From assembly GCF_900112415.1 (NCBI RefSeq), contig NZ_FOLV01000011.1:1-64000 (forward strand): a stretch of 64,000 nucleotides of DNA, in the 5' to 3' direction. Each line of letters starts with the position of its first letter. Position 1 is the first letter of the stretch. The DNA comes from Bacillus sp. 491mf (lineage in GTDB: Bacteria > Bacillota > Bacilli > Bacillales > Bacillaceae_G). The notes under the pieces were generated by a model. That model was given only the letters and a program-made list of their open reading frames with translations. It was not told where the DNA came from and made no database searches. Positions 1 to 64,000 of this stretch are shown here, piece after piece. The position numbers were made by a program, and so were the translations under genes.

Positions 1-1
1 G

Positions 2-76
2 ACAAACGGGATAGAGGGGTTAGGCGTGGAACAGCTCGCTAGTGTGTTAACTCCACTGACGTTAATCGTCCGTTAG
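2..76 (+). CDS. 3' tail of a gene entering from the left edge (tentative)
   Basis: From base 2 one frame runs open to a TAG at 74-76 and ends in the residues LASVLTPLTLIVR. The other two forward frames stop sooner. The tail looks protein-like but is too short to name, and no terminator follows it clearly. It could be the end of an upstream gene or chance. From 77 to about 195 I see nothing recognisable. A TATAAT at 198-203 may be the -10 of the next gene. Confidence 0.25.
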   Translation, partial: TNGIEGLGVEQLASVLTPLTLIVR

Positions 77-235
77 GTCGAAACGTTAGAAACCTCCATT
101 TCAAGCTTGCTAAGTGGGGGAGTATTCATTGTAAAACAATACGTATAATTTTCCTAATATTTCATAAGAAAAATTCTCTTTTTTAGAATTTTCTTGCTAT
201 AATAAGAAAAAGGGAACATAACGGGGGTGGATGAT

Positions 236-628
236 ATGTTGTATGAAAATGGCGTACGTAAACTGATTCATCTAAACACAAATATTTCAGAACTATACCG
301 AGAATTGTATGAAATGACCCGTCATTTAAAAGAATGTAACCGTGAAAGTGTAACATTTGATCGGTTATATGTAAAAGAATTGTTATGGAAAAAAGAAGAT
401 ATTGTTTCTATGTATGATCAACTCCTCGTTCAAATTTGTATGAATGAATGTTTTGATATGAAAAGTTTCATTTCTGGGGAATATGCTTATACACATGAAG
501 AAGTAGAGAACAGTGTAGCCGAATTTAATAGTAAACATAATGTGAATATTACATTAGAGGAAGTATTAAAAGAATTACAGTTTACATATGGTATTGATAT
601 GGAGCTGAAACGAACAGCTCGTGTTTAA
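236..628 (+). CDS. conserved-looking hypothetical protein, 130 aa
   Basis: Function not recognised. The protein is acidic, soluble-looking and mostly helical, with no signal peptide or membrane segment; it begins MLYENGVRKLIHLN. I chose ATG 236 because the purine-rich GGGGGTGG at 223-230 is a good ribosome site for it. The GTG at 227, which gives a slightly longer frame, lies inside that site. A TATAAT at 198-203 fits a promoter just upstream. The gene stands alone, 80 bp before the MFS gene on the same strand. Confidence 0.7.
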   Translation: MLYENGVRKLIHLNTNISELYRELYEMTRHLKECNRESVTFDRLYVKELLWKKEDIVSMYDQLLVQICMNECFDMKSFISGEYAYTHEEVENSVAEFNSKHNVNITLEEVLKELQFTYGIDMELKRTARV

Positions 629-715
629 GGAAACGAAAATTATGTTTTCAAAGGAAGCTGCTTTTCAGCTTTCTTTTTCTTTGCATAGTATTTAAACATA
701 GAGAAGGTGAAAGTG

Positions 716-1954
716 ATGAAGGGGAAGTTAGGGAGCATTCATCCAGTTGGGATGACTATCATTATTGGAACGTTATTTGCAAGGTTTGCAACATCGATGA
801 GCATTCCATTTTTAGCGATTTACTTAACGAATGCAAAAGGAATATCAGCAGGTGTTACAGGAGCGATTATTGGAACGAGTGCATTAGTTGGTGTATTCGC
901 AAGTTTTATTGGCGGGAATTTATCAGATCGTTATGGGCGAAAGAAGATTATGTTATCCTCTATTTTAGTTTGGATTCTTGTCTTTATTGGATTTGGATTT
1001 GCAGAGCATGTAGCGGCATTTTTTCTACTAAATGCACTAAATGGGATGTGTCGTTCATTTTTTGAGCCAACGTCTCGTGCTTTATTATCTGACTTGACAA
1101 AACCGGAGCATCGTTTAATGGTGTTTAACTTACGTTACGGCGCTATTAATGTTGGTGTCGCGATTGGGCCACTTGTTGGTCTTCAGATTGGCAGTGCTAA
1201 ATCAACAATACCATTTTTTATGGCAGCTATTATGTATGTTCTATATACAATTATACTCATATTGCAATTTCGCAGGTATCGTATTGGAGAAGAAAAAACA
1301 GGGGGAAGTGAACGAGTTACTTTTATAGATTCCTTACGCATTATAAGAAAGGATATTGTCTTTTTAGTTGCGTTAATAGGAATTATCATTAGTACAACAG
1401 GATACGCACAGTTTTCATCAACGCTTTCTCAATATTTTGCGAACTCTCATCAATTTGAAAATGGAGTGGAATTATTTTCTTATGCATTAACACTAAACGC
1501 AATTACTGTAGTAATTGTTCAGTACCCACTCATTCAAGTGTGTAAAAAGTATACACCGCTCGTATCTATTATGATCGGTACCTTACTTGTTAGTGCAGGA
1601 TTATGTGGGTTTGGATTTGCAGAATCAATGTGGGCTGTTTTTACTTGTACAATCATATTCACAATTGGAGAAGTATTAATGTTTTGCATGACAGATATGT
1701 TTATTGATCAAATTGCGGTTTCGAATTTAAAGGGAACTTATTTTGGGGCAATGGGATTCTCTGGAATCGGTGCTGTTATTGGTCCGTGGTTTGGCGGACT
1801 TCTGCTAGATTATTATGGCTATCAGAGTGGTTTTACGATTTTTACAATTTTGGCGACCCTCACTCTGCTTGCATTTCCGATTCTTTTCGTGACAAGAAGT
1901 TTACTGCGTAAAAGAACGACAGAAGAAAAAATAGGAAATGCAAATGTAATGTGA
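716..1954 (+). CDS. MFS transporter (multidrug/sugar-type efflux permease)
   Basis: A 412-residue integral membrane protein with about twelve hydrophobic segments. The major-facilitator signature loop between TM2 and TM3 is visible as GGNLSDRYGRKK, followed by TM segments and a central hydrophilic loop near residues 190-205. Family knowledge: proton-coupled export or uptake of small molecules; the substrate cannot be read from sequence. ATG 716 is preferred over GTG 707 because the GAGAAGG site at 701-707 is correctly spaced only for 716. A rho-independent terminator follows at 1986-2019, so the gene is probably monocistronic. Confidence 0.88.
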   Translation: MKGKLGSIHPVGMTIIIGTLFARFATSMSIPFLAIYLTNAKGISAGVTGAIIGTSALVGVFASFIGGNLSDRYGRKKIMLSSILVWILVFIGFGFAEHVAAFFLLNALNGMCRSFFEPTSRALLSDLTKPEHRLMVFNLRYGAINVGVAIGPLVGLQIGSAKSTIPFFMAAIMYVLYTIILILQFRRYRIGEEKTGGSERVTFIDSLRIIRKDIVFLVALIGIIISTTGYAQFSSTLSQYFANSHQFENGVELFSYALTLNAITVVIVQYPLIQVCKKYTPLVSIMIGTLLVSAGLCGFGFAESMWAVFTCTIIFTIGEVLMFCMTDMFIDQIAVSNLKGTYFGAMGFSGIGAVIGPWFGGLLLDYYGYQSGFTIFTILATLTLLAFPILFVTRSLLRKRTTEEKIGNANVM

Positions 1955-1985
1955 GTTTACATTTAGGGATAAGGTTTTGAAATGA

Positions 1986-2019
1986 AAAAGGTGGATGACT
2001 ACAGTCAGCCACCTTTTTT
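1986..2019 (+). terminator. rho-independent terminator of the MFS gene
   Basis: Inverted repeat AAGGTGG...CCACCTT with an inner GACT/AGTC stem, followed by a T run. It lies 32 bp after the MFS stop codon. Confidence 0.85.
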
Positions 2020-2082
2020 CGTATTCATTGTTCCAGTTGTAGAAAGGGCATTTTTTGTATTACTTAATAAGTTTGTATACGA

Positions 2083-2466
2083 TTATTTTATAAAGAAAAC
2101 AGTACGTTCTGTTGATTGTGCTGTTTCTGTTTTAGAAATGTGAATGGTAAGAAGACCATTCTCCAAATAGGCTAACATTTTTTTATATATAATATTGCTT
2201 GGTAAGAAAATCATATGCTGTAAGGCAGGATTATTACAAAATACGTTAATTTGTAGGCCTGTCTCCATCTTTTTAATAAGGATATTTTGCTCAACTACGT
2301 TTGGGATATCAGCTTCTAAAATATATTCTTGTTCTGTTTCAAACAGGTCAACGTGAATATCGTTAGGAGAGGGGGCGTTTGCGTATAAATCGGAGCAAAA
2401 TTGATTCATCCATTCTTCAAAGCCATCAACATGAAAATGGCAGTCTTTTTTCTTTTTCTTGCCCAT
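2083..2466 (-). CDS. Hsp20/alpha-crystallin-like protein, spore coat CotM-like
   Basis: 127 residues. After a basic start (MGKKKKKD) and a region FHVDGFEEWMNQF, the middle shows the small heat-shock fold pattern: DIHVDLFETEQEYILEADIP near residues 37-56 and a beta-rich C-terminal half ending in ENGLLTIHISK. In B. subtilis the Hsp20-like coat protein gene cotM sits directly beside sspP, as this gene does, so a mother-cell coat role is inferred from synteny plus fold. A generic small heat-shock protein is the alternative. A good AGGAGG-like site precedes the ATG (reading leftward). Confidence 0.72.
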   Translation of the reverse strand: MGKKKKKDCHFHVDGFEEWMNQFCSDLYANAPSPNDIHVDLFETEQEYILEADIPNVVEQNILIKKMETGLQINVFCNNPALQHMIFLPSNIIYKKMLAYLENGLLTIHISKTETAQSTERTVFFIK

Positions 2467-2587
2467 TGTAAGAATACCTCCGTAAAATTTCCTTCATAAT
2501 ACGATATTCAATTTGAAATTAGAGGTGAAAGGGAAAGAGGAAATGTGGTTAAAAAAGAAAAGAAAATAGCATTAATATATGATAAAT

Positions 2588-2618
2588 AGACAGTGCACAT
2601 GCACTGTCTATTTTTTTT
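2588..2618 (-). terminator. hairpin terminator behind sspP, probably bidirectional
   Basis: Perfect stem ATAGACAGTGCA/TGCACTGTCTAT with A and T runs on both sides, directly after the sspP stop codon. Confidence 0.75.
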
Positions 2619-2763
2619 ACATATCGTGGTGAGCATGATTTTTTTGGCGTGAATGCTGACGATTTTTAACTTTGTGTGACCCGCTTAATGGTTCTGGTTG
2701 GCCACCAGAAACTTGTCCTTGCGGTGAATTTTTTCGAATGGATTTGCTGTTGTTTTTCTCCAT
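2617..2763 (-). CDS. sspP: small acid-soluble spore protein P
   Basis: 48-residue, very hydrophilic, Asn/Gln/His/Lys-rich protein. It begins [14 protein letters not shown] and ends in a basic tail [10 protein letters not shown], the usual size and composition of the minor SASP SspP (CotL). Such proteins are made in the forespore and packed in the spore core. Its position beside the CotM-like gene and near sspO and aconitase matches the B. subtilis cotM-sspP-sspO-citB order. Here a coiled-coil gene and a deacetylase lie between sspP and sspO. The ATG is preceded by a GGGG-rich ribosome site. Confidence 0.88.
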
Positions 2764-2971
2764 TTTTACTACCCCTTTTTTTATTAAACTTTAGCGATTC
2801 ATTTGATAAACGGTAGAGCTCGATTAGCGAAACGAATTATTTGAAGAAGAACACCTCAGCATAAAGTTCCGCTTTATATTAGGATGAGAGAACTTCATAA
2901 ATTTATACGAGAATGTTTTTTGAGAAAAATGTAAATGATAATGGAGAGTAATGACAGAAAGGGGAATGATT

Positions 2972-3235
2972 ATGCCGTACCATAAGGATAAACAACAAGC
3001 ATTTCAAGCTGCACAGCAAGGAATAACAGATGCAGAAAATGTATATAACAACATTGTAAAAAATGATCCAAATTATGCTCAGGATTTAAAACATTTACGA
3101 CAAGAAGTGCAAGAGGCATATGAACAAATCCAAAATGCATTAGAAGTTGCTTCTGAAACGCAGCGAAAGCAATTACAGCAATACGAACAAGATTTAGAGC
3201 ATATTATGCAAAATGTGGAGGAAGTGCGTGATTAA
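2972..3235 (+). CDS. small helical (coiled-coil) protein, YtzC/DUF2524-like at best
   Basis: 87 residues, no cysteine, almost entirely charged and Gln-rich helices. MPYHKDKQQAFQAAQQG is followed by heptad-like segments to the end, so a small coiled coil is likely. I do not recognise a firm family; size and composition recall the DUF2524 (YtzC) group, but this is a weak resemblance. ATG 2972 is chosen because AAGGGG at 2959-2964 is correctly spaced for it; ATG 2951 would add seven residues and lacks a clear site. It lies between spore genes, so a sporulation role is possible. Confidence 0.65.
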   Translation: MPYHKDKQQAFQAAQQGITDAENVYNNIVKNDPNYAQDLKHLRQEVQEAYEQIQNALEVASETQRKQLQQYEQDLEHIMQNVEEVRD

Positions 3236-3284
3236 TAGGTTGTTGAGTGTCTTCAGCAGCCTTTTCACATAAAAAGGGATAATA

Positions 3285-4010
3285 ATGATTAAAAAAACGA
3301 ACCGCATAATAATCAGCTGTCTAATCGTATTGTTAAGCTTGATAGGAATTGAAAAAGCCGAAGCAAAAATGTTAATGAGAAAAGAGTTAGAGCCAACTGG
3401 GTTTGTAACGTGGGAAGTACCAACAAATGAAAAAATAATAGCGATTACTTTCGATGATGGTCCTCATCCTACATATACACCGCAAATTTTAAATATTTTA
3501 CGCGAATATCATGCTGAAGCAACTTTTTTTATGATTGGCTTCAGAATACAAAATAATCCATATTTAATCGAACAAGTATTAAAAGACGGTCATGAAATTG
3601 GAAATCATACAATGAAGCATTTGTATGCCCGCAATGCATCAGGACAAAGGCTCGAAAATGATATTCTACAGGGGAAAAAATATTTGGAAAAGTGGGTCGA
3701 GAAACCACTCCTTTTCCGTCCTCCTGGTGGTTATATTAATGAATCGGTGTTTAAAACAGCGACAGAAGCAGGGTATCAAATTGTATTATGGTCCTGGCAT
3801 CAAGACCCAAAGGATTGGTCAAATCCCGGAAAAGATAAAATTGTACAACATGTTTTAAACAATGCAAGAAGTGGTGATATTGTTTTACTGCATGACGGCG
3901 GAACCGATAGAAGCCAAACAGTTGAAGCATTAAAAGAAATTTTGCCAGCCTTGCAAAAACAAGGGTATCGATTTGTGAAAGTGTCAGAGTTATTAAAGTA
4001 CAAGCATTGA
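3285..4010 (+). CDS. secreted polysaccharide deacetylase (NodB domain)
   Basis: 241 residues: an N-terminal signal peptide or anchor (about residues 9-23) followed by a NodB homology domain. The motifs visible are TFDDGPH with the catalytic/metal aspartates at 57-58, HEIGNHTMKH with metal-binding histidines 108 and 112, RPPGG, a Trp-rich motif near WSWHQDP, and LLHDGG. Family knowledge: metal-dependent removal of N-acetyl groups from peptidoglycan or chitin-like glycans outside the membrane. The B. cereus group has many such genes; a PdaB- or cortex-type role is possible given the spore neighbours but cannot be shown. It converges on sspO across a shared hairpin. Confidence 0.9.
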   Translation: MIKKTNRIIISCLIVLLSLIGIEKAEAKMLMRKELEPTGFVTWEVPTNEKIIAITFDDGPHPTYTPQILNILREYHAEATFFMIGFRIQNNPYLIEQVLKDGHEIGNHTMKHLYARNASGQRLENDILQGKKYLEKWVEKPLLFRPPGGYINESVFKTATEAGYQIVLWSWHQDPKDWSNPGKDKIVQHVLNNARSGDIVLLHDGGTDRSQTVEALKEILPALQKQGYRFVKVSELLKYKH

Positions 4011-4041
4011 AAAATCCCAAAAGATGATCTTTTGGGATTTT
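4011..4041. terminator. bidirectional terminator between the deacetylase gene and sspO
   Basis: Palindrome AAAATCCCAAAAGAT...ATCTTTTGGGATTTT, directly after one stop codon and just before the other on the opposite strand. Confidence 0.85.
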
Positions 4042-4044
4042 AAA

Positions 4045-4194
4045 TTATTGATTTTTTTTACGCTTTTTATTGTTTTGGCGTTGTGCAGGTGTTAATGGCT
4101 CGTTTGAAAATTCTTCGTTATATCCTGTACCTTGTCCTTGTGCAGAAGCAGCGTTCATTCCAGGAATAACATGATTTGCTTTACGTTTTCCCAT
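4045..4194 (-). CDS. sspO: small acid-soluble spore protein O
   Basis: 49 residues, [20 protein letters not shown]..., ending in the basic run NNKKRKKNQ, with the [14 protein letters not shown] segment typical of SspO (CotK). It is a minor forespore-specific core protein. The gene is divergent from acnA, as in B. subtilis where sspO lies next to citB. The ATG at 4194 has a GGGGG site just upstream on the minus strand. Confidence 0.92.
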
Positions 4195-4336
4195 TATTAT
4201 CCCCCTTAATTGGCCATAAGAATTTGAATAATTCGATTCGTTTATAAAGTAAAATACCTTCTAAAAAGAAGTTTCACTTTATAGGAATAGTATCTGTTAA
4301 CGGGAAAATTATTATACAACAACGAGGTTATAAAGA

Positions 4337-4384
4337 AAACTTATGAGAAACCATAAGTTTCTTATTGTTTACTTATCCAATAAG
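4337..4384 (+). promoter_or_regulatory. two dyads upstream of acnA, CcpC-type operator candidate
   Basis: Two neighbouring inverted repeats: AAACTTATG/CATAAGTTT at 4337-4360 and CTTATTG/CAATAAG at 4361-4384, followed by an AT-rich -10 region (TAATAATATATT). In B. subtilis and Listeria, CcpC represses aconitase by binding ATAA...TTAT dyads at this place. That this strain uses CcpC here is inference. Confidence 0.55.
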
Positions 4385-4476
4385 TTGTAATAATATATTA
4401 TCGTAAGGTATTGAAAAATTTGGCTACATTTTATATTCAGACAACTTTAGTCACGTTTAACAGGGGGGTAACCATA

Positions 4477-7200
4477 ATGGTAAAACACAATCCATTTAAC
4501 ACTCGCGCAACATTTGAAGTAGATGGAAATACGTATCACTATTATAGTTTGAAAGCGCTTGAAAATGCAGGGGCAGGTAATGTTTCTAAATTACCTTATT
4601 CGGTTAAAGTATTACTTGAGTCAGTACTTCGTCAAGTTGATGGCCGTGTTATTAAAGAAGAGCATGTTGAAAATTTAGCGAAATGGGGAACGAAAGATAT
4701 TCAAGATATCGATGTACCGTTTAAACCATCTCGCGTTATCTTACAAGACTTTACAGGAGTTCCAGCTGTTGTTGATTTAGCTTCTCTTCGTAAAGCAATG
4801 GCGGATATGGGCGGAGATCCTGATAAAATCAATCCAGAAATTACAGTTGATCTTGTTATTGACCACTCTGTACAGGTTGATAGAGCAGGTTCAGCAGATG
4901 CGCTTCAATTTAATATGGATTTAGAGTTTAAACGTAATGAAGAACGTTATAAATTTTTAAGCTGGGCACAAAAATCATTTGATAACTACCGTGCAGTTCC
5001 ACCAGCAACAGGTATCGTTCACCAAGTAAACCTTGAGTATTTAGCACCAGTTGTTCATGCAGTGAAAAATGCTGAAGGTGAACTTGTTGCATACCCAGAT
5101 TCATTAGTAGGAACAGATTCTCATACAACGATGATTAACGGTATCGGCGTTCTTGGATGGGGCGTAGGTGGTATTGAAGCAGAAGCTGGAATGCTTGGAC
5201 AGCCTTCATACTTCCCAGTACCAGAAGTAATCGGTGTAAAATTAACAGGTACACTTCCAAGTGGTACAACAGCAACAGACGTTGCATTAAAAGTAACACA
5301 AGTATTACGTCAAAAAGGTGTAGTTGGAAAATTCGTTGAATTCTTCGGTAGCGGTTTACAAAGCATGCCATTAGCTGACCGTGCAACAATTTCTAACATG
5401 GCACCAGAGTACGGTGCAACTTGTGGATTCTTCCCAATCGATGATATTTCATTAGATTACTTACGTTTAACAGGAAGAAGCGAAGAACAAATTCGTATCG
5501 TTGAGGAATATTGTAAAGCAAACGGCTTATTCTATACAGCAGATAGCCAAGATCCAACTTATACAGATCTTGTTGAAATTGATTTAAATACAATCGAGTC
5601 TAACCTTTCTGGTCCGAAACGTCCACAAGACTTAATTCCTCTTTCTGGCATGAGAGATGAGTTCCGTAAAGCTGTTGTGGCGCCAGTTGGTAACCAAGGA
5701 TTTGGATTCGCTGAGCAAGAATTTGATAAAGAAGTGAAAGTTGTATTACAAGATGAAGAAGTAACGATGAATACAGGTGCAATTGCAATTGCTGCAATTA
5801 CAAGCTGTACAAATACATCTAACCCATATGTATTAATTGGTGCAGGCTTAGTTGCGAAAAAAGCAATTGAAAAAGGACTTAAAGTACCTGGTTATGTAAA
5901 AACATCATTAGCACCAGGATCTAAAGTTGTTACGGAATACTTAGATAAGTCTGGATTAACAGCTTATTTAGATCAACTAGGTTTCCAAACAGTAGGTTAT
6001 GGTTGTACAACTTGTATCGGTAACTCTGGTCCATTAGCTCCAGAATTAGAAGAATCAATTGCTGCAAATGACTTATTAGTAACATCTGTATTATCTGGTA
6101 ACCGTAACTTTGAAGGTCGTATTCATCCGCTTGTAAAAGCAAACTACTTAGCATCACCACCGCTTGTAGTTGCATACGCACTTGCTGGTACAGTAGATAT
6201 CGACTTGAAAAATGATGCAATCGGTAACGATGCAAACGGCAACCCAATTTACTTTAACGACATTTGGCCAACAGCGGCAGAAATCGAAGAAGTTGTACAA
6301 AACGTTGTAACATCTGAACTATTTAAGAAAGAATATGCACAAGTATTTAACAGCAACGAACGTTGGAACGAAATCCAAACTTCAAACGAAGCGTTATATA
6401 CTTGGGATAATGACTCAACATATATCCAAAACCCACCGTTCTTTGAAGGATTATCTAAAGAACCAGGTGAAGTAGAAGCACTTTCAGGACTACGCGTAGT
6501 TGGTAAATTTGGCGATTCTGTAACAACAGACCACATTTCACCAGCAGGATCTATCGGTAAAAACACACCAGCAGGCCGCTATTTATTAGAAAATGGCGTG
6601 CAGCCAGTTGACTTCAACTCTTACGGTTCTCGCCGTGGTAACCATGAAGTTATGATGCGTGGTACATTTGCGAACATCCGCATTAAAAACCAAATCGCAC
6701 CTGGCACAGAAGGTGGATTCACAACGTACTGGCCTACAGGCGAAGTGACATCTATCTATGATGCAGCAATGAAATACAAACAAGACGGCACAGGTCTTCT
6801 TGTAATCGCTGGAAAAGACTACGGTATGGGAAGCTCACGTGACTGGGCTGCAAAAGGAACAAACCTTTTAGGCATCAAAGCAGTTATCGCAGAAAGCTTC
6901 GAGCGTATCCACCGCAGCAACCTTGTATTAATGGGTGTATTACCACTGCAATTTAAAGACGGCGAAAGTGCAGAAACATTAGGTCTTGCGGGTATTGAGT
7001 CATTTGAAATTCAAATCGATAAAACAGTAAAACCACGCGACCTTGTAACAGTAGTTGCGACTGACCTTGATGGAAACAAAAAACAATTTGAAGTAGTAGC
7101 ACGCTTCGACAGCGAAGTAGAAATCGACTACTACCGTCACGGCGGTATCTTACAAATGGTTCTTCGTGAGAAATTAGAAGAGTCTAAGGTTTCTAACTAA
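4477..7200 (+). CDS. acnA: aconitate hydratase (TCA-cycle aconitase)
   Basis: 907 residues, full length for the AcnA/IRP1 family. It interconverts citrate and isocitrate in the cytoplasm and in Bacillus also acts as an RNA-binding regulator. The [4Fe-4S] ligands are visible as Cys444 (SCTNTS) and Cys510/Cys513 (GCTTCIG); substrate-site segments such as GTDSHTTM and the C-terminal swivel domain with [10 protein letters not shown] are intact. The start [13 protein letters not shown] at 4477 has a GGGGGG site at 4464-4469. The longer frame from 4411 is not needed. A single-gene unit closed by a strong terminator. Confidence 0.97.
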
Positions 7201-7265
7201 GTTTAGGTGTCAATGTTCTAAATGAACAATAGTATATAGATTAGTATAAATATTTACGCTGAAAC

Positions 7266-7305
7266 AAAAAAAGGGAAGATGACGAGAGTCATCTTCTCTT
7301 TTTTT
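7266..7305 (+). terminator. acnA terminator
   Basis: AAAAAAGGGAAGATGACG... pairs with ...TCATCTTCTCTTTTTTT. It lies 65 bp after acnA. The rest of 7201-7526 shows no supported gene. Confidence 0.85.
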
Positions 7306-7526
7306 CGTTATCGACCATTCTTTGCAATATATTGGCGATTCAACACGATATAAACATACAAGTTCATTTTTTGATATGGAATTGGTATACCTAGTCATTG
7401 TCACTCAACGATAATTATATATTGAACAAATAATAAGAATTAAAAGAAAATATGATATATTAGATAATACGCGCTAGAGATTTTTAATGTCATATAAATT
7501 TATTACATACACAAGGGTAGTATTTT

Positions 7527-7976
7527 ATGGGGACTGAATTTAACGATAAAACGAAAGAATATGCGATTGGTAGACCGACTTATCCAAAAGAAATTATCAA
7601 TAAAATGAAAGAACTTGGAATTGGAACACAATCTATCATCGCTGATATTGGTGCAGGAACAGGGTTACTTACTAATATGTTATGTCAGTTAGGTTGTAAA
7701 GTTTTAGCAGTTGAACCGAATGAAGAAATGCTTAATGAGTGCAAACAATATTGTTCGGCTAATACAAACATAGAATATATTAATGCGCTCGCTGAAAAAA
7801 CGCAATTAAAAGAACAGAGTATAGATATAATTATGATTGCACAGGCATTTCACTGGTTTGATAAACAATTGTGTAAAGTAGAATTCAAGCGGATTTTGAA
7901 AGAAGATGGCTACGTTATTATTTTATGGAACGATATGCAACTAATCTTTCTCACTTCAAATAATCAATATATATAA
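7527..7976 (+). CDS. class I SAM-dependent methyltransferase, truncated
   Basis: 149 residues. Motif I is intact (ADIGAGTGLL near residues 39-48), followed by the acidic end of strand 2 (AVEPNEEM) and the region AQAFHWFD, typical of the Methyltransf_11 group that acts on small molecules. Homologues usually run near 250 residues. After ILWND the sequence loses the family pattern and stops, so the C-terminal third is gone and activity is doubtful. I read it as a decayed gene or one cut by rearrangement. It precedes the CPBP gene by 25 bp on the same strand. Confidence 0.65.
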   Translation: MGTEFNDKTKEYAIGRPTYPKEIINKMKELGIGTQSIIADIGAGTGLLTNMLCQLGCKVLAVEPNEEMLNECKQYCSANTNIEYINALAEKTQLKEQSIDIIMIAQAFHWFDKQLCKVEFKRILKEDGYVIILWNDMQLIFLTSNNQYI

Positions 7977-8001
7977 AATTAAAAAAAGGGGGTAAATCGA
8001 T

Positions 8002-8643
8002 ATGAGCTACCTTATTGCTTTGGTACTTGCTGTTTTATTAGCTTTTTCATATAAAATTGTTGATATTACAGTGGGCGTTATTATTGGAAGGACGTTGTAC
8101 CGAAAGATAGAAAATGAGATTATTTATATATGGGGAACACTGCTGACAGTAATTAATTATTTTTATGAAGACAATTATGTATTCCGTTTACCAATTCACT
8201 ACGAACCAATTGTTCTATTAATCTTGATTGCCGCGATAACGAATATTTTCATTTCACGATACTCAGGATATAGGCCGAGCGGGAAAAAGAATATCTTAAA
8301 CTTTGTAATTATGTATCCTATTTTTGAAGAAGTAATTTTTAGAGGGATGATGATACCAATACTTAACAATTCATTCCCAATATACCCTCTTTTTGAAATA
8401 GCTTACATACCAGTTACGGTACCGATCTTAATATCTTCCTTTCTATTCGCTGTAGCTCACTTACAATATTACAGCTTTAATCAGACTAGCATAAAGTTTA
8501 TGCTGTTCGCATTTTCTGGGGGAATCATATTTGGTGTGATTACGGATTACTCACTATCAATTGTTTTTTCAATATTTTTGCATGTGGAGTTTAATTTACT
8601 TGCAGTATATTACTCAAAAAAGAGTACAATAGGGGCGATGTAA
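8002..8643 (+). CDS. CPBP-family intramembrane metalloprotease
   Basis: 213 residues with about six or seven membrane helices. The CPBP (Abi/CAAX-protease-like) motifs are all present: EEVIFRG with Glu109-Glu110, FLFAVAHLQ, and HVEFN, i.e. EExxxR, FxxxH and HxxxN/B. Family knowledge: glutamic-type intramembrane proteases linked to bacteriocin self-immunity, prenyl-protein processing or signalling; the target here is unknown. The stop codon overlaps the next ATG by one base, so it is translationally coupled to the nucleotidyltransferase gene. Confidence 0.85.
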   Translation: MSYLIALVLAVLLAFSYKIVDITVGVIIGRTLYRKIENEIIYIWGTLLTVINYFYEDNYVFRLPIHYEPIVLLILIAAITNIFISRYSGYRPSGKKNILNFVIMYPIFEEVIFRGMMIPILNNSFPIYPLFEIAYIPVTVPILISSFLFAVAHLQYYSFNQTSIKFMLFAFSGGIIFGVITDYSLSIVFSIFLHVEFNLLAVYYSKKSTIGAM

Positions 8644-9485
8644 TGACTACTATTAAAGAAATCGGAAGTCTATGCATTACAGATAAAGATGGATATATTA
8701 TCAACCAGTCAGATAGGAATAAAATAAATCCCATTTTTTCCCTTGTAATTCATGATGTGATTAATGCTTATTCGACCTATCTCAAAGACGATTTACATAG
8801 TGTATACATAAGAGGATCAATTCCAAAAGGGATAGGCATTGAAGGTGTAGCTGACTTAGATACAATAGCGGTGACTAAGCAACAGCCTAATAAACTACAG
8901 TTAAATTGGGTGAAAAAAATAGAACACAGTTTAAATCAAAAATATGATTGTGTAGATGGCATTGAACTAAGCTTCTACTCCATAGAAGATATTCTAAATA
9001 CTTCATCTTTTTCTATAATGAGTTTTATACTTAAAACCCATGGAATATGTGTATTTGGAGAGGATTTGATACCTCAATTACCCAAATATAAAGCTAACGA
9101 AGCTTTAGCAAATGACCACCTTATTTACTTACAAGCTCAAATTAAAAATGCTTGTGAGGATCTTAAAGATAATTCTGATATAGAGGATATTAAAGATTGT
9201 TGCAAATGGATTATGAAAGTTATAGTAAGAGCTGGACTTGCACTTGTCATAATGAAAGAAAACACATATACAAGAGATTTATATCCTGCTTATAAATTGT
9301 TTTCGAAATATTTTCCTGAAAAGGAACAGGATATGAGAAAAGCACTTGAATATGCAATAACACCTGTAATCGATACAAAAGTACTGTTATTATTTTTAAA
9401 TGAATTTGGAAAATGGATGATTAGTGAAGCTGATAGATGGCTACAATTCTATAATTCAAATAGAGAATTAGACATGAAGATATAG
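8643..9485 (+). CDS. nucleotidyltransferase-domain protein
   Basis: 280 residues. The N-terminal half carries a pol-beta-type core: YIRGSIPKG (Gly58-Ser59) followed by ADLDT with Asp71 and Asp73, the metal-binding pair, and a possible third acid in GIELSF. The C-terminal half is helical, like the helical domain of aminoglycoside nucleotidyltransferases. Substrate unknown: a small molecule such as an antibiotic, or a macromolecule. It overlaps the CPBP gene by one base, so the two probably form a small operon. Confidence 0.78.
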   Translation: MTTIKEIGSLCITDKDGYIINQSDRNKINPIFSLVIHDVINAYSTYLKDDLHSVYIRGSIPKGIGIEGVADLDTIAVTKQQPNKLQLNWVKKIEHSLNQKYDCVDGIELSFYSIEDILNTSSFSIMSFILKTHGICVFGEDLIPQLPKYKANEALANDHLIYLQAQIKNACEDLKDNSDIEDIKDCCKWIMKVIVRAGLALVIMKENTYTRDLYPAYKLFSKYFPEKEQDMRKALEYAITPVIDTKVLLLFLNEFGKWMISEADRWLQFYNSNRELDMKI

Positions 9486-9947
9486 ACTATTTACTAAGTG
9501 GTTTTAATTTTGATTTCCTGTGTTATTTTAGTTATTATTTAGGATTTTCTCCACAATAACTGAAATACTTACAATTTCTATTCCTTCATAAACATTTGAA
9601 ACTTTTCTTAAAGTAGAACCTCATCCACACAACTATGTTGCAAAGTAATGCTGACCTGGAACACGATATTCTTCAACTCAAGGTTAGCTGTAAGTCAAAA
9701 TTTAAACCTGATAAAAATGTAATGACTTTTAAAAACTACGGCTAATTTTACTTCTCGACCGTGGTTTTATTTGATTACGAAAAGAGGAGTATCAGTGGGT
9801 TGAAACCGTTATGTGTAATTGGTGTGAAAAATCAGAATTTTATTGACGGTGTAGAATTAAAATTGTAATGTCGAATTCAAGGGAAAGTGTATATAAGAAA
9901 GATTCGAAACTTACATCACTAACTCTATAGAAAGGGGAAAACAAACG
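9486..9947. other. gene-free stretch with degraded sequence
   Basis: No supported gene, terminator or repeat. A short open stretch on the plus strand near 9761-9869 ends in NFIDGVELKL and could be a scrap of an older gene, but I cannot name it. Confidence 0.4.
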
Positions 9948-10085
9948 ATGAGTAAAGTTCTTGAGTATTATTCTACATTCGACGAATGGGGACGCCTTGA
10001 CCGTGAACCATTAGAGTTTCAAGTGAATTGGCACTACATACAAAAATATTTACCTAAGACAGGAATGAAAGAGAGAATATTTTGA
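9948..10085 (+). pseudogene. 5' remnant of a SAM methyltransferase gene
   Basis: 45-codon frame, MSKVLEYYSTFDEWGRLDR..., ending KYLPKTGMKERIF. The start has a strong AAAGGGG site. The sequence up to YLPKTG matches how some Bacillus class I methyltransferases begin, just before their glycine-rich SAM loop; here the SAM loop and everything after it are missing. It is best read as an N-terminal fragment left after a deletion that ends directly upstream of the GrpB gene. Confidence 0.55.
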
Positions 10086-10132
10086 TATTTAATCCGTAAA
10101 GAAAAGGGTTGTATGCAGGAGGAGTGAATCAA

Positions 10133-10642
10133 ATGTTAGGGTTACCCCGTGGTGAAGTTTTTTTAGTTCCTTGGACTGAAGAATGGGAAGCCGAATTTTT
10201 AAAAGAGAAACAATTAATTGAAAAACAAATTGGAGAATACATTTTGACAATACACCATATTGGAAGTACTTCTATTCCACACTTGAGTGCAAAACCTATT
10301 ATTGATATTGCGATTGAATTAAAGAATTTTGAAAATGGTGTGGAATGTATTGCTAAGCTAGAACGGTTAAATTATAGGTATAGAAAAGGTGTATTACCCG
10401 AGAGATATTATTTTAATAAGGGAGAACCGAGAACACATCAAATTCATATGTATGAGAAGGGGAATAAATATTTAATTGAACAATTGTGTTTTAGAGATTA
10501 CTTAAAAAATAATAAAACTGCTCGGATAGAGTATGAACAGTTAAAGATTCAACTTTCAAAGGCTAATCCAAATAATAAATTTAAATATACAGATGACAAA
10601 ACAAACTTTGTTAAATCTATATTGGCTAAAATAAATATTTAG
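10133..10642 (+). CDS. GrpB/UPF0157 family protein (nucleotidyltransferase fold)
   Basis: 169 residues. The family pattern is clear: VPWTEEWEAEF, then HHIGSTSIPHLSAKPIIDIAIEL, then YRYRKG and a C-terminal helical part ending in KYTDDKTNFV. The GSTS and DIAIE segments place the acidic pair of a nucleotidyltransferase-like fold. The biological reaction of the family is not settled; a CoaE-fused version exists in other bacteria. ATG 10133 is chosen because GGAGGAG at 10118-10124 fits it; the longer frame would start at TTG 10109 and include that site. Confidence 0.82.
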   Translation: MLGLPRGEVFLVPWTEEWEAEFLKEKQLIEKQIGEYILTIHHIGSTSIPHLSAKPIIDIAIELKNFENGVECIAKLERLNYRYRKGVLPERYYFNKGEPRTHQIHMYEKGNKYLIEQLCFRDYLKNNKTARIEYEQLKIQLSKANPNNKFKYTDDKTNFVKSILAKINI

Positions 10643-10743
10643 AAAGGCGGTTATGTGTAACAATTCGCCTTCCAAAATAAAATAGTTTTATTGTTCGTGA
10701 AATATCATTTTATGAAAAAGTGAAGCATTTTTTTTATAACTTT

Positions 10744-10781
10744 AATAATCGCCTACCAAATTTATGGGTAGGCGATTATTG
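10744..10781 (+). terminator. terminator behind the GrpB-family gene
   Basis: Strong stem AATAATCGCCTACC/GGTAGGCGATTATT with a weak T-rich tail. Confidence 0.65.
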
Positions 10782-10964
10782 TATTTCTAAGAATAAAATT
10801 TGACAAGCTATTTCTAATATTATTTACCATTTTCTCTAGAATATCGGAGCGATTTAATTTATTCATCAGATGCTTCTCTTATGTTTGATATAGCAACATC
10901 ATGTATGAATTATATTTTAGAGACTAATCAATTGATATAGTTAATGAAAATATTATGAATATTA

Positions 10965-11017
10965 TTGACATTATCTGATTACAAATGTAATATCGAATTT
11001 AAGATTACATTTGTAAT
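10965..11017 (+). promoter_or_regulatory. promoter with two BlaI/MecI-type operators
   Basis: TTGACA (10965-10970), 17 bp, then TAATAT (10988-10993) gives a near-consensus sigma-A promoter. A palindrome ATTACAAATGTAAT (10978-10991) sits across the -10 side of the spacer and a second, ATTACATTTGTAAT, at 11004-11017. Both contain the TACAnnTGTA core known for BlaI/MecI operators. The arrangement predicts autorepression of the blaI-M56 operon. Confidence 0.82.
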
Positions 11018-11034
11018 ATAGGGAGGGATATATA

Positions 11035-11433
11035 ATGAAGGAATTACCTAGAATATCTGAGGCTGAATTAGAAATCATGAAAGTTCTTTGGGGAAAATCT
11101 CCTCAAACAGCAAATGAGGTGATTAAAGAACTAGAATTGATTGTAGATTGGAATCCAAAAACGATTCGAACACTGATGAACAGATTAGTTCAAAAAGAAG
11201 CTGTTTCCTATCATCATGAAAAAGGGCGTATGTACGCCTATTATCCTTTAGTGTCACAAGATCATTATCTACAAGTAGAAACAAGGTCTCTTCTCAAACG
11301 TTTTTGTGGGGTGGCGTTTAAACCGCTTCTTGTAAACTTTTTAAAAGAAGAAAAATTATCTTCAGAAGACATAAACGAACTTAGACAAATCCTTGATGAG
11401 AAGAATGAAGAGAATCAGCGTAAGGGGGGATAG
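11035..11433 (+). CDS. BlaI/MecI-family transcriptional repressor
   Basis: 132 residues, standard length. The winged helix is visible: LPRISEAELEIMKVLW, the recognition region NPKTIRTLMNRLVQK near residues 41-55, and a wing with YHHEKGRMYAYYPL, then a dimerisation domain. Family knowledge: the dimer binds TACAnnTGTA sites and is removed by proteolysis once the partner M56 sensor is triggered. The gene lies 18 bp behind its own tandem operators and 2 bp before the M56 gene. No beta-lactamase or PBP2a gene is in the window, so the regulon is probably not classical beta-lactam resistance. Confidence 0.9.
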   Translation: MKELPRISEAELEIMKVLWGKSPQTANEVIKELELIVDWNPKTIRTLMNRLVQKEAVSYHHEKGRMYAYYPLVSQDHYLQVETRSLLKRFCGVAFKPLLVNFLKEEKLSSEDINELRQILDEKNEENQRKGG

Positions 11434-11435
11434 AA

Positions 11436-13640
11436 ATGATACATAGATTTATAAATATCTATCTCCCGCTCGTATTTGATTGGGTTATAGAAACATCTGT
11501 GATGGCAAGTGTATTAGTGGGACTTATTTTGTGTGTCAAAGTCTTGTTAAGAAACAAGCTAAGTCCAAGGTGGCACTATTTATTATGGATGATTTTGATT
11601 GTAAGATTGCTGCTGCCTTGGTCACCTGATAGTTCTTATAGTATGTATTCACTCCTTTCATATGGTTATAAAACGACTACTTTTACTCAAAATCAACCTG
11701 TTGTTTCTTCAAAAAACGAGCGCGTGCATGAGATGGAAAATATGCAAAATACCAGTACAGTTACAGAAGAGACAAGCTCCACCGATCATACACCTCAGAC
11801 AACAAAGAAACATATAGTAGAGCCCGCTCAAAATAAGAAGCAAAAAGATACCTCCATTTCTTTTTATAAAATCGCTTCATACATTTGGGTAATGGGTGTT
11901 ATCATACTAGGTTTCACAACTTATCTTATCAATAGAAGATTATATTCCTACATACAACAACAACCTGTTATTACAGAAGAAAGGGTTGTTAACATCTTTG
12001 AAAAATGTAAAAGATCCATGTCCATCCAGCAAAATATCCCGCTATTGTTAGCTGGGAAAATTTCAAGTCCGACAGTATTTGGATTCTTTCATCCGAAAGT
12101 ATTAGTATCGAGTGTGCATATTAGCCGGCTTAATGAGCAGCAACTGCAACATATTTTTCATCATGAGTTAGCTCATATTAAGCGAAGGGACGTTTGTGTT
12201 AATTGGATTATGTATTGCTTGTTAGTTTTGAATTGGTTTAACCCAATTCTTTGGTATGCCTACTCATGCATGCGGGAAGATCAAGAAATCGCATGCGATG
12301 CACTTGCGCTCACGTTTTTCGAGGAAAAGGAAAAAATCGCATATGGATATACCATTATCAATCTTTTAGAACATTACTCTAACTATTACCAAGTACCAGG
12401 TTTGGCGAATCTAATCAGAAATAAAAGAGCTTTAAAGAGGAGGATTTTCATGATTAAAAAGTTTCAAAAGAAATCGTATCGCTGGTCTGCGCTTGGTGTA
12501 ATTACTGTGGTGGTTGTTTCATTATTTTCTCTGTTAAATGCACGTGCAGATGGGACAAACGAACAGCAGAAAGGACAAGCTTCCAAAAAAGTAACATTGA
12601 CAGAAACAAAAAAAGTGGGAACGGTATATACTCCTCCTAAGCAGGAAGAATATTTTGGGGATATGACAAAAGAAGAGATACTGACGAAAATGCTGAATAC
12701 AGTTGATAATTTTGAAACTGCTAAAGGTGAATTTAAAATTCATTCTGTTAATACAGGTGACAGGGTAATTAATTATGAACTTAGTTTGCATAATCAAGCA
12801 GGTGGTTATAGTAAAACTACTCGTGTGGAAAATGAAATAGAAAAGGTAACATCTCATTATTACAATAACGGTACGATGTGGGATCTTAGAAAAGATACAG
12901 GTATGTATATAGAAATGAGATATGGGCAAGAAGCAAAACGTTCTAAGCCATTAAAGATTGAAAATGCATTTTCAGTAAATGGCGAAGGAGATAACGTAAC
13001 AGATTATCGAGAAAGACCTATTATTGGTGAAGCGATGAGTTCACTATTCCCTTATGAAATAGCTTCGAACTATACGAGAAATTTGAATACTTGGGAGATT
13101 GAAAAGCAAAACGAACAGTTATTGGGGCATAATACGCTTGTTATCAAAGGGGATATCAACAAACGAATCAACAAATCCTTCCGTTTTTGGGTCGATAAAG
13201 ATACGGGAATTCTCGTAAAATATGAAACGTATGATACGGTTGGCAAAGTGGCTGATTATTTATATCCCACAAGCTTAGAAGTCAATATTCCTATTGATAG
13301 TAAAAGATTTACACCAGATTTAACAGGATACCAAAAAGAAGAACTGTTTAAAAAGGACCAGTCGCAAATGACGACTGGGAATATCGATAATCTCGTCCCA
13401 GAAGCAATCAAAGCACAATGGGAGGAAGCAAAGAAAAAAACAAATGAAACAACAACTTTGCAGCACGACGGCAAGTGGTACATTCATGCCAAAAAGGGTT
13501 ATTTGGTAAACTATATAGAAGTCAATGGAAAAGAGGGAACGTTATTTTTAGCGAAAGCATCTCCGCAAAAAGAACAATTTATATTCCATGCTTTAGCAGA
13601 GGGGTACAAGGCGGAGACACTTAAGATGGTTTATGAATGA
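11436..13640 (+). CDS. BlaR1/MecR1-like M56 metallopeptidase sensor with LolA/RseB-like C-terminal domain
   Basis: 734 residues. Residues 1-370 follow BlaR1: membrane helices, a linker rich in Ser/Thr near 80-140, the zinc site HELAH at 243-247, the third-ligand segment QEIACDALAL, and a last membrane helix near 350-366. BlaR1 then carries a penicillin-binding domain with SxxK and KTG motifs; I see neither. Instead residues about 410-640 read as a lipoprotein-sorting/RseB-like beta domain (VDNFETAKGEFKIHS, then FRFWVDKDTGILVKYE), followed by about 90 further residues. The sensed ligand is therefore probably a lipid, lipoprotein or envelope signal rather than a beta-lactam. Operon with the repressor gene. 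Confidence 0.82.
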   Translation: MIHRFINIYLPLVFDWVIETSVMASVLVGLILCVKVLLRNKLSPRWHYLLWMILIVRLLLPWSPDSSYSMYSLLSYGYKTTTFTQNQPVVSSKNERVHEMENMQNTSTVTEETSSTDHTPQTTKKHIVEPAQNKKQKDTSISFYKIASYIWVMGVIILGFTTYLINRRLYSYIQQQPVITEERVVNIFEKCKRSMSIQQNIPLLLAGKISSPTVFGFFHPKVLVSSVHISRLNEQQLQHIFHHELAHIKRRDVCVNWIMYCLLVLNWFNPILWYAYSCMREDQEIACDALALTFFEEKEKIAYGYTIINLLEHYSNYYQVPGLANLIRNKRALKRRIFMIKKFQKKSYRWSALGVITVVVVSLFSLLNARADGTNEQQKGQASKKVTLTETKKVGTVYTPPKQEEYFGDMTKEEILTKMLNTVDNFETAKGEFKIHSVNTGDRVINYELSLHNQAGGYSKTTRVENEIEKVTSHYYNNGTMWDLRKDTGMYIEMRYGQEAKRSKPLKIENAFSVNGEGDNVTDYRERPIIGEAMSSLFPYEIASNYTRNLNTWEIEKQNEQLLGHNTLVIKGDINKRINKSFRFWVDKDTGILVKYETYDTVGKVADYLYPTSLEVNIPIDSKRFTPDLTGYQKEELFKKDQSQMTTGNIDNLVPEAIKAQWEEAKKKTNETTTLQHDGKWYIHAKKGYLVNYIEVNGKEGTLFLAKASPQKEQFIFHALAEGYKAETLKMVYE

Positions 13641-13864
13641 AGTAGAACCTTCTTTGAAATTTTTCGCGTTACACAGAAGAAAAAGAGTCTATTATCACTG
13701 AATATATTAATGAATATCCCTATAAGATGATCTGCGGTTTGCCAAATGATTCGCTTATACACATCAAGGAAAAGAAAATGAAGTTGTTAGGTGATATTTT
13801 TATTTATATAATTATATCTTCTTATTATGTATAGGTTCCTGTTTGGTTTGGCGGGATTTATACA
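13641..13864. other. degraded sequence behind the M56 gene
   Basis: One plus frame reads EYPYKMICGLPNDSLIHIKE and then GDIFIY before a stop near 13833, faintly like the end of a peptidase S51 (dipeptidase E) protein. It has no start and no conserved active site, so I treat it as a possible scrap only. Confidence 0.25.
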
Positions 13865-13919
13865 GAAAAAGAAATAAACACTTAAAGTGATTATATGCTT
13901 TAAGTGTTTATTTCTTTTT
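13865..13919 (+). terminator. long hairpin terminator
   Basis: AAAAAGAAATAAACACTTAAA pairs with TTTAAGTGTTTATTTCTTTTT around a short loop. It could serve the blaI-M56 operon about 225 bp upstream. Nothing supported lies between it and 14086. Confidence 0.7.
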
Positions 13920-14085
13920 GAAAACTATATATGAACAGTAAATGGAGATTGGTAATTCTTATTTTTAGAACTGTTGCTAAATAATATATTTAGACTTATA
14001 TTATTAGGGTGTTAAATTTCTGATTTTTCACTTTAGGGTGATTTTTTTGATTTATGTATTTATTTATTTGTAAAGGAGTTATCAT

Positions 14086-14859
14086 ATGGATTATAGAATT
14101 GTATTTTTTGATGTTGATGGAACTCTTACACATCATGAAAATGGTAGTATTTCAAATAAAACGAAAGAAGCTATAAAAGTATTAAAGAATAGAGGGATAA
14201 GAGTAGTTGCAGCAACAGGAAGACCGCTATCGATGTGCGATGAAATAAGAGAATTAGGAGTGGATACGTTCATTACAGCCAATGGAGCTTATGTAAAGCA
14301 TAAACAAGAGATTCTTCATAAAGTACCGATAGATAAAAATGTTATTCGAGAAGTTGTTGAATTTGCAAATATTGAGAATAATGGTCTATCTTTCTTTACA
14401 GAAGACTTTAGTATGAACGGTGTAGAAGATAAAGCAATACTAGAAGCACTAAATGAAACGTTGTCATTGAATGCTTATCCAAATATAAATAAACATATTT
14501 ATAATCAAGAGGTCTATTTGATGTGTTTGTATGCTACTGATGAAACAGTAGAGAGATATATTCATAAGTTCCCGCATTTAACGTTTAGCAGATGGCATCC
14601 TTTTGTATTAAATGTGTTACAAGAAGAAGTGTCTAAATCTTTAGCGATTAAAAGTGTATTACAGTATTTTGGCATTGATAAATCAGAGGCTATTGCGTTT
14701 GGGGATGGAGGGAATGATATAGACATGTTGGAATTAGTAGGACTTGGGATTGCTATGGAAAATGGGAATGAACAATTAAAAGAAGTTGCAGATTTCGTCA
14801 CGAAAAAGTCAAGTGAAGATGGGATCGACTTTGCTCTTAGAAAGTACGGAATTATTTAA
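14086..14859 (+). CDS. Cof-type HAD-IIB phosphatase
   Basis: 257 residues, usual for the Cof subfamily. HAD motif I is FFDVDGTL (Asp9/Asp11), motif II lies at AATGRP, motif III includes the Lys near KSLAIKSV, and motif IV is FGDGGNDIDML. A type IIB cap domain occupies the middle. Family knowledge: cytoplasmic Mg-dependent phosphatases acting on sugar phosphates, FMN or related metabolites; the substrate is not predictable. AGGAG site upstream. The DinB-like gene follows 40 bp after the stop. Confidence 0.9.
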   Translation: MDYRIVFFDVDGTLTHHENGSISNKTKEAIKVLKNRGIRVVAATGRPLSMCDEIRELGVDTFITANGAYVKHKQEILHKVPIDKNVIREVVEFANIENNGLSFFTEDFSMNGVEDKAILEALNETLSLNAYPNINKHIYNQEVYLMCLYATDETVERYIHKFPHLTFSRWHPFVLNVLQEEVSKSLAIKSVLQYFGIDKSEAIAFGDGGNDIDMLELVGLGIAMENGNEQLKEVADFVTKKSSEDGIDFALRKYGII

Positions 14860-14899
14860 GTATATAAAGAACGGACATTTTTTGTATGGAGTGATTTCT

Positions 14900-15376
14900 T
14901 TGATAGATTTGTGTCATTATAATTGGCAAGTTAGAGAAGAATGGTTTAAGTGGTGTGAAACAATTGCGATTGAAGAGCTAACGAAAAAGCGTGCAGGCGG
15001 TATGGGGAGCATTATACATACTTTGTTTCATGTGATTGATTGCGAACAATTATGGATTAATCAGATGCAAGGGACTGCTGTTATTAAAAAAGATATTAAT
15101 ACAATTTCTAGCCTAAGTGATGTAAAGACATTTTCAATTATAACAAAACCAGTAACACAGAGATTTCTAGAGTCATATGCTCTTGATACTGGGGAGAGAA
15201 TTTTAGAAGTTAAGAGTAAGAATGGTAATTCATTTTCATTTACTTATGAAAGAATTATTCGTCATATCATTACGCATGAAATTCATCACATTGGACAACT
15301 GTCTGTTTGGTCACGGGAAATTGGTATCGAGCCTGTCTCATCTGATTTATTAATAAGGGATTATGTAAGAATCTAA
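14900..15376 (+). CDS. DinB/DUF664-family putative metal-dependent enzyme
   Basis: 158 residues. LIDLCHYNWQVREEWFKW at the start, HTLFHVIDCEQLWI in the middle and HIITHEIHHIGQLSVW at the end form the four-helix DinB fold with its His triad (one His in the middle helix and the HEIHH pair). Family members are bacillithiol-, mycothiol- or DNA-damage-linked transferases or hydrolases. I prefer TTG 14900, with GGAG at 14888-14891 well spaced, over the much longer frame that overlaps the HAD gene by 74 bp. Confidence 0.78.
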   Translation: MIDLCHYNWQVREEWFKWCETIAIEELTKKRAGGMGSIIHTLFHVIDCEQLWINQMQGTAVIKKDINTISSLSDVKTFSIITKPVTQRFLESYALDTGERILEVKSKNGNSFSFTYERIIRHIITHEIHHIGQLSVWSREIGIEPVSSDLLIRDYVRI

Positions 15377-15498
15377 GTGTATATTTTATTTTTAGGAAAG
15401 AGTCTTTAACAACAAGTACTTTTACGTACAGAAAAAATTAAGTATATTCGAACAGTGAAATTAAGTGAATCATGAAATGTTTTTGAGGAGGGGTATCG

Positions 15499-15876
15499 AT
15501 GGGATTACAAGTAGGCGAAATAATCACCTTTGAACGAACGTTTACAAAAGAAGATGTTGTATTATTTACGAAGGTATCAAAGGATGAAGGCGTTCATCAT
15601 GTGACACCAGATGAACAAGGGCGATTTGTTGTACAAGGACTTTTAACATCAACACTCCCTACGAAAGTTGGCGGTGATTATAATGTATTGGCTCGTAAGA
15701 TGGGTTTTGAATTTTTACGTCCAGTTTTTAGTGGTGATACGATCCGTTGTGATGTAATTATTGAACAATTTGAACTGGATGAAAAAAATCGCACAAAAAT
15801 TACTGCGGCGTTTACATGTATGAATCAATTTGAAAAAGAAGTATTAAAAGGAAGTTTCTCAGGTGTAATTCTTTAA
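15499..15876 (+). CDS. MaoC-like hotdog-fold dehydratase
   Basis: 125 residues. The N-terminal GEIITFERTFTKEDVVLFTKVSKD resembles the start of (R)-specific enoyl-CoA hydratase/MaoC proteins, followed by the FVVQGLLTSTLPTKVGG helix and beta strands to the end. The usual catalytic Asp-x(4)-His of hydratases is not obvious; the segment SKDEGVHHV provides an acid and histidines in a similar place. Predicted to act on acyl-thioesters in the cytoplasm. Strong GGAGGGG site before the ATG. Single gene. Confidence 0.75.
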   Translation: MGLQVGEIITFERTFTKEDVVLFTKVSKDEGVHHVTPDEQGRFVVQGLLTSTLPTKVGGDYNVLARKMGFEFLRPVFSGDTIRCDVIIEQFELDEKNRTKITAAFTCMNQFEKEVLKGSFSGVIL

Positions 15877-16050
15877 TCATTTATAAAAATATGTAGTATA
15901 GCTTTTAACAGGGGTGAAAAATCAAATAAGATAGATGTGAAATATTGTATTATATAAATTTAAACAATCGATGTAATAATTCAATGAGAGAAACTTGAAA
16001 AGAAGTTTGTTTCATGAATATTACATCTTTTTTGATTTACTGTTTTATTT

Positions 16051-16474
16051 TATCCCGCTATTCGTGGGCAGTAATACTCCCGCCTCAAAATTCAGCGAAA
16101 GCATTGTCCAGCTCTAGCGGCTAGAATCTCCGGCCGTTTCGCCCCCTCGGACGAGGGAAAAAGCGCCTCTCTGTCAAGGGCGAGGCCATTGAAAAAGTCC
16201 ACCTTATAAGAAAAAGGAGTTCACCACCTACTATATACAGATGATGAAACACTTTTTGTTTTCTGTATATTGATAAAATACATGTTGTTTTTTTAAAGTA
16301 ATCACTTTTTCAGTGCCTTCGTCAAGGGCGTGGGCGTCCTGCGATTCTGAACGAGCCGCTTCCGCTTTTCTTAAGAAGTTAGGCGGGAGATAAACTGCCC
16401 GTAAAAGTCCGATTGGTGAGGGCTGATAATCAGTGGGGGATGAAGAACCCCCCACTGATTAAAGTTTCACTTTA
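16051..16474 (+). repeat. dispersed GC-rich repeat, copy A (carries an inserted MITE)
   Basis: From TATCCCGCTATTCGTGGGCA to AAAGTTTCACTTTA the sequence matches, in inverted orientation, the repeat at 58724-59006. Shared landmarks are the GGGCAGTAATAC end, CTAGAATCTCCGG, GCGCCTCTCTG, CCTGCGATTCTGA, and the terminal CTGATTAAAGTTTCACTTT. It is visibly richer in GC than its surroundings and has several short inverted repeats, so a structured RNA or a bcr-type B. cereus group repeat is plausible. I could not assign it to a named bcr class. No coding frame is convincing. The rest of 15877-16682 shows nothing else. Confidence 0.85.
16183..16330. mobile_element. 148-bp MITE-like insertion inside repeat copy A (one target copy included)
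   Basis: Relative to copy B, copy A has an insertion flanked by the 10-bp direct repeat GTCAAGGGCG (16173-16182 and 16321-16330). The inserted DNA has imperfect terminal inverted repeats: AGGCCATTGAAAAAGT at the left and ACTTTTTCAGTGCCT at the right. Removing it restores an alignment with copy B. That is the signature of a non-autonomous element with target duplication. No coding content. Confidence 0.85.
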
Positions 16475-16682
16475 TGAAAGAGGATCCAAAAGTGCCTGTA
16501 AGCTGTACTTATGCAAAAGAATTAAAGAGGCTGCTTTGTATTTAACAAGCAGTTTTTTGTATTTCATCCTTCTTTTTTTGTAACTGATTTCATATATTTG
16601 ACGCTCTGTGTTGTAAGTGCCTACGCAATCATTTACATCATATACAATAAAGCTATCAAATCGAAAGAGGTGGAAGGACGGT

Positions 16683-17885
16683 ATGAAACGTTCATCTATT
16701 AATCCGTGGCTTGTTGTCCTCGGTACAGTCATTGTACAAATGGGACTTGGAACGATATATACATGGAGTTTATTCAATCAACCTTTAGTGAGTAAATACG
16801 GATGGAGTCTTAACGCTGTTGCGATAACCTTCTCAATCACTAGTTTTTCTTTAGCATTTGCAACTTTGTTTGCGGGTAAATTACAAGAGAAATGGGGAAT
16901 TCGTAAACTCATTATGATAGCCGGATTAGCTTTAGGAATTGGCTTGATGCTTAGTTCACAAGTGTCCTCATTACCAATGCTTTATGTACTAGCAGGCGTT
17001 GTTGTAGGTTACGCAAATGGTACAGCATATATTACTTCACTATCAAATTTAATAAAGTGGTTTCCAGAGCGTAAAGGTTTAATTTCTGGTATATCTGTCG
17101 CTGCTTATGGCACGAGTAGCCTAATTTTTAAATACATTAACACAAAGTTCATTGATTCAGTTGGTGTATCACAAGCGTTTTTATATTGGGGATTAATTGT
17201 TGCAGTTATGGTAGTGGTAGGCGCTTGTTTAATCCATCAAGCCCCTGAACAAGATACAGTACATGAAACAAAAAGTCATGACTTTACAACAAAAGAAATG
17301 CTGCGCACAAAAGAAGTTTATCTGTTATTCATTATGTTTTTTGCATCATGTATGAGTGGCTTATACTTAATTGGTATGGTAAAAGATATCGGTGTTCAAC
17401 TCGTAGGACTTAACGCAGCAACAGCAGCTAACGCTGTCGCCATGGTTGCGATCTTTAATACGGTTGGCCGTCTCATTTTAGGATCGTTGTCAGATAAAAT
17501 CAGCCGTTTAAAAATTGTTTCTGTAACGTTTGCCGTTATAGCTATATCTGTTTTTGTTCTCAGTTTTGTAGATTTAAATTATGGTATTTATTTCGCCTGT
17601 GTAGCAAGTGTTGCTTTCTGCTTTGGTGGAAATATCACGATTTTCCCAGCTATTGTTGGTGATTTCTTCGGTCTAAAAAATCATAGTAAAAACTATGGCA
17701 TTGTATATCAAGGCTTTGGTCTTGGGGCACTTACAGGTTCCTTTATCGGTGCAACTTTAGGTGGAATTAAACCAACTTTTATGGTGATTGGTGCATTGTG
17801 TGTCGTGTCATTTGTTATCGCTATTTTCATTCGACAACCTAGTCAGCAAAAAGAAAAACAAGAAAATTATCGTAGCGTAGCGTGA
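16683..17885 (+). CDS. OFA-type MFS transporter (oxalate/formate antiporter family)
   Basis: 400 residues, twelve predicted membrane helices. The start SSINPWLVVLGTVIVQMG and the GTIYTWSLFNQP motif in the first external loop are typical of the OFA family (TIGR00890 group), with a FAGKLQEKWGIRK cytoplasmic signature between TM2 and TM3. Family knowledge: exchange or uptake of small carboxylates; many Bacillus members have unknown substrate. ATG 16683 is chosen for the GGTGGAAGGA site at 16668-16677; the frame is open further upstream to 16617 but without a site. Confidence 0.88.
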   Translation: MKRSSINPWLVVLGTVIVQMGLGTIYTWSLFNQPLVSKYGWSLNAVAITFSITSFSLAFATLFAGKLQEKWGIRKLIMIAGLALGIGLMLSSQVSSLPMLYVLAGVVVGYANGTAYITSLSNLIKWFPERKGLISGISVAAYGTSSLIFKYINTKFIDSVGVSQAFLYWGLIVAVMVVVGACLIHQAPEQDTVHETKSHDFTTKEMLRTKEVYLLFIMFFASCMSGLYLIGMVKDIGVQLVGLNAATAANAVAMVAIFNTVGRLILGSLSDKISRLKIVSVTFAVIAISVFVLSFVDLNYGIYFACVASVAFCFGGNITIFPAIVGDFFGLKNHSKNYGIVYQGFGLGALTGSFIGATLGGIKPTFMVIGALCVVSFVIAIFIRQPSQQKEKQENYRSVA

Positions 17886-17933
17886 GTGGTTTGGATTTTA
17901 ATATACTCTAAAATAGACTTATTTAAAGATAAA

Positions 17934-17978
17934 AGAAGAGGGATTCGCTTTTCTAATGAAAAGTAGATCCCTTTTTTT
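17934..17978. terminator. terminator between the MFS gene and the zinc-ribbon gene
   Basis: Imperfect hairpin with an AGGGAT/ATCCCT outer stem and TTTTC/GAAAA inner stem, followed by a T run. It can serve both convergent genes. Confidence 0.65.
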
Positions 17979-17980
17979 AT

Positions 17981-18184
17981 TCATACTTGTAAACTTCCTT
18001 TTATTATGGTTGCAAATAATATTTTGAGCGATGTATTTTTGATCATCATGAAGGATATTCTTAGATGGTTTTTTGTTACATGTAATGTTGTATCGCAGTT
18101 TGGGCAAACAAGTTTACGAGAGCTATTTCTTAAAAAGAGGGTTTTCTTTTTTATTTTGTAACGGCATTTGGGGCAAGTCTTCAT
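17981..18184 (-). CDS. small zinc-ribbon protein (TIGR04104-like)
   Basis: 67 residues. CPKC near residues 4-7 and CPNC near 27-30 form a zinc ribbon; FLRNSSRKLVCPNC matches the paralogue encoded at 41638-41916 (FLRNNSHKLVCENC). The protein then turns hydrophobic (KILFATIIKG) as if a membrane segment was cut short; related Bacillus proteins have one or two membrane helices after the ribbon. Function unknown. Its promoter side abuts a degraded MITE. Confidence 0.68.
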   Translation of the reverse strand: MKTCPKCRYKIKKKTLFLRNSSRKLVCPNCDTTLHVTKNHLRISFMMIKNTSLKILFATIIKGSLQV

Positions 18185-18239
18185 TTTTATCTCACCTCAT
18201 CGCTTTTTAATTTGAAAACTAAAGAATTTTTTGGATAAA

Positions 18240-18309
18240 TAAGAAAAGAAGTAGGGGAATTTAATTTTTTCGTTTTTGGGAACACTAATTCCTTAACTTA
18301 ATAGACACG
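18240..18309. mobile_element. degraded right half of an IS231-end MITE
   Basis: TTTTTTCGTTTTTGGGAACA... followed by CTTAACTTAATAGACACG resembles the right half of the intact copy at 29634-29761 (TTTCGTTTTGGGG...AAGTTTGATGGGCATG). The next bases GGAGTGCTCCC fit the GGG-N5-CCC style of target seen at other copies. The left half was not recognisable. Confidence 0.5.
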
Positions 18310-18332
18310 GAGTGCTCCCCTGTTAGTATTAA

Positions 18333-18882
18333 TCACCCTGATTGAACGTCCTGTATTTCTTTTATAATCAGTTGAAGATTGTTTGTATATTCTTTCTCAT
18401 CTACATTATCTATCCCAAAATGTTTAGGAACTACAATATGGGTACGTTTCGGAATTATGATGCAGTATGCTGAATCTAATTCCTTTACACTATGTATTTT
18501 GTTAAGACTGTATTCTAATTGTTCGCCGTTAGAGGTTATATATATTTTTTTATTGTGGAGTTCAAGCGAAATGTTTCCTATTACCCCAAGTTTTTTTAAC
18601 TATCTTACGTATAAATATTATAGGCTTTACTTTTTGAAACAAGAAATGAATTATTATAGAAAAAGCTATTATAGACAAGACTATTCCTAAAATTGGAGTG
18701 AAAAGGGTAGCATATTTATGTTTAGTAATTTGATAATTAATAATTAATAATTAATAATTAATAATGAATGCTGAAAAAGAAAAAATATGGAGAAATATTT
18801 CGCTGTAGAGTAAAAGTCTTTTTGTAACGGTTGCTACTACGTATTTATAAGTATCTTCTGAAACATAGCAAGTTATATTCAA
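18333..18882 (-). pseudogene. YcxB-like membrane protein gene, two frameshifts
   Basis: Read leftward in three frames. A TTG start at 18880-18882 gives MNITCYVSEDTYKYVV...FSAFIINY then a stop inside a 7-bp repeat. The next frame gives two hydrophobic segments (FTPILGIVLSIIAFSIIIHFLF). The third frame gives GVIGNISLELHNKK... and ...YCIIIPKRTHIVVPK, ending in a stop at 18333. Order and sequence fit the YcxB-like family (N-terminal strand, two TM helices, C-terminal PH-like beta domain with the IPKR motif). Two frame changes make it a pseudogene in this assembly. Confidence 0.68.
18733..18765. repeat. 7-bp tandem repeat (ATAATTA) inside the YcxB-like gene
   Basis: Four perfect ATAATTA units (18733-18760) and a partial fifth. 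Each unit gained or lost changes the reading frame, and the first frameshift of the YcxB-like gene falls exactly here. Confidence 0.9.
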
Positions 18883-18939
18883 AAATCCATCACCCTTTTT
18901 AAATGAGAGTATATCGAATTTTCTGTAAACAAAACATCC

Positions 18940-19317
18940 CCTAAAATGAAAAAATACGCTATTCTTTCTGTAGAATCATAGGAAAGGATGGCGTTTTTTG
19001 TATGTCTATTTCTATATTTGATGAATTACAACTATTTGCTCAAGAGATTCAAAGCTCTTTATCTCCAAATATCTTACGAGATTTTGCTAGAGATGTTGGT
19101 TTCGTTCAACGAACCAGTAAATACCAAGCAAAAGATTTAGTCGCTTTATGTGTATGGATGAGTCAAAATATCGCTACGACGTCTTTAACTCAATTATTTA
19201 GCTGTTTGGAAGCATCAACAGAAGTGCTCATCAGTCCTGAGGGATTGAATCAACGATTTAATCAAGCGGCAGGACCCCTATTTGAGAGTATTAAAATCTC
19301 TTGAATTGATGGGCATG
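18940..19317 (+). mobile_element. internally deleted IS4/IS231-type insertion sequence
   Basis: Left side: the leader AAAATGAAAAAATACGC... and GAAAGGATGGCGTTTTTTG matches the corresponding leader of the second copy at 25695-26734. Then comes a transposase start (19002-19304) and, immediately after its stop, the right end AATTGATGGGCATG (to 19317). Everything between transposase residue about 100 and the right end is deleted. The leftmost tip is not recognisable. Confidence 0.75.
19002..19304 (+). pseudogene. N-terminal fragment of an IS231-like transposase
   Basis: 100 codons, MSISIFDELQLFAQEIQSSLSP..., with the FVQRTSKYQAKDLVALCVWMSQ block and SPEGLNQRFNQAA typical of the N-terminal region of IS231-family (IS4 superfamily) transposases, which are near 480 residues. 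The DDE catalytic core is missing. It is homologous to the fragment at 26373-26654 on the other strand. Confidence 0.85.
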
Positions 19318-19413
19318 TAAGGTGACCCTATATAAATATAATATAAAACAGGATTTTCCATCTTCCTTTCCGAATATAGTTATATTGTTTTTTATAAAAA
19401 AGGAGAATACATA

Positions 19414-19590
19414 ATGAAATTTCATCCGTTATTTTTATTCATAGTTGGAGCTTTTGTATGCTCTTTAGTATTTAATTTTTTCACAGGTAAATCTGATTGG
19501 AATGTCTTTTTCTTATTGATACTTGGAGCAATTTCCGGTTATCAAATCGGTAAAAATGAAATTAAAAGACAGATAAACAATATAAATTAA
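19414..19590 (+). CDS. small membrane protein, 58 aa
   Basis: MKFHPLFLFIVGAFVCSLVF then a short polar turn GKSDWN and a second hydrophobic stretch VFFLLILGAISGY, ending in a basic tail KNEIKRQINNIN. Two membrane helices with both ends probably inside. Strong AAAAAGGAG site before the ATG. Function not recognised. The GNAT gene follows 46 bp downstream on the same strand. Confidence 0.68.
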   Translation: MKFHPLFLFIVGAFVCSLVFNFFTGKSDWNVFFLLILGAISGYQIGKNEIKRQINNIN

Positions 19591-19636
19591 ATTACTACCA
19601 TTAATAAATTTTATATAAATAAAAGGAGAAATTAAT

Positions 19637-20131
19637 ATGCCAGAACTACATACAAATCGTCTTATTATGACTACATTTACAGTCGAAATGATGGAGAAGG
19701 TAATGAAAAACGAACATACTTTTACAGAGGAAATTTCATTAAATGTGCATTCTGAATGGCCTTTACCAGAATACCAACAATTTTTCCCTTACAAGATTAG
19801 TAAGTTTAAAGAAACTCCTTTAGAAAATAAGTGGGAAGGGCTAATCATACATAAAAAAACGAACACAGTTATAGGTGATATGGGTTTTAAAGGTAGTCCT
19901 AATGAGGAAGGATCTATAAACATAGGATATAGTATAGTGCCGGATCAAAGAGGAAAAGGATATGCGAGCGAAATGGGAAAAGCGCTTGTTCAATGGGGAC
20001 TTTCTCAATCAGGTGTTAAGAAAGTTGTAGCTACTTGTTCTCCAGATAATCAACCGTCTATTAAGGTTTTACAGAAAATTGGATTACAGTTTACCGAAGA
20101 AAAAAACGGGAAACTTTACTGGACCACATGA
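19637..20131 (+). CDS. GNAT acetyltransferase, RimJ/RimL type
   Basis: 164 residues. Starts MPELHTNRLIMTTFT, the usual RimJ/L opening (xTxRLxL), with VIGDMGFKG and the acetyl-CoA loop DQRGKGYASEMGKALVQWG near residues 98-116, then SIKVLQKIGLQF. Predicted cytoplasmic N-acetyltransferase acting on a protein N-terminus or a small amine; substrate unknown. The 3' side carries ATGACTTCCGATAA, close to the boundary sequence behind two genes at 25 kb. Confidence 0.85.
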   Translation: MPELHTNRLIMTTFTVEMMEKVMKNEHTFTEEISLNVHSEWPLPEYQQFFPYKISKFKETPLENKWEGLIIHKKTNTVIGDMGFKGSPNEEGSINIGYSIVPDQRGKGYASEMGKALVQWGLSQSGVKKVVATCSPDNQPSIKVLQKIGLQFTEEKNGKLYWTT

Positions 20132-20170
20132 TCAGTATGACTTCCGATAATCTTGATTATAGAATCCTGC

Positions 20171-20271
20171 CACACGGCTATCAACCTAACAAAAGAAACC
20201 ACCCCAGAATGAAAATTTTGTACATTTTTCTCATTCTGGGGTAACTCGTTATTTTTAGCTTGATGGGTATG
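20171..20271. mobile_element. IS231-end MITE copy, about 101 bp
   Basis: Left end CACACGGCTATCAACC (degenerate), an inner palindrome ACCCCAGAATGAAAA...TTTCTCATTCTGGGGT that would fold as a terminator, and a right end AGCTTGATGGGTATG. The right flank is TGGCGATACACC. No coding content. Confidence 0.7.
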
Positions 20272-20392
20272 TGGCGATACACCTTAATAAAAGTTTACCT
20301 TTTTATCTATCTGGACTTACTCTGCAATGAAAAATTGTGTATATTTGGTAATAAATGATGCTTATTACCAAAACATACAAAGGGGTTCCATA

Positions 20393-20614
20393 ATGGATAT
20401 TTTTTTATTCAATTTATTATTTTTTTTAGTCTTAATTTTATTGAAAATTAATTTCATTTCAGCACTAAATACAGAGCTAAAAAAAGAGTCAAAAAACTAT
20501 TTAATAATAATTATTAATTGTCTTTTTATAATTATTTTTTTGTGGCTTAGTATAACTGTTTTTTTAGAAATTACTTTAATATTACGCAAAAATTTCGATA
20601 ATCTATCTTTATAA
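20393..20614 (+). CDS. small membrane protein, 73 aa
   Basis: MDIFLFNLLFFLVLILLKIN, a polar region with LNTELKKESKNY, then a second long hydrophobic stretch rich in Ile/Leu/Phe, ending RKNFDNLSL. Two membrane helices. ATG 20393 is preceded by AAAGGGG at 20380-20386; the frame extends upstream without a ribosome site. Function unknown and composition extremely AT-rich, so it may be recently acquired. Confidence 0.55.
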   Translation: MDIFLFNLLFFLVLILLKINFISALNTELKKESKNYLIIIINCLFIIIFLWLSITVFLEITLILRKNFDNLSL

Positions 20615-20864
20615 CATGATAGTTAAAATTTTTAGATATTTACATGAAAAAATGAATGTAAACTTTCAACTATTAGTTTACATTCAAATTACCGAAAATA
20701 TTTATTTTATTCCAATCCCCTTAATATCCTCAAAATTAGAAAGAAAAGTATACATTCAAAACACTATAAATAAAGAGGTACAGAAACCCATGAACAAAAA
20801 TTTTATTTTAAATAAAATCAATTTATGAATATATGTAATTTAAATTATTAAAAATAATTAATAT

Positions 20865-20900
20865 AAAAAACTCTGATTTTAAAAAGATCAGAGTTTTTTT
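20865..20900. terminator. hairpin terminator
   Basis: AAAAAACTCTGAT...ATCAGAGTTTTTTT, symmetrical, usable on both strands. It lies between the small membrane gene and the minus-strand gene at 20938. Between 20615 and 20865 I see no supported gene; a 70-codon frame there has no ribosome site. Confidence 0.8.
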
Positions 20901-20937
20901 AAATGACATGGTGATCCCTTATATAATAATAAAAAAA

Positions 20938-21282
20938 TTATGATAATTGCGCACTAACAGCAATAGTAAGTGCAACACCTAAAACTAAAATAATCCAAGT
21001 CCAATACTTATTTCGAATGAAAAATAATGCAGAGTTATCTTTTATTTGAACTCTTTCTCCGGTTTTTTCATCGACGAGTGTTCGTACACTATCAGATATA
21101 AACTTTTTAGTTAAAAAATAATTAATTATCGCTATAAATATAGTACAAGATATTCCATTCAAAATAAATCCAGGGTTATGTTGCGTGTTCACTTGCAAAA
21201 TAATAAAAGGGATTGCATTTATCACATTCCCTAAAATGAATGCTAGGACTACTAACAGTCCCTTACCTCTCCAAATAATCAT
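20938..21282 (-). CDS. membrane protein of unknown function, 114 aa
   Basis: Three hydrophobic stretches: LLVVLAFILGNVINAIPFII near the N-terminus, GFILNGISCTIFIAIINYFL in the middle, and WTWIILVLGVALTIAV at the end, with a hydrophilic segment (TLVDEKTGERVQIKDN) before the last one. ATG 21282 is chosen because the AAAGGAG site overlaps the alternative start at 21300. I do not recognise the family. Confidence 0.62.
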   Translation of the reverse strand: MIIWRGKGLLVVLAFILGNVINAIPFIILQVNTQHNPGFILNGISCTIFIAIINYFLTKKFISDSVRTLVDEKTGERVQIKDNSALFFIRNKYWTWIILVLGVALTIAVSAQLS

Positions 21283-21555
21283 TACAATGACTCCTTTCAA
21301 TTTCTAAATAATGGGACATACATATTACATTATATTAATTTATGGAGTATTAATCTATTTTAATGCTCTTTCAATCCGTTCTTTTGTATCCTCAGTCAAA
21401 AAAGGCTTTGGAACCTTGTATTGCTCCTCAAAAATTCGATTAATTCATTCATATTGGTGGGACCCCATGTTGCAAGAAATACTTAATCATAGTACACCAC
21501 AAATCATCTTAAAATCTAATTTATTTGTATAATTAATGTAAAAAGGAGAGCTAAA

Positions 21556-21726
21556 ATAATAGCAAATATTAAATTTATTATTTACTTAATTGCAACCGCT
21601 TTAATATTTTGTTCTGCAATATTAGGAGAACTTGTTTACTCAATAAAAAAGAATTTAAACAATTTGTGTACACAAAAACTTACTGAAAATTTTAAATTGT
21701 GCTATGTTTTTATTGATAAAAAATAG
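21556..21726 (+). CDS. small membrane peptide with an ATA start position
   Basis: An open frame reads IANIKFIIYLIATALIFCSA..., a membrane helix followed by a polar tail KKNLNNLCTQKLTEN, ending at TAG 21724-21726. A good AAGGAG site (21543-21548) sits 7 nt before an ATA codon (21556-21558) where ATG would be expected; no ATG, GTG or TTG start with a usable site is available. Either a rare near-cognate start or a dead start codon. The stop overlaps the ribosome site of the next gene. Confidence 0.35.
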   Translation: MIANIKFIIYLIATALIFCSAILGELVYSIKKNLNNLCTQKLTENFKLCYVFIDKK

Positions 21727-21739
21727 GGAGGTAAACAAC

Positions 21740-22687
21740 ATCAAAGGAAAGAGTATTCATTTTAGAATTAATGAAACAATTTTAGAAAACTTTGAAGACG
21801 CATTAGTATATGAAGGAATAAACAAAACAGAGTTTCTAACTCATGCTATTCAAAATTTTTGTGCAAAGGTGGAATCACAAAAAATGGATGATGTTAAGCG
21901 TCAATATGGAGCTAGTACTCATTTGCAAGTACGAATGGATACACATGTTTTGTACGAAGAAAAACGTGTTAATTTAGATGAGTGGGTTATCAAACTATTA
22001 AATTTAACACATGATGAAAAGGTTCTTGATATTGGATGTGCGACAGGTGCATTCCTTTCACTATTACAAACAATGGGGCATAAAGGACATCTTACTGGAC
22101 TTGATCAGTCATCTAATATGATTGAAGAAGCAAATAAGCTATCTCAACAAAAGAATTTAAATATTGAGTGGATAATTGGAGATGCAAGAAAGCTTCCGTT
22201 TTCAAGTAATTCGTATGATTGGTTGGTCGCAAGACATATGCTATATCATGTTCCAAATCTTCAAAGCACAATTGAAGGTTTTAAAAGAGTAATTAAGCCA
22301 AATGGAGGACTACTTACTACTACAAATTCATGTGAATCATTACCGAAGATTAGAGAACTTTGTAATAACATGTTAATTGAATTTGGTTTCCCTGAAAGAG
22401 TTTCGCCCGCCGCGCCATTTTGCATAGAAAATGCAAAAGAAATTCTAAGTTCGACGTTTAATAAAGTGGAAGAAAAAGTTATCTCTAATTCATTAATTTT
22501 TGAACAACCTGAACCAATCGTGAATTATATTATCAGTATGTTTCCATCTTTAAACATACCTCACGATACAGACCTATACACTGATATGATAAATTGGTTG
22601 AAATTTGAAGCCGAGAATATATTAGCACGTAATGGTAGAGTATGGCGTGATCCGAAAGATGTAGGATTTTATATATGTAAAAAATAA
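21740..22687 (+). CDS. ribbon-helix-helix-like domain fused to a SAM methyltransferase; ATC at the start position
   Basis: 315 residues from the ATC codon. Residues 1-40 (IHFRINETILENFEDALVY...NKTEFLTHAIQNF) look like a CopG/ribbon-helix-helix domain. A linker follows, then a class I methyltransferase with motif I VLDIGCATGAF, GLDQSSNMIEEA, GDARKLPFSSNSYDWL and a long C-terminal part. A perfect GGGAGG site (21726-21731) lies 8 nt before ATC AAA GGA; the ATG at 21704, 36 bp upstream in frame, has no ribosome site. The substrate is unknown; the N-terminal domain suggests DNA binding or dimerisation. A fragment of another methyltransferase follows. Confidence 0.72.
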   Translation: MKGKSIHFRINETILENFEDALVYEGINKTEFLTHAIQNFCAKVESQKMDDVKRQYGASTHLQVRMDTHVLYEEKRVNLDEWVIKLLNLTHDEKVLDIGCATGAFLSLLQTMGHKGHLTGLDQSSNMIEEANKLSQQKNLNIEWIIGDARKLPFSSNSYDWLVARHMLYHVPNLQSTIEGFKRVIKPNGGLLTTTNSCESLPKIRELCNNMLIEFGFPERVSPAAPFCIENAKEILSSTFNKVEEKVISNSLIFEQPEPIVNYIISMFPSLNIPHDTDLYTDMINWLKFEAENILARNGRVWRDPKDVGFYICKK

Positions 22688-22699
22688 GAGGAGAATAAA

Positions 22700-22765
22700 A
22701 TGTTATTAAAAGAAGAAATCAAAGTGGTAGTTGGTGCTGGAGTATTTAACAATAATCCAGGATGA
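22700..22765 (+). pseudogene. 5' scrap of a further methyltransferase gene
   Basis: 21 codons, MLLKEEIKVVVGAGVFNNNPG then TGA, behind a strong AGAGGAG site. The segment looks like the very start of a Bacillus methyltransferase family whose next residues would be a Trp-rich region; the rest is gone. The decay lies between the RHH-methyltransferase and galE. Confidence 0.5.
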
Positions 22766-22815
22766 TTGGTCAAATAAAAAACATTACATACTATTATAAT
22801 TAGGAGCTGAAAAAT

Positions 22816-23832
22816 ATGAATCAGACAATATTAATAACTGGCGGTGCAGGATACATAGGTTCGCATACTACAAAGAAAATGCTAGATTACGGATTTAATG
22901 TGATTGTAGTCGATGATTTAAGCACAGGCTATCGAGAAGCTGTTGACAATAGAGCTGAATTTTACCAATTAGATGTAACGGATAAAACGGAATTTTCTGC
23001 CCTATTATCCAAACTACAAGTGGATGCTGTTTTACACTGTGCTGGTAAAATAATTGTAAAAGAAAGTATGGAACAACCATTTGATTATTATAATGCTAAC
23101 GTTTTGGGTCTTCAAATGGTATTAGAAGCTTTGGTTGAAAATAACATTAAAAATATTATGTTCTCTTCAACAGCTTCTGTTTATGGTGACAATTGTATCC
23201 ATTCACCTGCAACAGAAAACACACCAACATCACCTGTTAATCCATATGCAGAAACAAAATTAGCAGGAGAAAAATTAATTCATTGGGTAGCTAATAGATA
23301 CGACATGAAATATGTGATATTCAGGTATTTCAATGTTGCTGGAGCAGAATTGGATGCGTCAAATGGTTTAGCGATGTTAAATACTACTCACATTATTCCA
23401 AATGCAAATAAAACCATTTTAGGACAAAATAACGAATTGTTAATTTTCGGGAATGATTATGATACAAAAGATGGAACATGTATAAGAGATTACATTCATG
23501 TTTTAGACTTAGCAAATGCACATACCTTGGGTATGCGATATTTATTATCTGGTAATGATTCGAATTTATTCAATTTAGGTACTGAAAAAGGATATTCTGT
23601 ATTAGAGATTGTACAAAAAGTTGAGAGCGTGACGAAACAAACATTAAACTATCGATTTGTAGAAAGACGTAACGGTGATCCAGCTAATATTTTAGCAAAT
23701 TGTATAAAAGCAAAAGAGATATTAGGATGGCAACCCCAGTACTCCTTAGAACAAATAATTAAGTCCGATTATGAATGGCGATTAAAGCATAAATATAGTC
23801 CCTTCTTCTCAAAAAACCTATTACTCTCTTAG
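22816..23832 (+). CDS. galE: UDP-glucose 4-epimerase
   Basis: 338 residues, full length. Short-chain dehydrogenase-type NAD fold: GGAGYIGSH at the N-terminus, FSSTASVYG with the active-site Ser/Thr region, and the catalytic YxxxK pair Tyr144/Lys148 in PYAETKLAGEK; GDYxTxDGTCIRDYIHV-type C-terminal region present. It interconverts UDP-glucose and UDP-galactose for cell-surface sugars. Strong AGGAGC site. It sits as a passenger among decayed genes and IS231-type ends rather than in a gal or surface-polysaccharide operon, so it is probably acquired. Confidence 0.93.
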   Translation: MNQTILITGGAGYIGSHTTKKMLDYGFNVIVVDDLSTGYREAVDNRAEFYQLDVTDKTEFSALLSKLQVDAVLHCAGKIIVKESMEQPFDYYNANVLGLQMVLEALVENNIKNIMFSSTASVYGDNCIHSPATENTPTSPVNPYAETKLAGEKLIHWVANRYDMKYVIFRYFNVAGAELDASNGLAMLNTTHIIPNANKTILGQNNELLIFGNDYDTKDGTCIRDYIHVLDLANAHTLGMRYLLSGNDSNLFNLGTEKGYSVLEIVQKVESVTKQTLNYRFVERRNGDPANILANCIKAKEILGWQPQYSLEQIIKSDYEWRLKHKYSPFFSKNLLLS

Positions 23833-23913
23833 ATTTAACAATCATGATGGTGGCACTATCTACCTAAATGGTGAACAAGTTTATTACCAATAATCTGTTT
23901 CTGGGGTATCGCC

Positions 23914-24041
23914 CATACCCATCAAGCTAAGATTTTAAAGTACCCCCAAAACGAAAATTTTATCTCTTCTTAGTTGTCTATGGGAGTCTAGTTCATTTGT
24001 TGTTTTAGGAAATAATGAATTTATAACTATAGTAGGGGTAG
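23914..24041. mobile_element. IS231-end MITE copy, about 128 bp, right end degraded
   Basis: Left end CATACCCATCAAGCTAAG followed by TACCCCCAAAACGAAAATTTT. The right half (TTGTTTTAGGAAATAATG...AACTATAGTAGGGGTAG) aligns to the intact copy at 29634-29761 with many changes. The left flank GGGTATCGCC(C) fits the IS231 target pattern GGG-N5-CCC. Confidence 0.7.
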
Positions 24042-24065
24042 AGTTCAGGAAAATGTTGATTTTAT

Positions 24066-24215
24066 ACGCTAAGGATATGCAGGATACGAGAGCAGTTTGA
24101 ACTGTCAAATGCTGTTGTGACAGGGATGTATGAAATCCTGCATACAGCAGAGGGAACAGAAAGCTGGCAAACTCTTGGTATGAACGGATTCCTGAGACTT
24201 GGTTACTGCTTATAA
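24066..24215 (+). pseudogene. unnamed gene remnant
   Basis: A 49-codon open frame reads ...REQFELSNAVVTGMYEIL and GTESWQTLGMNGFLRLGY before TAA. Composition is protein-like, but there is no start codon or ribosome site. I do not recognise it. It ends exactly where the boundary repeat TACGTTATGTTAACC begins. The rest of 23833-24390 holds the MITE and no other gene. Confidence 0.3.
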
Positions 24216-24232
24216 TGATACGTTATGTTAAC
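24214..24232 (+). repeat. gene-boundary repeat, upstream type, copy 1
   Basis: AATGATACGTTATGTTAACC, matching AATGTTACGTTATGTTAACC at 25140-25159 in 19 of 20 positions. Each copy stands upstream of a gene that is closed by the downstream-type sequence ACTTCCGCTAACGA. Confidence 0.7.
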
Positions 24233-24390
24233 CTGACATAAATCCAGCATGCAAAAAACTTCTTAAGTCATTTTTATCTAAAAAACATGGATTATAATGG
24301 AAAAATAGATTAATATAGGATATTGAAACAGGTAATCTTTCCCTTCTCTTGAATAAGGGGAGGTTGTAGAAATGAACATAAGGAGTTTAG

Positions 24391-25047
24391 ATGAACACTA
24401 TGAAGAAGTATGGATTATTAAGTATACCTCTTATTCTTTTCAGTTGGGACTTATTATCGCATTTCAATTTCCAAATTGTATTGAACATGATAATTGTTTT
24501 GATTCTGCTAGCTATTCTTTTAAAACGTACAACACTTCAAAATATTTTTGATTGGATCATTGGTAGTTGTTTTTCTATATATTTTTGTTTCCTGTATATG
24601 AAGACAATTAAAATTAGCTTCTTTTACTCTCAAATGAATCACACAACAGAGGAAATAAAAAGAATGATTACATTATCAGTCAATCTGATACCATTCAAAG
24701 GAATTATAGATATATTGCAACATAATCCTTCTGCTTTTTATCAAGTCTTCGGAAATGGAATTATGCTTGCTCCTTTTACATTTGCTATGCTGTATTTTAA
24801 GTGGGTAATAAGTATTAGACAAGCTATCTGGTACTCATTCCTTTGTACAGTGGCTATTGAATTCATTCAATTCATACAGACTTGTATATCAGCTCTATTT
24901 GGATTAGGCGAAGGTAGAAGTACAGACATTGATGACGTAATCTTAAATACTATAAGTGCTGTGGTAGGTATTGTTTGTTACCTTCTATGGTGTAAAATTG
25001 AAAACCGATTTAGCAGAAAAATAAGAGACGACAACATACCTATTTAA
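24391..25047 (+). CDS. VanZ-like membrane protein
   Basis: 218 residues with about five or six membrane helices. The VanZ-family pattern is visible: VNLIPFKGI, then NGIMLAPFTFAM, a helix with VAIEFIQFI, and the acidic segment STDIDDVILNTISAVVGI. VanZ gives low-level teicoplanin tolerance in enterococci; most family members have no known role. Clear AAGGAG site 5 nt before ATG 24391. The unit is bracketed by the boundary repeats at 24214 and 25048. Confidence 0.82.
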   Translation: MNTMKKYGLLSIPLILFSWDLLSHFNFQIVLNMIIVLILLAILLKRTTLQNIFDWIIGSCFSIYFCFLYMKTIKISFFYSQMNHTTEEIKRMITLSVNLIPFKGIIDILQHNPSAFYQVFGNGIMLAPFTFAMLYFKWVISIRQAIWYSFLCTVAIEFIQFIQTCISALFGLGEGRSTDIDDVILNTISAVVGIVCYLLWCKIENRFSRKIRDDNIPI

Positions 25048-25061
25048 CTTCCGCTAACGAG
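25048..25061 (+). repeat. gene-boundary repeat, downstream type, copy 1
   Basis: ACTTCCGCTAACGA directly after the VanZ-like stop codon. A second perfect copy follows the gene at 25240 (25563-25576), and a degenerate one (ACTTCCGATAAT) follows the GNAT gene at 20141. Confidence 0.7.
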
Positions 25062-25075
25062 AATTATATGAACAC

Positions 25076-25110
25076 AAAAGTCCCCCAGTTAAACAATCTG
25101 GAGGACTTTT
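25076..25110 (+). terminator. terminator of the VanZ-like unit
   Basis: AAAAGTCCCCCAG...CTGGAGGACTTTT, a good stem followed by a T run. Confidence 0.8.
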
Positions 25111-25139
25111 AATAGTCTCCTAAATACATTGAATCCCGA

Positions 25140-25159
25140 TAATGTTACGTTATGTTAAC
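25140..25159 (+). repeat. gene-boundary repeat, upstream type, copy 2
   Basis: AATGTTACGTTATGTTAACC; the partner of the copy at 24214. It stands 80 bp before the start of the next small gene. Confidence 0.7.
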
Positions 25160-25239
25160 CGAGCATGAATATCCTATTCATCCAAACTTGCACAAAAGTG
25201 TCCTTGCTAATGGTACAATTAGGATAACGGAGGAATATT

Positions 25240-25563
25240 ATGGGATACCTTAATGAGCTTTATGTAATACTGTTTTTTCTAATCGGCACTGGAATATTCG
25301 TAATTATCAAGTCTGATTCACCAAAAATCAGGAAAAAAAATCTATCATTCGTAATGGTCAGTTTAGGGATAAATATACTCGCAATTCCAATGGCTTTTTT
25401 TATAGGTGGAATGGCAACAGCTCCCCCAGATAGTACTGAACTTGATTTTTGGGGAGGATTTCTCTGTGTTCAGGGAATACCGCTTCTCATACTACTTCTA
25501 GCTTTAGTTTGGTGGTTTATCGTTGGAATAAGGAAAAAGTCCACATGTAGGATTTTAAAATGA
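25240..25563 (+). CDS. small membrane protein, 107 aa
   Basis: Three hydrophobic segments: LYVILFFLIGTGIFVIIK, FVMVSLGINILAIPMAFFIGG and GIPLLILLLALVWWFIVGI, with a short basic cytoplasmic loop (SPKIRKKN) and an external turn (APPDSTELDFWGG). Good CGGAGG site before the ATG. The family is not recognised. It is bracketed by boundary repeats on both sides, like the VanZ-like gene, and closed by a terminator. Confidence 0.65.
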   Translation: MGYLNELYVILFFLIGTGIFVIIKSDSPKIRKKNLSFVMVSLGINILAIPMAFFIGGMATAPPDSTELDFWGGFLCVQGIPLLILLLALVWWFIVGIRKKSTCRILK

Positions 25564-25576
25564 CTTCCGCTAACGA
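25563..25576 (+). repeat. gene-boundary repeat, downstream type, copy 2
   Basis: ACTTCCGCTAACGA, identical to the copy at 25048, overlapping the stop codon of the preceding gene by one base. Confidence 0.7.
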
Positions 25577-25587
25577 ATTTTACGTCA

Positions 25588-25621
25588 ACTAGCTCCTCGA
25601 AAGAGGGGCTAGTCGTTTTTT
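25588..25621 (+). terminator. terminator of the 25240 gene
   Basis: ACTAGCTCCTC-GAAA-GAGGGGCTAGT followed by a T run. Confidence 0.85.
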
Positions 25622-25694
25622 ACAATAGCAAAGATGAGATTTCACTTTTAGAAACTGTCTTAGCGTATAAAATTCACGTTTTGCTGTCAATACC

Positions 25695-26734
25695 CAATGC
25701 CCATCAAGCTAATAAAGTAAATTATTAGATACGAAATGATCCTGGTTTCAAAACTAGCAAGTGATAAAAAAGTAGGCATGCTAAAGAAGCCTATTAAAAT
25801 GCGATTTTTTCGCTATGCAGCTTGTCTATGCTTCACCGTCGTTTTATACACAATCCCTAGAATATCAAAGACCGTCATCTTCTTATACCTATGACATTTA
25901 CGACCGTTTTTTTGAGCGGCTGATAAAGGCGATGCAGAATTTTTAAAAGTTCTTCTGTGCCAACGGCTATCGCTTGAAACAGTAACGGAAAGTAATCTGT
26001 AATCATATAAGTCACACTCTAGGCGTTCTCTTTTTATATTTTTACATTCATCAATTTCAAAGAATGACTTCCACGTTTTAAACAAAATTTCACTCTGCCA
26101 ACGAAGTGAATATAATGAATGCACGTAGTTCGTCGGTACTTCTTCTAGCGACGTGTTCGTGATATATACATTCATGCCCATTAAACGTTTACTTTTATCA
26201 TTCATGACAATGCTTTTTTCTTTTTACGTATCGCTTGGTTTTTCAGACGTGTTTGCGTTTGATCGTCGGTTAAACGCAAACATGTGCTGGAAGTTTCTAA
26301 TTTTGGATAATGTATGCCTCGGGGATTTCCATCGTTTCACCAGGGATTAGACCAGACAGCATTTGTGTCATATCAAGCTGGATTAAAGCGTTGATTCAGT
26401 ACTTCTGAGCTCATAAGTACTCCAGTGGAATCTTCTAACTGACTGCACAATTGTGTAAGTGATGTGCTAGCAATTTCTTGACTGAGCCATACGCAAAGGG
26501 CAATGAGTTCGTTTGCTTGATACTTACTAAATCGCTGTACAAAGCCAACTTGGTTGGCGATATCTTGTAGGGCTACTGGAGATAAAAAGTATTGTAGCTC
26601 TTGTGCGAAAAGATTCAGTTCATTTGAAATAGTAGGATTCATTAAAAACACCATCCTTTCTCATAAACTTCTTACGATAAGCATAGCGTTTTTTTATTTT
26701 GAAGATGTGGTTTTAACTTTGTTTGATGGGCATG
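25695..26734 (-). mobile_element. defective IS231-like insertion sequence
   Basis: About 1.04 kb from the left end CAATGCCCATCAAGCT to the right end TTTGATGGGCATG (to 26734), with the transposase on the minus strand. Known IS231 elements are near 1.65 kb, so several hundred bases are lost. The right flank GGGTGGGACCC (26735-26745) has the GGG-N5-CCC target pattern, but the left flank differs, so the two ends do not share one target duplication. Confidence 0.78.
25813..26654 (-). pseudogene. IS231-like transposase, deleted and frameshifted
   Basis: N-terminal part 26373-26654 (FVQRFSKYQANELIALCVWLSQ) is homologous to the remnant at 19002. The C-terminal part 25813-26205 keeps YSLRWQSEILFKTWKSF, i.e. 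the Y-R-E-K signature with the catalytic Glu of the IS4 superfamily. Between them (26205-26372) the frame is broken, with scraps such as IPGETMEIPEAYIIQN. Most of the DDE core with both Asp residues is missing, so it cannot transpose on its own. Confidence 0.88.
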
Positions 26735-26886
26735 GGGTGGGACCCATAATAGAAATAATTTAAGAGAGTGAAATATTTTTTTAGTAGGTTATTAGTAAAA
26801 CTTATTAAATTAATAAGAAAAACAAAATTTAATTATCGCTAAATGTCTTATAGGATTAATAAAAAGGAGTGTCTGGAGGGATTTAT

Positions 26887-27348
26887 ATGGAAATTACAAT
26901 TAAACCAGTTGCATATGTTCATAATTCTCGTGAAGAAATGAGAGATGATAATTGGGGTTGTGTTTTTTCAGTAATTGAACTAACTGATGAATTAAATAAA
27001 TCTGCATTACAAGGAATAGAAGATTTTTCACACTTAGAAGTGATTTTTTACTTTGATAAAGTATCTGATGATAAAGTCCAGTATGAAGCAAGGCACCCAA
27101 GAAATAACCCTAATTTCCCGAAAGTTGGCATTTTTTCGCAAAGAGGGAAAAATAGACCGAATAAATTGGGTGTAACTACAGTTGAATTGATAGAGCATAC
27201 TGGAAATAAGTTAGTGGTAAAAGGATTAGATGCAATAGATGGAACGCCTATTATTGATATTAAACCTGTAATGAAGGAATTTCTTCCTAAGAATGAAATT
27301 AAACAAGCAAATTGGTCTACTGTTTTAATGAAAGATTATTGGAAGTGA
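26887..27348 (+). CDS. TrmO/TsaA-like (UPF0066) tRNA t6A N6-methyltransferase family protein
   Basis: 153 residues. The fold-typical parts are visible: ITIKPVAYVHNSRE, the helix with IEDFSHLEVIFYFDKV, RHPRNNPNFPKVGIFSQRGKNRPNKLG (the SAM/tRNA-binding loop region) and LDAIDGTPIIDIKP. Characterised TrmO methylates N6 of t6A37 in tRNA; this shorter version lacks the extra C-terminal domain of E. coli TrmO. ATG 26887 has GGAGGG upstream. It lies inside the IS231-bounded cassette, followed 26 bp later by a GNAT gene. Confidence 0.82.
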   Translation: MEITIKPVAYVHNSREEMRDDNWGCVFSVIELTDELNKSALQGIEDFSHLEVIFYFDKVSDDKVQYEARHPRNNPNFPKVGIFSQRGKNRPNKLGVTTVELIEHTGNKLVVKGLDAIDGTPIIDIKPVMKEFLPKNEIKQANWSTVLMKDYWK

Positions 27349-27374
27349 TGTGATAGAGAAAAGGGGGTATATAT

Positions 27375-27938
27375 GTGAGCACAGTTCAAAAAAATATTTT
27401 AGCTTGTTATAACGGGATACATATTCGTGTTTTCGATAATAAGAAAGATGATATTGAACAGTTAACCCAAGTATTAAATAAGTCATATAAAAAATTGGCT
27501 GATTTAGGTTTTAATTATCTGGCAAGTCATCAGGATTCTAGTATTACTCTTGAACGAATTAACAAGGCATTATGCCTTGTTGCCATTCGAAATAATAAAA
27601 TTATTGGTTCAATTTCTTATTACTCACCAGAGAAAAACAAAGGATGTAATTGGTATAACAAAGATAATGTAGCAACAATAGGCCAGTTTGGCATCCATCC
27701 TTCTTATCAATCAATGGGAATCGGAAGAAAGTTGATTGAATTAGTTGAAGAGTTAGCAATAAAAGAAGGGATAGAGGAGCTCGCATTAGATACAGCTGAG
27801 GGAGCCGGTCATCTTATTAAATATTATGGTGATAAGGGATATCGTTTTATTGAATATATCAATTGGGAAATTACAAATTACAGAAGTGTTGTTTTAAGTA
27901 AAAAATTAATTAAAGTAACTACTGATAACAAGGATTAG
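27375..27938 (+). CDS. GNAT acetyltransferase
   Basis: 187 residues, GTG start behind AAAGGGGG. The GNAT core is present: LVAIRNNKIIGSISYY (strands 2-3), IGQFGIHPSYQSMGIGRKLIELVEELA (motif A acetyl-CoA loop QSMGIG) and AGHLIKYYGDKGYRF (motif B). Substrate unknown. Probably co-transcribed with the TrmO-like gene and carried by the same cassette. Confidence 0.85.
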   Translation: MSTVQKNILACYNGIHIRVFDNKKDDIEQLTQVLNKSYKKLADLGFNYLASHQDSSITLERINKALCLVAIRNNKIIGSISYYSPEKNKGCNWYNKDNVATIGQFGIHPSYQSMGIGRKLIELVEELAIKEGIEELALDTAEGAGHLIKYYGDKGYRFIEYINWEITNYRSVVLSKKLIKVTTDNKD

Positions 27939-28289
27939 GTGAATAGGATGTCTCTTTCTTAGAATACGGAAGGGGTTTTTGGTAATGAAACTTAGTAGTT
28001 TATAAGCGATACTTTGCGGTCTATGACAGCAACCCTGTCACTACCTCTTTATAATGTTTTGAATCTATACTTTTCTTGCTGATTTTGAGGATATAAGGAG
28101 AATATGGACAAAGTCAATGATTGCAGGGAAATGAAAGCTAACTATACATATTTGCTTACATTAAAATTCACTTGATCTTTGCGCCCGCAAAAGGAAGGGA
28201 CAGTGCCTATCAAATTGTAATCATTGATGATGTTCCAAATAAGGCTAAATTAGAAAACATCTCATATTTTTAATTCCTATAATTTGTTA
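27939..28289. other. gene-free stretch with a possible gene scrap
   Basis: No supported gene. One plus frame near 28170-28270 reads IFAPAKGRDSAYQIVIIDDV and ends ENISYF, protein-like but without a start; it cannot be named. Confidence 0.3.
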
Positions 28290-28421
28290 AATGTTGAGAG
28301 ATAAAAAAATATTTTGAAACACCCCCATAACGAAAATTTTTACCTTTCTACAGTTATTTATAAGAACTCGGCTCATTTTTTTCGTTTTGGGAACAATGCA
28401 TTTCTTAACTTGATGGCGATG
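28290..28421. mobile_element. IS231-end MITE copy
   Basis: Left end degenerate (ATGTTGAGAGATAAAAAA). The inner part ACCCCCATAACGAAAATTTTT...TTTTTCGTTTTGGGAAC and the right end CTTAACTTGATGGCGATG (to 28421) match the family. Its right flank TGTCAATACC repeats the left flank of the defective IS at 25685. Confidence 0.75.
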
Positions 28422-28631
28422 TGTCAATACCTCTATATGTGAAATGAATATACGGAAAATTTTAATTGTATCCAATGGATGAACAAGAAACCTTTGTAGG
28501 GTGACTTTATCTTGAATTTTTCTTCTCAGTCTGTGACCAAATGAATACAAGGTAGTTAGAAGCGCTTCATGTAAATGTTTTTCTTTATCTAATAAGTGGA
28601 TTCGTTATGATTTTTAAAGGAGGTTTTGCTA

Positions 28632-29156
28632 ATGAGGAAAACACTTCCCATTTTCTTTTTCATTTTAATGATATTAGCTGGATGTAATTCTAATACAGTT
28701 AACTCATCCCTATATAAAGGGAAGAGCTTAAACATCGGTATTATAGGAAATGCTCCACAAGTAAGAGAAGAAAACGTGAAGTTCACAACTATAACTTTGA
28801 ATGAGTTAGAGGAAGGGAAAACACTTGCATCAAAATTTGATGCCGTTTTTATTATGAAGGAGCATTTGTCAGAGGCTGCCGATAGTAAATATGCGAAAGT
28901 ATATAAAGAGACAGGGATTCCATTTTTCTTTATTGAGACAAAAAAATCATATATTCCTTTTGTTTATGAAAAAGTATCTTATGAAGATTTTCCAAAAGTA
29001 GAATCAGGTGAATATGCGACGGGTTATTTTCAAGAGGGTGAAAATATTCAAAGTTGGGGTTTTGGACTATACAATGATAATGTAAATGAAGCAAATATTA
29101 AGGATGTATATACACGAATATTTAGTACAATCGAATCCCTAAAAATAAGGAGTTGA
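28632..29156 (+). CDS. lipoprotein of unknown function
   Basis: 174 residues. A lipoprotein signal peptide ends in MILAGC, with Cys near residue 17. The mature part begins with NSNTVNSS and then LNIGIIGNAPQVREENVKF, an alpha/beta pattern, with FDAVFIMKEHLSEAA and FFFIETKKSYIPF. It has the look of a small Rossmann-like exported domain found in Bacillus lipoproteins, but I cannot name it. ATG 28632 lies 8 nt behind AAAGGAGG. Confidence 0.72.
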   Translation: MRKTLPIFFFILMILAGCNSNTVNSSLYKGKSLNIGIIGNAPQVREENVKFTTITLNELEEGKTLASKFDAVFIMKEHLSEAADSKYAKVYKETGIPFFFIETKKSYIPFVYEKVSYEDFPKVESGEYATGYFQEGENIQSWGFGLYNDNVNEANIKDVYTRIFSTIESLKIRS

Positions 29157-29186
29157 CATAACTTAAACAGACTATAATGAGAAGCG

Positions 29187-29279
29187 GATACCGAAACCAA
29201 CTTTGTATTCGTCAAACTGCGCGGTAAGAACAGAGGTAAACCGATGACCTATGGAGATGTAGAAGCTCTTTTTAAACGA
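29187..29279 (+). pseudogene. scrap of a tyrosine recombinase
   Basis: 31 codons in frame, ETNFVFVKLRGKNRGKPM followed by TYGDVEALFKR. This is the region just before the catalytic HxxR box in transposon-type tyrosine recombinases (integrases). Nothing of the HxxR or Tyr region follows; the sequence joins directly to a cupin fragment at 29281. Confidence 0.55.
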
Positions 29280-29280
29280 T

Positions 29281-29568
29281 ATTGTCTATGATGTATTAAC
29301 ACCAGATTTTATGAAGGCGCATATTGAACTCTTAATGATGGATTTGAATGCGCATACTACTACTACAGAGAGTCATTATTCACATGACGATAAAGAAGAG
29401 ATTGCTGTGGTTATGAAAGGTCAAGCATATGTTGAACTGGAAGAAACCGAATATTTTTTAGATGAAGGAGATGTCGTACGCATTCCACCAAATGTTAAAC
29501 ACCGATTTTTGAACAAGAGTGATGAACCTAATCATATTTTATTCGTACTAACCCCATCATTAGTTTAA
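29281..29568 (+). pseudogene. C-terminal cupin fragment of an XRE-cupin type regulator
   Basis: IVYDVLTPDFM then a cupin barrel: ESHYSHDDKEEIAVVMKG and DEGDVVRIPPNVKHRFLNK, ending FVLTPSLV. Proteins with this cupin domain usually carry an N-terminal HTH of about 90 residues, which is missing; the only ATG (29311) has no ribosome site. I read it as the 3' half of a broken regulator gene fused by rearrangement to a recombinase scrap. Confidence 0.62.
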
Positions 29569-29633
29569 ATAGCTCCTCCACATGTAAATATTAAAAGATA
29601 GAGTAACTTTAACCACTAAAAAGGGGGCCTCCC

Positions 29634-29761
29634 CATACCCATCAACTTAAGAATTCAGAATTACCCCAAAACGAAAAAATGAACTAAATCCTCATAGACA
29701 CCTACGAAAAGATAAAAATTTCGTTTTGGGGGCATTTCAAAATGTAAGTTTGATGGGCATG
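29634..29761. mobile_element. intact IS231-end MITE, 128 bp
   Basis: Best copy of the family. Ends CATACCCATCAACTTAAGA and TGTAAGTTTGATGGGCATG are inverted repeats; inside, ACCCCAAAACGAAAAA pairs with TTTCGTTTTGGGGG to form a terminator-like stem. The left flank GGGGGCCTCCC is a perfect GGG-N5-CCC target. A second copy begins 11 bp downstream. Confidence 0.82.
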
Positions 29762-29772
29762 TGACGCGACCC

Positions 29773-29889
29773 CATCGCCATCAAGCTAAGAAAAGAAACT
29801 ATCCCAAAATGAGAAATTTGACACCTCAGATGAAAATGTACAAATTCTTTGTTTAGGGTCGTTATAAAATTCTTAAGTTGATGGTGATG
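29773..29889. mobile_element. IS231-end MITE, 117 bp, in tandem with the previous copy
   Basis: Ends CATCGCCATCAAGCTAAGAA and TTCTTAAGTTGATGGTGATG; inner stem less well conserved (ATCCCAAAATGAGAAA). It is separated from the first copy by 11 bp (TGACGCGACCC). Between 29890 and 30008 only a short 3' gene scrap (TVTKESVIEEFKDLL, to TAA 30004-30006) is seen. Confidence 0.75.
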
Positions 29890-30008
29890 TAAGATGATTC
29901 CTATCTTAAAATGCTGATTTATAAAGGATTTTTGATCAAATGTTATTTAAAATCTACAGTTACAAAAGAATCTGTGATTGAGGAGTTTAAAGACTTATTG
30001 ATCTAAAT

Positions 30009-30536
30009 CTAAACTTCTTTCGTTATATCATACTTTAACAATTGTCGGTGGTCATAAAATTTTTCGAAAATAACACCCATTAAATAGAAAAATAATAAAC
30101 CAAAACAAATGTGAATGATTGTAAATTTAGCTCCAAATGAAGCAAATTCATACACCATAACCGGTAATTTTGCAGTTGTCCAAACTCCTAGAAAAAATAC
30201 AATATATCGTATGCTCGCTCCTTTTTTTAATAAAAGTGCCGCGATTGGAAAAGCAACATAGAGGGGACCGGCTGCAATTCCTCCTAGTAATAGGGAGAAC
30301 AAGATGCCATAGATGCCAGATTTTTCCCCCATATATTTAATTAATGTTTCTTTCTTCACCCACTGGTCAAGTAACCCTACGAATATTAAGACAGGAGGAA
30401 GTAGAAACAGCATATCTAAAATACTTTTTCCTGTTAATTGAAATGCGTTCCATCCCAACGATTGGTTTATAAAAGTCAATATAATGAGTCCAAATAGTAA
30501 AATGAAAAAGAAACGATATCTTTTTAATTCATTCAT
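30009..30536 (-). CDS. half-size permease, ArsP/UPF0718-like (second subunit)
   Basis: 175 residues, about five membrane helices. The motif region DQWVKKETLIKYMGEKSGIYGILFSLLLGGIAAGPLYVAFPIAALL resembles one half of the ArsP_1/UPF0718 permease fold, with the conserved GxxxAGP turn. ATG 30536 overlaps the stop of the upstream gene by 4 nt (ATGA coupling). The pair probably assembles as a heterodimer equivalent to one full-length permease. Substrate unknown. Confidence 0.78.
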   Translation of the reverse strand: MNELKRYRFFFILLFGLIILTFINQSLGWNAFQLTGKSILDMLFLLPPVLIFVGLLDQWVKKETLIKYMGEKSGIYGILFSLLLGGIAAGPLYVAFPIAALLLKKGASIRYIVFFLGVWTTAKLPVMVYEFASFGAKFTIIHICFGLLFFYLMGVIFEKFYDHRQLLKYDITKEV

Positions 30537-31015
30537 ACCATCACCACCCAAATAATATACGAGAATATGAGAGACATTAACAATGCAGATGCATTACGAG
30601 AATAAGCAAAACTTCGCCCAAATATCTTTTGTTCCATCGGTAAAGTTGTGATTCCTACTGACATTAATGTAGACATTAATACCGCAACTTGAGGGAGGCC
30701 CGCACCATTTTGAACTAATGTATTTCCTAGCGGAAACACAATAAAGCTTGGAATGAGTGCAACAGAGCCAATTATTGCTGAATAAACAATACCGATGAAT
30801 CCAGATTTTTCCCCAATGATGGAAGAAATGAAGGAAGGCGTTAATATAGATAGTGATAGTCCAACGAAAAGCATAATTGATAGCATGGAAGGTATAAGAT
30901 TACGAAACATTTTCCATGACTTTAATAGAGCATCTTTTGTTTTATTTCGATCCTTTATAAAAGAGATACTGATAAGAATAATAGCGATAGCGTAAAGGAT
31001 AACACCATTAATCAT
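30533..31015 (-). CDS. half-size permease, ArsP/UPF0718-like (first subunit)
   Basis: 160 residues with about five membrane helices. FISSIIGEKSGFIGIVYSAIIGSVALIPSFIVFPLG mirrors the IxxxxGEKSGxxGxxxSxxxG motif of the partner gene, and QVAVLMSTLMSVGITTLPME follows. ATG 31015 has AAGGAG well placed; the ATG at 31021 is too close to it. It overlaps the PadR gene by 8 bp, so all three genes form one operon read leftward. Confidence 0.78.
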   Translation of the reverse strand: MINGVILYAIAIILISISFIKDRNKTKDALLKSWKMFRNLIPSMLSIMLFVGLSLSILTPSFISSIIGEKSGFIGIVYSAIIGSVALIPSFIVFPLGNTLVQNGAGLPQVAVLMSTLMSVGITTLPMEQKIFGRSFAYSRNASALLMSLIFSYIIWVVMV

Positions 31016-31349
31016 GATCATACTCCTTCCATTCTTTATATTTGTTTAAGAAAAATGATAAATTCTTAATTTTTTCTTCAATATCTACTTGAAAATCTTC
31101 TAATTTTCTTTTTCCAACTGTAGTAATTTTGTACATCTTTATCGGCTTATCTTGATCAGTTGTATCCAAATAAGACTCAACAGCGCCTTCTTTCTCTAAT
31201 TTTTTTAGTGTGCGATATATGATGGCACTATCAATTGGATTGATGGGAAGCTCTTCTTCACATTTCTGCAGAAGTTTCCCTCCATAGCAATCTCCCTCTG
31301 TTAAAAACAGCAAAAGAAATGCACCTGTATGTCTTCCTGTATGTTTCAT
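31008..31349 (-). CDS. PadR-family transcriptional regulator
   Basis: 113 residues. Winged helix with the PadR opening (LLLFLTEGDCYGGKLLQKCEEEL), the recognition region IDSAIIYRTLKKLEKEGAVES and a wing KMYKITTVGKRKLEDF, then a C-terminal helix for dimerisation. PadR proteins usually repress efflux or membrane-protein genes and respond to small molecules. Here it leads the permease operon and faces a long, nearly perfect dyad at 31415-31463, the obvious operator for autoregulation. Confidence 0.88.
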   Translation of the reverse strand: MKHTGRHTGAFLLLFLTEGDCYGGKLLQKCEEELPINPIDSAIIYRTLKKLEKEGAVESYLDTTDQDKPIKMYKITTVGKRKLEDFQVDIEEKIKNLSFFLNKYKEWKEYDHD

Positions 31350-31414
31350 GAAATATATAACCTCCTAATTTAAATGTAAAAAAAATTTTTCGTTAACATA
31401 ACATTAAAGTCGAC

Positions 31415-31463
31415 ACTGTTAATAACATATTACTGTCATTAACAGTAATATGTTATTAACAGT
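31415..31463 (-). promoter_or_regulatory. large perfect dyad, probable PadR operator
   Basis: Two 22-bp arms (31415-31436 and 31442-31463) are exact inverted repeats around a 5-bp spacer CATTA. Each arm begins ACTGTTAATAAC and ends ATATTACTGT, so it holds two similar half-motifs; the whole may bind two dimers. It lies 66 bp upstream of the PadR start codon. Confidence 0.8.
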
Positions 31464-31672
31464 ATAAAAATAATTTAAATGTTATGTCAATACTAAAATA
31501 TACTACATGTTTTTTTATCTTTGTGATAACATGAATTCAATTGCAAATACTACCGAAGAATTGATAAAGTCAACAGAAATGAATGCGATGTCTTCTAGGG
31601 GGTATGTAACGCTATCCCTATTACGAAAATTAAACATTGTTCGTCTACATATGTAACACAACCAACAAATAA

Positions 31673-31721
31673 AAGGACTATCACATATTAGTCATGATCA
31701 ATATGTGATAGTCCTTATCTT
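31673..31721. terminator. 16-bp stem hairpin, orphan terminator
   Basis: AAGGACTATCACATAT pairs with ATATGTGATAGTCCTT, followed by ATCTTTT. No gene ends nearby on either strand (31464-31672 shows none), so it is either the relic of a lost gene or a barrier between the divergent units. Confidence 0.65.
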
Positions 31722-31785
31722 TTATGAATTTTTGCAATTTATAATGTAAAGAGAAGCTCAATTTTATGAAGCGGAGGGAATGAAT

Positions 31786-32805
31786 ATGAAAGCAGTTGGT
31801 TTATTAGAATATTTACCTATCGAAAATGAGAACAGTTTAATCGATATTGAATTACCACGTCCAATACCGAAAGGAAAGGATTTACTTGTAAAAATTCATG
31901 CTATTTCTGTTAATCCTGTTGATACAAAAGTTCGAGCACCAAAAGATAAGAAAGAAGAAGAGTATAAAATACTCGGCTGGGATGCTAGCGGCGTTGTTGT
32001 AGAAGTTGGAGAAGAGTGTACTTTGTTTCAGCCAGGTGATGAAGTTTTCTATGCAGGAAGTATTATTAGACAAGGTACATATAGTGAATATCATCTAGTG
32101 GATGAGAGAATTGTTGGGGTGAAACCGAAAAATTTGACCCATGCACAATCAGCTGCGATTCCTTTAACTGCGATTACAGCGTGGGAAGGTTTGTTTGAAC
32201 GCTTAGCAATTGATGTAAACAATAAGGAAAAGAATGAACTGAAAAATATTTTAATCATTGGCGGTGCAGGCGGTGTAGGTTCTATTGCCATCCAATTAGC
32301 AAAATGGGCTGGCCTTAACGTGATAACAACTGCCTCTCGAAAGGAGACGAGAGAGTGGGTGGAACGTTTAGGTGCTGATTATGTGATCAATCATCATGAA
32401 TCATTAAAAAAACAATTATCACAAATTGAAATAGAAGAAGTTGATTATATTTTCTGCTTAAATAATACAGATCAACACTGGAGCGGCATGGCAGAAGTAA
32501 TCAAACCACAGGGGAAAATTTGTTCAATTGTAGAAAATGAGAAACCGTTAGAGTTAGGGTTATTAAAAAGTAAAAGTGCTTCATTTGTTTGGGAATTCAT
32601 GTTTACAAGAGCTATGTACCAGACTGAAGATATGATGAATCAACATCTTTTGTTAAATCAAGTTAGCGAATTACTGGATCAAAATGTGATTAAGACGACT
32701 GTAAACAAGACGTTATCACCAATTTATGCAGCTAATATTAGAAAAGCACATGCGATGATTGAAACAGGAAGTACGATTGGGAAGATCGTATTGGAAACAT
32801 TTTGA
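31786..32805 (+). CDS. zinc-type alcohol dehydrogenase-like / quinone oxidoreductase (MDR family)
   Basis: 339 residues. GroES-like N-terminal half (LLVKIHAISVNPVDTKVR, GWDASGVVVEVG, PGDEVFYAG) and a Rossmann half with IIGGAGGVGSIAIQLAKWAGLNVITTAS. The structural zinc cysteines of classical alcohol dehydrogenases are absent, which fits the zinc-independent quinone-oxidoreductase (ZADH1/YogA-like) branch. Predicted NADPH-dependent reductase of quinones or enals in the cytoplasm. ATG 31786 is spaced 7 nt from GGAGGG; the ATG at 31780 is too close. Confidence 0.9.
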   Translation: MKAVGLLEYLPIENENSLIDIELPRPIPKGKDLLVKIHAISVNPVDTKVRAPKDKKEEEYKILGWDASGVVVEVGEECTLFQPGDEVFYAGSIIRQGTYSEYHLVDERIVGVKPKNLTHAQSAAIPLTAITAWEGLFERLAIDVNNKEKNELKNILIIGGAGGVGSIAIQLAKWAGLNVITTASRKETREWVERLGADYVINHHESLKKQLSQIEIEEVDYIFCLNNTDQHWSGMAEVIKPQGKICSIVENEKPLELGLLKSKSASFVWEFMFTRAMYQTEDMMNQHLLLNQVSELLDQNVIKTTVNKTLSPIYAANIRKAHAMIETGSTIGKIVLETF

Positions 32806-32846
32806 AGGTATATAAGTGAATACTGCCAAGAGTGAAATATGAGGAA

Positions 32847-32879
32847 TGGAGCTGTATGTACTACAGCTCCAGTTTTTTG
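32847..32879 (+). terminator. terminator of the oxidoreductase gene
   Basis: TGGAGCTGTA/TACAGCTCCA stem followed by a T run. Confidence 0.85.
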
Positions 32880-33024
32880 TGTAGGTCTGAAATATTGTTA
32901 TTAATTTTGATAAATCATCAATACAAGCTCTTCCCATGGTAAATTAAATCGTTGTTTTATAAAAAATTTTGACTGCTTTGTATTCCTTCTTCAACTAACA
33001 TACTGACTGATGTAATATTTTACT

Positions 33025-33216
33025 TTAAAAGATCTCTGGCTTTTCAACATATAAGCCTAGAATATATCCACAATTCAAACAAAAATATGAAGATATCGGT
33101 GAAGATTGACTTCTTGGGTTGTTATAGGAAAACATATGAACTACTCCGCTGCCTGCATTTATAATCCCTTTCTCAATTTGATTAGCATTACACTTAGGAC
33201 ATACTTTCTCTTTCAA
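33025..33216 (-). CDS. small zinc-ribbon protein
   Basis: 63 residues. CPKC at residues 6-9 and CLNC near 48-51 make a rubredoxin-type zinc ribbon; between them lie a Gly/Ser-rich loop and YNNPRSQSSPIS. It ends GYILGLYVEKPEIF. No membrane segment. Function unknown; similar single zinc-ribbon proteins are common in Bacillus. A poor ribosome site (AACG) precedes the ATG, which lowers confidence. Confidence 0.55.
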   Translation of the reverse strand: MKEKVCPKCNANQIEKGIINAGSGVVHMFSYNNPRSQSSPISSYFCLNCGYILGLYVEKPEIF

Positions 33217-33614
33217 CGTTTTTCACTCCATTCTTTTATTCAAGTTCCATTTTCATATATATTTTAACAGGAATTTGAAATGTGTTGCTCCATTAAACTG
33301 TAGCTTTAGTTCCTTAAGATTAAGCGGGAAAGTATAAAGAGTTTTCGGTTAATCTTTTTTCAAAACGATACGACTTTATTTCAAACCCACAGTTTGCTTG
33401 CTTCTAATTTGTTAAACTTCCGCATATATGTGAATTTGAAATAGAGTCACGATGTTTAATAGCAAGAGCTAATCCTAAAAATATTTAGTGTCGGCTTTTT
33501 CCAATTAATGTATAATAATAGCGTGAATATTCATTTTATATAAATTGAGGGCAGAATTTTTCATATTTATGATGAAATAAAAGCGAAACTATAAATTCTG
33601 AAGGGGTAATTGGT
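33217..33614. other. 398-bp stretch without a gene
   Basis: No supported gene or repeat. A TATAAT-like box near 33510 (TGTATAATAATAG) may be the promoter of the phosphoesterase gene about 100 bp downstream. Confidence 0.4.
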
Positions 33615-34340
33615 ATGAAAATCGCGATAATAGCCGACATTCACGGAAATAAAGATGCCTTACAAGCTGTACTAACAGATATTAATAACCGAGGGATTCA
33701 ATCTATTTATAATTTAGGGGATAGCTTATATGGTCCTTTATTTCCACTGGAAACCTATGATCTTTTAATGAACCAAAATATTCAAAGTATTAAAGGGAAT
33801 TGCGATCGAATTTTATTAGAGTCTAATACATCTAATTTAACAGTTCAATATGTACAGAATTTATTAGAGGATGAGCATAAAAAGTGGGTTTCTAATTTAC
33901 CTAATTTTTTACAAACAGATGATTTTTATTTTTGTCATGGAACACCGACAAGTGATGAAATATATTTGTTAGAGGAAATGAACGCTAGTGGATCAGTGCT
34001 TAAAAAGACAGGAGATATTATGAAATTAGTAAATGGTATTCCACAAAGGCTTATCTTTTGTGCGCATACACATATATCAAGAGTCATTTATCTTCCAAAT
34101 GATAAAATAATTATTAACCCAGGAAGTGTTGGGCTACCTGCTTATGAAGATGAATTACCAATCTATCATAAAATGGAATCAGGTTCACCATTTGCTAATT
34201 ATACAATTGTTACAAAACAAGAAAATGATTGGATGATAGAGCAATTACATATTCCTTATAATCGAGATGGAGCAATTAACAAAAGTGAAATAAACGGTCG
34301 CTTAGATTGGGCTAGAGCGGTGAAAACAGGAAGAATATAA
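33615..34340 (+). CDS. metallophosphoesterase (YfcE/Icc-like, calcineurin fold)
   Basis: 241 residues. The five metal motifs are visible: ADIHGN at the N-terminus, NLGDSLYGP, KGNCDR (GNxD), CHGTP and CAHTHIS, with INPGSVGLPAY after them. Predicted phosphodiesterase or phosphatase acting on a small phosphorylated molecule in the cytoplasm. Clear AAGGGG site. Followed by a terminator, so single-gene unit. Confidence 0.9.
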   Translation: MKIAIIADIHGNKDALQAVLTDINNRGIQSIYNLGDSLYGPLFPLETYDLLMNQNIQSIKGNCDRILLESNTSNLTVQYVQNLLEDEHKKWVSNLPNFLQTDDFYFCHGTPTSDEIYLLEEMNASGSVLKKTGDIMKLVNGIPQRLIFCAHTHISRVIYLPNDKIIINPGSVGLPAYEDELPIYHKMESGSPFANYTIVTKQENDWMIEQLHIPYNRDGAINKSEINGRLDWARAVKTGRI

Positions 34341-34371
34341 ACTTTTATAAACTGAGAAGTATGATGATGAT

Positions 34372-34405
34372 AACCTTTAGACGTAATTACGACTAAAGGT
34401 TTTTT
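34372..34405 (+). terminator. terminator of the phosphoesterase gene
   Basis: AACCTTTAG...CTAAAGGTTTTTTAG hairpin with a T run. Confidence 0.8.
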
Positions 34406-34450
34406 AGTATAAAAAATTAAACAAATACAAAAGTACAAGGAGACAATTTT

Positions 34451-34552
34451 ATGGAAAATAATAAAAATGTAATACTCGCTTTGACTGTTTTTGCTTTAGG
34501 TTTAGCATTTTTTGTTGGAGGCATGGTTTATTCATTATGGGGATCATTTTGA
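34451..34552 (+). CDS. single-pass membrane miniprotein, 33 aa
   Basis: MENNKNVILALTVFALGLAFF followed by VGGMVYSLWGSF: a short polar start and one membrane helix. AAGGAGA at 34437-34443 is well spaced for ATG 34451. Size and pattern fit the many uncharacterised Bacillus membrane miniproteins; no function can be given. Confidence 0.55.
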   Translation: MENNKNVILALTVFALGLAFFVGGMVYSLWGSF

Positions 34553-34693
34553 ATGCTTAAATTGTCGGTTTGAAACAAAGATGCATCGTTTTGAAGAAAG
34601 TCGTACCGTTTATAAAAAAGATGAACTGAAATAACTTATCTAAGTGGCGAAGGAATTTCAGCTCATCTTTTTTATATCAAAGGAGGGAATCTT

Positions 34694-35254
34694 ATGTATA
34701 TTTTGATCGGGAGTGGAATTTTAATTGTTGTTCTCGTCTTTTTATTAGCAGAAAAAATTGCTGCAAACTCAGCGATGATGGTAAGTTTTCAAGGAAAACA
34801 GCTAAAAAAGTTTCTTTTAGGATTAACAGTTACGGGTGTTCTTTGTACTGCTTACGGTATATATCATAAAATGACATATAAACTTCCATTTGTTGATATT
34901 AAAGTGAATAATGAGGAATATACGGTCTTTGGAAACATTGGGGAGTTAGGATATTATTCCGATGAATTGATTAAAAAAGGAAAAGAAACCCACATGTATA
35001 TCACACTTTGGGAAGATATTCGCCTAGCGGATGCTCAAATGGTTATCACTTATCCATCTGGAAAAGTAGAAGTTTGGGAGCCGAAAATGTCTTTGCTTAC
35101 AGATACAACGAAACAAGATGTAAATAAGAAGTTTAAAATCAAAGAAATTTATGAGATGTCTCCTTACACATTTAAAGAATCAGGAAATGTAAAAGCAACC
35201 TTAAAAAATGGAGCGGATACAATTGGGAGCATGTTAATGAAAGTGCAAGAATGA
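34694..35254 (+). CDS. membrane-anchored protein of unknown function, 186 aa
   Basis: Two N-terminal membrane helices (residues 2-20 and about 40-58) followed by an extracytoplasmic beta-rich domain: VDIKVNNEEYTVFGNIGELGYY, MYITLWEDIRLADAQMVITYPSG and a C-terminal strand ending MLMKVQE. No catalytic motif is seen. Strong AGGAGGG site. I do not recognise the family; a sensor or envelope-structure role is possible. Confidence 0.68.
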   Translation: MYILIGSGILIVVLVFLLAEKIAANSAMMVSFQGKQLKKFLLGLTVTGVLCTAYGIYHKMTYKLPFVDIKVNNEEYTVFGNIGELGYYSDELIKKGKETHMYITLWEDIRLADAQMVITYPSGKVEVWEPKMSLLTDTTKQDVNKKFKIKEIYEMSPYTFKESGNVKATLKNGADTIGSMLMKVQE

Positions 35255-35357
35255 TTTTTTTGCTTTTTCTGTAAAAGGATTCACTATACTTTTTGTCGAA
35301 TTTACAGGAAATAGGTGAATTTATAGTATTACGTAGATAAGAAAGAAGGGATTCGTA

Positions 35358-35711
35358 ATGAATTATGTAGTTATAAAAAGTCATAGGACGAATTATCCGA
35401 ATCCTATTAGCTTAGTTAAGGGGCAGTCATTTACTATTGGAGAAAAATATAATGGACCGGAGAAGTGGATGAATTGGTACTTTTGTACGATAGTCGATAA
35501 AAATAGTTCAGGATGGGTGCCAGCGCAAATTATCCAATGGAAAGGGACAGAAGGTATTGCTAAGGAAGATTATACCGCAAAAGAGTTGGATGTTGATGAA
35601 GGTGTACATTTAGTTGGTTTAAAAGAACTTAATGGATGGATTTGGTGTCAAAGAGTTCTTACTCTTGAAGAAGGATGGGTACCAAAAGAAAATATAAAGC
35701 TTACTATATAA
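35358..35711 (+). CDS. variant SH3-domain protein, two repeats
   Basis: 117 residues without signal peptide. Two SH3-like halves are apparent, each ending in a W-V-P turn: WYFCTIVDKNSSGWVPAQII and WIWCQRVLTLEEGWVPKENI. Cytoplasmic ligand-binding adaptor of unknown partner. AGAAGGG site upstream of the ATG. Confidence 0.75.
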   Translation: MNYVVIKSHRTNYPNPISLVKGQSFTIGEKYNGPEKWMNWYFCTIVDKNSSGWVPAQIIQWKGTEGIAKEDYTAKELDVDEGVHLVGLKELNGWIWCQRVLTLEEGWVPKENIKLTI

Positions 35712-35791
35712 ATAGTAAGAAGACTATAAAAGTGATAAGAAAAGTTATCAATCAGAGGGGGAAAACTCGCAAGTAATGGGAGGATGGAGCA

Positions 35792-36319
35792 ATGATTTAT
35801 GTGGTTCGACACGGACAAACAGATTTAAACAAAGAAGGAAGACTGCAAGGAAGAGCTGGATTACCTTTAAATGAACATGGTATAGAGCAGGCGAAGTGTT
35901 TAAGAGACGATTTGAAAGGTATAAAATTCGATTACATATTTTCCTCCCCGCAAGAAAGAGCAATTCAAACAGCAGAAATAGCAACAGGTATTAAAGTAAT
36001 AATTGATGAAAGACTTGATGTTTTTGATTTAGGAGAAGCTGATGGATTAAAAAAAGGTGAAGTAAAAATGGCTGGAGCTGTGCCCGATACGAGTGTTTAT
36101 AACGGTGTTGAAGAACCGAATTGTTACGTGAAAAGAGTTTTCAGTTTCATGAATGAACTTGAAAGTAAATACGGTCAGAAAGAGTTAAATATCTTGTTAT
36201 CCGGACATAGATGTACAACAGGTTGTATTGCTGCTTATTTTGAAGGGATACCAGAAGACAGTAATATTTTAAGACTTTCATCAAATAATGGAGAATATAA
36301 AACATACAACTTTAAATAA
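35792..36319 (+). CDS. histidine phosphatase family protein (phosphoglycerate mutase-like)
   Basis: 175 residues. RHGQTDLNKEGRLQGR holds the catalytic RHG with phosphohistidine His7; FDYIFSSPQERAIQTAEIA carries the second conserved Arg, and LSGHRCTTG the late His. The sequence is slightly short in the cap region. Predicted cofactor-independent phosphatase on a small metabolite, related to Bacillus PhoE. Good GGGAGG site; the HAD phosphatase gene follows 30 bp downstream and may be co-transcribed. Confidence 0.88.
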   Translation: MIYVVRHGQTDLNKEGRLQGRAGLPLNEHGIEQAKCLRDDLKGIKFDYIFSSPQERAIQTAEIATGIKVIIDERLDVFDLGEADGLKKGEVKMAGAVPDTSVYNGVEEPNCYVKRVFSFMNELESKYGQKELNILLSGHRCTTGCIAAYFEGIPEDSNILRLSSNNGEYKTYNFK

Positions 36320-36349
36320 TCGCAAAATTTCGAAATAAGGAGAGTCAAT

Positions 36350-37021
36350 ATGATTAAAGCTGTTATTTTCGATTTAGATGGAACGCTATTAGACAGAGAT
36401 CATTCTCTTAATCTCTTCATTAGAGACCAATATAAAAGGTATATCAATGAATTGAATCATATAACTGAAGAACAATATGTAACTCGGTTCATTGAATTAG
36501 ATAATAAGGGTTATGTTTGGAAAGACAAAGTATATGAGCAATTGCTTAGAGAATATGCTATTTCCAGTTTAACTTGGGAGCAATTATTAGAGGATTATAT
36601 AAACAACTTTCAACATCACTGTACACCCTTTCCTCATATGAAGAATGTTTTACAGGAGCTTAAGAATAGAGGGTTATTATTAGGTATGATCACAAATGGA
36701 TTTACTGAATTTCAATTGCTGAATATTCATGCTCTTAATATTGAGAAGCATATGGATACTATATTAGTGTCCGAACAAGAGGGGATAAAAAAACCACAGG
36801 CTGACATCTTCCTAAGAGCTATAGAAAGATTAGGTGTCAAACCAGAAGAAAGTATATTCATAGGCGATCATCCAGAGAATGATGTAATAGCGGCTAGGAA
36901 TGTAGGAATGCATGCAATATGGAAGAAGGATACATTTTGGGGACAGCCGTTTATAGATGAGCATGTTATTGAGGATTTACGGGAGTTGTTGCATGTAGTG
37001 AATACGTTTCAAAAAGTATAA
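36350..37021 (+). CDS. HAD-IA family phosphatase
   Basis: 223 residues. Motif I is FDLDGTLLDRD, a helical cap follows, motif II is MITNGF, motif III KKPQADIF, and motif IV FIGDHPENDVIAARNVGM. That is the phosphoglycolate phosphatase-like/haloacid dehalogenase IA pattern. Predicted cytoplasmic phosphatase; substrate open. AAGGAGAG site. It is close behind the histidine phosphatase gene and 64 bp before a GNAT gene. Confidence 0.9.
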   Translation: MIKAVIFDLDGTLLDRDHSLNLFIRDQYKRYINELNHITEEQYVTRFIELDNKGYVWKDKVYEQLLREYAISSLTWEQLLEDYINNFQHHCTPFPHMKNVLQELKNRGLLLGMITNGFTEFQLLNIHALNIEKHMDTILVSEQEGIKKPQADIFLRAIERLGVKPEESIFIGDHPENDVIAARNVGMHAIWKKDTFWGQPFIDEHVIEDLRELLHVVNTFQKV

Positions 37022-37085
37022 TACATCAAAAGAAATAGAGAAATACAGTAACTTAAATAAAGTTCTATAGGGAGAGGGTATTGAA

Positions 37086-37592
37086 TTGTTCATAAGAGAG
37101 GCAGCAGAAAGCGATGCAGCGGAAATTTTATATCTTCGAAAGAGCATTATTTCTCAAAATGAATTTTTTATCCCCACTAGCGAAGAATTTCATGTTGATA
37201 TTGAAACGCAGCGAAAGAAAACAATTACAATTAGTCAGCAGGGCGGCATAACATTTGTTGCAGAAGATGGTGGACGAATTGTTGGTTTTCTAGTTTTCAC
37301 AAGAAATTCTATGAAACGCCTGAATCATACTGGCTCATTTGGCATGGGAATTTTAGAAGGTTATCGTAATCAAGGTGTCGGAACAAAATTGCTTTCACAA
37401 TTAATAGATTGGGCAAAAACACAAAAAGGTATAGAAAAAATTTGTTTAGGTGTTTTCTCAACAAATGAACGAGCGATAAAGCTACATGAAAAAATCGGGT
37501 TTAAAGAAGAGGGCAGAGAGAAACGGCAGATTAAATTTGAGGATGGTCGATATGCAGATAATGTTTTGATGGCGTTGTATTTATACCAGTAA
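37086..37592 (+). CDS. GNAT acetyltransferase
   Basis: 168 residues, TTG start behind GGGAGAGGG. FIREAAESDAAEILYLR at the start, ITFVAEDGGRIVGFLVFTRN, the acetyl-CoA loop EGYRNQGVGTKLLSQLIDWA, and GVFSTNERAIKLHEKIGFKEEGR near the end give a complete GNAT fold, close to the Bacillus phosphinothricin/puromycin-type acetyltransferases. Substrate unknown. Confidence 0.87.
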   Translation: MFIREAAESDAAEILYLRKSIISQNEFFIPTSEEFHVDIETQRKKTITISQQGGITFVAEDGGRIVGFLVFTRNSMKRLNHTGSFGMGILEGYRNQGVGTKLLSQLIDWAKTQKGIEKICLGVFSTNERAIKLHEKIGFKEEGREKRQIKFEDGRYADNVLMALYLYQ

Positions 37593-38321
37593 ATTAGATG
37601 TGTAATTGGATTAAGATGGTTAGAAGCATAGAATTCGCTGTTAAAAAAGAGGGGACAAAGCCTTTTGAAGAAAAATTTTGGGAGAACACTATGCAATGTT
37701 ACTTTCGACTGTCCCGGGGGTAACTTATAGCTTATATCGTTTTCAACAAGTAAAATGATTGAATCTATTAGTATTGGTTTTGTTAGGAAATCTTATTGAC
37801 AGCACTTTATTGACAGTACTTTCTAATTCGGCAATACAGGCATTGTGGAATGAAGTCTATTATAACTCATGTTTAGCTGTTTTGTTGCTCATAACTTGTT
37901 TTAACAACAAAAACGTTCGCTATATATGTCGCACTATTATGAGAAAACTTTTTCTCGAATCTAATGTATTGAAGATATTTAAGTTCATTACGTTTTGCTT
38001 CACTTGCAGCAGTGATGACCAAGCTTATACAAAATTTTGGAACTGAAGCCTTTAGTAAAGGGATTATTATCAAACAAGTACTGAGTTTGGGATTCTATGG
38101 TCTTGCATTTGTAGGCTTTATATATAGTGCTAAAGTGGTTAATGAGAATATAAATAAAGAATATAATGTGTAAAGCTGGTATAACCGGCTTTTTGGTATT
38201 CCATTAAAAAATATTTCAGATTGAGAATCGTCAACCTAATTAGATTTCTTTATTCATATTTGATTAATTTCAATGAAATAAAATTAGTAGACGAGATAGT
38301 AGAAATAATTATAAATGGAGA
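37593..38321. other. 729-bp stretch of decayed sequence
   Basis: No strong gene. A plus-strand frame, open from about 37970 to TAA 38171-38173, reads SSLRFASLAAVMTKLIQNFG then a hydrophobic segment (QVLSLGFYGLAFVGFIYSAK); its only ATG (38015) has no ribosome site. Another frame across 37759-38046 overlaps it. The pattern suggests the end of a broken membrane-protein gene. Confidence 0.35.
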
Positions 38322-38330
38322 GTGACTATT

Positions 38331-39707
38331 TTGATTCAAAGAAGATTGCTTGAAATAGAACAAATGGTAATCGGAGAAGGTTTACAGACGAAATATCATA
38401 ATCATCTTATAAAAGGGGTTTCTATTAATTCGAAAGCGATAAGACCGGGCAATTTATTTATCCCAATTGTTAGGGTAAAGAACGGTCATGATTATGTGGA
38501 AGAGGCGATACAGCGAGGAGCTATTGCTTCTTTGTGGGAGAAATCTCAGCCAAATCCACCGAAAGATATACCATTAATTTTTGTAAATGATACATTAGTA
38601 GCTTTGCAACACTTAGCACGATCTTACAGAAATCAATTGTCTGTCAATATAATTGGTGTTACAGGAAGCAACGGAAAGACAACAACAAAGGATTTAATTA
38701 ACTCTGTATTAAATACAACATACAAAGTTCATAAAACAAAAGGTAATTTGAATAGCCAAATTGGTTTACCATTAACAATCCTAGAAATTGAAGAGGATTG
38801 TGAAATAGCAGTATTAGAGATGGGGATGAGTGAACGCGGACAAATTCAACGTTTGTCAGAAATTGCTGAACCGAATATATCTGTTATCACAATGATTGGA
38901 CAATCGCACATACAAACATTGGGTTCAAGAGAAGCAATAGCAGATGCAAAACTTGAAATAGTAATGAACTTAAAGGAAAAAAGTTTACTTATTTACATCG
39001 GGGATGAACCTCTTTTAAATGAAAAAATTCAAACGTTGCTTAACTCCAATCAGATTAAATGTATCAAATTTGGTGAATCTTTTTTAAATGATGTTTATCC
39101 TGTGTCTATGAAAGAACATTCAAAAGGAATCGATTTTACATTAAACGATAAATCAACTTATTTTATACCTCTCCATGGAAAACATAATGTTTACAACGCT
39201 ATTATTGCTATAAAAGTTGGTGAACAATTCAATTTAAATCGACAGAAAATTAAACAAGGATTAAAACAAGTAGAAATAACAGAAATGCGATTTGAAATGT
39301 TGAAAGCAAAATCAGGGGCTACAATTATTAATGATGCTTGGAATGCTAGTCCTTCTTCTGTTAAAGCAGCGATCGAAACATTTGAACAACTTGTAGGATA
39401 CAAACAGAAAATTATTGTGTTAGGTGATATGTTGGAGTTGGGTCTAGAGGAAGAAAAATACCACCGAGAAATTGGTGAGATAGTAAATCCCGACACAATA
39501 GATTACATTTTCACAATTGGAGAACTTGCGAACATGATTGCACAAGAAGCAAAACCTAGATATAAAAAAGGAAAAGTGAAGGCATTTCGCACAAAAGAAG
39601 AGGCTATTATAGAAATCCGGTCCGTATGTAATCCGGAAGATGCAGTCTTGGTAAAAGGTTCAAGAGGAATGGCTCTAGAAGAAGTAGTCCGAAAATTAAT
39701 GAAATAA
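38331..39707 (+). CDS. murF: MurF-like UDP-MurNAc-tripeptide:D-alanyl-D-alanine ligase, paralogue
   Basis: About 458 residues, full length. N-terminal domain with VSINSKAIRPGNLFIPI, ATP site VTGSNGKTTTKDLI, KTKGNLNSQIGLPLTIL, AVLEMGMSERGQI, central NDAWNASPSSVKAA and VLGDMLELG, i.e. all Mur-ligase landmarks of MurF. It adds D-Ala-D-Ala to the peptidoglycan precursor. The gene lies outside any cell-division cluster and no ddl is beside it, so it is probably a second copy. I prefer the TTG start (IQRRLLEIEQMV) spaced after GGAGAG; an in-frame GTG nine bases upstream is too close to it. Confidence 0.88.
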   Translation: MIQRRLLEIEQMVIGEGLQTKYHNHLIKGVSINSKAIRPGNLFIPIVRVKNGHDYVEEAIQRGAIASLWEKSQPNPPKDIPLIFVNDTLVALQHLARSYRNQLSVNIIGVTGSNGKTTTKDLINSVLNTTYKVHKTKGNLNSQIGLPLTILEIEEDCEIAVLEMGMSERGQIQRLSEIAEPNISVITMIGQSHIQTLGSREAIADAKLEIVMNLKEKSLLIYIGDEPLLNEKIQTLLNSNQIKCIKFGESFLNDVYPVSMKEHSKGIDFTLNDKSTYFIPLHGKHNVYNAIIAIKVGEQFNLNRQKIKQGLKQVEITEMRFEMLKAKSGATIINDAWNASPSSVKAAIETFEQLVGYKQKIIVLGDMLELGLEEEKYHREIGEIVNPDTIDYIFTIGELANMIAQEAKPRYKKGKVKAFRTKEEAIIEIRSVCNPEDAVLVKGSRGMALEEVVRKLMK

Positions 39708-39769
39708 TATAGGGTTAATAATTTATATACGTACAAATTAAAAAATCGACATAAAAAACCCTCTTTCTT

Positions 39770-39880
39770 TTTAGGATGGCGAGAGTATCTGGCCAGGCAT
39801 AGGAGCGGTCAGGGCCTATTTCTGCCACATGCAAGGTTTAAAACAAAAAGAAAAAGCAAGTAGCAGTCATGTTGTATTTT
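39770..39880. repeat. second dispersed repeat family, copy 1
   Basis: GAGAGTATCTGGCCAGGCATAG... GCGGTCAGGGCC ...CTGCCACATGC... GTAGCAGTCATGT. It matches the copies at 42905-42957 and 44471-44575. Each of the three follows a gene end. Between 39881 and 40079 nothing else is seen. Confidence 0.75.
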
Positions 39881-40079
39881 TCATAGAAGTGACTTATATG
39901 TCGGAAAATTAAACTGGATATATATAATTAGCACAAGTTAGGTAAACAAAAGATGTTTTCATAGCAGGGACACTTTATCAGTCTAAAACAATTTTTTAAT
40001 AGTGTAATACATACTTCTATGGTCTAAAATATTTTTTCACTAATTTCATAAAAACAATTCGAAAGGAAGAGACATAGTT

Positions 40080-40634
40080 ATGTTCCCAATATTAGAAACA
40101 GAACGTCTACGCTTAATCGAGATAAATCAGACCTATAGCCAAAATATATATGACATTTTTTCAATTGAAGAGGTAACACGTTACTATGGGATGAAGCCTT
40201 TTAATGAGATAGAGCAAGCCATTCAAATGATTAATTCTTTTGCGAAAAATTTTCAAGAAAAACGAGCGATTCGTTGGGGAATCGTTGTGAAGGAAACAGG
40301 TGATTTTGTTGGTACAGTAGGTTTTAACAATTTACAACTTTGGAGTAAACGAGCAGAGATAGGTTACGATATTCACCCTGCTTTTTGGAGAAAAGGATAT
40401 GCATCTGAAGCAGTAAAAGAAGTGTTAGCATATGGATTTCAAAAGCTTGATCTATTTCGGATTGGAGCAATTACATACCCTGAAAATACGGCATCTTCTC
40501 ATTTGTTATTAAAATTAGGGTTTCAGAAAGAAGGATTGTTGAGAGGTTATATTTATCAAGGAAATCAATCAAATGATGCTTTAGTTTATTTGATTTTGAA
40601 AACTGATTGGGAGAAAGTAGGGAATCTTGAATAG
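40080..40634 (+). CDS. GNAT acetyltransferase, RimJ/RimL type
   Basis: 184 residues. ILETERLRLIEINQTY at the start, a middle with WGIVVKETGDFVGTVGF, AEIGYDIHPAFWRKGYASEAVKEVLAYGF (acetyl-CoA loop RKGYAS) and NTASSHLLLKLGFQKEGLLRGY at the end. Closely follows the pattern of ribosomal-protein N-terminal acetyltransferase paralogues (YdaF/YoaA type in Bacillus). Good GAAAGGAAG site. The YkvA-like gene starts 25 bp downstream. Confidence 0.9.
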   Translation: MFPILETERLRLIEINQTYSQNIYDIFSIEEVTRYYGMKPFNEIEQAIQMINSFAKNFQEKRAIRWGIVVKETGDFVGTVGFNNLQLWSKRAEIGYDIHPAFWRKGYASEAVKEVLAYGFQKLDLFRIGAITYPENTASSHLLLKLGFQKEGLLRGYIYQGNQSNDALVYLILKTDWEKVGNLE

Positions 40635-40659
40635 TGAATGCAAAATTACAAGAAAATGA

Positions 40660-41100
40660 ATGGGATCTATTTTGAGTCAAAATAAACGGGTACAAACGGA
40701 AAAAGAATTATCAATTATACAGAAAATGAAAAGGTGGGCAAAGAATTTAAAGAAACAAGTTCTTCTGCTGTATTTAGCATACCAAGATAAAAGAGTTCCA
40801 TGGCATGCTAAGCTGTTTACGATGCTCGTTGTTGCCTATGCTTTTAGTCCTATCGATTTAATCCCGGACTTCATTCCAATCTTAGGATATCTTGATGATC
40901 TTATTCTTGTTCCTATCGGTGTTTATTTGGCATTAAAACTTATCCCTGAAGAAGTATTAGAGGATTGTAAAAGAAAAATAGAAGAAAAATCACTTGTAAA
41001 TAAACCTAAGAATTGGATAACAGCAATACTTATCATATGCATTTGGCTACTTGTTTTTATATGGATTGGAAAATTTGTTTTATCATATATGGGTCATTAA
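40660..41100 (+). CDS. YkvA/DUF1232-family membrane protein
   Basis: 146 residues. The DUF1232 core is exact: VPWHAKLFTMLVVAYAFSPIDLIPDFIPILGYLDDLILVPIGVYLALKLIP (residues about 49-99), preceded by a basic helix and followed by a final membrane helix (ILIICIWLLVFIWIG). Membrane protein of unknown biochemical function. The ribosome site is weak; TTG 40672 is an alternative start. A bidirectional terminator follows. Confidence 0.85.
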   Translation: MGSILSQNKRVQTEKELSIIQKMKRWAKNLKKQVLLLYLAYQDKRVPWHAKLFTMLVVAYAFSPIDLIPDFIPILGYLDDLILVPIGVYLALKLIPEEVLEDCKRKIEEKSLVNKPKNWITAILIICIWLLVFIWIGKFVLSYMGH

Positions 41101-41123
41101 TTATTTTAAATTTATGTTTATAC

Positions 41124-41154
41124 AAAAAAGAGATCCGTACTTGATCTCTTTTTT
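41124..41154. terminator. bidirectional terminator
   Basis: AAAAAAGAGATC...GATCTCTTTTTT between two convergent genes. Confidence 0.85.
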
Positions 41155-41168
41155 GTAAATAGTAATTT

Positions 41169-41702
41169 TCACTTGTATTTCTTTTCAATCCAATTAATGA
41201 AAAGGTACGACATACTCAATTCAATTACCATTAAAAACAGATGAAATGAGTAATGATATACAAGAAAAAGATATAATGCGCTAAATGGGACACTTAAGAA
41301 AATACTGCCGTATTTATTTTTAGTAAAAAAGTAAATAGCCGCTCCGCAAATCATACCGATTAATAACGATTCTAAGGCTATAAACAGAATGGAGTCTCTG
41401 TAGTAGAAGTCTAATATGTAAGTGAATTGTCCTGGAAAGTTTGCATAAAAAATCCAAAGTAAGATAATCCATATATTCAAAGTAATGATGAAATCTTTTC
41501 CGAAATGTATGGTTATAAATGCTTGCCAATTACGATGCTGCATAACTCTTACACTTCTTATCAAGAGAAAAATAAGAGCAAAGAACCCAGCCCAAGTAAT
41601 TATTACTTGTGTAATCTCTGATATGGTAATCACCCCTTCAATATTTCCTAACTTTATACGAGCAAACAAGAGACTGCAAAATAAAACTAGAAAGAACACC
41701 AT
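41169..41702 (-). CDS. polytopic membrane protein of unknown function
   Basis: Up to 177 residues with five or six hydrophobic segments (for example ITWAGFFALIFLLIRSV, IWIILLWIFYANFPG, LYLFLVYHYSFHLFLMVIEL) and a basic end WIEKKYK. The start is uncertain: the frame opens at 41702 inside the zinc-ribbon gene, while a GAAGGGG site near 41640 favours a start close to 41630 that would use a rare codon. Family not recognised. It probably shares an mRNA with the zinc-ribbon gene upstream. Confidence 0.6.
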   Translation of the reverse strand: MVFFLVLFCSLLFARIKLGNIEGVITISEITQVIITWAGFFALIFLLIRSVRVMQHRNWQAFITIHFGKDFIITLNIWIILLWIFYANFPGQFTYILDFYYRDSILFIALESLLIGMICGAAIYFFTKNKYGSIFLSVPFSALYLFLVYHYSFHLFLMVIELSMSYLFINWIEKKYK

Positions 41703-41916
41703 ACAATATCGTGATAGTTACTTTTATTTCTATAGGAAATGAGCTTTTAAAAATAAAAAACCATATGAGAATGGTAAAAAAAGTATACATGAATAAGGAG
41801 AATTTTGTAACGATTAGTCCTTCCTTACAGTTCTCGCAAACGAGCTTATGAGAATTATTTCTTAGAAATAGCTGCTTATTACTGAATGTAGTATTAAAAT
41901 TTGAACACCTTTTCAT
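41638..41916 (-). CDS. zinc-ribbon protein with two membrane helices (TIGR04104-like)
   Basis: 92 residues. MKRCSNFNTTFSNKQLFLRNNSHKLVCENCKEG is paralogous to the protein at 17981-18184. Only one half of the ribbon (CENC) is intact: the first knuckle has a single Cys where the paralogue has CPKC. Two membrane helices follow (FSLFMYTFFTILIWFFIF and IKVTITILYGVLSSFILQ). Function unknown; the loss of a ligand suggests decay or a different metal site. Confidence 0.65.
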   Translation of the reverse strand: MKRCSNFNTTFSNKQLFLRNNSHKLVCENCKEGLIVTKFSLFMYTFFTILIWFFIFKSSFPIEIKVTITILYGVLSSFILQSLVCSYKVRKY

Positions 41917-42245
41917 CGGAAAACCTCCACTCGTTTTATAAAATTCTTAGTATAAATATAATTTTGGGAAATTTAATATTTTTTCTCTTTATGTAATCAT
42001 TGTATTGAAGAGAAGGAGTATTTATCTTGAGGTTTGTATGTTTTTGGGGATTTATAACACATCTTTTAGGGAATTCTATACTTTTAATATACAATTCACC
42101 AACAGAAAATTCCTGCATTTTCAAGAGAATATGCATTTCTTCCCATAGAGAATATTTCCATCTTTCTCCGTATAAGCTAAAATAAAGTAAAACTGTTTTT
42201 TTGGAGCTCTAGGGGGACAAAGATAAAATATAAGGAATGGTGTAT
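41917..42245. other. 329-bp stretch without a gene
   Basis: No supported gene. It presumably holds the divergent promoters of the zinc-ribbon gene and the thioredoxin-like gene; no operator was recognised. Confidence 0.4.
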
Positions 42246-42821
42246 ATGTGGAGGAAAATAGCAATTGTTGTTGTGTTAGTAGGTTTAGCCGGTTATGCAA
42301 TCTATCAGCAGTTTGGGAAAGAGAAGGTAGAAGTAACAGATAATCAAGAACAAAGTACAAACGATGAGAAAGAAGTAATTGCGCAAAATGGCATTGAAAT
42401 CGGAAAGGCGGCACCTGATTTTGAATTGTCCAAGCTTGACGGTACTAAGGTTAAGCTTTCTGATTTAAAGGGGAAGAAGGTAATTTTGAACTTTTGGGCA
42501 ACGTGGTGTGGTCCGTGTCAAAGAGAAATGCCTGATATGCAGGAGTTTTATAGTAAATACCAAAATGATGTAGAAATATTAGCGGTAAATTATACAGCGT
42601 CAGAGGGATCAGAAGGAAAAGAGAAGGTTCGAAAATTTGCAGAGGAGAAAGGGGTTACCTTTCCAATTCTACTTGATACAGAAATAAAGGTAACAACTAC
42701 TTATAAAGTCATTACGATTCCAACGTCATATTTTGTTGATACAAAAGGTGTTATCCAAGATAAATTTATTGGACCGATGACGGTGAATGAAATGGAGAAA
42801 AGAGTTGCAAATTTAAAGTAA
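42246..42821 (+). CDS. yneN: membrane-anchored thioredoxin-like protein (YneN/ResA type)
   Basis: 191 residues. N-terminal signal anchor (IAIVVVLVGLAGYAIYQQF), a charged linker, then a TlpA/ResA fold: APDFELSKLDGTKVKLSDLKGKKVILNFWATWCGPCQREMPDM with the redox pair CGPC near residues 88-91, and the cis-Pro region TTYKVITIPTSYFVD. It reduces or oxidises disulfides outside the membrane. In B. subtilis yneN follows citB (acnA) closely; here about 35 kb of accessory DNA separates them. ATG 42246 is best spaced to AAGGA. Confidence 0.88.
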   Translation: MWRKIAIVVVLVGLAGYAIYQQFGKEKVEVTDNQEQSTNDEKEVIAQNGIEIGKAAPDFELSKLDGTKVKLSDLKGKKVILNFWATWCGPCQREMPDMQEFYSKYQNDVEILAVNYTASEGSEGKEKVRKFAEEKGVTFPILLDTEIKVTTTYKVITIPTSYFVDTKGVIQDKFIGPMTVNEMEKRVANLK

Positions 42822-42830
42822 AGATGCAAG

Positions 42831-42862
42831 TAGGAATGGCATGTGTACCATTCCTATTTTCT
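42831..42862 (+). terminator. terminator of yneN
   Basis: TAGGAATGG...CCATTCCTATTTT hairpin. Confidence 0.8.
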
Positions 42863-42904
42863 ATTTAAAAGCTATATACAAGTTGGAAAATCCCTTTTTT
42901 TAGT

Positions 42905-42957
42905 GGGGGGAGAGAGCATCTAGCCGTGCATAGTAGCGGTCATGTAGTATTTTGAAT
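42905..42957. repeat. second dispersed repeat family, copy 2 (internally shortened)
   Basis: GAGAGCATCTAGCCGTGCATAG...GCGGTCATGTAGTATTTTG. It keeps the start and the end of copy 1 but lacks the middle TGCCACATGC part. Confidence 0.65.
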
Positions 42958-43054
42958 AGCAGCTTTATATTTCGAATAGTGAGCATGGATATACAGTTGA
43001 GTTTCTTATAGTATATTAAGTTATAATATAAATAAAAAAGCTGAGGAGAAGGTT

Positions 43055-43945
43055 ATGGGAAATTATACAGGTGATTATGTTGTAATTGATTTTGAAACGA
43101 CAGGGTTTAATCCTTATCAAGATAGTATTATTCAAATGGCTGCAATTCGATATCGAGATCATATTTGCACGGATCAATTTGTTTCGTATGTGAATCCAGA
43201 GAAAATGATTCCAAGTCGGATTACAATGTTGACAGGGATTCGGAATTTTGATGTTGCAGCCGCGCCGACAATTGATATTGTATTACCAGAGTTTGTTTCA
43301 TTTCTTGGAGAAGATACAATTATTGCTCATAATGCATCTTTTGATATGAGGTTTTTAAAGAGTAATATGGAACGATTAAGAATTGGCACACCGAAAAATG
43401 TCGTGATTGATACACTTAGTTTAGCAAAACGATATATAAAACAAGTACCAAATCATAAATTAGAAACTCTGAAACGATTGTTACAAATTGAAGTGGCTTC
43501 TCACAATGCATTAGATGATTGTTTCACTTGTGCAGCTGTATATCAAAAGTGTGTAGAGCTAAAGGGCGGAAAAGTAAAAAAGGTGATTTCTAAAGCTATA
43601 ACACAGGAAGAAGAAAGAGCCTATGAGATTGTAAAAGCAATATTGGAAAAACATAATAAAGATACAACAGTCATTCATCACGCAAGTGTCGGGAAGTATT
43701 TGGACATTAAAGCAATGTATTCATTTGCGAGGATTAAGCTAAAAGGAAGAAAAAGATATGTATTAACAAATAAAGAACAAGAGGAAATAGTAGCATTGTA
43801 TCCGAGTGTTATTTGTGAAGCTGCGACGAAAAGTGAATGGGGTCTTACAAGAATCATGATTGATCAGCCTGAAGATTTAGTTGCTTTTGAAGGTGTGATT
43901 CTTGGGGCGTATGAGGAAATAAACCAAATATTGCAGCGTTCTTAA
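43055..43945 (+). CDS. DnaQ-like 3'-5' exonuclease
   Basis: 296 residues. DEDDh exonuclease: Exo I VVIDFETTGF, Exo II HNASFDMRFL, Exo III with HNALDDCFTC near residues 150-159 (the HxxxxD pair). The C-terminal 130 residues hold a second, helical-beta region (TTVIHHASVGKYLDIKAMYSF, KGRKRYVLTN) that is not a standard exonuclease part and may bind nucleic acid or protein. Probable role in DNA or RNA processing. GGAGAAGG site. Single gene. Confidence 0.87.
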   Translation: MGNYTGDYVVIDFETTGFNPYQDSIIQMAAIRYRDHICTDQFVSYVNPEKMIPSRITMLTGIRNFDVAAAPTIDIVLPEFVSFLGEDTIIAHNASFDMRFLKSNMERLRIGTPKNVVIDTLSLAKRYIKQVPNHKLETLKRLLQIEVASHNALDDCFTCAAVYQKCVELKGGKVKKVISKAITQEEERAYEIVKAILEKHNKDTTVIHHASVGKYLDIKAMYSFARIKLKGRKRYVLTNKEQEEIVALYPSVICEAATKSEWGLTRIMIDQPEDLVAFEGVILGAYEEINQILQRS

Positions 43946-44049
43946 AGTGTTAGTTACATTTCATGTGCGAAAATAAAATTTTCTCATAAATCTGATTAGA
44001 GTGTTTTTTTGCTGTTCATACTAGTAATACGAAAGAAAGGGTGAACAGT

Positions 44050-44193
44050 ATGAGAAGAACTCGACGAAAATCGTTTGAAGAGCTTGTGAATGAAAATAAA
44101 CGGCAACTACTTAATGATCGTGATGCGATTGAACGGATTGAAGAAAAATTAGAAAAGCGCTACGAAATACGTATTTTTAAACAGGCTGAATAA
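44050..44193 (+). CDS. FbpB-family small basic protein
   Basis: 47 residues: MRRTRRKSFEELVNENKRQL then a helix NDRDAIERIEEKLEKRYE. This matches the FbpB (Fur-regulated basic protein) pattern, a basic N-terminus followed by the SFEELVxENKxxLLxDxxAIERIE helix. In B. subtilis FbpB works with a small RNA under Fur to spare iron; no clear Fur box is seen here, so the iron link is by homology only. AGAAAGGG site upstream. It lies 42 bp before sspN. Confidence 0.75.
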   Translation: MRRTRRKSFEELVNENKRQLLNDRDAIERIEEKLEKRYEIRIFKQAE

Positions 44194-44235
44194 TTCTTAC
44201 AACTAGAATGATACTAGTTGTAAGGAGGCGATATA

Positions 44236-44370
44236 ATGGGTAATCCAAAGAAAAAACCACAAGATTTTGCACCAAATCAGATTGGGATGCAGTCAAGATC
44301 AGCGGGCGGTAATAAAGGAAAACAAATGCAAGATAAATCAGGGAAACAACCAATTGTTGATAACGGTTAA
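44236..44370 (+). CDS. sspN: small acid-soluble spore protein N
   Basis: 44 residues, [19 protein letters not shown]...[21 protein letters not shown], nearly the B. subtilis SspN sequence pattern. Minor forespore-specific core protein. TAAGGAGG site ideal for ATG 44236. In B. subtilis sspN is followed at once by tlp in a two-gene operon; here a strong terminator and about 6 kb of catabolic genes intervene. Confidence 0.93.
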
Positions 44371-44391
44371 GAAGAAGGCGATTTACCTTAT

Positions 44392-44439
44392 AAAATAAGA
44401 AAGTACACCACTTTTTAAGTGGTGTACTTTCTTATTTTA
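44392..44439. terminator. strong terminator behind sspN
   Basis: Long stem AAAATAAGAAAGTACACCAC / GTGGTGTACTTTCTTATTTT, 20 bp per arm, no mismatch seen. Confidence 0.9.
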
Positions 44440-44470
44440 TATAAATCCAAATTGAAAAGCTGACATAAAT

Positions 44471-44575
44471 TTAGGAGAGGACGAGAGCGTCTGGCCGCGC
44501 ATAGAAGCGGTCAGGGCCTTTTCCTGCCACATGCCAAGCTTTAAACAAAAGGAGCAGGTCAGTAGCGGCCTTTTT
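44471..44575. repeat. second dispersed repeat family, copy 3
   Basis: GGAGAGGACGAGAGCGTCTGG... GCATAGAAGCGGTCAGGGCC ...CTGCCACATGC...GGTCAGTAGCGGCC. The most complete copy; it holds short inverted repeats that could fold. The remainder of 44576-44843 shows no gene. Confidence 0.78.
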
Positions 44576-44843
44576 TAAATCAAATAAGGAATTAAATGTA
44601 TGAGTTACTTATGTAATATTAAGCAATTTAAAATCAAATTAAAAAATTATTGAATAATTCATTATTTTCAGTATAATTAACAAGTAACTATAATAACATT
44701 TTTAGTTACAAGGGTTATAACATTCAATTTCTAATAGAAGATTCCCCATAACTCCAGTAGTAGAACAAATTTCTTACACCTTTTCAATCAATATCTCCAC
44801 TAAAATGACTCTATTAAACACACAGGAAAAAGGAAGTGATTAG

Positions 44844-46130
44844 ATGAATCAAATGAATCAAATGAATACACTCTCTCTATGGAAAGCGACTGCAAACAAC
44901 TATGAGAAAGGAAAAACTCTAGTAGGAAATGAAGAGGCGGATGTTGTTATTATTGGCGCTGGTTTCACAGGTCTTTCCTCTGCTTATCATTTACAAAAAT
45001 TAGGGAAGAATGTCATTGTCTTAGAGCAAGAAACGATCGGATACGGTGCTAGCGGTCGTAACGGTGGGATGGTATTGCCGGGCTTTAAGCCAACGATGCA
45101 GCAGCTTGCTAAAAAGTATGGTTCTGATGAGGCGAAACAGCTCAATGATCTCTCTTTGTATAGTATTGAGCTTGTAAAACAAATTATTGATGAACATCAA
45201 ATCAACTGTGACTTTAGAAATACAGGTCACATTGTAGTGGCATACAAAGCTAAGCATTTTGAAGAATTAAAACTTGAAAGCGATTACTTGAATAAAAATT
45301 TTGGGTACGAATCAAGAGTACTTGATCGAAGTCAAATGCATCAAGAGATCGATTCACCAGTTTATCATGGTTGCTTAGTCGACGACTTGAGTTACTCGTT
45401 CCATCCATTGAATTATGCAATTGGTTTAGGAGAAGCAGCTAAATCGGTTGGTGCAAGAATCTTTGAACATTCTAAAGCATTATCCATCGATTACGGTCAA
45501 AATAGTGTGAAAGTTGAAACGGAAAAAGGTTCTGTTATTGCGAAAGACATTATTATGGCAACGGATGGTTACTCTGGAAAGATCATGAATGAACTAAATA
45601 AAGGTGTCCTGCCAATTTCAGCACGTATTATTGCAACTGAACCGCTTCCAGAATCATTGTTGAATACTGTCATTCCTCAAGATCGCATGGTTTTTGATAC
45701 GAGTAGTTTCCTTTACTATTTCCGTCGTACACCAGATAACCGAATTGTATTTGGCGGTGGCGATATTCGTCCAAATTTAGATGATAGCGTATATCAAAAA
45801 GTTTACGATGCGATGGTAAACTTGATGCCGAAACTGGCTGGGAGCAAAATTGACTACCGTTGGGGTGGATTTATCGGGGTTACAATTGATACATTCCCGG
45901 TTCTCGGTAGATCCAAAGAAGGTGCATATTTTGCAACAGGTTATACGGGCCACGGGGCATCTCTTTCAACATTGTTTGGTAAGTTATTGGCGGAATGGAT
46001 TGTTACCGGGAGTGCGGGTGGATATCGATTTGAAAAGGAACGTCTAAAATCATTTCCGTTCCATAACCAGAAAACGATGCTTGTAAATATAGCGCACATT
46101 GGTTTCAAACTGCTGGATATTTTTGCGTAA
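44844..46130 (+). CDS. FAD-dependent amine oxidase (DAO/PuuB-like)
   Basis: 428 residues. Opens with MNQMNQMNTLSLWKA, then the FAD-binding loop VVIIGAGFTGLSSAYHLQKLGKNVIVLE (about residues 33-60) and the adjacent GYGASGRNGGMV segment typical of gamma-glutamylputrescine oxidase and glycine/D-amino-acid oxidases; near the end, GYTGHGASLSTLFGKLLAEWI. Predicted to oxidise a primary amine or N-substituted amino acid to an aldehyde with release of H2O2 and ammonia. AAAAGGAAG site. First gene of a same-strand block with the aldehyde dehydrogenase 13 bp downstream. Confidence 0.85.
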   Translation: MNQMNQMNTLSLWKATANNYEKGKTLVGNEEADVVIIGAGFTGLSSAYHLQKLGKNVIVLEQETIGYGASGRNGGMVLPGFKPTMQQLAKKYGSDEAKQLNDLSLYSIELVKQIIDEHQINCDFRNTGHIVVAYKAKHFEELKLESDYLNKNFGYESRVLDRSQMHQEIDSPVYHGCLVDDLSYSFHPLNYAIGLGEAAKSVGARIFEHSKALSIDYGQNSVKVETEKGSVIAKDIIMATDGYSGKIMNELNKGVLPISARIIATEPLPESLLNTVIPQDRMVFDTSSFLYYFRRTPDNRIVFGGGDIRPNLDDSVYQKVYDAMVNLMPKLAGSKIDYRWGGFIGVTIDTFPVLGRSKEGAYFATGYTGHGASLSTLFGKLLAEWIVTGSAGGYRFEKERLKSFPFHNQKTMLVNIAHIGFKLLDIFA

Positions 46131-46143
46131 AGGAGAGGTACTT

Positions 46144-47616
46144 GTGAAAATTAACATGTTCATTGATGGAGAATGGGTAGAAGCGTTATCTGGTTCTAGA
46201 AGAAAGGTGATTAATCCTGCAACTGGAGAAGTAATCGCAACATCTGCTGATGGATCAGAAGAGGATGCAAAGGTGGCAATCAAGGCGGCACGCAAAGCGT
46301 TTGACAGTGGAGTTTGGTCAGATTTATCAGCCGAAGAAAGAGCTGAATATCTATATAAAATTGCAGATCGTCTAGAAGAGAAGGCGGCTGAAATTGCACG
46401 TTTGGAAACTGCAAATAACGGTAAGGTTATTCGTGCAACAACCAATGTGGATATTCCAGTGTCGATTCAATGTTTCCGCTATTATGCGGACTTAATCAAA
46501 GGTATGAAAAAAGAATCATACACCCGTGCTGATTCTTCGGAAACAATCATTATTCATGAACCGATTGGTGTTTGTGGGCTTATCGTACCTTGGAACTTCC
46601 CGCTTATGTTAGCTGTTTGGCAAATTGCTCCTGCACTTGCTGCAGGGAATACAATCGTAATTAAGCCTGCGGAGGTCACTCCTGTAAGCGCATTCAAATT
46701 ATTTGAAATTATTGAGGAAGTTGGGATTCCCGCTGGAGTGGCAAACCTTGTATTGGGACCTGGATCAAAGGTTGGGAATGAGCTTGCCGAGAGTCATGAT
46801 GTTGATAAGGTTGCCTTTACCGGTGGAACAAAAACAGGGCAAAATATTATGCACGCAGCTGCGGGAAATATGAAAAAAATTTCACTTGAACTGGGAGGTA
46901 AATCTCCACTTATTGTGTTCGACGATGTGGATTTTGAAACCGCAGTCGATAATGCGATGTTCGGTATTTTTCATAATGCAGGGCAAGTTTGTTCAGCTGC
47001 ATCTCGTCTGCTTGTACAAGAAACAATTTATGATAAATTTGTTGAAAGACTGGCTGAGCGTGCAAATAAAATTGTAGTCGGCAACGGAGAAAGTGAAGAA
47101 ATTGAAATGGGAGCCCTCACAAACGAGACTCATATGAATGACGTCTTACATTATATTAAGAGTGGAATCGAAGAAGGTGCAAAATTAGTTTGTGGTGGTA
47201 AGCGCTTAACAGAAAATGGGCTTGTTCGAGGATTTTTTGTTGCGCCAACGATCTTTGCTGATGTAAACAATAATATGCGTATTGTTAAAGAGGAGATTTT
47301 TGGTCCAGTCCTTGTTGTGCAGAAGTTTAAAGATGAAGAAGATGCAATTCAAAAAGCTAATGATTCCATTTATGGATTAGCTGGCGCTGTATTTACTGAA
47401 GATATGGACCGAGCAAAACGTGTCGTTAGTAAATTGCGTGCGGGAATTACTTGGATTAATAGTTATCATCTTGCTTATGTAGACGCTCCTTGGGGGGGAT
47501 ATAAGCAAAGTGGAATCGGCAGTGCATTAGGTAGTGCTGGGCTCGAACACTTTATGGAAACGAAACAAATCAATATTCACCAACATGCTAAACCTGTAGG
47601 ATGGTATGTGAATTAA
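46144..47616 (+). CDS. aldehyde dehydrogenase (NAD-dependent)
   Basis: 490 residues, normal length. PWNFPLMLAVWQIAPALAAGNT, the NAD-contact FTGGTKTGQNI, catalytic Glu in ISLELGGKSPLIVFDD, catalytic Cys in HNAGQVCSAASR, and EEIFGPVLVV are all intact. Close to betaine- or gamma-aminobutyraldehyde dehydrogenases. It would take the aldehyde from the upstream oxidase to an acid. GTG 46144 is chosen for the AGGAGAGG site 4-5 nt upstream; the frame extends into the oxidase gene but without need. Confidence 0.92.
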   Translation: MKINMFIDGEWVEALSGSRRKVINPATGEVIATSADGSEEDAKVAIKAARKAFDSGVWSDLSAEERAEYLYKIADRLEEKAAEIARLETANNGKVIRATTNVDIPVSIQCFRYYADLIKGMKKESYTRADSSETIIIHEPIGVCGLIVPWNFPLMLAVWQIAPALAAGNTIVIKPAEVTPVSAFKLFEIIEEVGIPAGVANLVLGPGSKVGNELAESHDVDKVAFTGGTKTGQNIMHAAAGNMKKISLELGGKSPLIVFDDVDFETAVDNAMFGIFHNAGQVCSAASRLLVQETIYDKFVERLAERANKIVVGNGESEEIEMGALTNETHMNDVLHYIKSGIEEGAKLVCGGKRLTENGLVRGFFVAPTIFADVNNNMRIVKEEIFGPVLVVQKFKDEEDAIQKANDSIYGLAGAVFTEDMDRAKRVVSKLRAGITWINSYHLAYVDAPWGGYKQSGIGSALGSAGLEHFMETKQINIHQHAKPVGWYVN

Positions 47617-47661
47617 CTTGGCTTAACTTGCTTTATAAATTATTTTTAGGAGGGTATGTGA

Positions 47662-49080
47662 ATGGAGATAATAGGAAATCACCCCTCACCTAAGAAAGAA
47701 ACCGCAGAAATAAAGCAAAAGCAAGTAAAAGATTCAACACTAGGAACCAAAAGTATTCCTTTACTATATTTCCGGTTTGCTTTGGCAGGAATTATGGCGA
47801 ATGCGATTCTTGGAGTGGTATCAGTTGTCGATGGCTATTTTGTTAGTGGCTTTCAGGAGCTGGAAGTAGAAGGGATTGGGATTGGATTTACGGTCATGGT
47901 TATTACCCGTATGCTCGGTGTTCTTTTTGGTATAGGAGCCGGAGCGGTCATTTCACTTCGACTTGGAAAAGGGGAAATTGAAGAAGCTAGGAGTATTATG
48001 GGGCAAACTTTATGGTTTACTCTATTTGTCTCTATTTTGCTAGCTGTACTTGGATTAGTCTTTGAAAATCAAATCATGATTTTATTCGGAGCAAGTCAGG
48101 ATGCACTTCCATATGCGGTGCAATATAGCCGGCTATTGTGGATTTCATTGCCAATAACGATATTGGCGGTTGTATTAAGTATTTTAACCAATATTGATGA
48201 AAAGCCTGTATTATCAATGAACAGTTGGTTAATTGCAGCAGTTGTTGCGGGAATTACCGAATGGATTATGGTAGTGAAATATGATATGGGGATGATGGGC
48301 TCTTCGTGGGCAAATACAATTTCACAATCGATCCCTGCCTTACTAATCTTTTATTTTTGGTTTGGGAAAACAAAGCTTAAACCAAAAATAAAAGATATGA
48401 TGATTAGGCTCAAGACAATTGGTGAGGTGGCTTGGACAGGATTTGCATCTTTTTCGAGTCAATTCATGATGTTTTTTGCAATTATTTTTTTCAATAACTT
48501 ACTGCTAAGCTACGGTGGTGGGCTACACGTTGCTGCTTTCACCATTCAAAACGGTTATATTACAAATTTGCTCGCCTTAGCAGCACTCGGTGGGATGACG
48601 GGACTTCAACCGATCATTAGTTATAATTACGGTGCGGGCAATCTTGATCGTGTTAAACAAGCGATTAAGATTGGACTCATTTTTACGGTTGCTTTCTTTT
48701 TGATTGCAACAGCATTACTAATTATTTTTGCAGACCCGATTGTATCATTTTTTTCTGGTGGTAATCCTGAATTACAGAAATTAGGCATTTGGACGACAGT
48801 TGTATTCAACTCTTTGTTTATGTTTAATGCAGTTAGCTTGCTTATATCTGGTTATTTCGAATCCCAAGAGAGAAACTGGATCGCAACGTTTATTAACGTT
48901 AGCAAAATGTTGTTTTTCTCATTCCCATTCATGTTTATTTTCCCGAAATTCTGGGGTGTAGAAGGTGTATGGTACGCAGGTCCTGCTGCAGAAATTCCAG
49001 GCGTTCTCATTGCCATATACTTTATAACAAAAGAGTTCAAACGTTTAAAAGATACGAATGTTAAGACAGCACGTTTATAG
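47662..49080 (+). CDS. MATE-family efflux transporter
   Basis: 472 residues with about twelve membrane helices. PLLYFRFALAGIMANAILGVVSVVDGYFVSG at the start is a MATE TM1, and LAALGGMTGLQPIISYNYGAGNLDRVKQA is the conserved second-half MATE motif. Ion-coupled drug or metabolite export. AGGAGGG site. It is the third gene of the amine block, so it may export an amine, its aldehyde/acid product, or a compound that also serves as inducer. Confidence 0.9.
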   Translation: MEIIGNHPSPKKETAEIKQKQVKDSTLGTKSIPLLYFRFALAGIMANAILGVVSVVDGYFVSGFQELEVEGIGIGFTVMVITRMLGVLFGIGAGAVISLRLGKGEIEEARSIMGQTLWFTLFVSILLAVLGLVFENQIMILFGASQDALPYAVQYSRLLWISLPITILAVVLSILTNIDEKPVLSMNSWLIAAVVAGITEWIMVVKYDMGMMGSSWANTISQSIPALLIFYFWFGKTKLKPKIKDMMIRLKTIGEVAWTGFASFSSQFMMFFAIIFFNNLLLSYGGGLHVAAFTIQNGYITNLLALAALGGMTGLQPIISYNYGAGNLDRVKQAIKIGLIFTVAFFLIATALLIIFADPIVSFFSGGNPELQKLGIWTTVVFNSLFMFNAVSLLISGYFESQERNWIATFINVSKMLFFSFPFMFIFPKFWGVEGVWYAGPAAEIPGVLIAIYFITKEFKRLKDTNVKTARL

Positions 49081-49113
49081 AATCATTACCTATAAGAAAG
49101 AGAGAGGATTATC

Positions 49114-49395
49114 ATGTTTTTTGCGAAAAAACTTACAGCAGAAGAAGCGAAACAATTAGGTGTTGACACTTGGGAAGCGTGGGTAGGTGAACCTAATAAA
49201 GGAGCTTGGCATGTAGAAGAGCAGGAAGTTTTCTATGTGACAGACGGTGAAGTGTTTATTGCTGTTGATGGGGAAAGACATCATATTACAAAGGGCTGGA
49301 TCGTTTCTTTGGCTAAAGATCTTGTTTGCGAATGGGATTGCCCAGAATTTTTGAAAAAGAACTATAAAATGAACTATGAGATCAATTTGAAATAA
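49114..49395 (+). CDS. single-domain cupin (DUF861/EutQ-like)
   Basis: 93 residues. WEAWVGEPNKGAWHVEEQEVFYVTDGEVFIAVDGERHHITKGWIVSLAKDLVCEWDCPEF follows the (S)-ureidoglycine/EutQ-like cupin pattern: an early E-x-F-Y strand, G-E-V-F, and a terminal C-x-W-D-C segment. Small metal-binding barrel, role unknown; in this place it may act as a binding protein or an accessory enzyme of the amine pathway. GAGAGAGG site; closed by a terminator. Confidence 0.78.
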   Translation: MFFAKKLTAEEAKQLGVDTWEAWVGEPNKGAWHVEEQEVFYVTDGEVFIAVDGERHHITKGWIVSLAKDLVCEWDCPEFLKKNYKMNYEINLK

Positions 49396-49556
49396 TGTAT
49401 AATTAGGCGTGTAATCAATCAGCACAGTTAAATACTTTGTCTAAATATTTGTGGCATATGTCAATTGCTTCCTTACTTCGATTATTAAATTCAGAATATT
49501 TAAACAAATAAACTTCAAGGTGATTCAGGATGTATAAAGATCTTTTATAAAAACAA

Positions 49557-49594
49557 AACCGAGCATGGAATGAATGTTCCATGCTCGGTTTTTA
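49557..49594. terminator. bidirectional terminator between the amine block and the tetR gene
   Basis: AACCGAGCATGGAA...TTCCATGCTCGGTT, 14-bp arms, T run on the plus side. Confidence 0.9.
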
Positions 49595-49606
49595 GTTTAA
49601 TTATTA

Positions 49607-50161
49607 TTATGATTTATTTTTGACTAGGCCGAATAATAATACGTCTACAATAGAAGAGAGTGCTTCCGGTAAGGTAATATTATTTTCCATATAAAAACGT
49701 CGATCAAAGACAGAATTTGTGGCATCTATAATCAGCTTTACAGCAAGTGTTGGATTGATTTCAATGATTTCACCTTTCTGTATACCTTCTTCGAGTAACA
49801 AACGTAGAGCTTCCCACTCATTCAAAGCATCATTTACTCTTTTCCATTGTTCCGGATAATAGCGTTTCATTTGTTCCAACACATTGAAGTCGTAAAATTC
49901 GAAATTAGGTAATACAGTACAAATCTGTTTTATTTTTTCAATCAAGCTTAAAGAGGCATTATTCATAATTTGTTCTGTTTCTTCATCGAACTCTGATAAC
50001 GATTGATCAATAATTAACTCTAAAATTTCAACTTTTGAAGAAAAATGTTGATAAAGGTATCGTTTGTTTACACCAATCCGGTTTGCTAAATCATCCATTG
50101 TAAACTTTAGGCCTTTATCATGAATCTCTTCAATAAAAGCTCTTATAATGCGTTCTCTCAT
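49607..50161 (-). CDS. TetR/AcrR-family transcriptional repressor
   Basis: 184 residues. MRERIIRAFIEEIHDKGLKFTMDDLANRIGVNKRYLYQHFSSKVEIL is a textbook TetR HTH (residues 1-47), followed by an all-helical ligand domain. AGGGG site. It converges on the four-gene amine block across a shared terminator, so it is the likely regulator of that block, presumably binding upstream of the oxidase gene; no operator was recognised there. Confidence 0.88.
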   Translation of the reverse strand: MRERIIRAFIEEIHDKGLKFTMDDLANRIGVNKRYLYQHFSSKVEILELIIDQSLSEFDEETEQIMNNASLSLIEKIKQICTVLPNFEFYDFNVLEQMKRYYPEQWKRVNDALNEWEALRLLLEEGIQKGEIIEINPTLAVKLIIDATNSVFDRRFYMENNITLPEALSSIVDVLLFGLVKNKS

Positions 50162-50508
50162 TCCAAGTACCCCTTAAATTAGAAATTTGTTGAAAAGGTT
50201 ATGTAAACTAAGCTAATCTAATCATTTTTCGCACCTTGAAAATCATTTTTCATCTTTGTCTGTGTCATATTCTCTGTTGAAACATTTCCTTATTGACATA
50301 TAACATCATTCTTTTTAGTAGGTTGGAAGTGAAAAAACTTCCAATTAAAAACAGAAAGGTACACATCTTCCATAATACAGCAGAACGTCCGGTTCGAAAA
50401 GGCACTTATATTCTTAATCCATAATGTAGGATCCTTTTTGTATACATAATTAAAGAATTTTTTTACAAACTAATGTTGTATGTAATTTCAATAAAGGAGG
50501 AAGACAGG
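50162..50508. other. 347-bp stretch without a gene
   Basis: Promoter space between the divergent tetR gene and tlp. No repeat, hairpin or further gene is convincing. The last 30 bases hold the tlp ribosome site AAAGGAGG. Confidence 0.45.
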
Positions 50509-50742
50509 ATGCCAGAACAATATAAAACAAGTCCCAACCCAGATGATCGCAGTGATAACGTTGAGAAATTGCAAGAGGCGATATATAACACAATTGAAAA
50601 TATGAACGAAGCAAGAGAAGCTGCAGAGTTTTCAAATGAGAAAGACCGTGCAGCGATCGAGGCGAAAAATGAGCGCCGCATGGAAAGTATTGAAGGAATG
50701 CGAAAAGAAATTAAAGAGGAAGCGGCATATCGCAATGAGTAG
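50509..50742 (+). CDS. tlp: spore protein Tlp (small acid-soluble, thioredoxin-like)
   Basis: 77 residues. [27 protein letters not shown], then a helix [31 protein letters not shown], is the Tlp family signature. Despite the name there is no thioredoxin fold; it is a minor forespore protein. ATG 50509 lies 9 nt behind AAAGGAGG; the frame extends upstream but without need. In B. subtilis its promoter is shared with sspN; here it must have its own. Confidence 0.93.
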
Positions 50743-50746
50743 GAGA

Positions 50747-50773
50747 AGGCTGACAATTGTCAGCCTTTTTTTG
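50747..50773. terminator. bidirectional terminator between tlp and sleL
   Basis: AAGGCTGACAA-TTGTCAGCCTT with T runs. The sleL stop codon lies inside it. Confidence 0.85.
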
Positions 50774-52049
50774 TAATGGAAAAGTTTTCAGACAGGAGAC
50801 GCCAATTTTGCGGGAAAGGTAAGCCGATTTTCCAATAACTAATGCCGCGAATTCCTTGTTCTTTAATTAAATTAAACTTACTTTGAACGGACCTAGCGTC
50901 TTCAAACCATACTTCATGTTTGACTCCATTTGCATCGTAATAATTGAAATGAGGAGCTTGGGAAATGAAATCATATTGAATTGGGACATTATGTTTCCGG
51001 GCCAGTGAAACAGCAGCAATTGAACTAACTGCTTTTGCAGGAGGATTTCCTGGTTTGAATGGAAGAATCCAATCAAATCCGTATAAGTTTTGCCCCATCA
51101 TAATTTTACGAGGCGACATTTGTGATTTTGCATATTGAATGACTTGTTTGACAGGACCAATTGGAGATACTGCAAGAGGTGGTCCACCTTGCCATCCCCA
51201 GTCGTATGTCATAATGACAACGAAATCAACAATTTCACCTTGTGCTTTATAGTCATGAGCTGCAGCAGGTCCCTTTTGAGTTGAACTTGTTTTTGGGACG
51301 AGGGTTGTACTGAGCGTATATCCTTTTGGAAGACGTGTTTTTACTTTGCGTAAAAATTGATTATATGCTTCGCGGTCTGCTGGTGCAAAATTCTCAAAAT
51401 CAAAGTGAATATCACGCATTCCGTATTTCTGTGCAGTTTGTAAAATGTTTGTAATAAACGTATTTTGAATTGTTTCATTGCGTAAAATAACGCTTGTTAA
51501 TTCGGGACTAAAACTTCCATTTTCAAGATTTGTAATCACGAGCATTGGGATTGTCTGTCCTTGTTTGGCAATTGAAACGATTTCAGATGTTTGTGTAGGT
51601 TCTTTCAGTGTTCCGTCACGTTTTGCTTCAAAGCTAAAGTAGGCCAAATAGGTTAAATATGCATTGACCGCTTTGGTGGAAGCAATTAAGCTTTCCTTAA
51701 TCGGAATTGTAGAGGGCTGTAAGTAGGCAATCGATTCAATAATTTTCTTTGTCCCTTTTGGTACGTAAAGCTGCTGTCCGACTTGAAGTGCGGATTTTAA
51801 TGATAAATGATTTACTTTTGCTAGGCTAGCGAGAGGAACGTTGTAGGTTAAGGCAATTTTATATAAGCTATCGCCAGGTTGTACAAAGTAGGTATTTCCT
51901 TGTGTATTCACAATTAATGCTTGCCCGATGACGAGTGTTTCAGCTGGATTTAACCCATTATCTTTCACGATGGTTTCTGCTGTTGTTCCGTACTGCTTAG
52001 CTAATTTATACACATTATCGCCGCTTCGTACAGTTATGATTTGTAGCAT
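50760..52049 (-). CDS. sleL: SleL/YaaH-type cortex-lytic enzyme (LysM-LysM-GH18)
   Basis: 429 residues. Two LysM repeats (residues about 2-47 and 51-96; VRSGDNVYKLAKQYGTT and VQPGDSLYKIALTYNVP) bind peptidoglycan; a GH18 TIM barrel follows with DIHFDFENF, in which the terminal acid stands for the DxxDxDxE catalytic site, and VVIMTYDWGW. SleL acts as an N-acetylglucosaminidase on cortex fragments at germination. No signal peptide, as expected for a spore-delivered protein. Perfect AAAGGAG site. It is inserted between tlp and yneP relative to B. subtilis. Confidence 0.9.
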   Translation of the reverse strand: MLQIITVRSGDNVYKLAKQYGTTAETIVKDNGLNPAETLVIGQALIVNTQGNTYFVQPGDSLYKIALTYNVPLASLAKVNHLSLKSALQVGQQLYVPKGTKKIIESIAYLQPSTIPIKESLIASTKAVNAYLTYLAYFSFEAKRDGTLKEPTQTSEIVSIAKQGQTIPMLVITNLENGSFSPELTSVILRNETIQNTFITNILQTAQKYGMRDIHFDFENFAPADREAYNQFLRKVKTRLPKGYTLSTTLVPKTSSTQKGPAAAHDYKAQGEIVDFVVIMTYDWGWQGGPPLAVSPIGPVKQVIQYAKSQMSPRKIMMGQNLYGFDWILPFKPGNPPAKAVSSIAAVSLARKHNVPIQYDFISQAPHFNYYDANGVKHEVWFEDARSVQSKFNLIKEQGIRGISYWKIGLPFPQNWRLLSENFSITKKG

Positions 52050-52157
52050 ATGCTCACTCCTTTAAGGAAAAGATCCGCCGCTTCTATTTTATTTTCATAT
52101 TCTCTGTATTATGATTAAAGGTGTAGAAAGAAATGCAAGTGAGAAGGAGTTAAAACA

Positions 52158-52577
52158 ATGTTTATAGCAGAACAGGAGGTTGACATCCGTTATGCAGAGA
52201 CAGATCAAATGGGTGTCGTGTACCACGCAAATTATTTAGTATGGTTAGAACTTGGCCGTACGAAATTAATTCAAGATTTAGGGTTTTCGTATGTTGAAAT
52301 GGAGAATGATGGGATTGTATCTCCTGTACTTGATTTGCAAATTACATATCGAAAAGCAATGCGTTACGGAGAAAAAGCTATTGTGAAAACATGGGTGGAG
52401 TCTGTGAGCCCACTACGTGTTGTATATGGCTATGAAATTTATAATGGAAATGGTGAACGTTGTATTACAGCATTTACAACGAATATTTGTGCTAAAAAAG
52501 AAGGTTTTCGTCCAGTGTCATTTAAAAAGTTGTACCCAGAGTGGTATGAGACATACGAGAAGATTAAAAAGCAATAA
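52158..52577 (+). CDS. yneP: acyl-CoA thioesterase YneP (hotdog, 4HBT family)
   Basis: 139 residues. EVDIRYAETDQMGVVYHANYLVWLELGRTKLI is the YbgC/4HBT signature with the catalytic Asp (TDQMG), followed by VSPLRVVYGYEIYNG. Hydrolyses acyl-CoA in the cytoplasm. Its place before yneR, plsY and parE/parC matches B. subtilis. GAAGGAG site. Confidence 0.9.
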   Translation: MFIAEQEVDIRYAETDQMGVVYHANYLVWLELGRTKLIQDLGFSYVEMENDGIVSPVLDLQITYRKAMRYGEKAIVKTWVESVSPLRVVYGYEIYNGNGERCITAFTTNICAKKEGFRPVSFKKLYPEWYETYEKIKKQ

Positions 52578-52605
52578 AAAAACGTGGCGTAGGCCACGTT
52601 TTTTT
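52577..52605. terminator. bidirectional terminator between yneP and yneR
   Basis: AAAAAACGTGGC-GTAG-GCCACGTTTTTTT. Confidence 0.9.
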
Positions 52606-52894
52606 ATTTTATATAATGAAATTGCGGGAACTCATCATCAGCGTTAAATGTAACAGATAAGTCATGTCCGTCAAAGAACCATTCATCATCGCCTTCGATA
52701 AAGAAAGTAATACCATCTTCTTGGAATTGTACAACAGGAGTAGCTGGATCATCTTTACGAATCCCTAATGAAAGCCCTTTTTGAACAGTGCTACATCCAC
52801 CGTATTGTACGAAAAAGCGAAGACAATCGCCTGTTTGTAAACCAAGCTCGTTTTTATACCAGTTTAGTGCTTCTTTTGATACTGAAATGTTCAT
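52604..52894 (-). CDS. yneR: HesB/YneR-family iron-sulfur-related protein
   Basis: 96 residues. MNISVSKEALNWYKNELGL, then CLRFFVQYGGCSTVQKGLSLG and GDDEWFFDGHDLSVTFN: the YneR branch of the HesB/IscA-like fold. Only one Cys (YGGCS) fits an IscA ligand position and the C-terminal CxC is missing, as is usual for YneR, so it is probably not a classic cluster carrier. GGAGG site. Convergent with yneP, as in B. subtilis. Confidence 0.85.
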   Translation of the reverse strand: MNISVSKEALNWYKNELGLQTGDCLRFFVQYGGCSTVQKGLSLGIRKDDPATPVVQFQEDGITFFIEGDDEWFFDGHDLSVTFNADDEFPQFHYIK

Positions 52895-53001
52895 CTAGTA
52901 TTCCTCCAACATAATCGCTTTTCTTTTAGTATAAAAAATAACGCAAAAAGAAGCCATTTATATGCTTTGCGTTCTCTTTTTGCGTTATGTGGGTCACAAT
53001 C

Positions 53002-53595
53002 TTATTTGTGTTTTTTTGTTAATTTTGCTTTTGGTTCTGTTTTATTTATAATTCGTCCAATATTTGCACGGTGTCTATAAATAACCATACCAGCTAATAA
53101 ACACATGGCAACAATGAAGATTTTATCCCCGTTTATAATTGCTGCGATAACAGCAACGACAGCTGCTATCATAGAAGAAAGTGAAACGTATCTCGTCGTA
53201 AAGAGTAGGGTAAAAAAGACTGCAGCCAATACTAAAAAGGTAAGTGGTGCGTAGCATAATAGTACACCAGCAGAAGTAGCAACTGCTTTTCCGCCGCGGA
53301 ACTTTGCGAAAATTGGGTACACATGACCAAGTACCGCAGCTAATCCAAACCAAAGCGGATGAACGTTTAATCCAAAAATGATCGGTAGTGCTGTAGCTAA
53401 TGTCCCTTTTAAAACATCAGCAATTGTAACAATAAAACCCGCTTTTTTCCCTAACGTACGAAATGTATTCGTTCCTCCTAAATTTCCGCTGCCATGTTCG
53501 CGAATATCGATTCCATAACCAATTTTTCCAACAACAAGTGCAAATGGAATCGAACCAAGTAAATAGGCAACGATAAATAAAAGATATGTAAGCAT
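53002..53595 (-). CDS. plsY: acyl-phosphate:glycerol-3-phosphate acyltransferase
   Basis: 197 residues, five membrane helices. The three PlsY motifs are present: motif 1 [20 protein letters not shown], motif 2 [15 protein letters not shown], and motif 3 [12 protein letters not shown]-like YRHRANI near the C-terminus. It makes lysophosphatidic acid from acyl-phosphate at the inner face of the membrane, the first acyl step of phospholipid synthesis. AAGGAG site. It is divergent from nrdD; in B. subtilis plsY is followed by yneT and parE. Confidence 0.95.
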
Positions 53596-53761
53596 AAGTT
53601 CAGTCTCCTTTATTCAAATGTGTTGATAAAGGGTAAAAAGAGTTTTTCCCGTATATTGTACCATACATTTGTACAGATCACATTTCTTTTTTGTAAGATA
53701 AAATTTAACTTGGAAATATAAGGGGAAAGTTCAATAGATCTTAAAAAAACTTTCACAAGAA

Positions 53762-53800
53762 TGTTACATTTATCACAGATCCACTCTTACTATATGTAGT
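53762..53800 (+). promoter_or_regulatory. Fnr-like box and NrdR-like half box upstream of nrdD
   Basis: TGTTACATTTATCACA (53762-53777) matches TGTGA-N6-TCACA in 9 of 10 fixed positions, and ACTATATGTAGT (53789-53800) is a palindrome resembling an NrdR box. Both would make sense for an anaerobic ribonucleotide reductase operon; neither is proven. Confidence 0.5.
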
Positions 53801-53845
53801 ATCATTTCTGTAGTAAACGAACAAGATGTTGTTGGGGGTTAAGGA

Positions 53846-55714
53846 ATGAATCGAGAAATGAATAAAAAAAGTGAATATGATGAAAATCTAAAGGAGATTT
53901 TCGCGAAAATTATTCATGCAAATGAACAAGATTTAATACAAGAAAATGCGAATGTTGACGGTCGATCTCCAATGGGAATGATGGGGAAATTTGCTTCTGA
54001 GAGCGCAAGGTATTATGCGGTAGAGCAACTGCTTTCTGAGAAAGTGAAACAAGCAATTGATCAAAATGTTTTATATCCACATGATTTAGACTTTTATGCA
54101 ACAGGTACGACAACTTGTTCACAAATTCCGTTAGCAGAGATGCTTCAAAACGGTTTTCATACAGGGCATGGACATATGAGACAGCCGCAAGATATTAAAA
54201 GTGCGTTGGCGCTTTCTTCTATTATTTTTCAAGCGAATCAAAATATGCAACATGGTGGACAATCTTTTGCGCTTTTTGACGTGGATTTGGCGCTATATGT
54301 GAGAAAAACGTTTGAACGAAATAAAAAACGTTTAGCAACATATCCATTAACAGCTGAGCAAATAGAAGAGTTTGCATGGAAAGAAACAGAAAATGATACG
54401 TATCAAGCGTGTGAGGCATTTATTCATAATTCCAATAGCATGCATAGCAGAGGCGGGGGGCAAGTTCCGTTTATTTCTATTAATTACGGAACAGATACAT
54501 CAAAAGAAGGAAGATTATTAATTAAACAATTATTACGAGCGACTCAAGCTGGATTAGGAAAAGGAGAAACACCAATTTTTCCGATTCAAATCTTCAAGTT
54601 AAAAAAGGGAGTAAATTTTGAAGAGAAAGATCCCAATTATGATTTGTTTGAATTAGCTATAGAAACGACGGCGAAACGATTATTCCCTAACTTTTCATTT
54701 TTAGATGCACCATTTAATGCAGCATATTATGATGGGCGTCCTGAAAGTGAAGTGTGTTATATGGGATGTCGTACGCGTGTCATGTCTAATATTCATGGAG
54801 AAGAAACTGCGATTGGAAGAGGGAATTTATCGTTTACTTCTATTAACTTAGTGAAATTAGCGTGTATTAGTGGTTCTAAAGAAGCATTTTTTGAAGCATT
54901 AAATTATTATCTTGATCTAGGTATTTGTCAATTATTAGAGAGATTTGCCTATCAATCGACGAAAAAAGCAAGAGATTTTCAATTTTTATATTCCCAAGGA
55001 GTATGGCGCGGCGGCGAAAAACTGCAACCAGAAGATTCTGTAGCTGAAATTTTAAAACAAGGTACATTAAGTATAGGTTTTATAGGTCTTGCAGAATGTT
55101 TAGTTGCTTTGACGGGAAAACATCATGGGGAAGACGTAGAATCTTGGAAGCTTGGTTATGAAATTATCGAATATATGAGAAAGAAAATGGACCAAGCAAC
55201 AGAGGAACATCAATTGAATTTCTCTTTAATTGCAACTCCGGCAGAAGGATTATCAGGAAAATTTATTAAAAAAGATCGAGCTGAATTTGGAACAATTACA
55301 GGTGTAACAGATCATAATTATTATACAAATTCATTCCATATTCCTGTTTATTATTCTATTCATGCCATTGATAAAATTCGTTTAGAAGGACCGTTTCACG
55401 CACTTTGTAATGGTGGTCATATTACGTATATTGAGCTTGACGGAGCAGCTATTCATAATCAAAAGGCTTTACAGCAAATTGTGAAGGCAATGGCCCAATA
55501 TGGTGTAGGATATGGATCCATTAATCACCCGGTCGATCGCTGTAAGTGTTGTGGTTATCATGGGATAATTGGAAATGAATGTCCAAGCTGTGAGAATGCA
55601 AATGAACATGACTTTGAAAGAATTCGCCGCATTACTGGATATCTTGTAGGAGACATGTCAAAGTGGAACAGCGCGAAGCGTAGTGAAGAAAAGGAGCGGG
55701 TGAAACACTCATGA
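53846..55714 (+). CDS. nrdD: anaerobic ribonucleoside-triphosphate reductase
   Basis: 622 residues. A short N-terminal part without a full ATP-cone, a ten-stranded barrel core (for example GGGQVPFISINYGTD and CRTRVMSNIHGEETAIGRGNLSFTSINLV), a four-Cys zinc site CKCCGYHG...CPSC, and the glycyl-radical loop RRITGYLVG with Gly598. It reduces NTPs to dNTPs without oxygen after activation by NrdG. TTAAGGA site. It overlaps nrdG by 4 nt and follows Fnr/NrdR-like sites. The pair is inserted between plsY and yneT relative to B. subtilis, which lacks nrdD. Confidence 0.95.
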   Translation: MNREMNKKSEYDENLKEIFAKIIHANEQDLIQENANVDGRSPMGMMGKFASESARYYAVEQLLSEKVKQAIDQNVLYPHDLDFYATGTTTCSQIPLAEMLQNGFHTGHGHMRQPQDIKSALALSSIIFQANQNMQHGGQSFALFDVDLALYVRKTFERNKKRLATYPLTAEQIEEFAWKETENDTYQACEAFIHNSNSMHSRGGGQVPFISINYGTDTSKEGRLLIKQLLRATQAGLGKGETPIFPIQIFKLKKGVNFEEKDPNYDLFELAIETTAKRLFPNFSFLDAPFNAAYYDGRPESEVCYMGCRTRVMSNIHGEETAIGRGNLSFTSINLVKLACISGSKEAFFEALNYYLDLGICQLLERFAYQSTKKARDFQFLYSQGVWRGGEKLQPEDSVAEILKQGTLSIGFIGLAECLVALTGKHHGEDVESWKLGYEIIEYMRKKMDQATEEHQLNFSLIATPAEGLSGKFIKKDRAEFGTITGVTDHNYYTNSFHIPVYYSIHAIDKIRLEGPFHALCNGGHITYIELDGAAIHNQKALQQIVKAMAQYGVGYGSINHPVDRCKCCGYHGIIGNECPSCENANEHDFERIRRITGYLVGDMSKWNSAKRSEEKERVKHS

Positions 55715-56163
55715 GAGTAATGAGCATCATTCATGATAGTGTGGTAGATGGGGAAGGATTGCGGACAGTCGTATTTTTTGCGGGCTGTCCGCATCGTTGT
55801 TTTGGCTGTCATAATCCACAGTCTTGGAATATTTGTAATGGGACTGAGATGACAAAAGAAGAAATCATAAATGAGATTGAAAAAAATCCCCTTACTGATG
55901 TAACATTTTCGGGCGGAGATCCATTTTTTCAAGCCACTGAAATAAAAGAATTGGCAAAAAACGTGAAAAATTTACAAAAAAATTTATGGATTTACACAGG
56001 TTATACGTTTGAAGAGATACAGAATTCGCAAAATAATGATATGATAGAGCTGTTGGACTATGCTGATGTACTAGTAGATGGAAGATTTGAGCTAGAGAGT
56101 CGAGATCTCACCTTGCCGTTTCGAGGGAGTTCGAATCAACGTATTATTCGATTGAAAGAGTAA
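55711..56163 (+). CDS. nrdG: anaerobic ribonucleotide reductase-activating protein
   Basis: 150 residues, radical-SAM. The 4Fe-4S motif is Cys26-x3-Cys30-x2-Cys33 (CPHRCFGC), with VTFSGGDPFFQ as the SAM-binding GGE-like element and DVLVDGRFELESRDLTLPFRGSSNQRII typical of NrdG. It installs the glycyl radical on NrdD. Overlaps nrdD by ATGA, so translation is coupled. Confidence 0.95.
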   Translation: MRVMSIIHDSVVDGEGLRTVVFFAGCPHRCFGCHNPQSWNICNGTEMTKEEIINEIEKNPLTDVTFSGGDPFFQATEIKELAKNVKNLQKNLWIYTGYTFEEIQNSQNNDMIELLDYADVLVDGRFELESRDLTLPFRGSSNQRIIRLKE

Positions 56164-56178
56164 AAGGACGGGATAGGA

Positions 56179-56856
56179 TTGAATAAAACAGTTTTACTTG
56201 TTGAAGATGAAAGAAGATTACGAGAAATTGTTAGTGATTATTTTCGTAATGAAGGTTTTGAAGTGATTGAAGCGGAAGATGGAAAGCAAGCATTAGAACT
56301 GTTTGCGGAACATTCCGTGGATTTAATTATATTAGATATAATGCTACCAGAAATTGATGGTTGGTCTGTATGTAGACGTGTAAGGAAAGAATCAGCCGTA
56401 CCGATTATTATGCTAACAGCTCGCTCCGATGAAGATGATACTTTACTTGGTTTTGAATTAGGGGCGGATGAATATGTAACAAAACCGTTTAGTCCGAAGA
56501 TTTTAGTTGCTCGTGCCAAGACATTACTAAAGCGTGCTGACGGCGCAGTAGGGCAAGTGGAGGAAAATATGCTATCACTTGCTGGTATTGATGTGAATCG
56601 TTTATCGCGTACGGTAACAGTTGAAGGGGAAGAAGTAATATTAACACATAAAGAATTTGAACTACTTGTTTATTTGATGGAGAATAAAGGAATTGTATTA
56701 TCTCGCCAACATTTATTAGATCAGCTTTGGGGATATGATTACTTCGGAGATGATCGCACAGTAGACACGCATATTAAGAAACTTCGAAATAAATTAGGAG
56801 ATAAAGCGAAGCATATAGGTACAGTCATTCGTGTAGGATATAAATTCGAAGAGTAG
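56179..56856 (+). CDS. OmpR-family response regulator without a neighbouring kinase
   Basis: 225 residues, TTG start behind GGATAGG. Receiver domain with acidic pair ED (9-10), phospho-acceptor Asp53 (LIILDIMLPEIDGW), T/S switch MLTAR and KPF Lys; then a linker and a winged-helix OmpR domain (LTHKEFELLVYLMENKG, DDRTVDTHIKKLRNKLG). 15 bp behind nrdG and followed 175 bp later by an HtrA-type protease gene. No histidine kinase gene is present on either side, so it is orphan in this window. Confidence 0.92.
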   Translation: MNKTVLLVEDERRLREIVSDYFRNEGFEVIEAEDGKQALELFAEHSVDLIILDIMLPEIDGWSVCRRVRKESAVPIIMLTARSDEDDTLLGFELGADEYVTKPFSPKILVARAKTLLKRADGAVGQVEENMLSLAGIDVNRLSRTVTVEGEEVILTHKEFELLVYLMENKGIVLSRQHLLDQLWGYDYFGDDRTVDTHIKKLRNKLGDKAKHIGTVIRVGYKFEE

Positions 56857-56951
56857 AAGTTTGAGCTATTTATCCACCTTTATATTGATTGCATGTACAA
56901 TCTTTTGTATATGTTTTTACAATGAATATGGTAGTATTTTTTTGTTTGGAT

Positions 56952-56986
56952 TTCACGATGAGTTCACAGAAAGGACACACATCGTG
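56952..56986 (+). promoter_or_regulatory. candidate response-regulator site upstream of the HtrA gene
   Basis: TTTCACGATGAGTTCACAG contains TTCAC twice with an 11-bp repeat period, the geometry preferred by OmpR-type regulators. CACGATG (56954-56960) and CATCGTG (56980-56986) also form an inverted repeat. It lies 45-80 bp before the protease start codon. Pairing it with the adjacent regulator is inference. Confidence 0.4.
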
Positions 56987-57031
56987 TATATACTGAAAAT
57001 ACGATTTCAGCAGAGAGGGGATAAGTAAATT

Positions 57032-58240
57032 ATGGGATACTATGATCAACCAGAGACAAATGAAACTCGGACGGAGATTGTAAAATCAAAAAGCAAAAAA
57101 GGATATTTTTTCACAGGGGTTGTCGGTGCTGTGATCGGTGCTGTGACAATTAGCGTTGCGGCTCCGTATATGCCTTGGGTAAATAACAGTGTCGTTTCAC
57201 AATCAAAAGTACAGGGAACGGTCGTTCCGGTTGTAAATAAGACAAAAGGTGAAACAGATCTTCCTGGTATGATTGAGGGAGCGAAAGAAGTAGTTGTCGG
57301 TGTAATTAACTTTCAAAAAAGTGTAGATCCATTTTCTGCCGATCCACAAGGGCAAGAATCTGAGGCAGGATCAGGATCAGGTGTGATTTATAAAAAAGTT
57401 GGAAATAAGGCGCTGGTTGTAACGAATAACCACGTTGTTGACGGTGCAAATAAATTAGAAGTAAAGTTAAGTAATGGAACAAAGGTTGAAGCAAAATTAG
57501 TAGGAAAAGATCCATGGCTAGATCTAGCTGTCGTTGAGATTGATGGGAAAAATATTAATAAAGTTGCCACTCTAGGAAATTCAGATAAAATCCGTGCGGG
57601 AGAATCTGCAATTGCAATTGGTAACCCACTTGGCTTTGATGGCAGTGTAACAGAAGGGATTATCAGCAGTAAAGACCGCGAAATTCCAGTTGATATTAAT
57701 GGGGATAAACGCCCTGATTGGCAAGCACAAGTAATTCAAACGGATGCAGCAATTAACCCAGGGAATAGCGGCGGTGCACTATTTAACCAAAATGGTGAAG
57801 TAATCGGTATTAACTCTAGTAAAATTGCACAGCAAGAAGTAGAAGGAATTGGCTTTGCAATTCCGGTTAATGTCGCAAAACCAGTCATTGATGCACTTGA
57901 AAAATACGGTGAAGTAAAACGCCCTGTTATGGGTGTTGGAGTAAGGGGTCTTGAAGAAATTCCAAGCTATGCATTAAGTCAATTAAAATTACCGAAAGAT
58001 ATTACAGGTGGGGTTCTGTTAGCGCAGGTTGAACCAGCATCACCAGCAGAAAAAGCAGGATTGCAAAAATATGATATTGTTGTTGGCTTTGATGACCAAA
58101 AAATAGAAAATGCAGTGCAATTCCGTAAGTACTTATACGAGAAGAAAAAAGTTGGCGATAAAATCGAAGTAACAGCGTATCGTAATGGTGAGAAAATAAA
58201 GAAAACAGTTACGTTAGCTGCTACTACTAACTCGAATTAA
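57032..58240 (+). CDS. HtrA-type membrane serine protease with PDZ domain
   Basis: 402 residues. A cytoplasmic start, one membrane anchor (about residues 27-47, FFTGVVGAVIGAVTISVA), a trypsin-like domain with triad His134 (NNHVVD), Asp164 (WLDLAV) and Ser246 (NPGNSGGALF), and a C-terminal PDZ domain (GGVLLAQVEPASPAEKAGLQKYDIVVGFDDQKI). Envelope quality-control protease, S1C family, related to B. subtilis HtrA/HtrB/YyxA. Good GAGAGGGG site; followed by a strong terminator. Confidence 0.93.
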   Translation: MGYYDQPETNETRTEIVKSKSKKGYFFTGVVGAVIGAVTISVAAPYMPWVNNSVVSQSKVQGTVVPVVNKTKGETDLPGMIEGAKEVVVGVINFQKSVDPFSADPQGQESEAGSGSGVIYKKVGNKALVVTNNHVVDGANKLEVKLSNGTKVEAKLVGKDPWLDLAVVEIDGKNINKVATLGNSDKIRAGESAIAIGNPLGFDGSVTEGIISSKDREIPVDINGDKRPDWQAQVIQTDAAINPGNSGGALFNQNGEVIGINSSKIAQQEVEGIGFAIPVNVAKPVIDALEKYGEVKRPVMGVGVRGLEEIPSYALSQLKLPKDITGGVLLAQVEPASPAEKAGLQKYDIVVGFDDQKIENAVQFRKYLYEKKKVGDKIEVTAYRNGEKIKKTVTLAATTNSN

Positions 58241-58241
58241 T

Positions 58242-58279
58242 AAAGAAAGTCTCTTTCATGTTGAAAGAGACTTTCTTTA
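58242..58279 (+). terminator. terminator of the HtrA gene
   Basis: AAAGAAAGTCTCTTTCA...TGAAAGAGACTTTCTTT, very strong stem. Confidence 0.9.
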
Positions 58280-58312
58280 TCGGCTATACTAAATGAACAG
58301 GAGGGATTACAT

Positions 58313-58726
58313 ATGACAATTGAAAATCCAACTCGTACGGAAATTGGAGAGATTTTGAAAAATAGTAAGACGATTGCAGTTGTTGGATTATCTGATAATC
58401 CAGAGCGTACTTCTTATATGGTGTCAAAAGCGATGCAAGATGCGGGATACCGTATTATTCCTGTTAACCCAACGGTAGATACTGTATTGGGAGAAAAAGC
58501 GGTAAAATCGCTAACTGAAATAAATGAGCCTGTTGATATAGTCAATGTATTTCGTCGTTCAGAGTTTTTAATGGATGTTGCAAAAGAGTTTGTTCAGATT
58601 GAAGCGGGTACATTTTGGACACAATTAGGTTTACAAGACGAAGAAACATATCATTTTTTGGAAGAAAAAGGCTATACTGTCATTATGAATCGCTGCATTA
58701 AAGTTGAGCATGCAATGACAAGGTAA
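58313..58726 (+). CDS. yneT: CoA-binding-domain protein YneT
   Basis: 137 residues. TIAVVGLSDNPERTSYMVSKAMQDAGYRIIPVNP is the CoA-binding Rossmann motif; EPVDIVNVFRRSE and GTFWTQLGL...EKGYTVIMNRCIKVEHA complete the YccU/YneT family pattern. Cytoplasmic; function unknown. GGAGGG site. Its stop codon falls on the first bases of repeat copy B. Same neighbour position (before parE) as in B. subtilis. Confidence 0.9.
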   Translation: MTIENPTRTEIGEILKNSKTIAVVGLSDNPERTSYMVSKAMQDAGYRIIPVNPTVDTVLGEKAVKSLTEINEPVDIVNVFRRSEFLMDVAKEFVQIEAGTFWTQLGLQDEETYHFLEEKGYTVIMNRCIKVEHAMTR

Positions 58727-59006
58727 AGTGAAACTTTAATCAGTGGAAAGCTTTATCTCCCGCTGATTATCAGCCCACACCAATCGGGCTTTATCCCCCA
58801 TCTAACTTTTTAAGAAAAGTGGAAGCGGCTTGCTCAGAATCGCAGGATGCCTACGCACAAGGCAGAGAGGCGCTTTTACCTCGTCTGAGGGGGCGAAATG
58901 ACCGGAGATTCTAGCTGCTAGAGCTGGACAACAAAGAAATGTGGAACTGGACAATGCTTTCGTCTAATCTTGAGGTGGGGGTATTACTGCCCGCGAATAG
59001 CGGGAT
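58724..59006 (-). repeat. dispersed GC-rich repeat, copy B
   Basis: AAAGTGAAACTTTAATCAGTGG to GCCCGCGAATAGCGGGATA, the inverted partner of 16051-16474. Relative to copy A it lacks the 148-bp MITE and has about 24 extra bases (TTGTCCAG-type duplication around 58926-58955). It begins inside the yneT stop codon. Confidence 0.85.
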
Positions 59007-59078
59007 AAGTCTTATTTGTGAAATTTATTAGGTTCCTATTCATATAATAAGGAAAAGAAGATGGACGAGGTGTTCATC

Positions 59079-59173
59079 ATGAAGTTTTTAAAGGTTGTTT
59101 ATGGGGATTGCTGCTTGTCACTCCATTTTGGATGATTATCATTTTGTTGATTATAAAATGGTGGAAGATGTAG
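59079..59173 (+). CDS. tiny membrane protein needing a -1 frameshift (or broken)
   Basis: ATG 59079 follows GAGGTG with good spacing. Frame 0 gives MKFLKVVYGD... and stops soon. A -1 shift at TTTAAAG (59087-59093) gives MKFLK then GCLWGLLLVTPFWMIIILLI and IKWWKM, a clean one-helix membrane miniprotein ending at TAG 59171-59173. The heptamer has the canonical X-XXY-YYZ form in the right phase (T TTA AAG). The alternative is a single lost A in an A4 run, i.e. a frameshift mutation or assembly error. Confidence 0.4.
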
Positions 59174-59241
59174 TTGTTTTGGAATACATATCCATGTTTC
59201 GTTTGACAAACAATTACTTTTCTGAAATAGTAGCGTAGAGG

Positions 59242-59267
59242 AATCCTTGTGACAAACAAGGATTTTT
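59242..59267 (+). terminator. short terminator before parE
   Basis: AATCCTTGT-GACAA-ACAAGGATTTTT, a T-run hairpin 70 bp behind the tiny membrane gene. Confidence 0.8.
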
Positions 59268-59381
59268 CTTATGAAAATAGTATATAAAAGACATAACGTG
59301 ACTTGCCAAAAGTAAGGAAAAGGCGTTATTCTATAATAAGAAACATACGTTCTGATTTTTGGATAGGAAGGGGCAAGGAGT

Positions 59382-61346
59382 TTGGCTAAGCGTCAGTTTC
59401 AATATGATGAAGATGCAATTCAAGTGCTAGAGGGGCTTGAAGCCGTTCGAAAACGACCGGGTATGTATATCGGGAGTACGGATAGCCGTGGATTACATCA
59501 TTTAGTATATGAGATCGTAGATAATTCAGTTGATGAAGCGTTAGCGGGATTTGGCGATGAAATTAAAGTGATCATACATAAAGATAATAGTATAAGTGTA
59601 GTAGATAAAGGGCGCGGTATGCCGACAGGAATGCATAAGCTTGGAAAGCCTACACCAGAAGTTATTTTAACTGTACTTCATGCTGGTGGTAAATTTGGAC
59701 AAGGCGGTTATAAAACAAGTGGTGGATTACACGGTGTTGGTGCCTCCGTTGTAAATGCACTGTCTGAATGGCTTGTTGTTACAATTAAACGAGATGGTTA
59801 TGTATATGAACAGCGCTTTGAAAATGGTGGTGTTCCGGCTACGACACTTGAGAAGATTGGGAAAGCGAAAGATACTGGGACAACTATTCATTTTAAACCA
59901 GATCGAACAATTTTTAGCACAACGAATTATAACTATGAAACGTTATGCGAAAGATTACGTGAATCAGCATTTTTATTAAAAGGTATGAAAATTGTTCTTC
60001 AAGATAAACGTAACGATTTGGAAGACGTTTTTCATTATGAAACAGGAATTGAAGCGTTTGTTTCATATCTAAATGAAGAGAAAGATTCTTTACATCCGGT
60101 TGTATATTTTACTGGAGAACAAAATGGTATTGAAGCAGAATTAGCTTTTCAATTTAATGATGGGTATTCGGAGAACATTCTTTCCTTTGTAAATAATGTA
60201 CGTACGAAAGATGGCGGTACGCACGAAGCAGGGTTTAAAACAGCGATGACTCGTGTTTTTAATGAGTATGCGCGCAAAGTTTCTTTGTTAAAAGAGAAAG
60301 ATAAAAATTTAGAAGGAACGGATATTCGTGAAGGATTAGCTGCAATTGTTTCCATTCGTGTTCCTGAAGAGTTGCTTCAATTTGAAGGGCAAACGAAAGG
60401 GAAGCTTGGAACAAGTGAAGGACGTTCAGCCGTTGATGCTGTTGTATCAGAGCATTTAGCGTATTTTTTAGAAGAAAATCCAGACGTGGCAACGCTTCTT
60501 GTGAAAAAAGCAGTCAAAGCAGCGCAGGCGCGTGAGGCAGCAAGAAAAGCGCGTGAAGAAGCACGAAGCGGTAAGAAGAAAAAACGCTCAGAAGGAACAT
60601 TAAGTGGTAAGCTGACACCAGCACAATCACGTAATCCGCAAAAGAACGAGCTTTATTTAGTGGAGGGCGATTCTGCAGGTGGTTCAGCAAAGCAAGGACG
60701 TGATCGTCGTTTCCAAGCTGTTCTACCACTTCGCGGAAAAGTAATTAATACAGAGAAAGCGAAACTAGCGGATATTTTCAAAAATGAAGAGATTAACACG
60801 ATTATTTATGCGATTGGCGGCGGTGTTGGAACAGAATTTTCAGTTGAAGATATCAATTATGACAAAATTGTTATTATGACCGATGCGGATACAGATGGAG
60901 CGCATATTCAAGTTCTGCTATTAACTTTCTTCTATCGTTATATGAAGCCACTTATTGAATCGGGGAAAATATTCATTGCCCTTCCTCCTTTATATAAAGT
61001 AAGTAAAGGGACAGGAAAGAAAGAAGTCATTGAATATGCTTGGTCAGATGAAGAGTTAGATGGCACGATAAAAAAGGTTGGTAAAGGTTATACAATTCAG
61101 CGTTATAAAGGTCTTGGTGAAATGAATGCAGATCAATTATGGGAAACAACGATGAATCCAGAGACACGCACATTAATTCGCGTGAAAATTGATGATGCTG
61201 CAAGAGCAGAACGACGCGTGACAACATTGATGGGTGATAAAGTAGAGCCTCGTCGTAAATGGATTGAACGCAATGTTCAGTTTGGTATGCAAGAAGAAGG
61301 CAATATTCTAGAAAATGAAATGATTATGGCAACGGAGGTGGAATAA
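59382..61346 (+). CDS. parE: DNA topoisomerase IV subunit B
   Basis: 654 residues. GHKL ATPase domain ([37 protein letters not shown]), transducer, and a TOPRIM domain with [26 protein letters not shown] (Glu428) and DADTDGAHI. Gram-positive ParE type, distinguished from GyrB by context with parC. With ParC it unlinks replicated chromosomes. TTG start (AKRQFQYDE) behind AAGGAG, as in other Bacillus parE genes. Confidence 0.97.
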
Positions 61347-61347
61347 C

Positions 61348-63768
61348 ATGCAGGCAGAGAAGTTTCATGACCTCCCGCTTGAAGATGTGCTCGGCGATCG
61401 CTTTGCACGTTATAGTAAATATATTATTCAAGATCGTGCGCTTCCAGATGCGCGCGACGGTTTAAAACCAGTGCAACGCCGCATTTTATATTCCATGTAT
61501 GTGGAAGGAAATGTTCACGATAAACCATTTCGTAAATCCGCAAAAACAGTTGGTAACGTAATTGGTAACTATCATCCCCACGGTGATTCTTCCGTGTATG
61601 AAGCAATGGTGCGTTTAAGTCAAGATTGGAAAGTACGAAACGTATTAGTTGAAATGCATGGAAATAATGGTAGTGTCGATGGTGATCCGGCGGCAGCAAT
61701 GCGTTATACAGAAGCTCGTTTATCACCGATTGCGTCTGAGTTATTGCGTGATATTGATAAAGAAACAGTGGAATTTGTTTCAAACTTTGATGATACAAGT
61801 GAAGAGCCAGTTGTATTACCAGCTATGTTTCCCAACCTTTTAGTGAACGGATCTACGGGAATTTCAGCTGGTTATGCAACTGAAATTCCACCGCATCATC
61901 TTGGCGAAGTTATTGATGCGACGATGATGCGCATTGATAAACCAAACTGTAATGTGGATGAATTATTAACGGTCATTAAAGGACCAGATTTCCCAACAGG
62001 CGGAATTATTCAAGGCCTTGATGGTATTAAGAAGGCGTATGAAACAGGAAAAGGAAAAATCATCATTCGCGGAAAAGCTGAAGTGGAAACAATTCGCGGT
62101 GGAAAGCAGCAAATTGTTATTACAGAAATTCCTTATGAAGTAAACAAAGCGAATCTTGTTAAGAAAATGGATGAACTTCGTTTAGATAAGAAATTAGATG
62201 GAATTGCTGAAGTGCGTGACGAAACAGATCGTACAGGTCTGCGAATTGTTATTGAATTGAAAAAAGATGCAAATGCAGAAGGTATTTTAAATTATTTATA
62301 TAAAAATACAGAACTACAAATACCATACAATTTCAATATGGTAGCGATTTATAATCGCCGTCCAACCTTGATGACACTTCCGAAAATTTTAGATTCTTAT
62401 ATTGGGCATCAGAAGGAAGTCGTAACAAGGCGCTCACAGTACGAACTAAACAAGGCAGAGAAACGTCAACACGTTGTTGAAGGTTTAATGAAGGCCCTCT
62501 CTATTTTAGATGAAGTCATTGCGACAATTCGTGCTTCAAAGGATAAGCGTGATGCAAAAGATAACTTAATTGCAAAATTCTCATTTACAGAAGTACAAGC
62601 AGAAGCAATTGTGTCGCTTCAATTGTATCGTTTAACAAACACAGATATTACAGCTCTTGAAAAAGAGGCTGAAGAATTACAGCAGAAAATTTCAGAGTTA
62701 CAAGCTATTCTTCAAAGTGAGAAGAAGCTTCTTCAGGTCATTAAAACAGATTTGAAGAGGGTTAAGAAAACGTTTAGTAACGATCGTCGTTCTGTGATTG
62801 AAGAAGAAATTGAAGAAATTAAGATTGATGTGGAAGTCATGATTCCACAAGAAGATGTGATTGTGACAGTAACGAAGGAAGGTTATGTAAAGCGTACAAG
62901 TTGGCGATCTCATAATGCTTCCAATGGAAAAGACTTCGGTATGAAAGAAGGCGACTTATTATTAGATCGCTTTGATACGAATACGACGGAAACCATTCTT
63001 TTATTTACAAACAAAGGGAATTATATTTATCTTCCAGTATACGAAATGCCAGATATTCGATGGAAAGATTTAGGACAGCACGTTGCGAATATCGTTTCGT
63101 TAGACCGTGATGAAACGCTCGTCTTTGCAACTGTTGTTCCGAATTTTGAGGAAGAAAAGCGATTTATTATGTTTGTCACTAGAAATGGCATGATTAAGAA
63201 AACAGAATTGAATCAATATAAAGTGCAGCGTTATTCACGTGCATTTGTCGCGGTTAATTTAAAGAAAAATGATGAAGTCGTCGATATTTTTGTTACAGAT
63301 GGAACGAAAGATATTCTACTTACAACACATGGTGCCTATGCACTTATTTTCAATGAAGAAGAAGTAAGCCCAGTTGGTGTGAGGGCAGCTGGTGTGAAAG
63401 GAATGAATGTGAAGGAAGATGACTACGTTGTATGCGGTCTTCCCGTTAATTCTGAAAAAGACGCGCTCGTTCTCATTACACAGCGGGGGGCAGTAAAACG
63501 ATTAAAAGCAGCAGAAATTGAAAAATCAACAAGAGCAAAGCGTGGTCTTGTTATCTTTAAAGAATTGAAAAAGAATCCATATCGAATTGTCGGTGTGGAA
63601 ATTGTTCGAAATGATGAAGTAGTTTGTATGCGGACAGAAAAACAAGTAATAGAACAAATAGATCCGCAAACACTTCGGAATAAAGATCGTTATAGTAACG
63701 GAAGTTTGTTAATAGATGTAAGCGATGTTGGTTATGTTGTGGAAACGTGGCCGCAGAAAAAAGAATAG
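61348..63768 (+). CDS. parC: DNA topoisomerase IV subunit A
   Basis: 806 residues. Breakage-reunion domain with [16 protein letters not shown], the quinolone-region [19 protein letters not shown] and catalytic Tyr120 in [10 protein letters not shown]; a coiled coil near residues 425-490; and a C-terminal beta-pinwheel. Positions equivalent to quinolone-resistance sites read Ser-Ser-Val-Tyr-Glu (wild-type-like). The ATG starts one base after the parE stop, with GGAGGTGG inside parE as ribosome site. Confidence 0.97.
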
Positions 63769-63772
63769 TAAG

Positions 63773-63808
63773 AAAAACCCCGATTCTCTATAGGAGTCGG
63801 GTTTTTTT
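63773..63808 (+). terminator. parE-parC terminator
   Basis: AAAAACCCCGATTC...GAGTCGGGTTTTTTT, 5 bp after parC. Confidence 0.9.
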
Positions 63809-63908
63809 GTCTGAATTTGTCTGAGGAATGGTGTTGTACAAATTAGACACTTCTATTATTATTTAACTAAATATTTTAAATCTTCAGAAAAAATGACGGG
63901 GGTATATG

Positions 63909-64000
63909 ATGATAAAAAAGAAGAACTTTGCTTTGGTTCTTTCGGCGGTATGTATGTTTGGTTTATTGACAGGATGCGGCAATAAAACAAATGGTAATAC
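63909..64000 (+). CDS. lipoprotein, 5' part only (runs off the window)
   Basis: MIKKKNFALVLSAVCMFGLLTGC gives a basic start, hydrophobic core and lipobox LLTGC (in two parts: MIKKKNFALVLSAV, CMFGLLTGC), followed by GNKTNGNT at the window end. Family cannot be told. ATG 63909 is 7-8 nt behind GGGGG; ATG 63906 is possible. Confidence 0.75.
   Translation, partial: MIKKKNFALVLSAVCMFGLLTGCGNKTNGN

Follow-up and report, generated by a model that had tools for sequence, protein, structure and literature searches.

The question raised by this locus is whether a pair of genes lying between the remains of two different IS231-type elements came to its present position as a single mobile unit, carried by the outermost end of each. 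In the window, the whole 64-kb stretch of DNA that was analysed, the first-pass annotation had drawn attention to a 10-bp repeat outside two IS231-type ends. The repeat is real: an exact-match scan of the window places the 10-mer TGTCAATACC at 25685-25694 and at 28422-28431 and nowhere else, and a search with one mismatch allowed gives seven matches against 4.33 expected. Next to the left copy begins an IS231-type left end (25696-25713), and an IS231-type right end (28404-28421) stops next to the right copy. From left to right, the interval contains a defective IS, a trmO-like gene, a GNAT gene and a left-truncated MITE. Our preferred reading, to which we give a probability of about 0.72, is that the segment 25696-28421, with the deleted IS, both genes and the truncated MITE, was inserted as one unit by a cut-and-paste process, with the transposase supplied in trans, in a manner like that of MIC231.

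The two elements that supply the outer ends are both decayed. The IS (25696-26734, minus strand) is an IS231-type element of the IS4 family with ends at 25696-25713 and 26717-26734. Compared with an intact 1.64-kb Peribacillus element (L084), it survives as three pieces of 92, 90 and 84% identity, about 0.6 kb having been lost at two internal gaps. In place of an intact single-ORF DDE transposase with the YREK motif there are two fragments on the minus strand, a C-terminal remnant of 130 aa (25813-26205; PF01609, and positions 257-319 of NF033592, below cut-off) and an N-terminal remnant of 93 aa (26373-26654; positions 2-75 of NF033592, also below cut-off). Because the transposase is not intact, the element is named an IS231-type remnant and is placed by its ends and its DNA homology. 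The available excerpts of PMC2266710 give the IS231 end pattern as CAT-------AA--TAA---, with direct repeats of 10-12 bp, and record passenger genes. Of the eight conserved end positions, seven are kept at the left end, where the first base is A and not C, seven at the right end of the IS, and all eight at the right end of the block; the ends are of the IS231 form. IS4-family elements on Peribacillus and Priestia plasmids (L084-L086) share 80-92% DNA identity with the retained parts of the IS; unlike the block, they are about 1.64 kb long, have one annotated transposase gene and carry no passengers.

The MITE (28308-28421, plus strand) is 79% identical to one MITE relative (L087) and 82% to another (L088). 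Its left end is gone, homology to other MITEs beginning near 28308, so that its own flanks cannot be judged alone. Elsewhere in the window, at 29634-29889, two IS231-type MITEs stand in tandem with a single 11-bp spacer, TGACGCGACCC, and the flanks match around neither of them; a flank comparison of three other MITE pairs in the window found a target duplication in none.

Both passenger reading frames are open. The first (26887-27348, plus strand) encodes a TrmO-like protein of 153 aa (PF01980, 93.5 bits; TIGR00104, 96.8 bits against a cut-off of 93.25), in which Pfam recognizes only the N-terminal TrmO domain. The second (27375-27938, plus strand) encodes a GNAT acetyltransferase of 187 aa (PF00583, E 1.2e-14). 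A known defence system was considered and rejected, there being no PADLOC match for the four proteins submitted, as was a passenger promoter, since promoter-like sites number nine where 12.8 are expected.

The length of the outer repeat depends on how its borders are drawn. In the register used by relatives of the IS, the flanks of the block form an 11-bp repeat, TGTCAATACCC on the left (25685-25695, plus strand) and TGTCAATACCT on the right (28422-28432, plus strand), identical at 10 of 11 positions; if the left border is moved one base earlier, the flanks are identical at 10 of 10. The best reading of the repeat is a target duplication of 11 bp in which one base is mismatched. From base composition alone the chance of the 10-mer match would be about 1e-6. 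However, the flanks of IS231-type elements share a motif, and this makes the match less improbable than it looks: under the flank motif, built from 22 tip-outward flanks chosen from 41 collected, the chance of TGTCAATACC is about 1.4e-3. It could therefore be asked whether a right flank of the common motif and a left Tn3 tip of the same motif (described below) simply came to agree after unrelated rearrangements. The strength of the shared motif lends this some weight, as does a comparison in which the ends of different elements were paired: 3 of 405 pairings agree at 10/10 positions and a further 7 at 9/10 (the 405 include three MITE pairs of the window, none of which matched). Two of the three perfect pairings are trivial, the same 11 bp lying between adjacent elements, while the third joins the unrelated L086 left and L084 right flanks. 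Yet although the right flank of the block fits the general motif, TGTCAATACC has the less common motif bases at positions 3, 5 and 6, its chance under the motif is low, and none of the 22 motif-building flanks begins with it. Coincidence is thus very improbable, and the outer repeat is significant, though less so than it looks.

The left copy of the repeat coincides with the tip of an inverted repeat of Tn3 type (IR; 25659-25695, minus strand), and it is this tip that meets the block. The partner IR lies at 24035-24073 (plus strand; GGGG...CGCTAAG) and agrees with a Bacillales IR consensus at 32 of 39 positions, the right IR agreeing at 27 of 38. A 28-nt arm of the right IR is 86% complementary to 24046-24073 and, once the empty site is joined, the full IRs agree at 30 of 39 positions in their alignment. 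A similar IR adjoins a Tn3 transposase gene (PF01526) at another locus (L151), where a single such IR was seen; the left IR is identical to it at 27 of 42 positions and the right IR at 26 of 38. The scores of the left-IR alignments, with the right IR, the consensus and the L151 repeat, were each reached in none of 500 shuffles. The cassette so defined (24035-25695, 1.66 kb) has terminal IRs of about 38 bp that start with GGGG and end with TAAG, presumably the mark of the Tn3 family. It contains a VanZ-family membrane protein gene (24391-25047, plus strand; PF04892, E 3.2e-20) and a small hydrophobic ORF of 107 aa (25240-25563, plus strand; no Pfam match, and one NCBIfam match far below cut-off), and no transposase. 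We call it Tn3-type rather than a proven member of the Tn3 family, because a search around it for a 5-bp Tn3 duplication gave at best 4/5 in 70 comparisons.

The other tip of this cassette is abutted by an IS231-type MITE (23914-24034, plus strand), whose right end is eroded and whose left flank is GGGTATCGCC; it is 79% identical to a Priestia MITE (L088), 79% to the MITE at 29634 and 71% to the MITE of the block. IS231-type elements therefore stand at both tips of the cassette, and both tips have been disturbed by IS231-type insertions. The first-pass annotation had the outermost ends acting together, and this part of its reading gains support; what it missed was the Tn3-type cassette as the target.

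IS231-type ends at such tips are also seen among relatives of the IS. In one of them (L094), the element lies inside a Tn3-type IR tip; its duplication, GGGTACCGTCA, is 11/11 and shares the register of the block. Four of 28 Tn3-type tips have an IS231-type end outside them at distance 0, the inner side being free of such ends in all 28. These tips come from stretches of six genomes that were all picked for containing the IS, and two of the four (L155 and L161) are the IS copies through which the genomes were reached. The possibility that the IS end includes the 12-bp flanks was discarded, since in L094 they are directly duplicated inside the Tn3-type IR. Other arrangements of tips and elements were met along the way. 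The IS of L084 lies between two Tn3-type repeats placed tip to tip, and at L085, L086, L087, L091, L182 and L184 there is no duplication and both flanks carry the same motif, directed outward (tip-element-tip). On contig C1 of genome G187, the terminal 11 bp of a tip stand in tandem with no IS present, exactly at one place (L159) and with 9/11 agreement at another (L160); such a tandem is possibly the footprint of a precise excision. The same contig has a 1.7-kb Tn3-type pair (L148; IRs at 1118-1154 and 2816-2852 of the locus) containing an M20 peptidase gene; an IS231-type end adjoins one of its tips, a nesting the same as that in the window. A record labelled as a Klebsiella grimontii plasmid (CP079755.1; L089) has five places similar to the IS as well as an IS231-type MITE end, and may include misassigned Bacillaceae sequence.

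The first-pass annotation also relied on the absence of matching flanks around the IS itself. The observation is correct, as the IS alone is flanked by sequences that agree at 5 of 11 positions, against 10 of 11 for the outer pair of the block. The argument built on it is weak, because 11 of 15 relatives that retain both ends likewise have no duplication, a full 10- or 11-bp duplication being found in the other four (L094, L095, L102 and L103; the count omits the single-ended and duplicate loci L089, L090, L097, L099, L100 and L101). So high a proportion without duplications suggests that exchange of flanks may be common in this family. IS231-type copies at two loci might accordingly have recombined, swapping the interior of an older simple insertion at this site and bringing in trmO-GNAT with no transposition of the block. 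We find this improbable: the outer ends of the block differ in type, a CATGCCC-like IS end facing a CATCGCC MITE end, and they offer little homology for exchange, the MITE of the block matching an IS of the family (L086) along only 55 bases of the query, close to one end.

The inner flank of the IS is GGGTGGGACCC (26735-26745, plus strand). It is target-like and unlike the outer flank, being a perfect GGGN5CCC, which we take to be the published IS231A consensus. This motif matches four times in the window, at 23904-23914, 26735-26745 and 29623-29634, a count that is not unusual (2.08 expected; at least four in 18 of 100 shuffles), and each of the three places adjoins an IS231-type end. If the block moved as a unit, a flank of this kind is to be expected, because the IS would have travelled with DNA of its old neighbourhood; GGGTGGGACCC seems to be such a mark of an earlier insertion site, carried along with the IS. 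At 21455-21469 the window has TGGTGGGACCC followed by CATG, one mismatch away from the inner IS flank, which is possibly the remnant of an IS231-type end or of the earlier site of the IS, and possibly chance.

The inner flank also bears on the main rival, in which the IS and the MITE inserted separately at a single Tn3-tip hot spot. The same target would have been used twice, the trmO-GNAT DNA would have come in between them afterwards, the left end of the MITE being lost in the meantime, and the outer duplication would be inherited from the first insertion. Tandem IS231-type elements that share 11 bp are indeed present in the window (29761/29773) and in G187 (L093/L104). However, a further event would be needed to bring in GGGTGGGACCC together with 1.5 kb of unrelated sequence at just the right place between the two elements, and a target-like inner flank that differs from the outer one is left unexplained. 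We therefore hold separate insertion to be unlikely. Joint use of the outermost ends, as the first-pass annotation proposed, is the best explanation, supported by the Tn3-tip target, the register of the relative and the inner flank. Against insertion as a single unit are the one difference among the 11 duplicated bases, the A at the first position of the left end, the fit of the right flank to the general motif, the lack of a duplication in most relatives and the lack of a 5-bp Tn3 duplication around the Tn3-type cassette. Moreover, the right end of the IS lies within the block, so that a clean cassette with only two ends is not what is seen.

A sequence of events leading to the present arrangement can be proposed. 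An IS231-type IS would have inserted beside the trmO-GNAT pair, with a MITE whose ends were of the same type on the far side. Decay would then have removed about 0.6 kb of the transposase gene from the IS and the left end from the MITE. A transposase supplied in trans could have paired the left end of the IS with the right end of the MITE and excised the whole block, which would have been pasted into the right-IR tip of the small Tn3-type cassette, so that 10-11 bp of the tip were copied. The ends, the duplication, the target, the decay and the open passenger frames are seen in the sequence. The order of these steps, like the single transposition and the trans-acting transposase, is what we infer from the structure; the decay may instead have followed the move.

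Composite structures of similar form occur elsewhere. Among 14 further stretches one (L188) has a full duplication, a second (L185) reaching 9/11. L188 (G187:C1:2652448-2660474) is an 8.0-kb composite with mixed ends, CATCGCC-type on the left and CATGCCC-type on the right, flanked on both sides by an 11/11 duplication, GGGTAGCGTCA; another IS231-type end lies directly to its right. It contains ApbE, FMN-binding and RnfD-like proteins and, as judged by eye, two-component genes. As evidence it is weaker than the block, since its 11-mer is a common flank motif and chance is likelier there. A 4.2-kb pair of IS231-type ends (L178; G187:C1:4260911-4265097) surrounds two beta-lactamase-family (PF00144) genes, with no transposase ORF and no duplication; it looks like a MIC, here in a genome from outside the B. 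cereus group.

The block itself was not encountered elsewhere in the collections searched. Plasmid records covered at best 11% of a 7-kb query and, in another search, 15% of the query, leaving most of the block unmatched; the IS queries returned no plasmid named B. cereus or B. thuringiensis among 27 records each, the group being apparently absent from the collections. Nothing close to the block was present in the phage collection. Relatives of TrmO (E <= 1e-25) occur in 54 of 299 genomes and relatives of the GNAT protein in 3 of 299; at 18 of these loci (15 of the 54 for TrmO, all three for GNAT) the partner passenger gene was absent within 1.5 kb, and so was any IS231-type end with up to three mismatches. 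Scans of viral contigs gave no TrmO or GNAT relative and no exact MITE end, and a 17-base Tn3-tip pattern seen in four of them was taken as chance. For the neighbouring genes, the lipoprotein had no match in the genome contigs in a close-relative search, the oxidoreductase reached at best 74% there (best 80 of 272 relatives), and parE at best 79% among 299 genomes drawn evenly from one order plus 19 of the family of the best match.

The arrangement suggests that decayed elements could still move genes, and offers a specific and checkable case: genes of a tRNA-modification type and an acetyltransferase type between IS231-type ends, parked in the end of a Tn3-type element. IS231-type elements are thereby seen to be associated with Tn3-type tips beyond the B. 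cereus group, in which this was described, namely in a Peribacillus plasmid (L084) and in other Bacillales genomes. A broader proposal, which we put forward tentatively and hold at somewhat less than even odds, is that the tips of small Tn3-type cassettes serve as reusable pads on which IS231-type cassettes are stacked, and that two crippled elements, an IS with a deleted transposase and a MITE with one end, can make good each other's defects in cis, turning ordinary chromosomal genes such as trmO into cargo, also outside the B. cereus group.

Several known systems come close to this arrangement. The available excerpts of PMC1196294 describe MIC231 as trans-activated by the IS231 transposase, IS231L as nested in the IRs of Tn3-family elements, and TnBt9727 as having a single cryptic CDS; those of PMC4133298 describe TIME composites in which two Tn3-derived MITEs mobilise the DNA between them, and those of PMC8090892, on B. 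thuringiensis plasmids, add nothing on the block. As far as these excerpts go, the block is like MIC231 of the B. cereus group in its IS231-type outer ends (25696-25713 and 28404-28421) around passengers, its target duplication of about 10 bp (10/11 or 10/10) and its lack of a working transposase, remnants of the gene being present and no intact copy; it, too, would have been mobile through an IS231 transposase acting in trans. It departs from MIC231, so described, in drawing its ends from two separate decayed elements, in retaining an IS end in its interior and in having trmO and a GNAT gene as passengers. The insertion of IS231L in TnBt9727 and in a vestigial class II element is likewise, by the excerpts of PMC1196294, a case of an IS231-type element in a Tn3-family terminal repeat, whereas here a gene-carrying block rather than a simple IS occupies the tip, with a MITE at the other tip. 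The TIME-COMP elements, as excerpted in PMC4133298, share with the block the mobilisation of genes by non-autonomous terminal elements, but use Tn3 ends and 5-bp duplications where the block uses IS4-family ends and 10-11 bp. The block is a sound though unexceptional case of bacterial gene shuffling of a familiar kind and represents no new class of mechanism.
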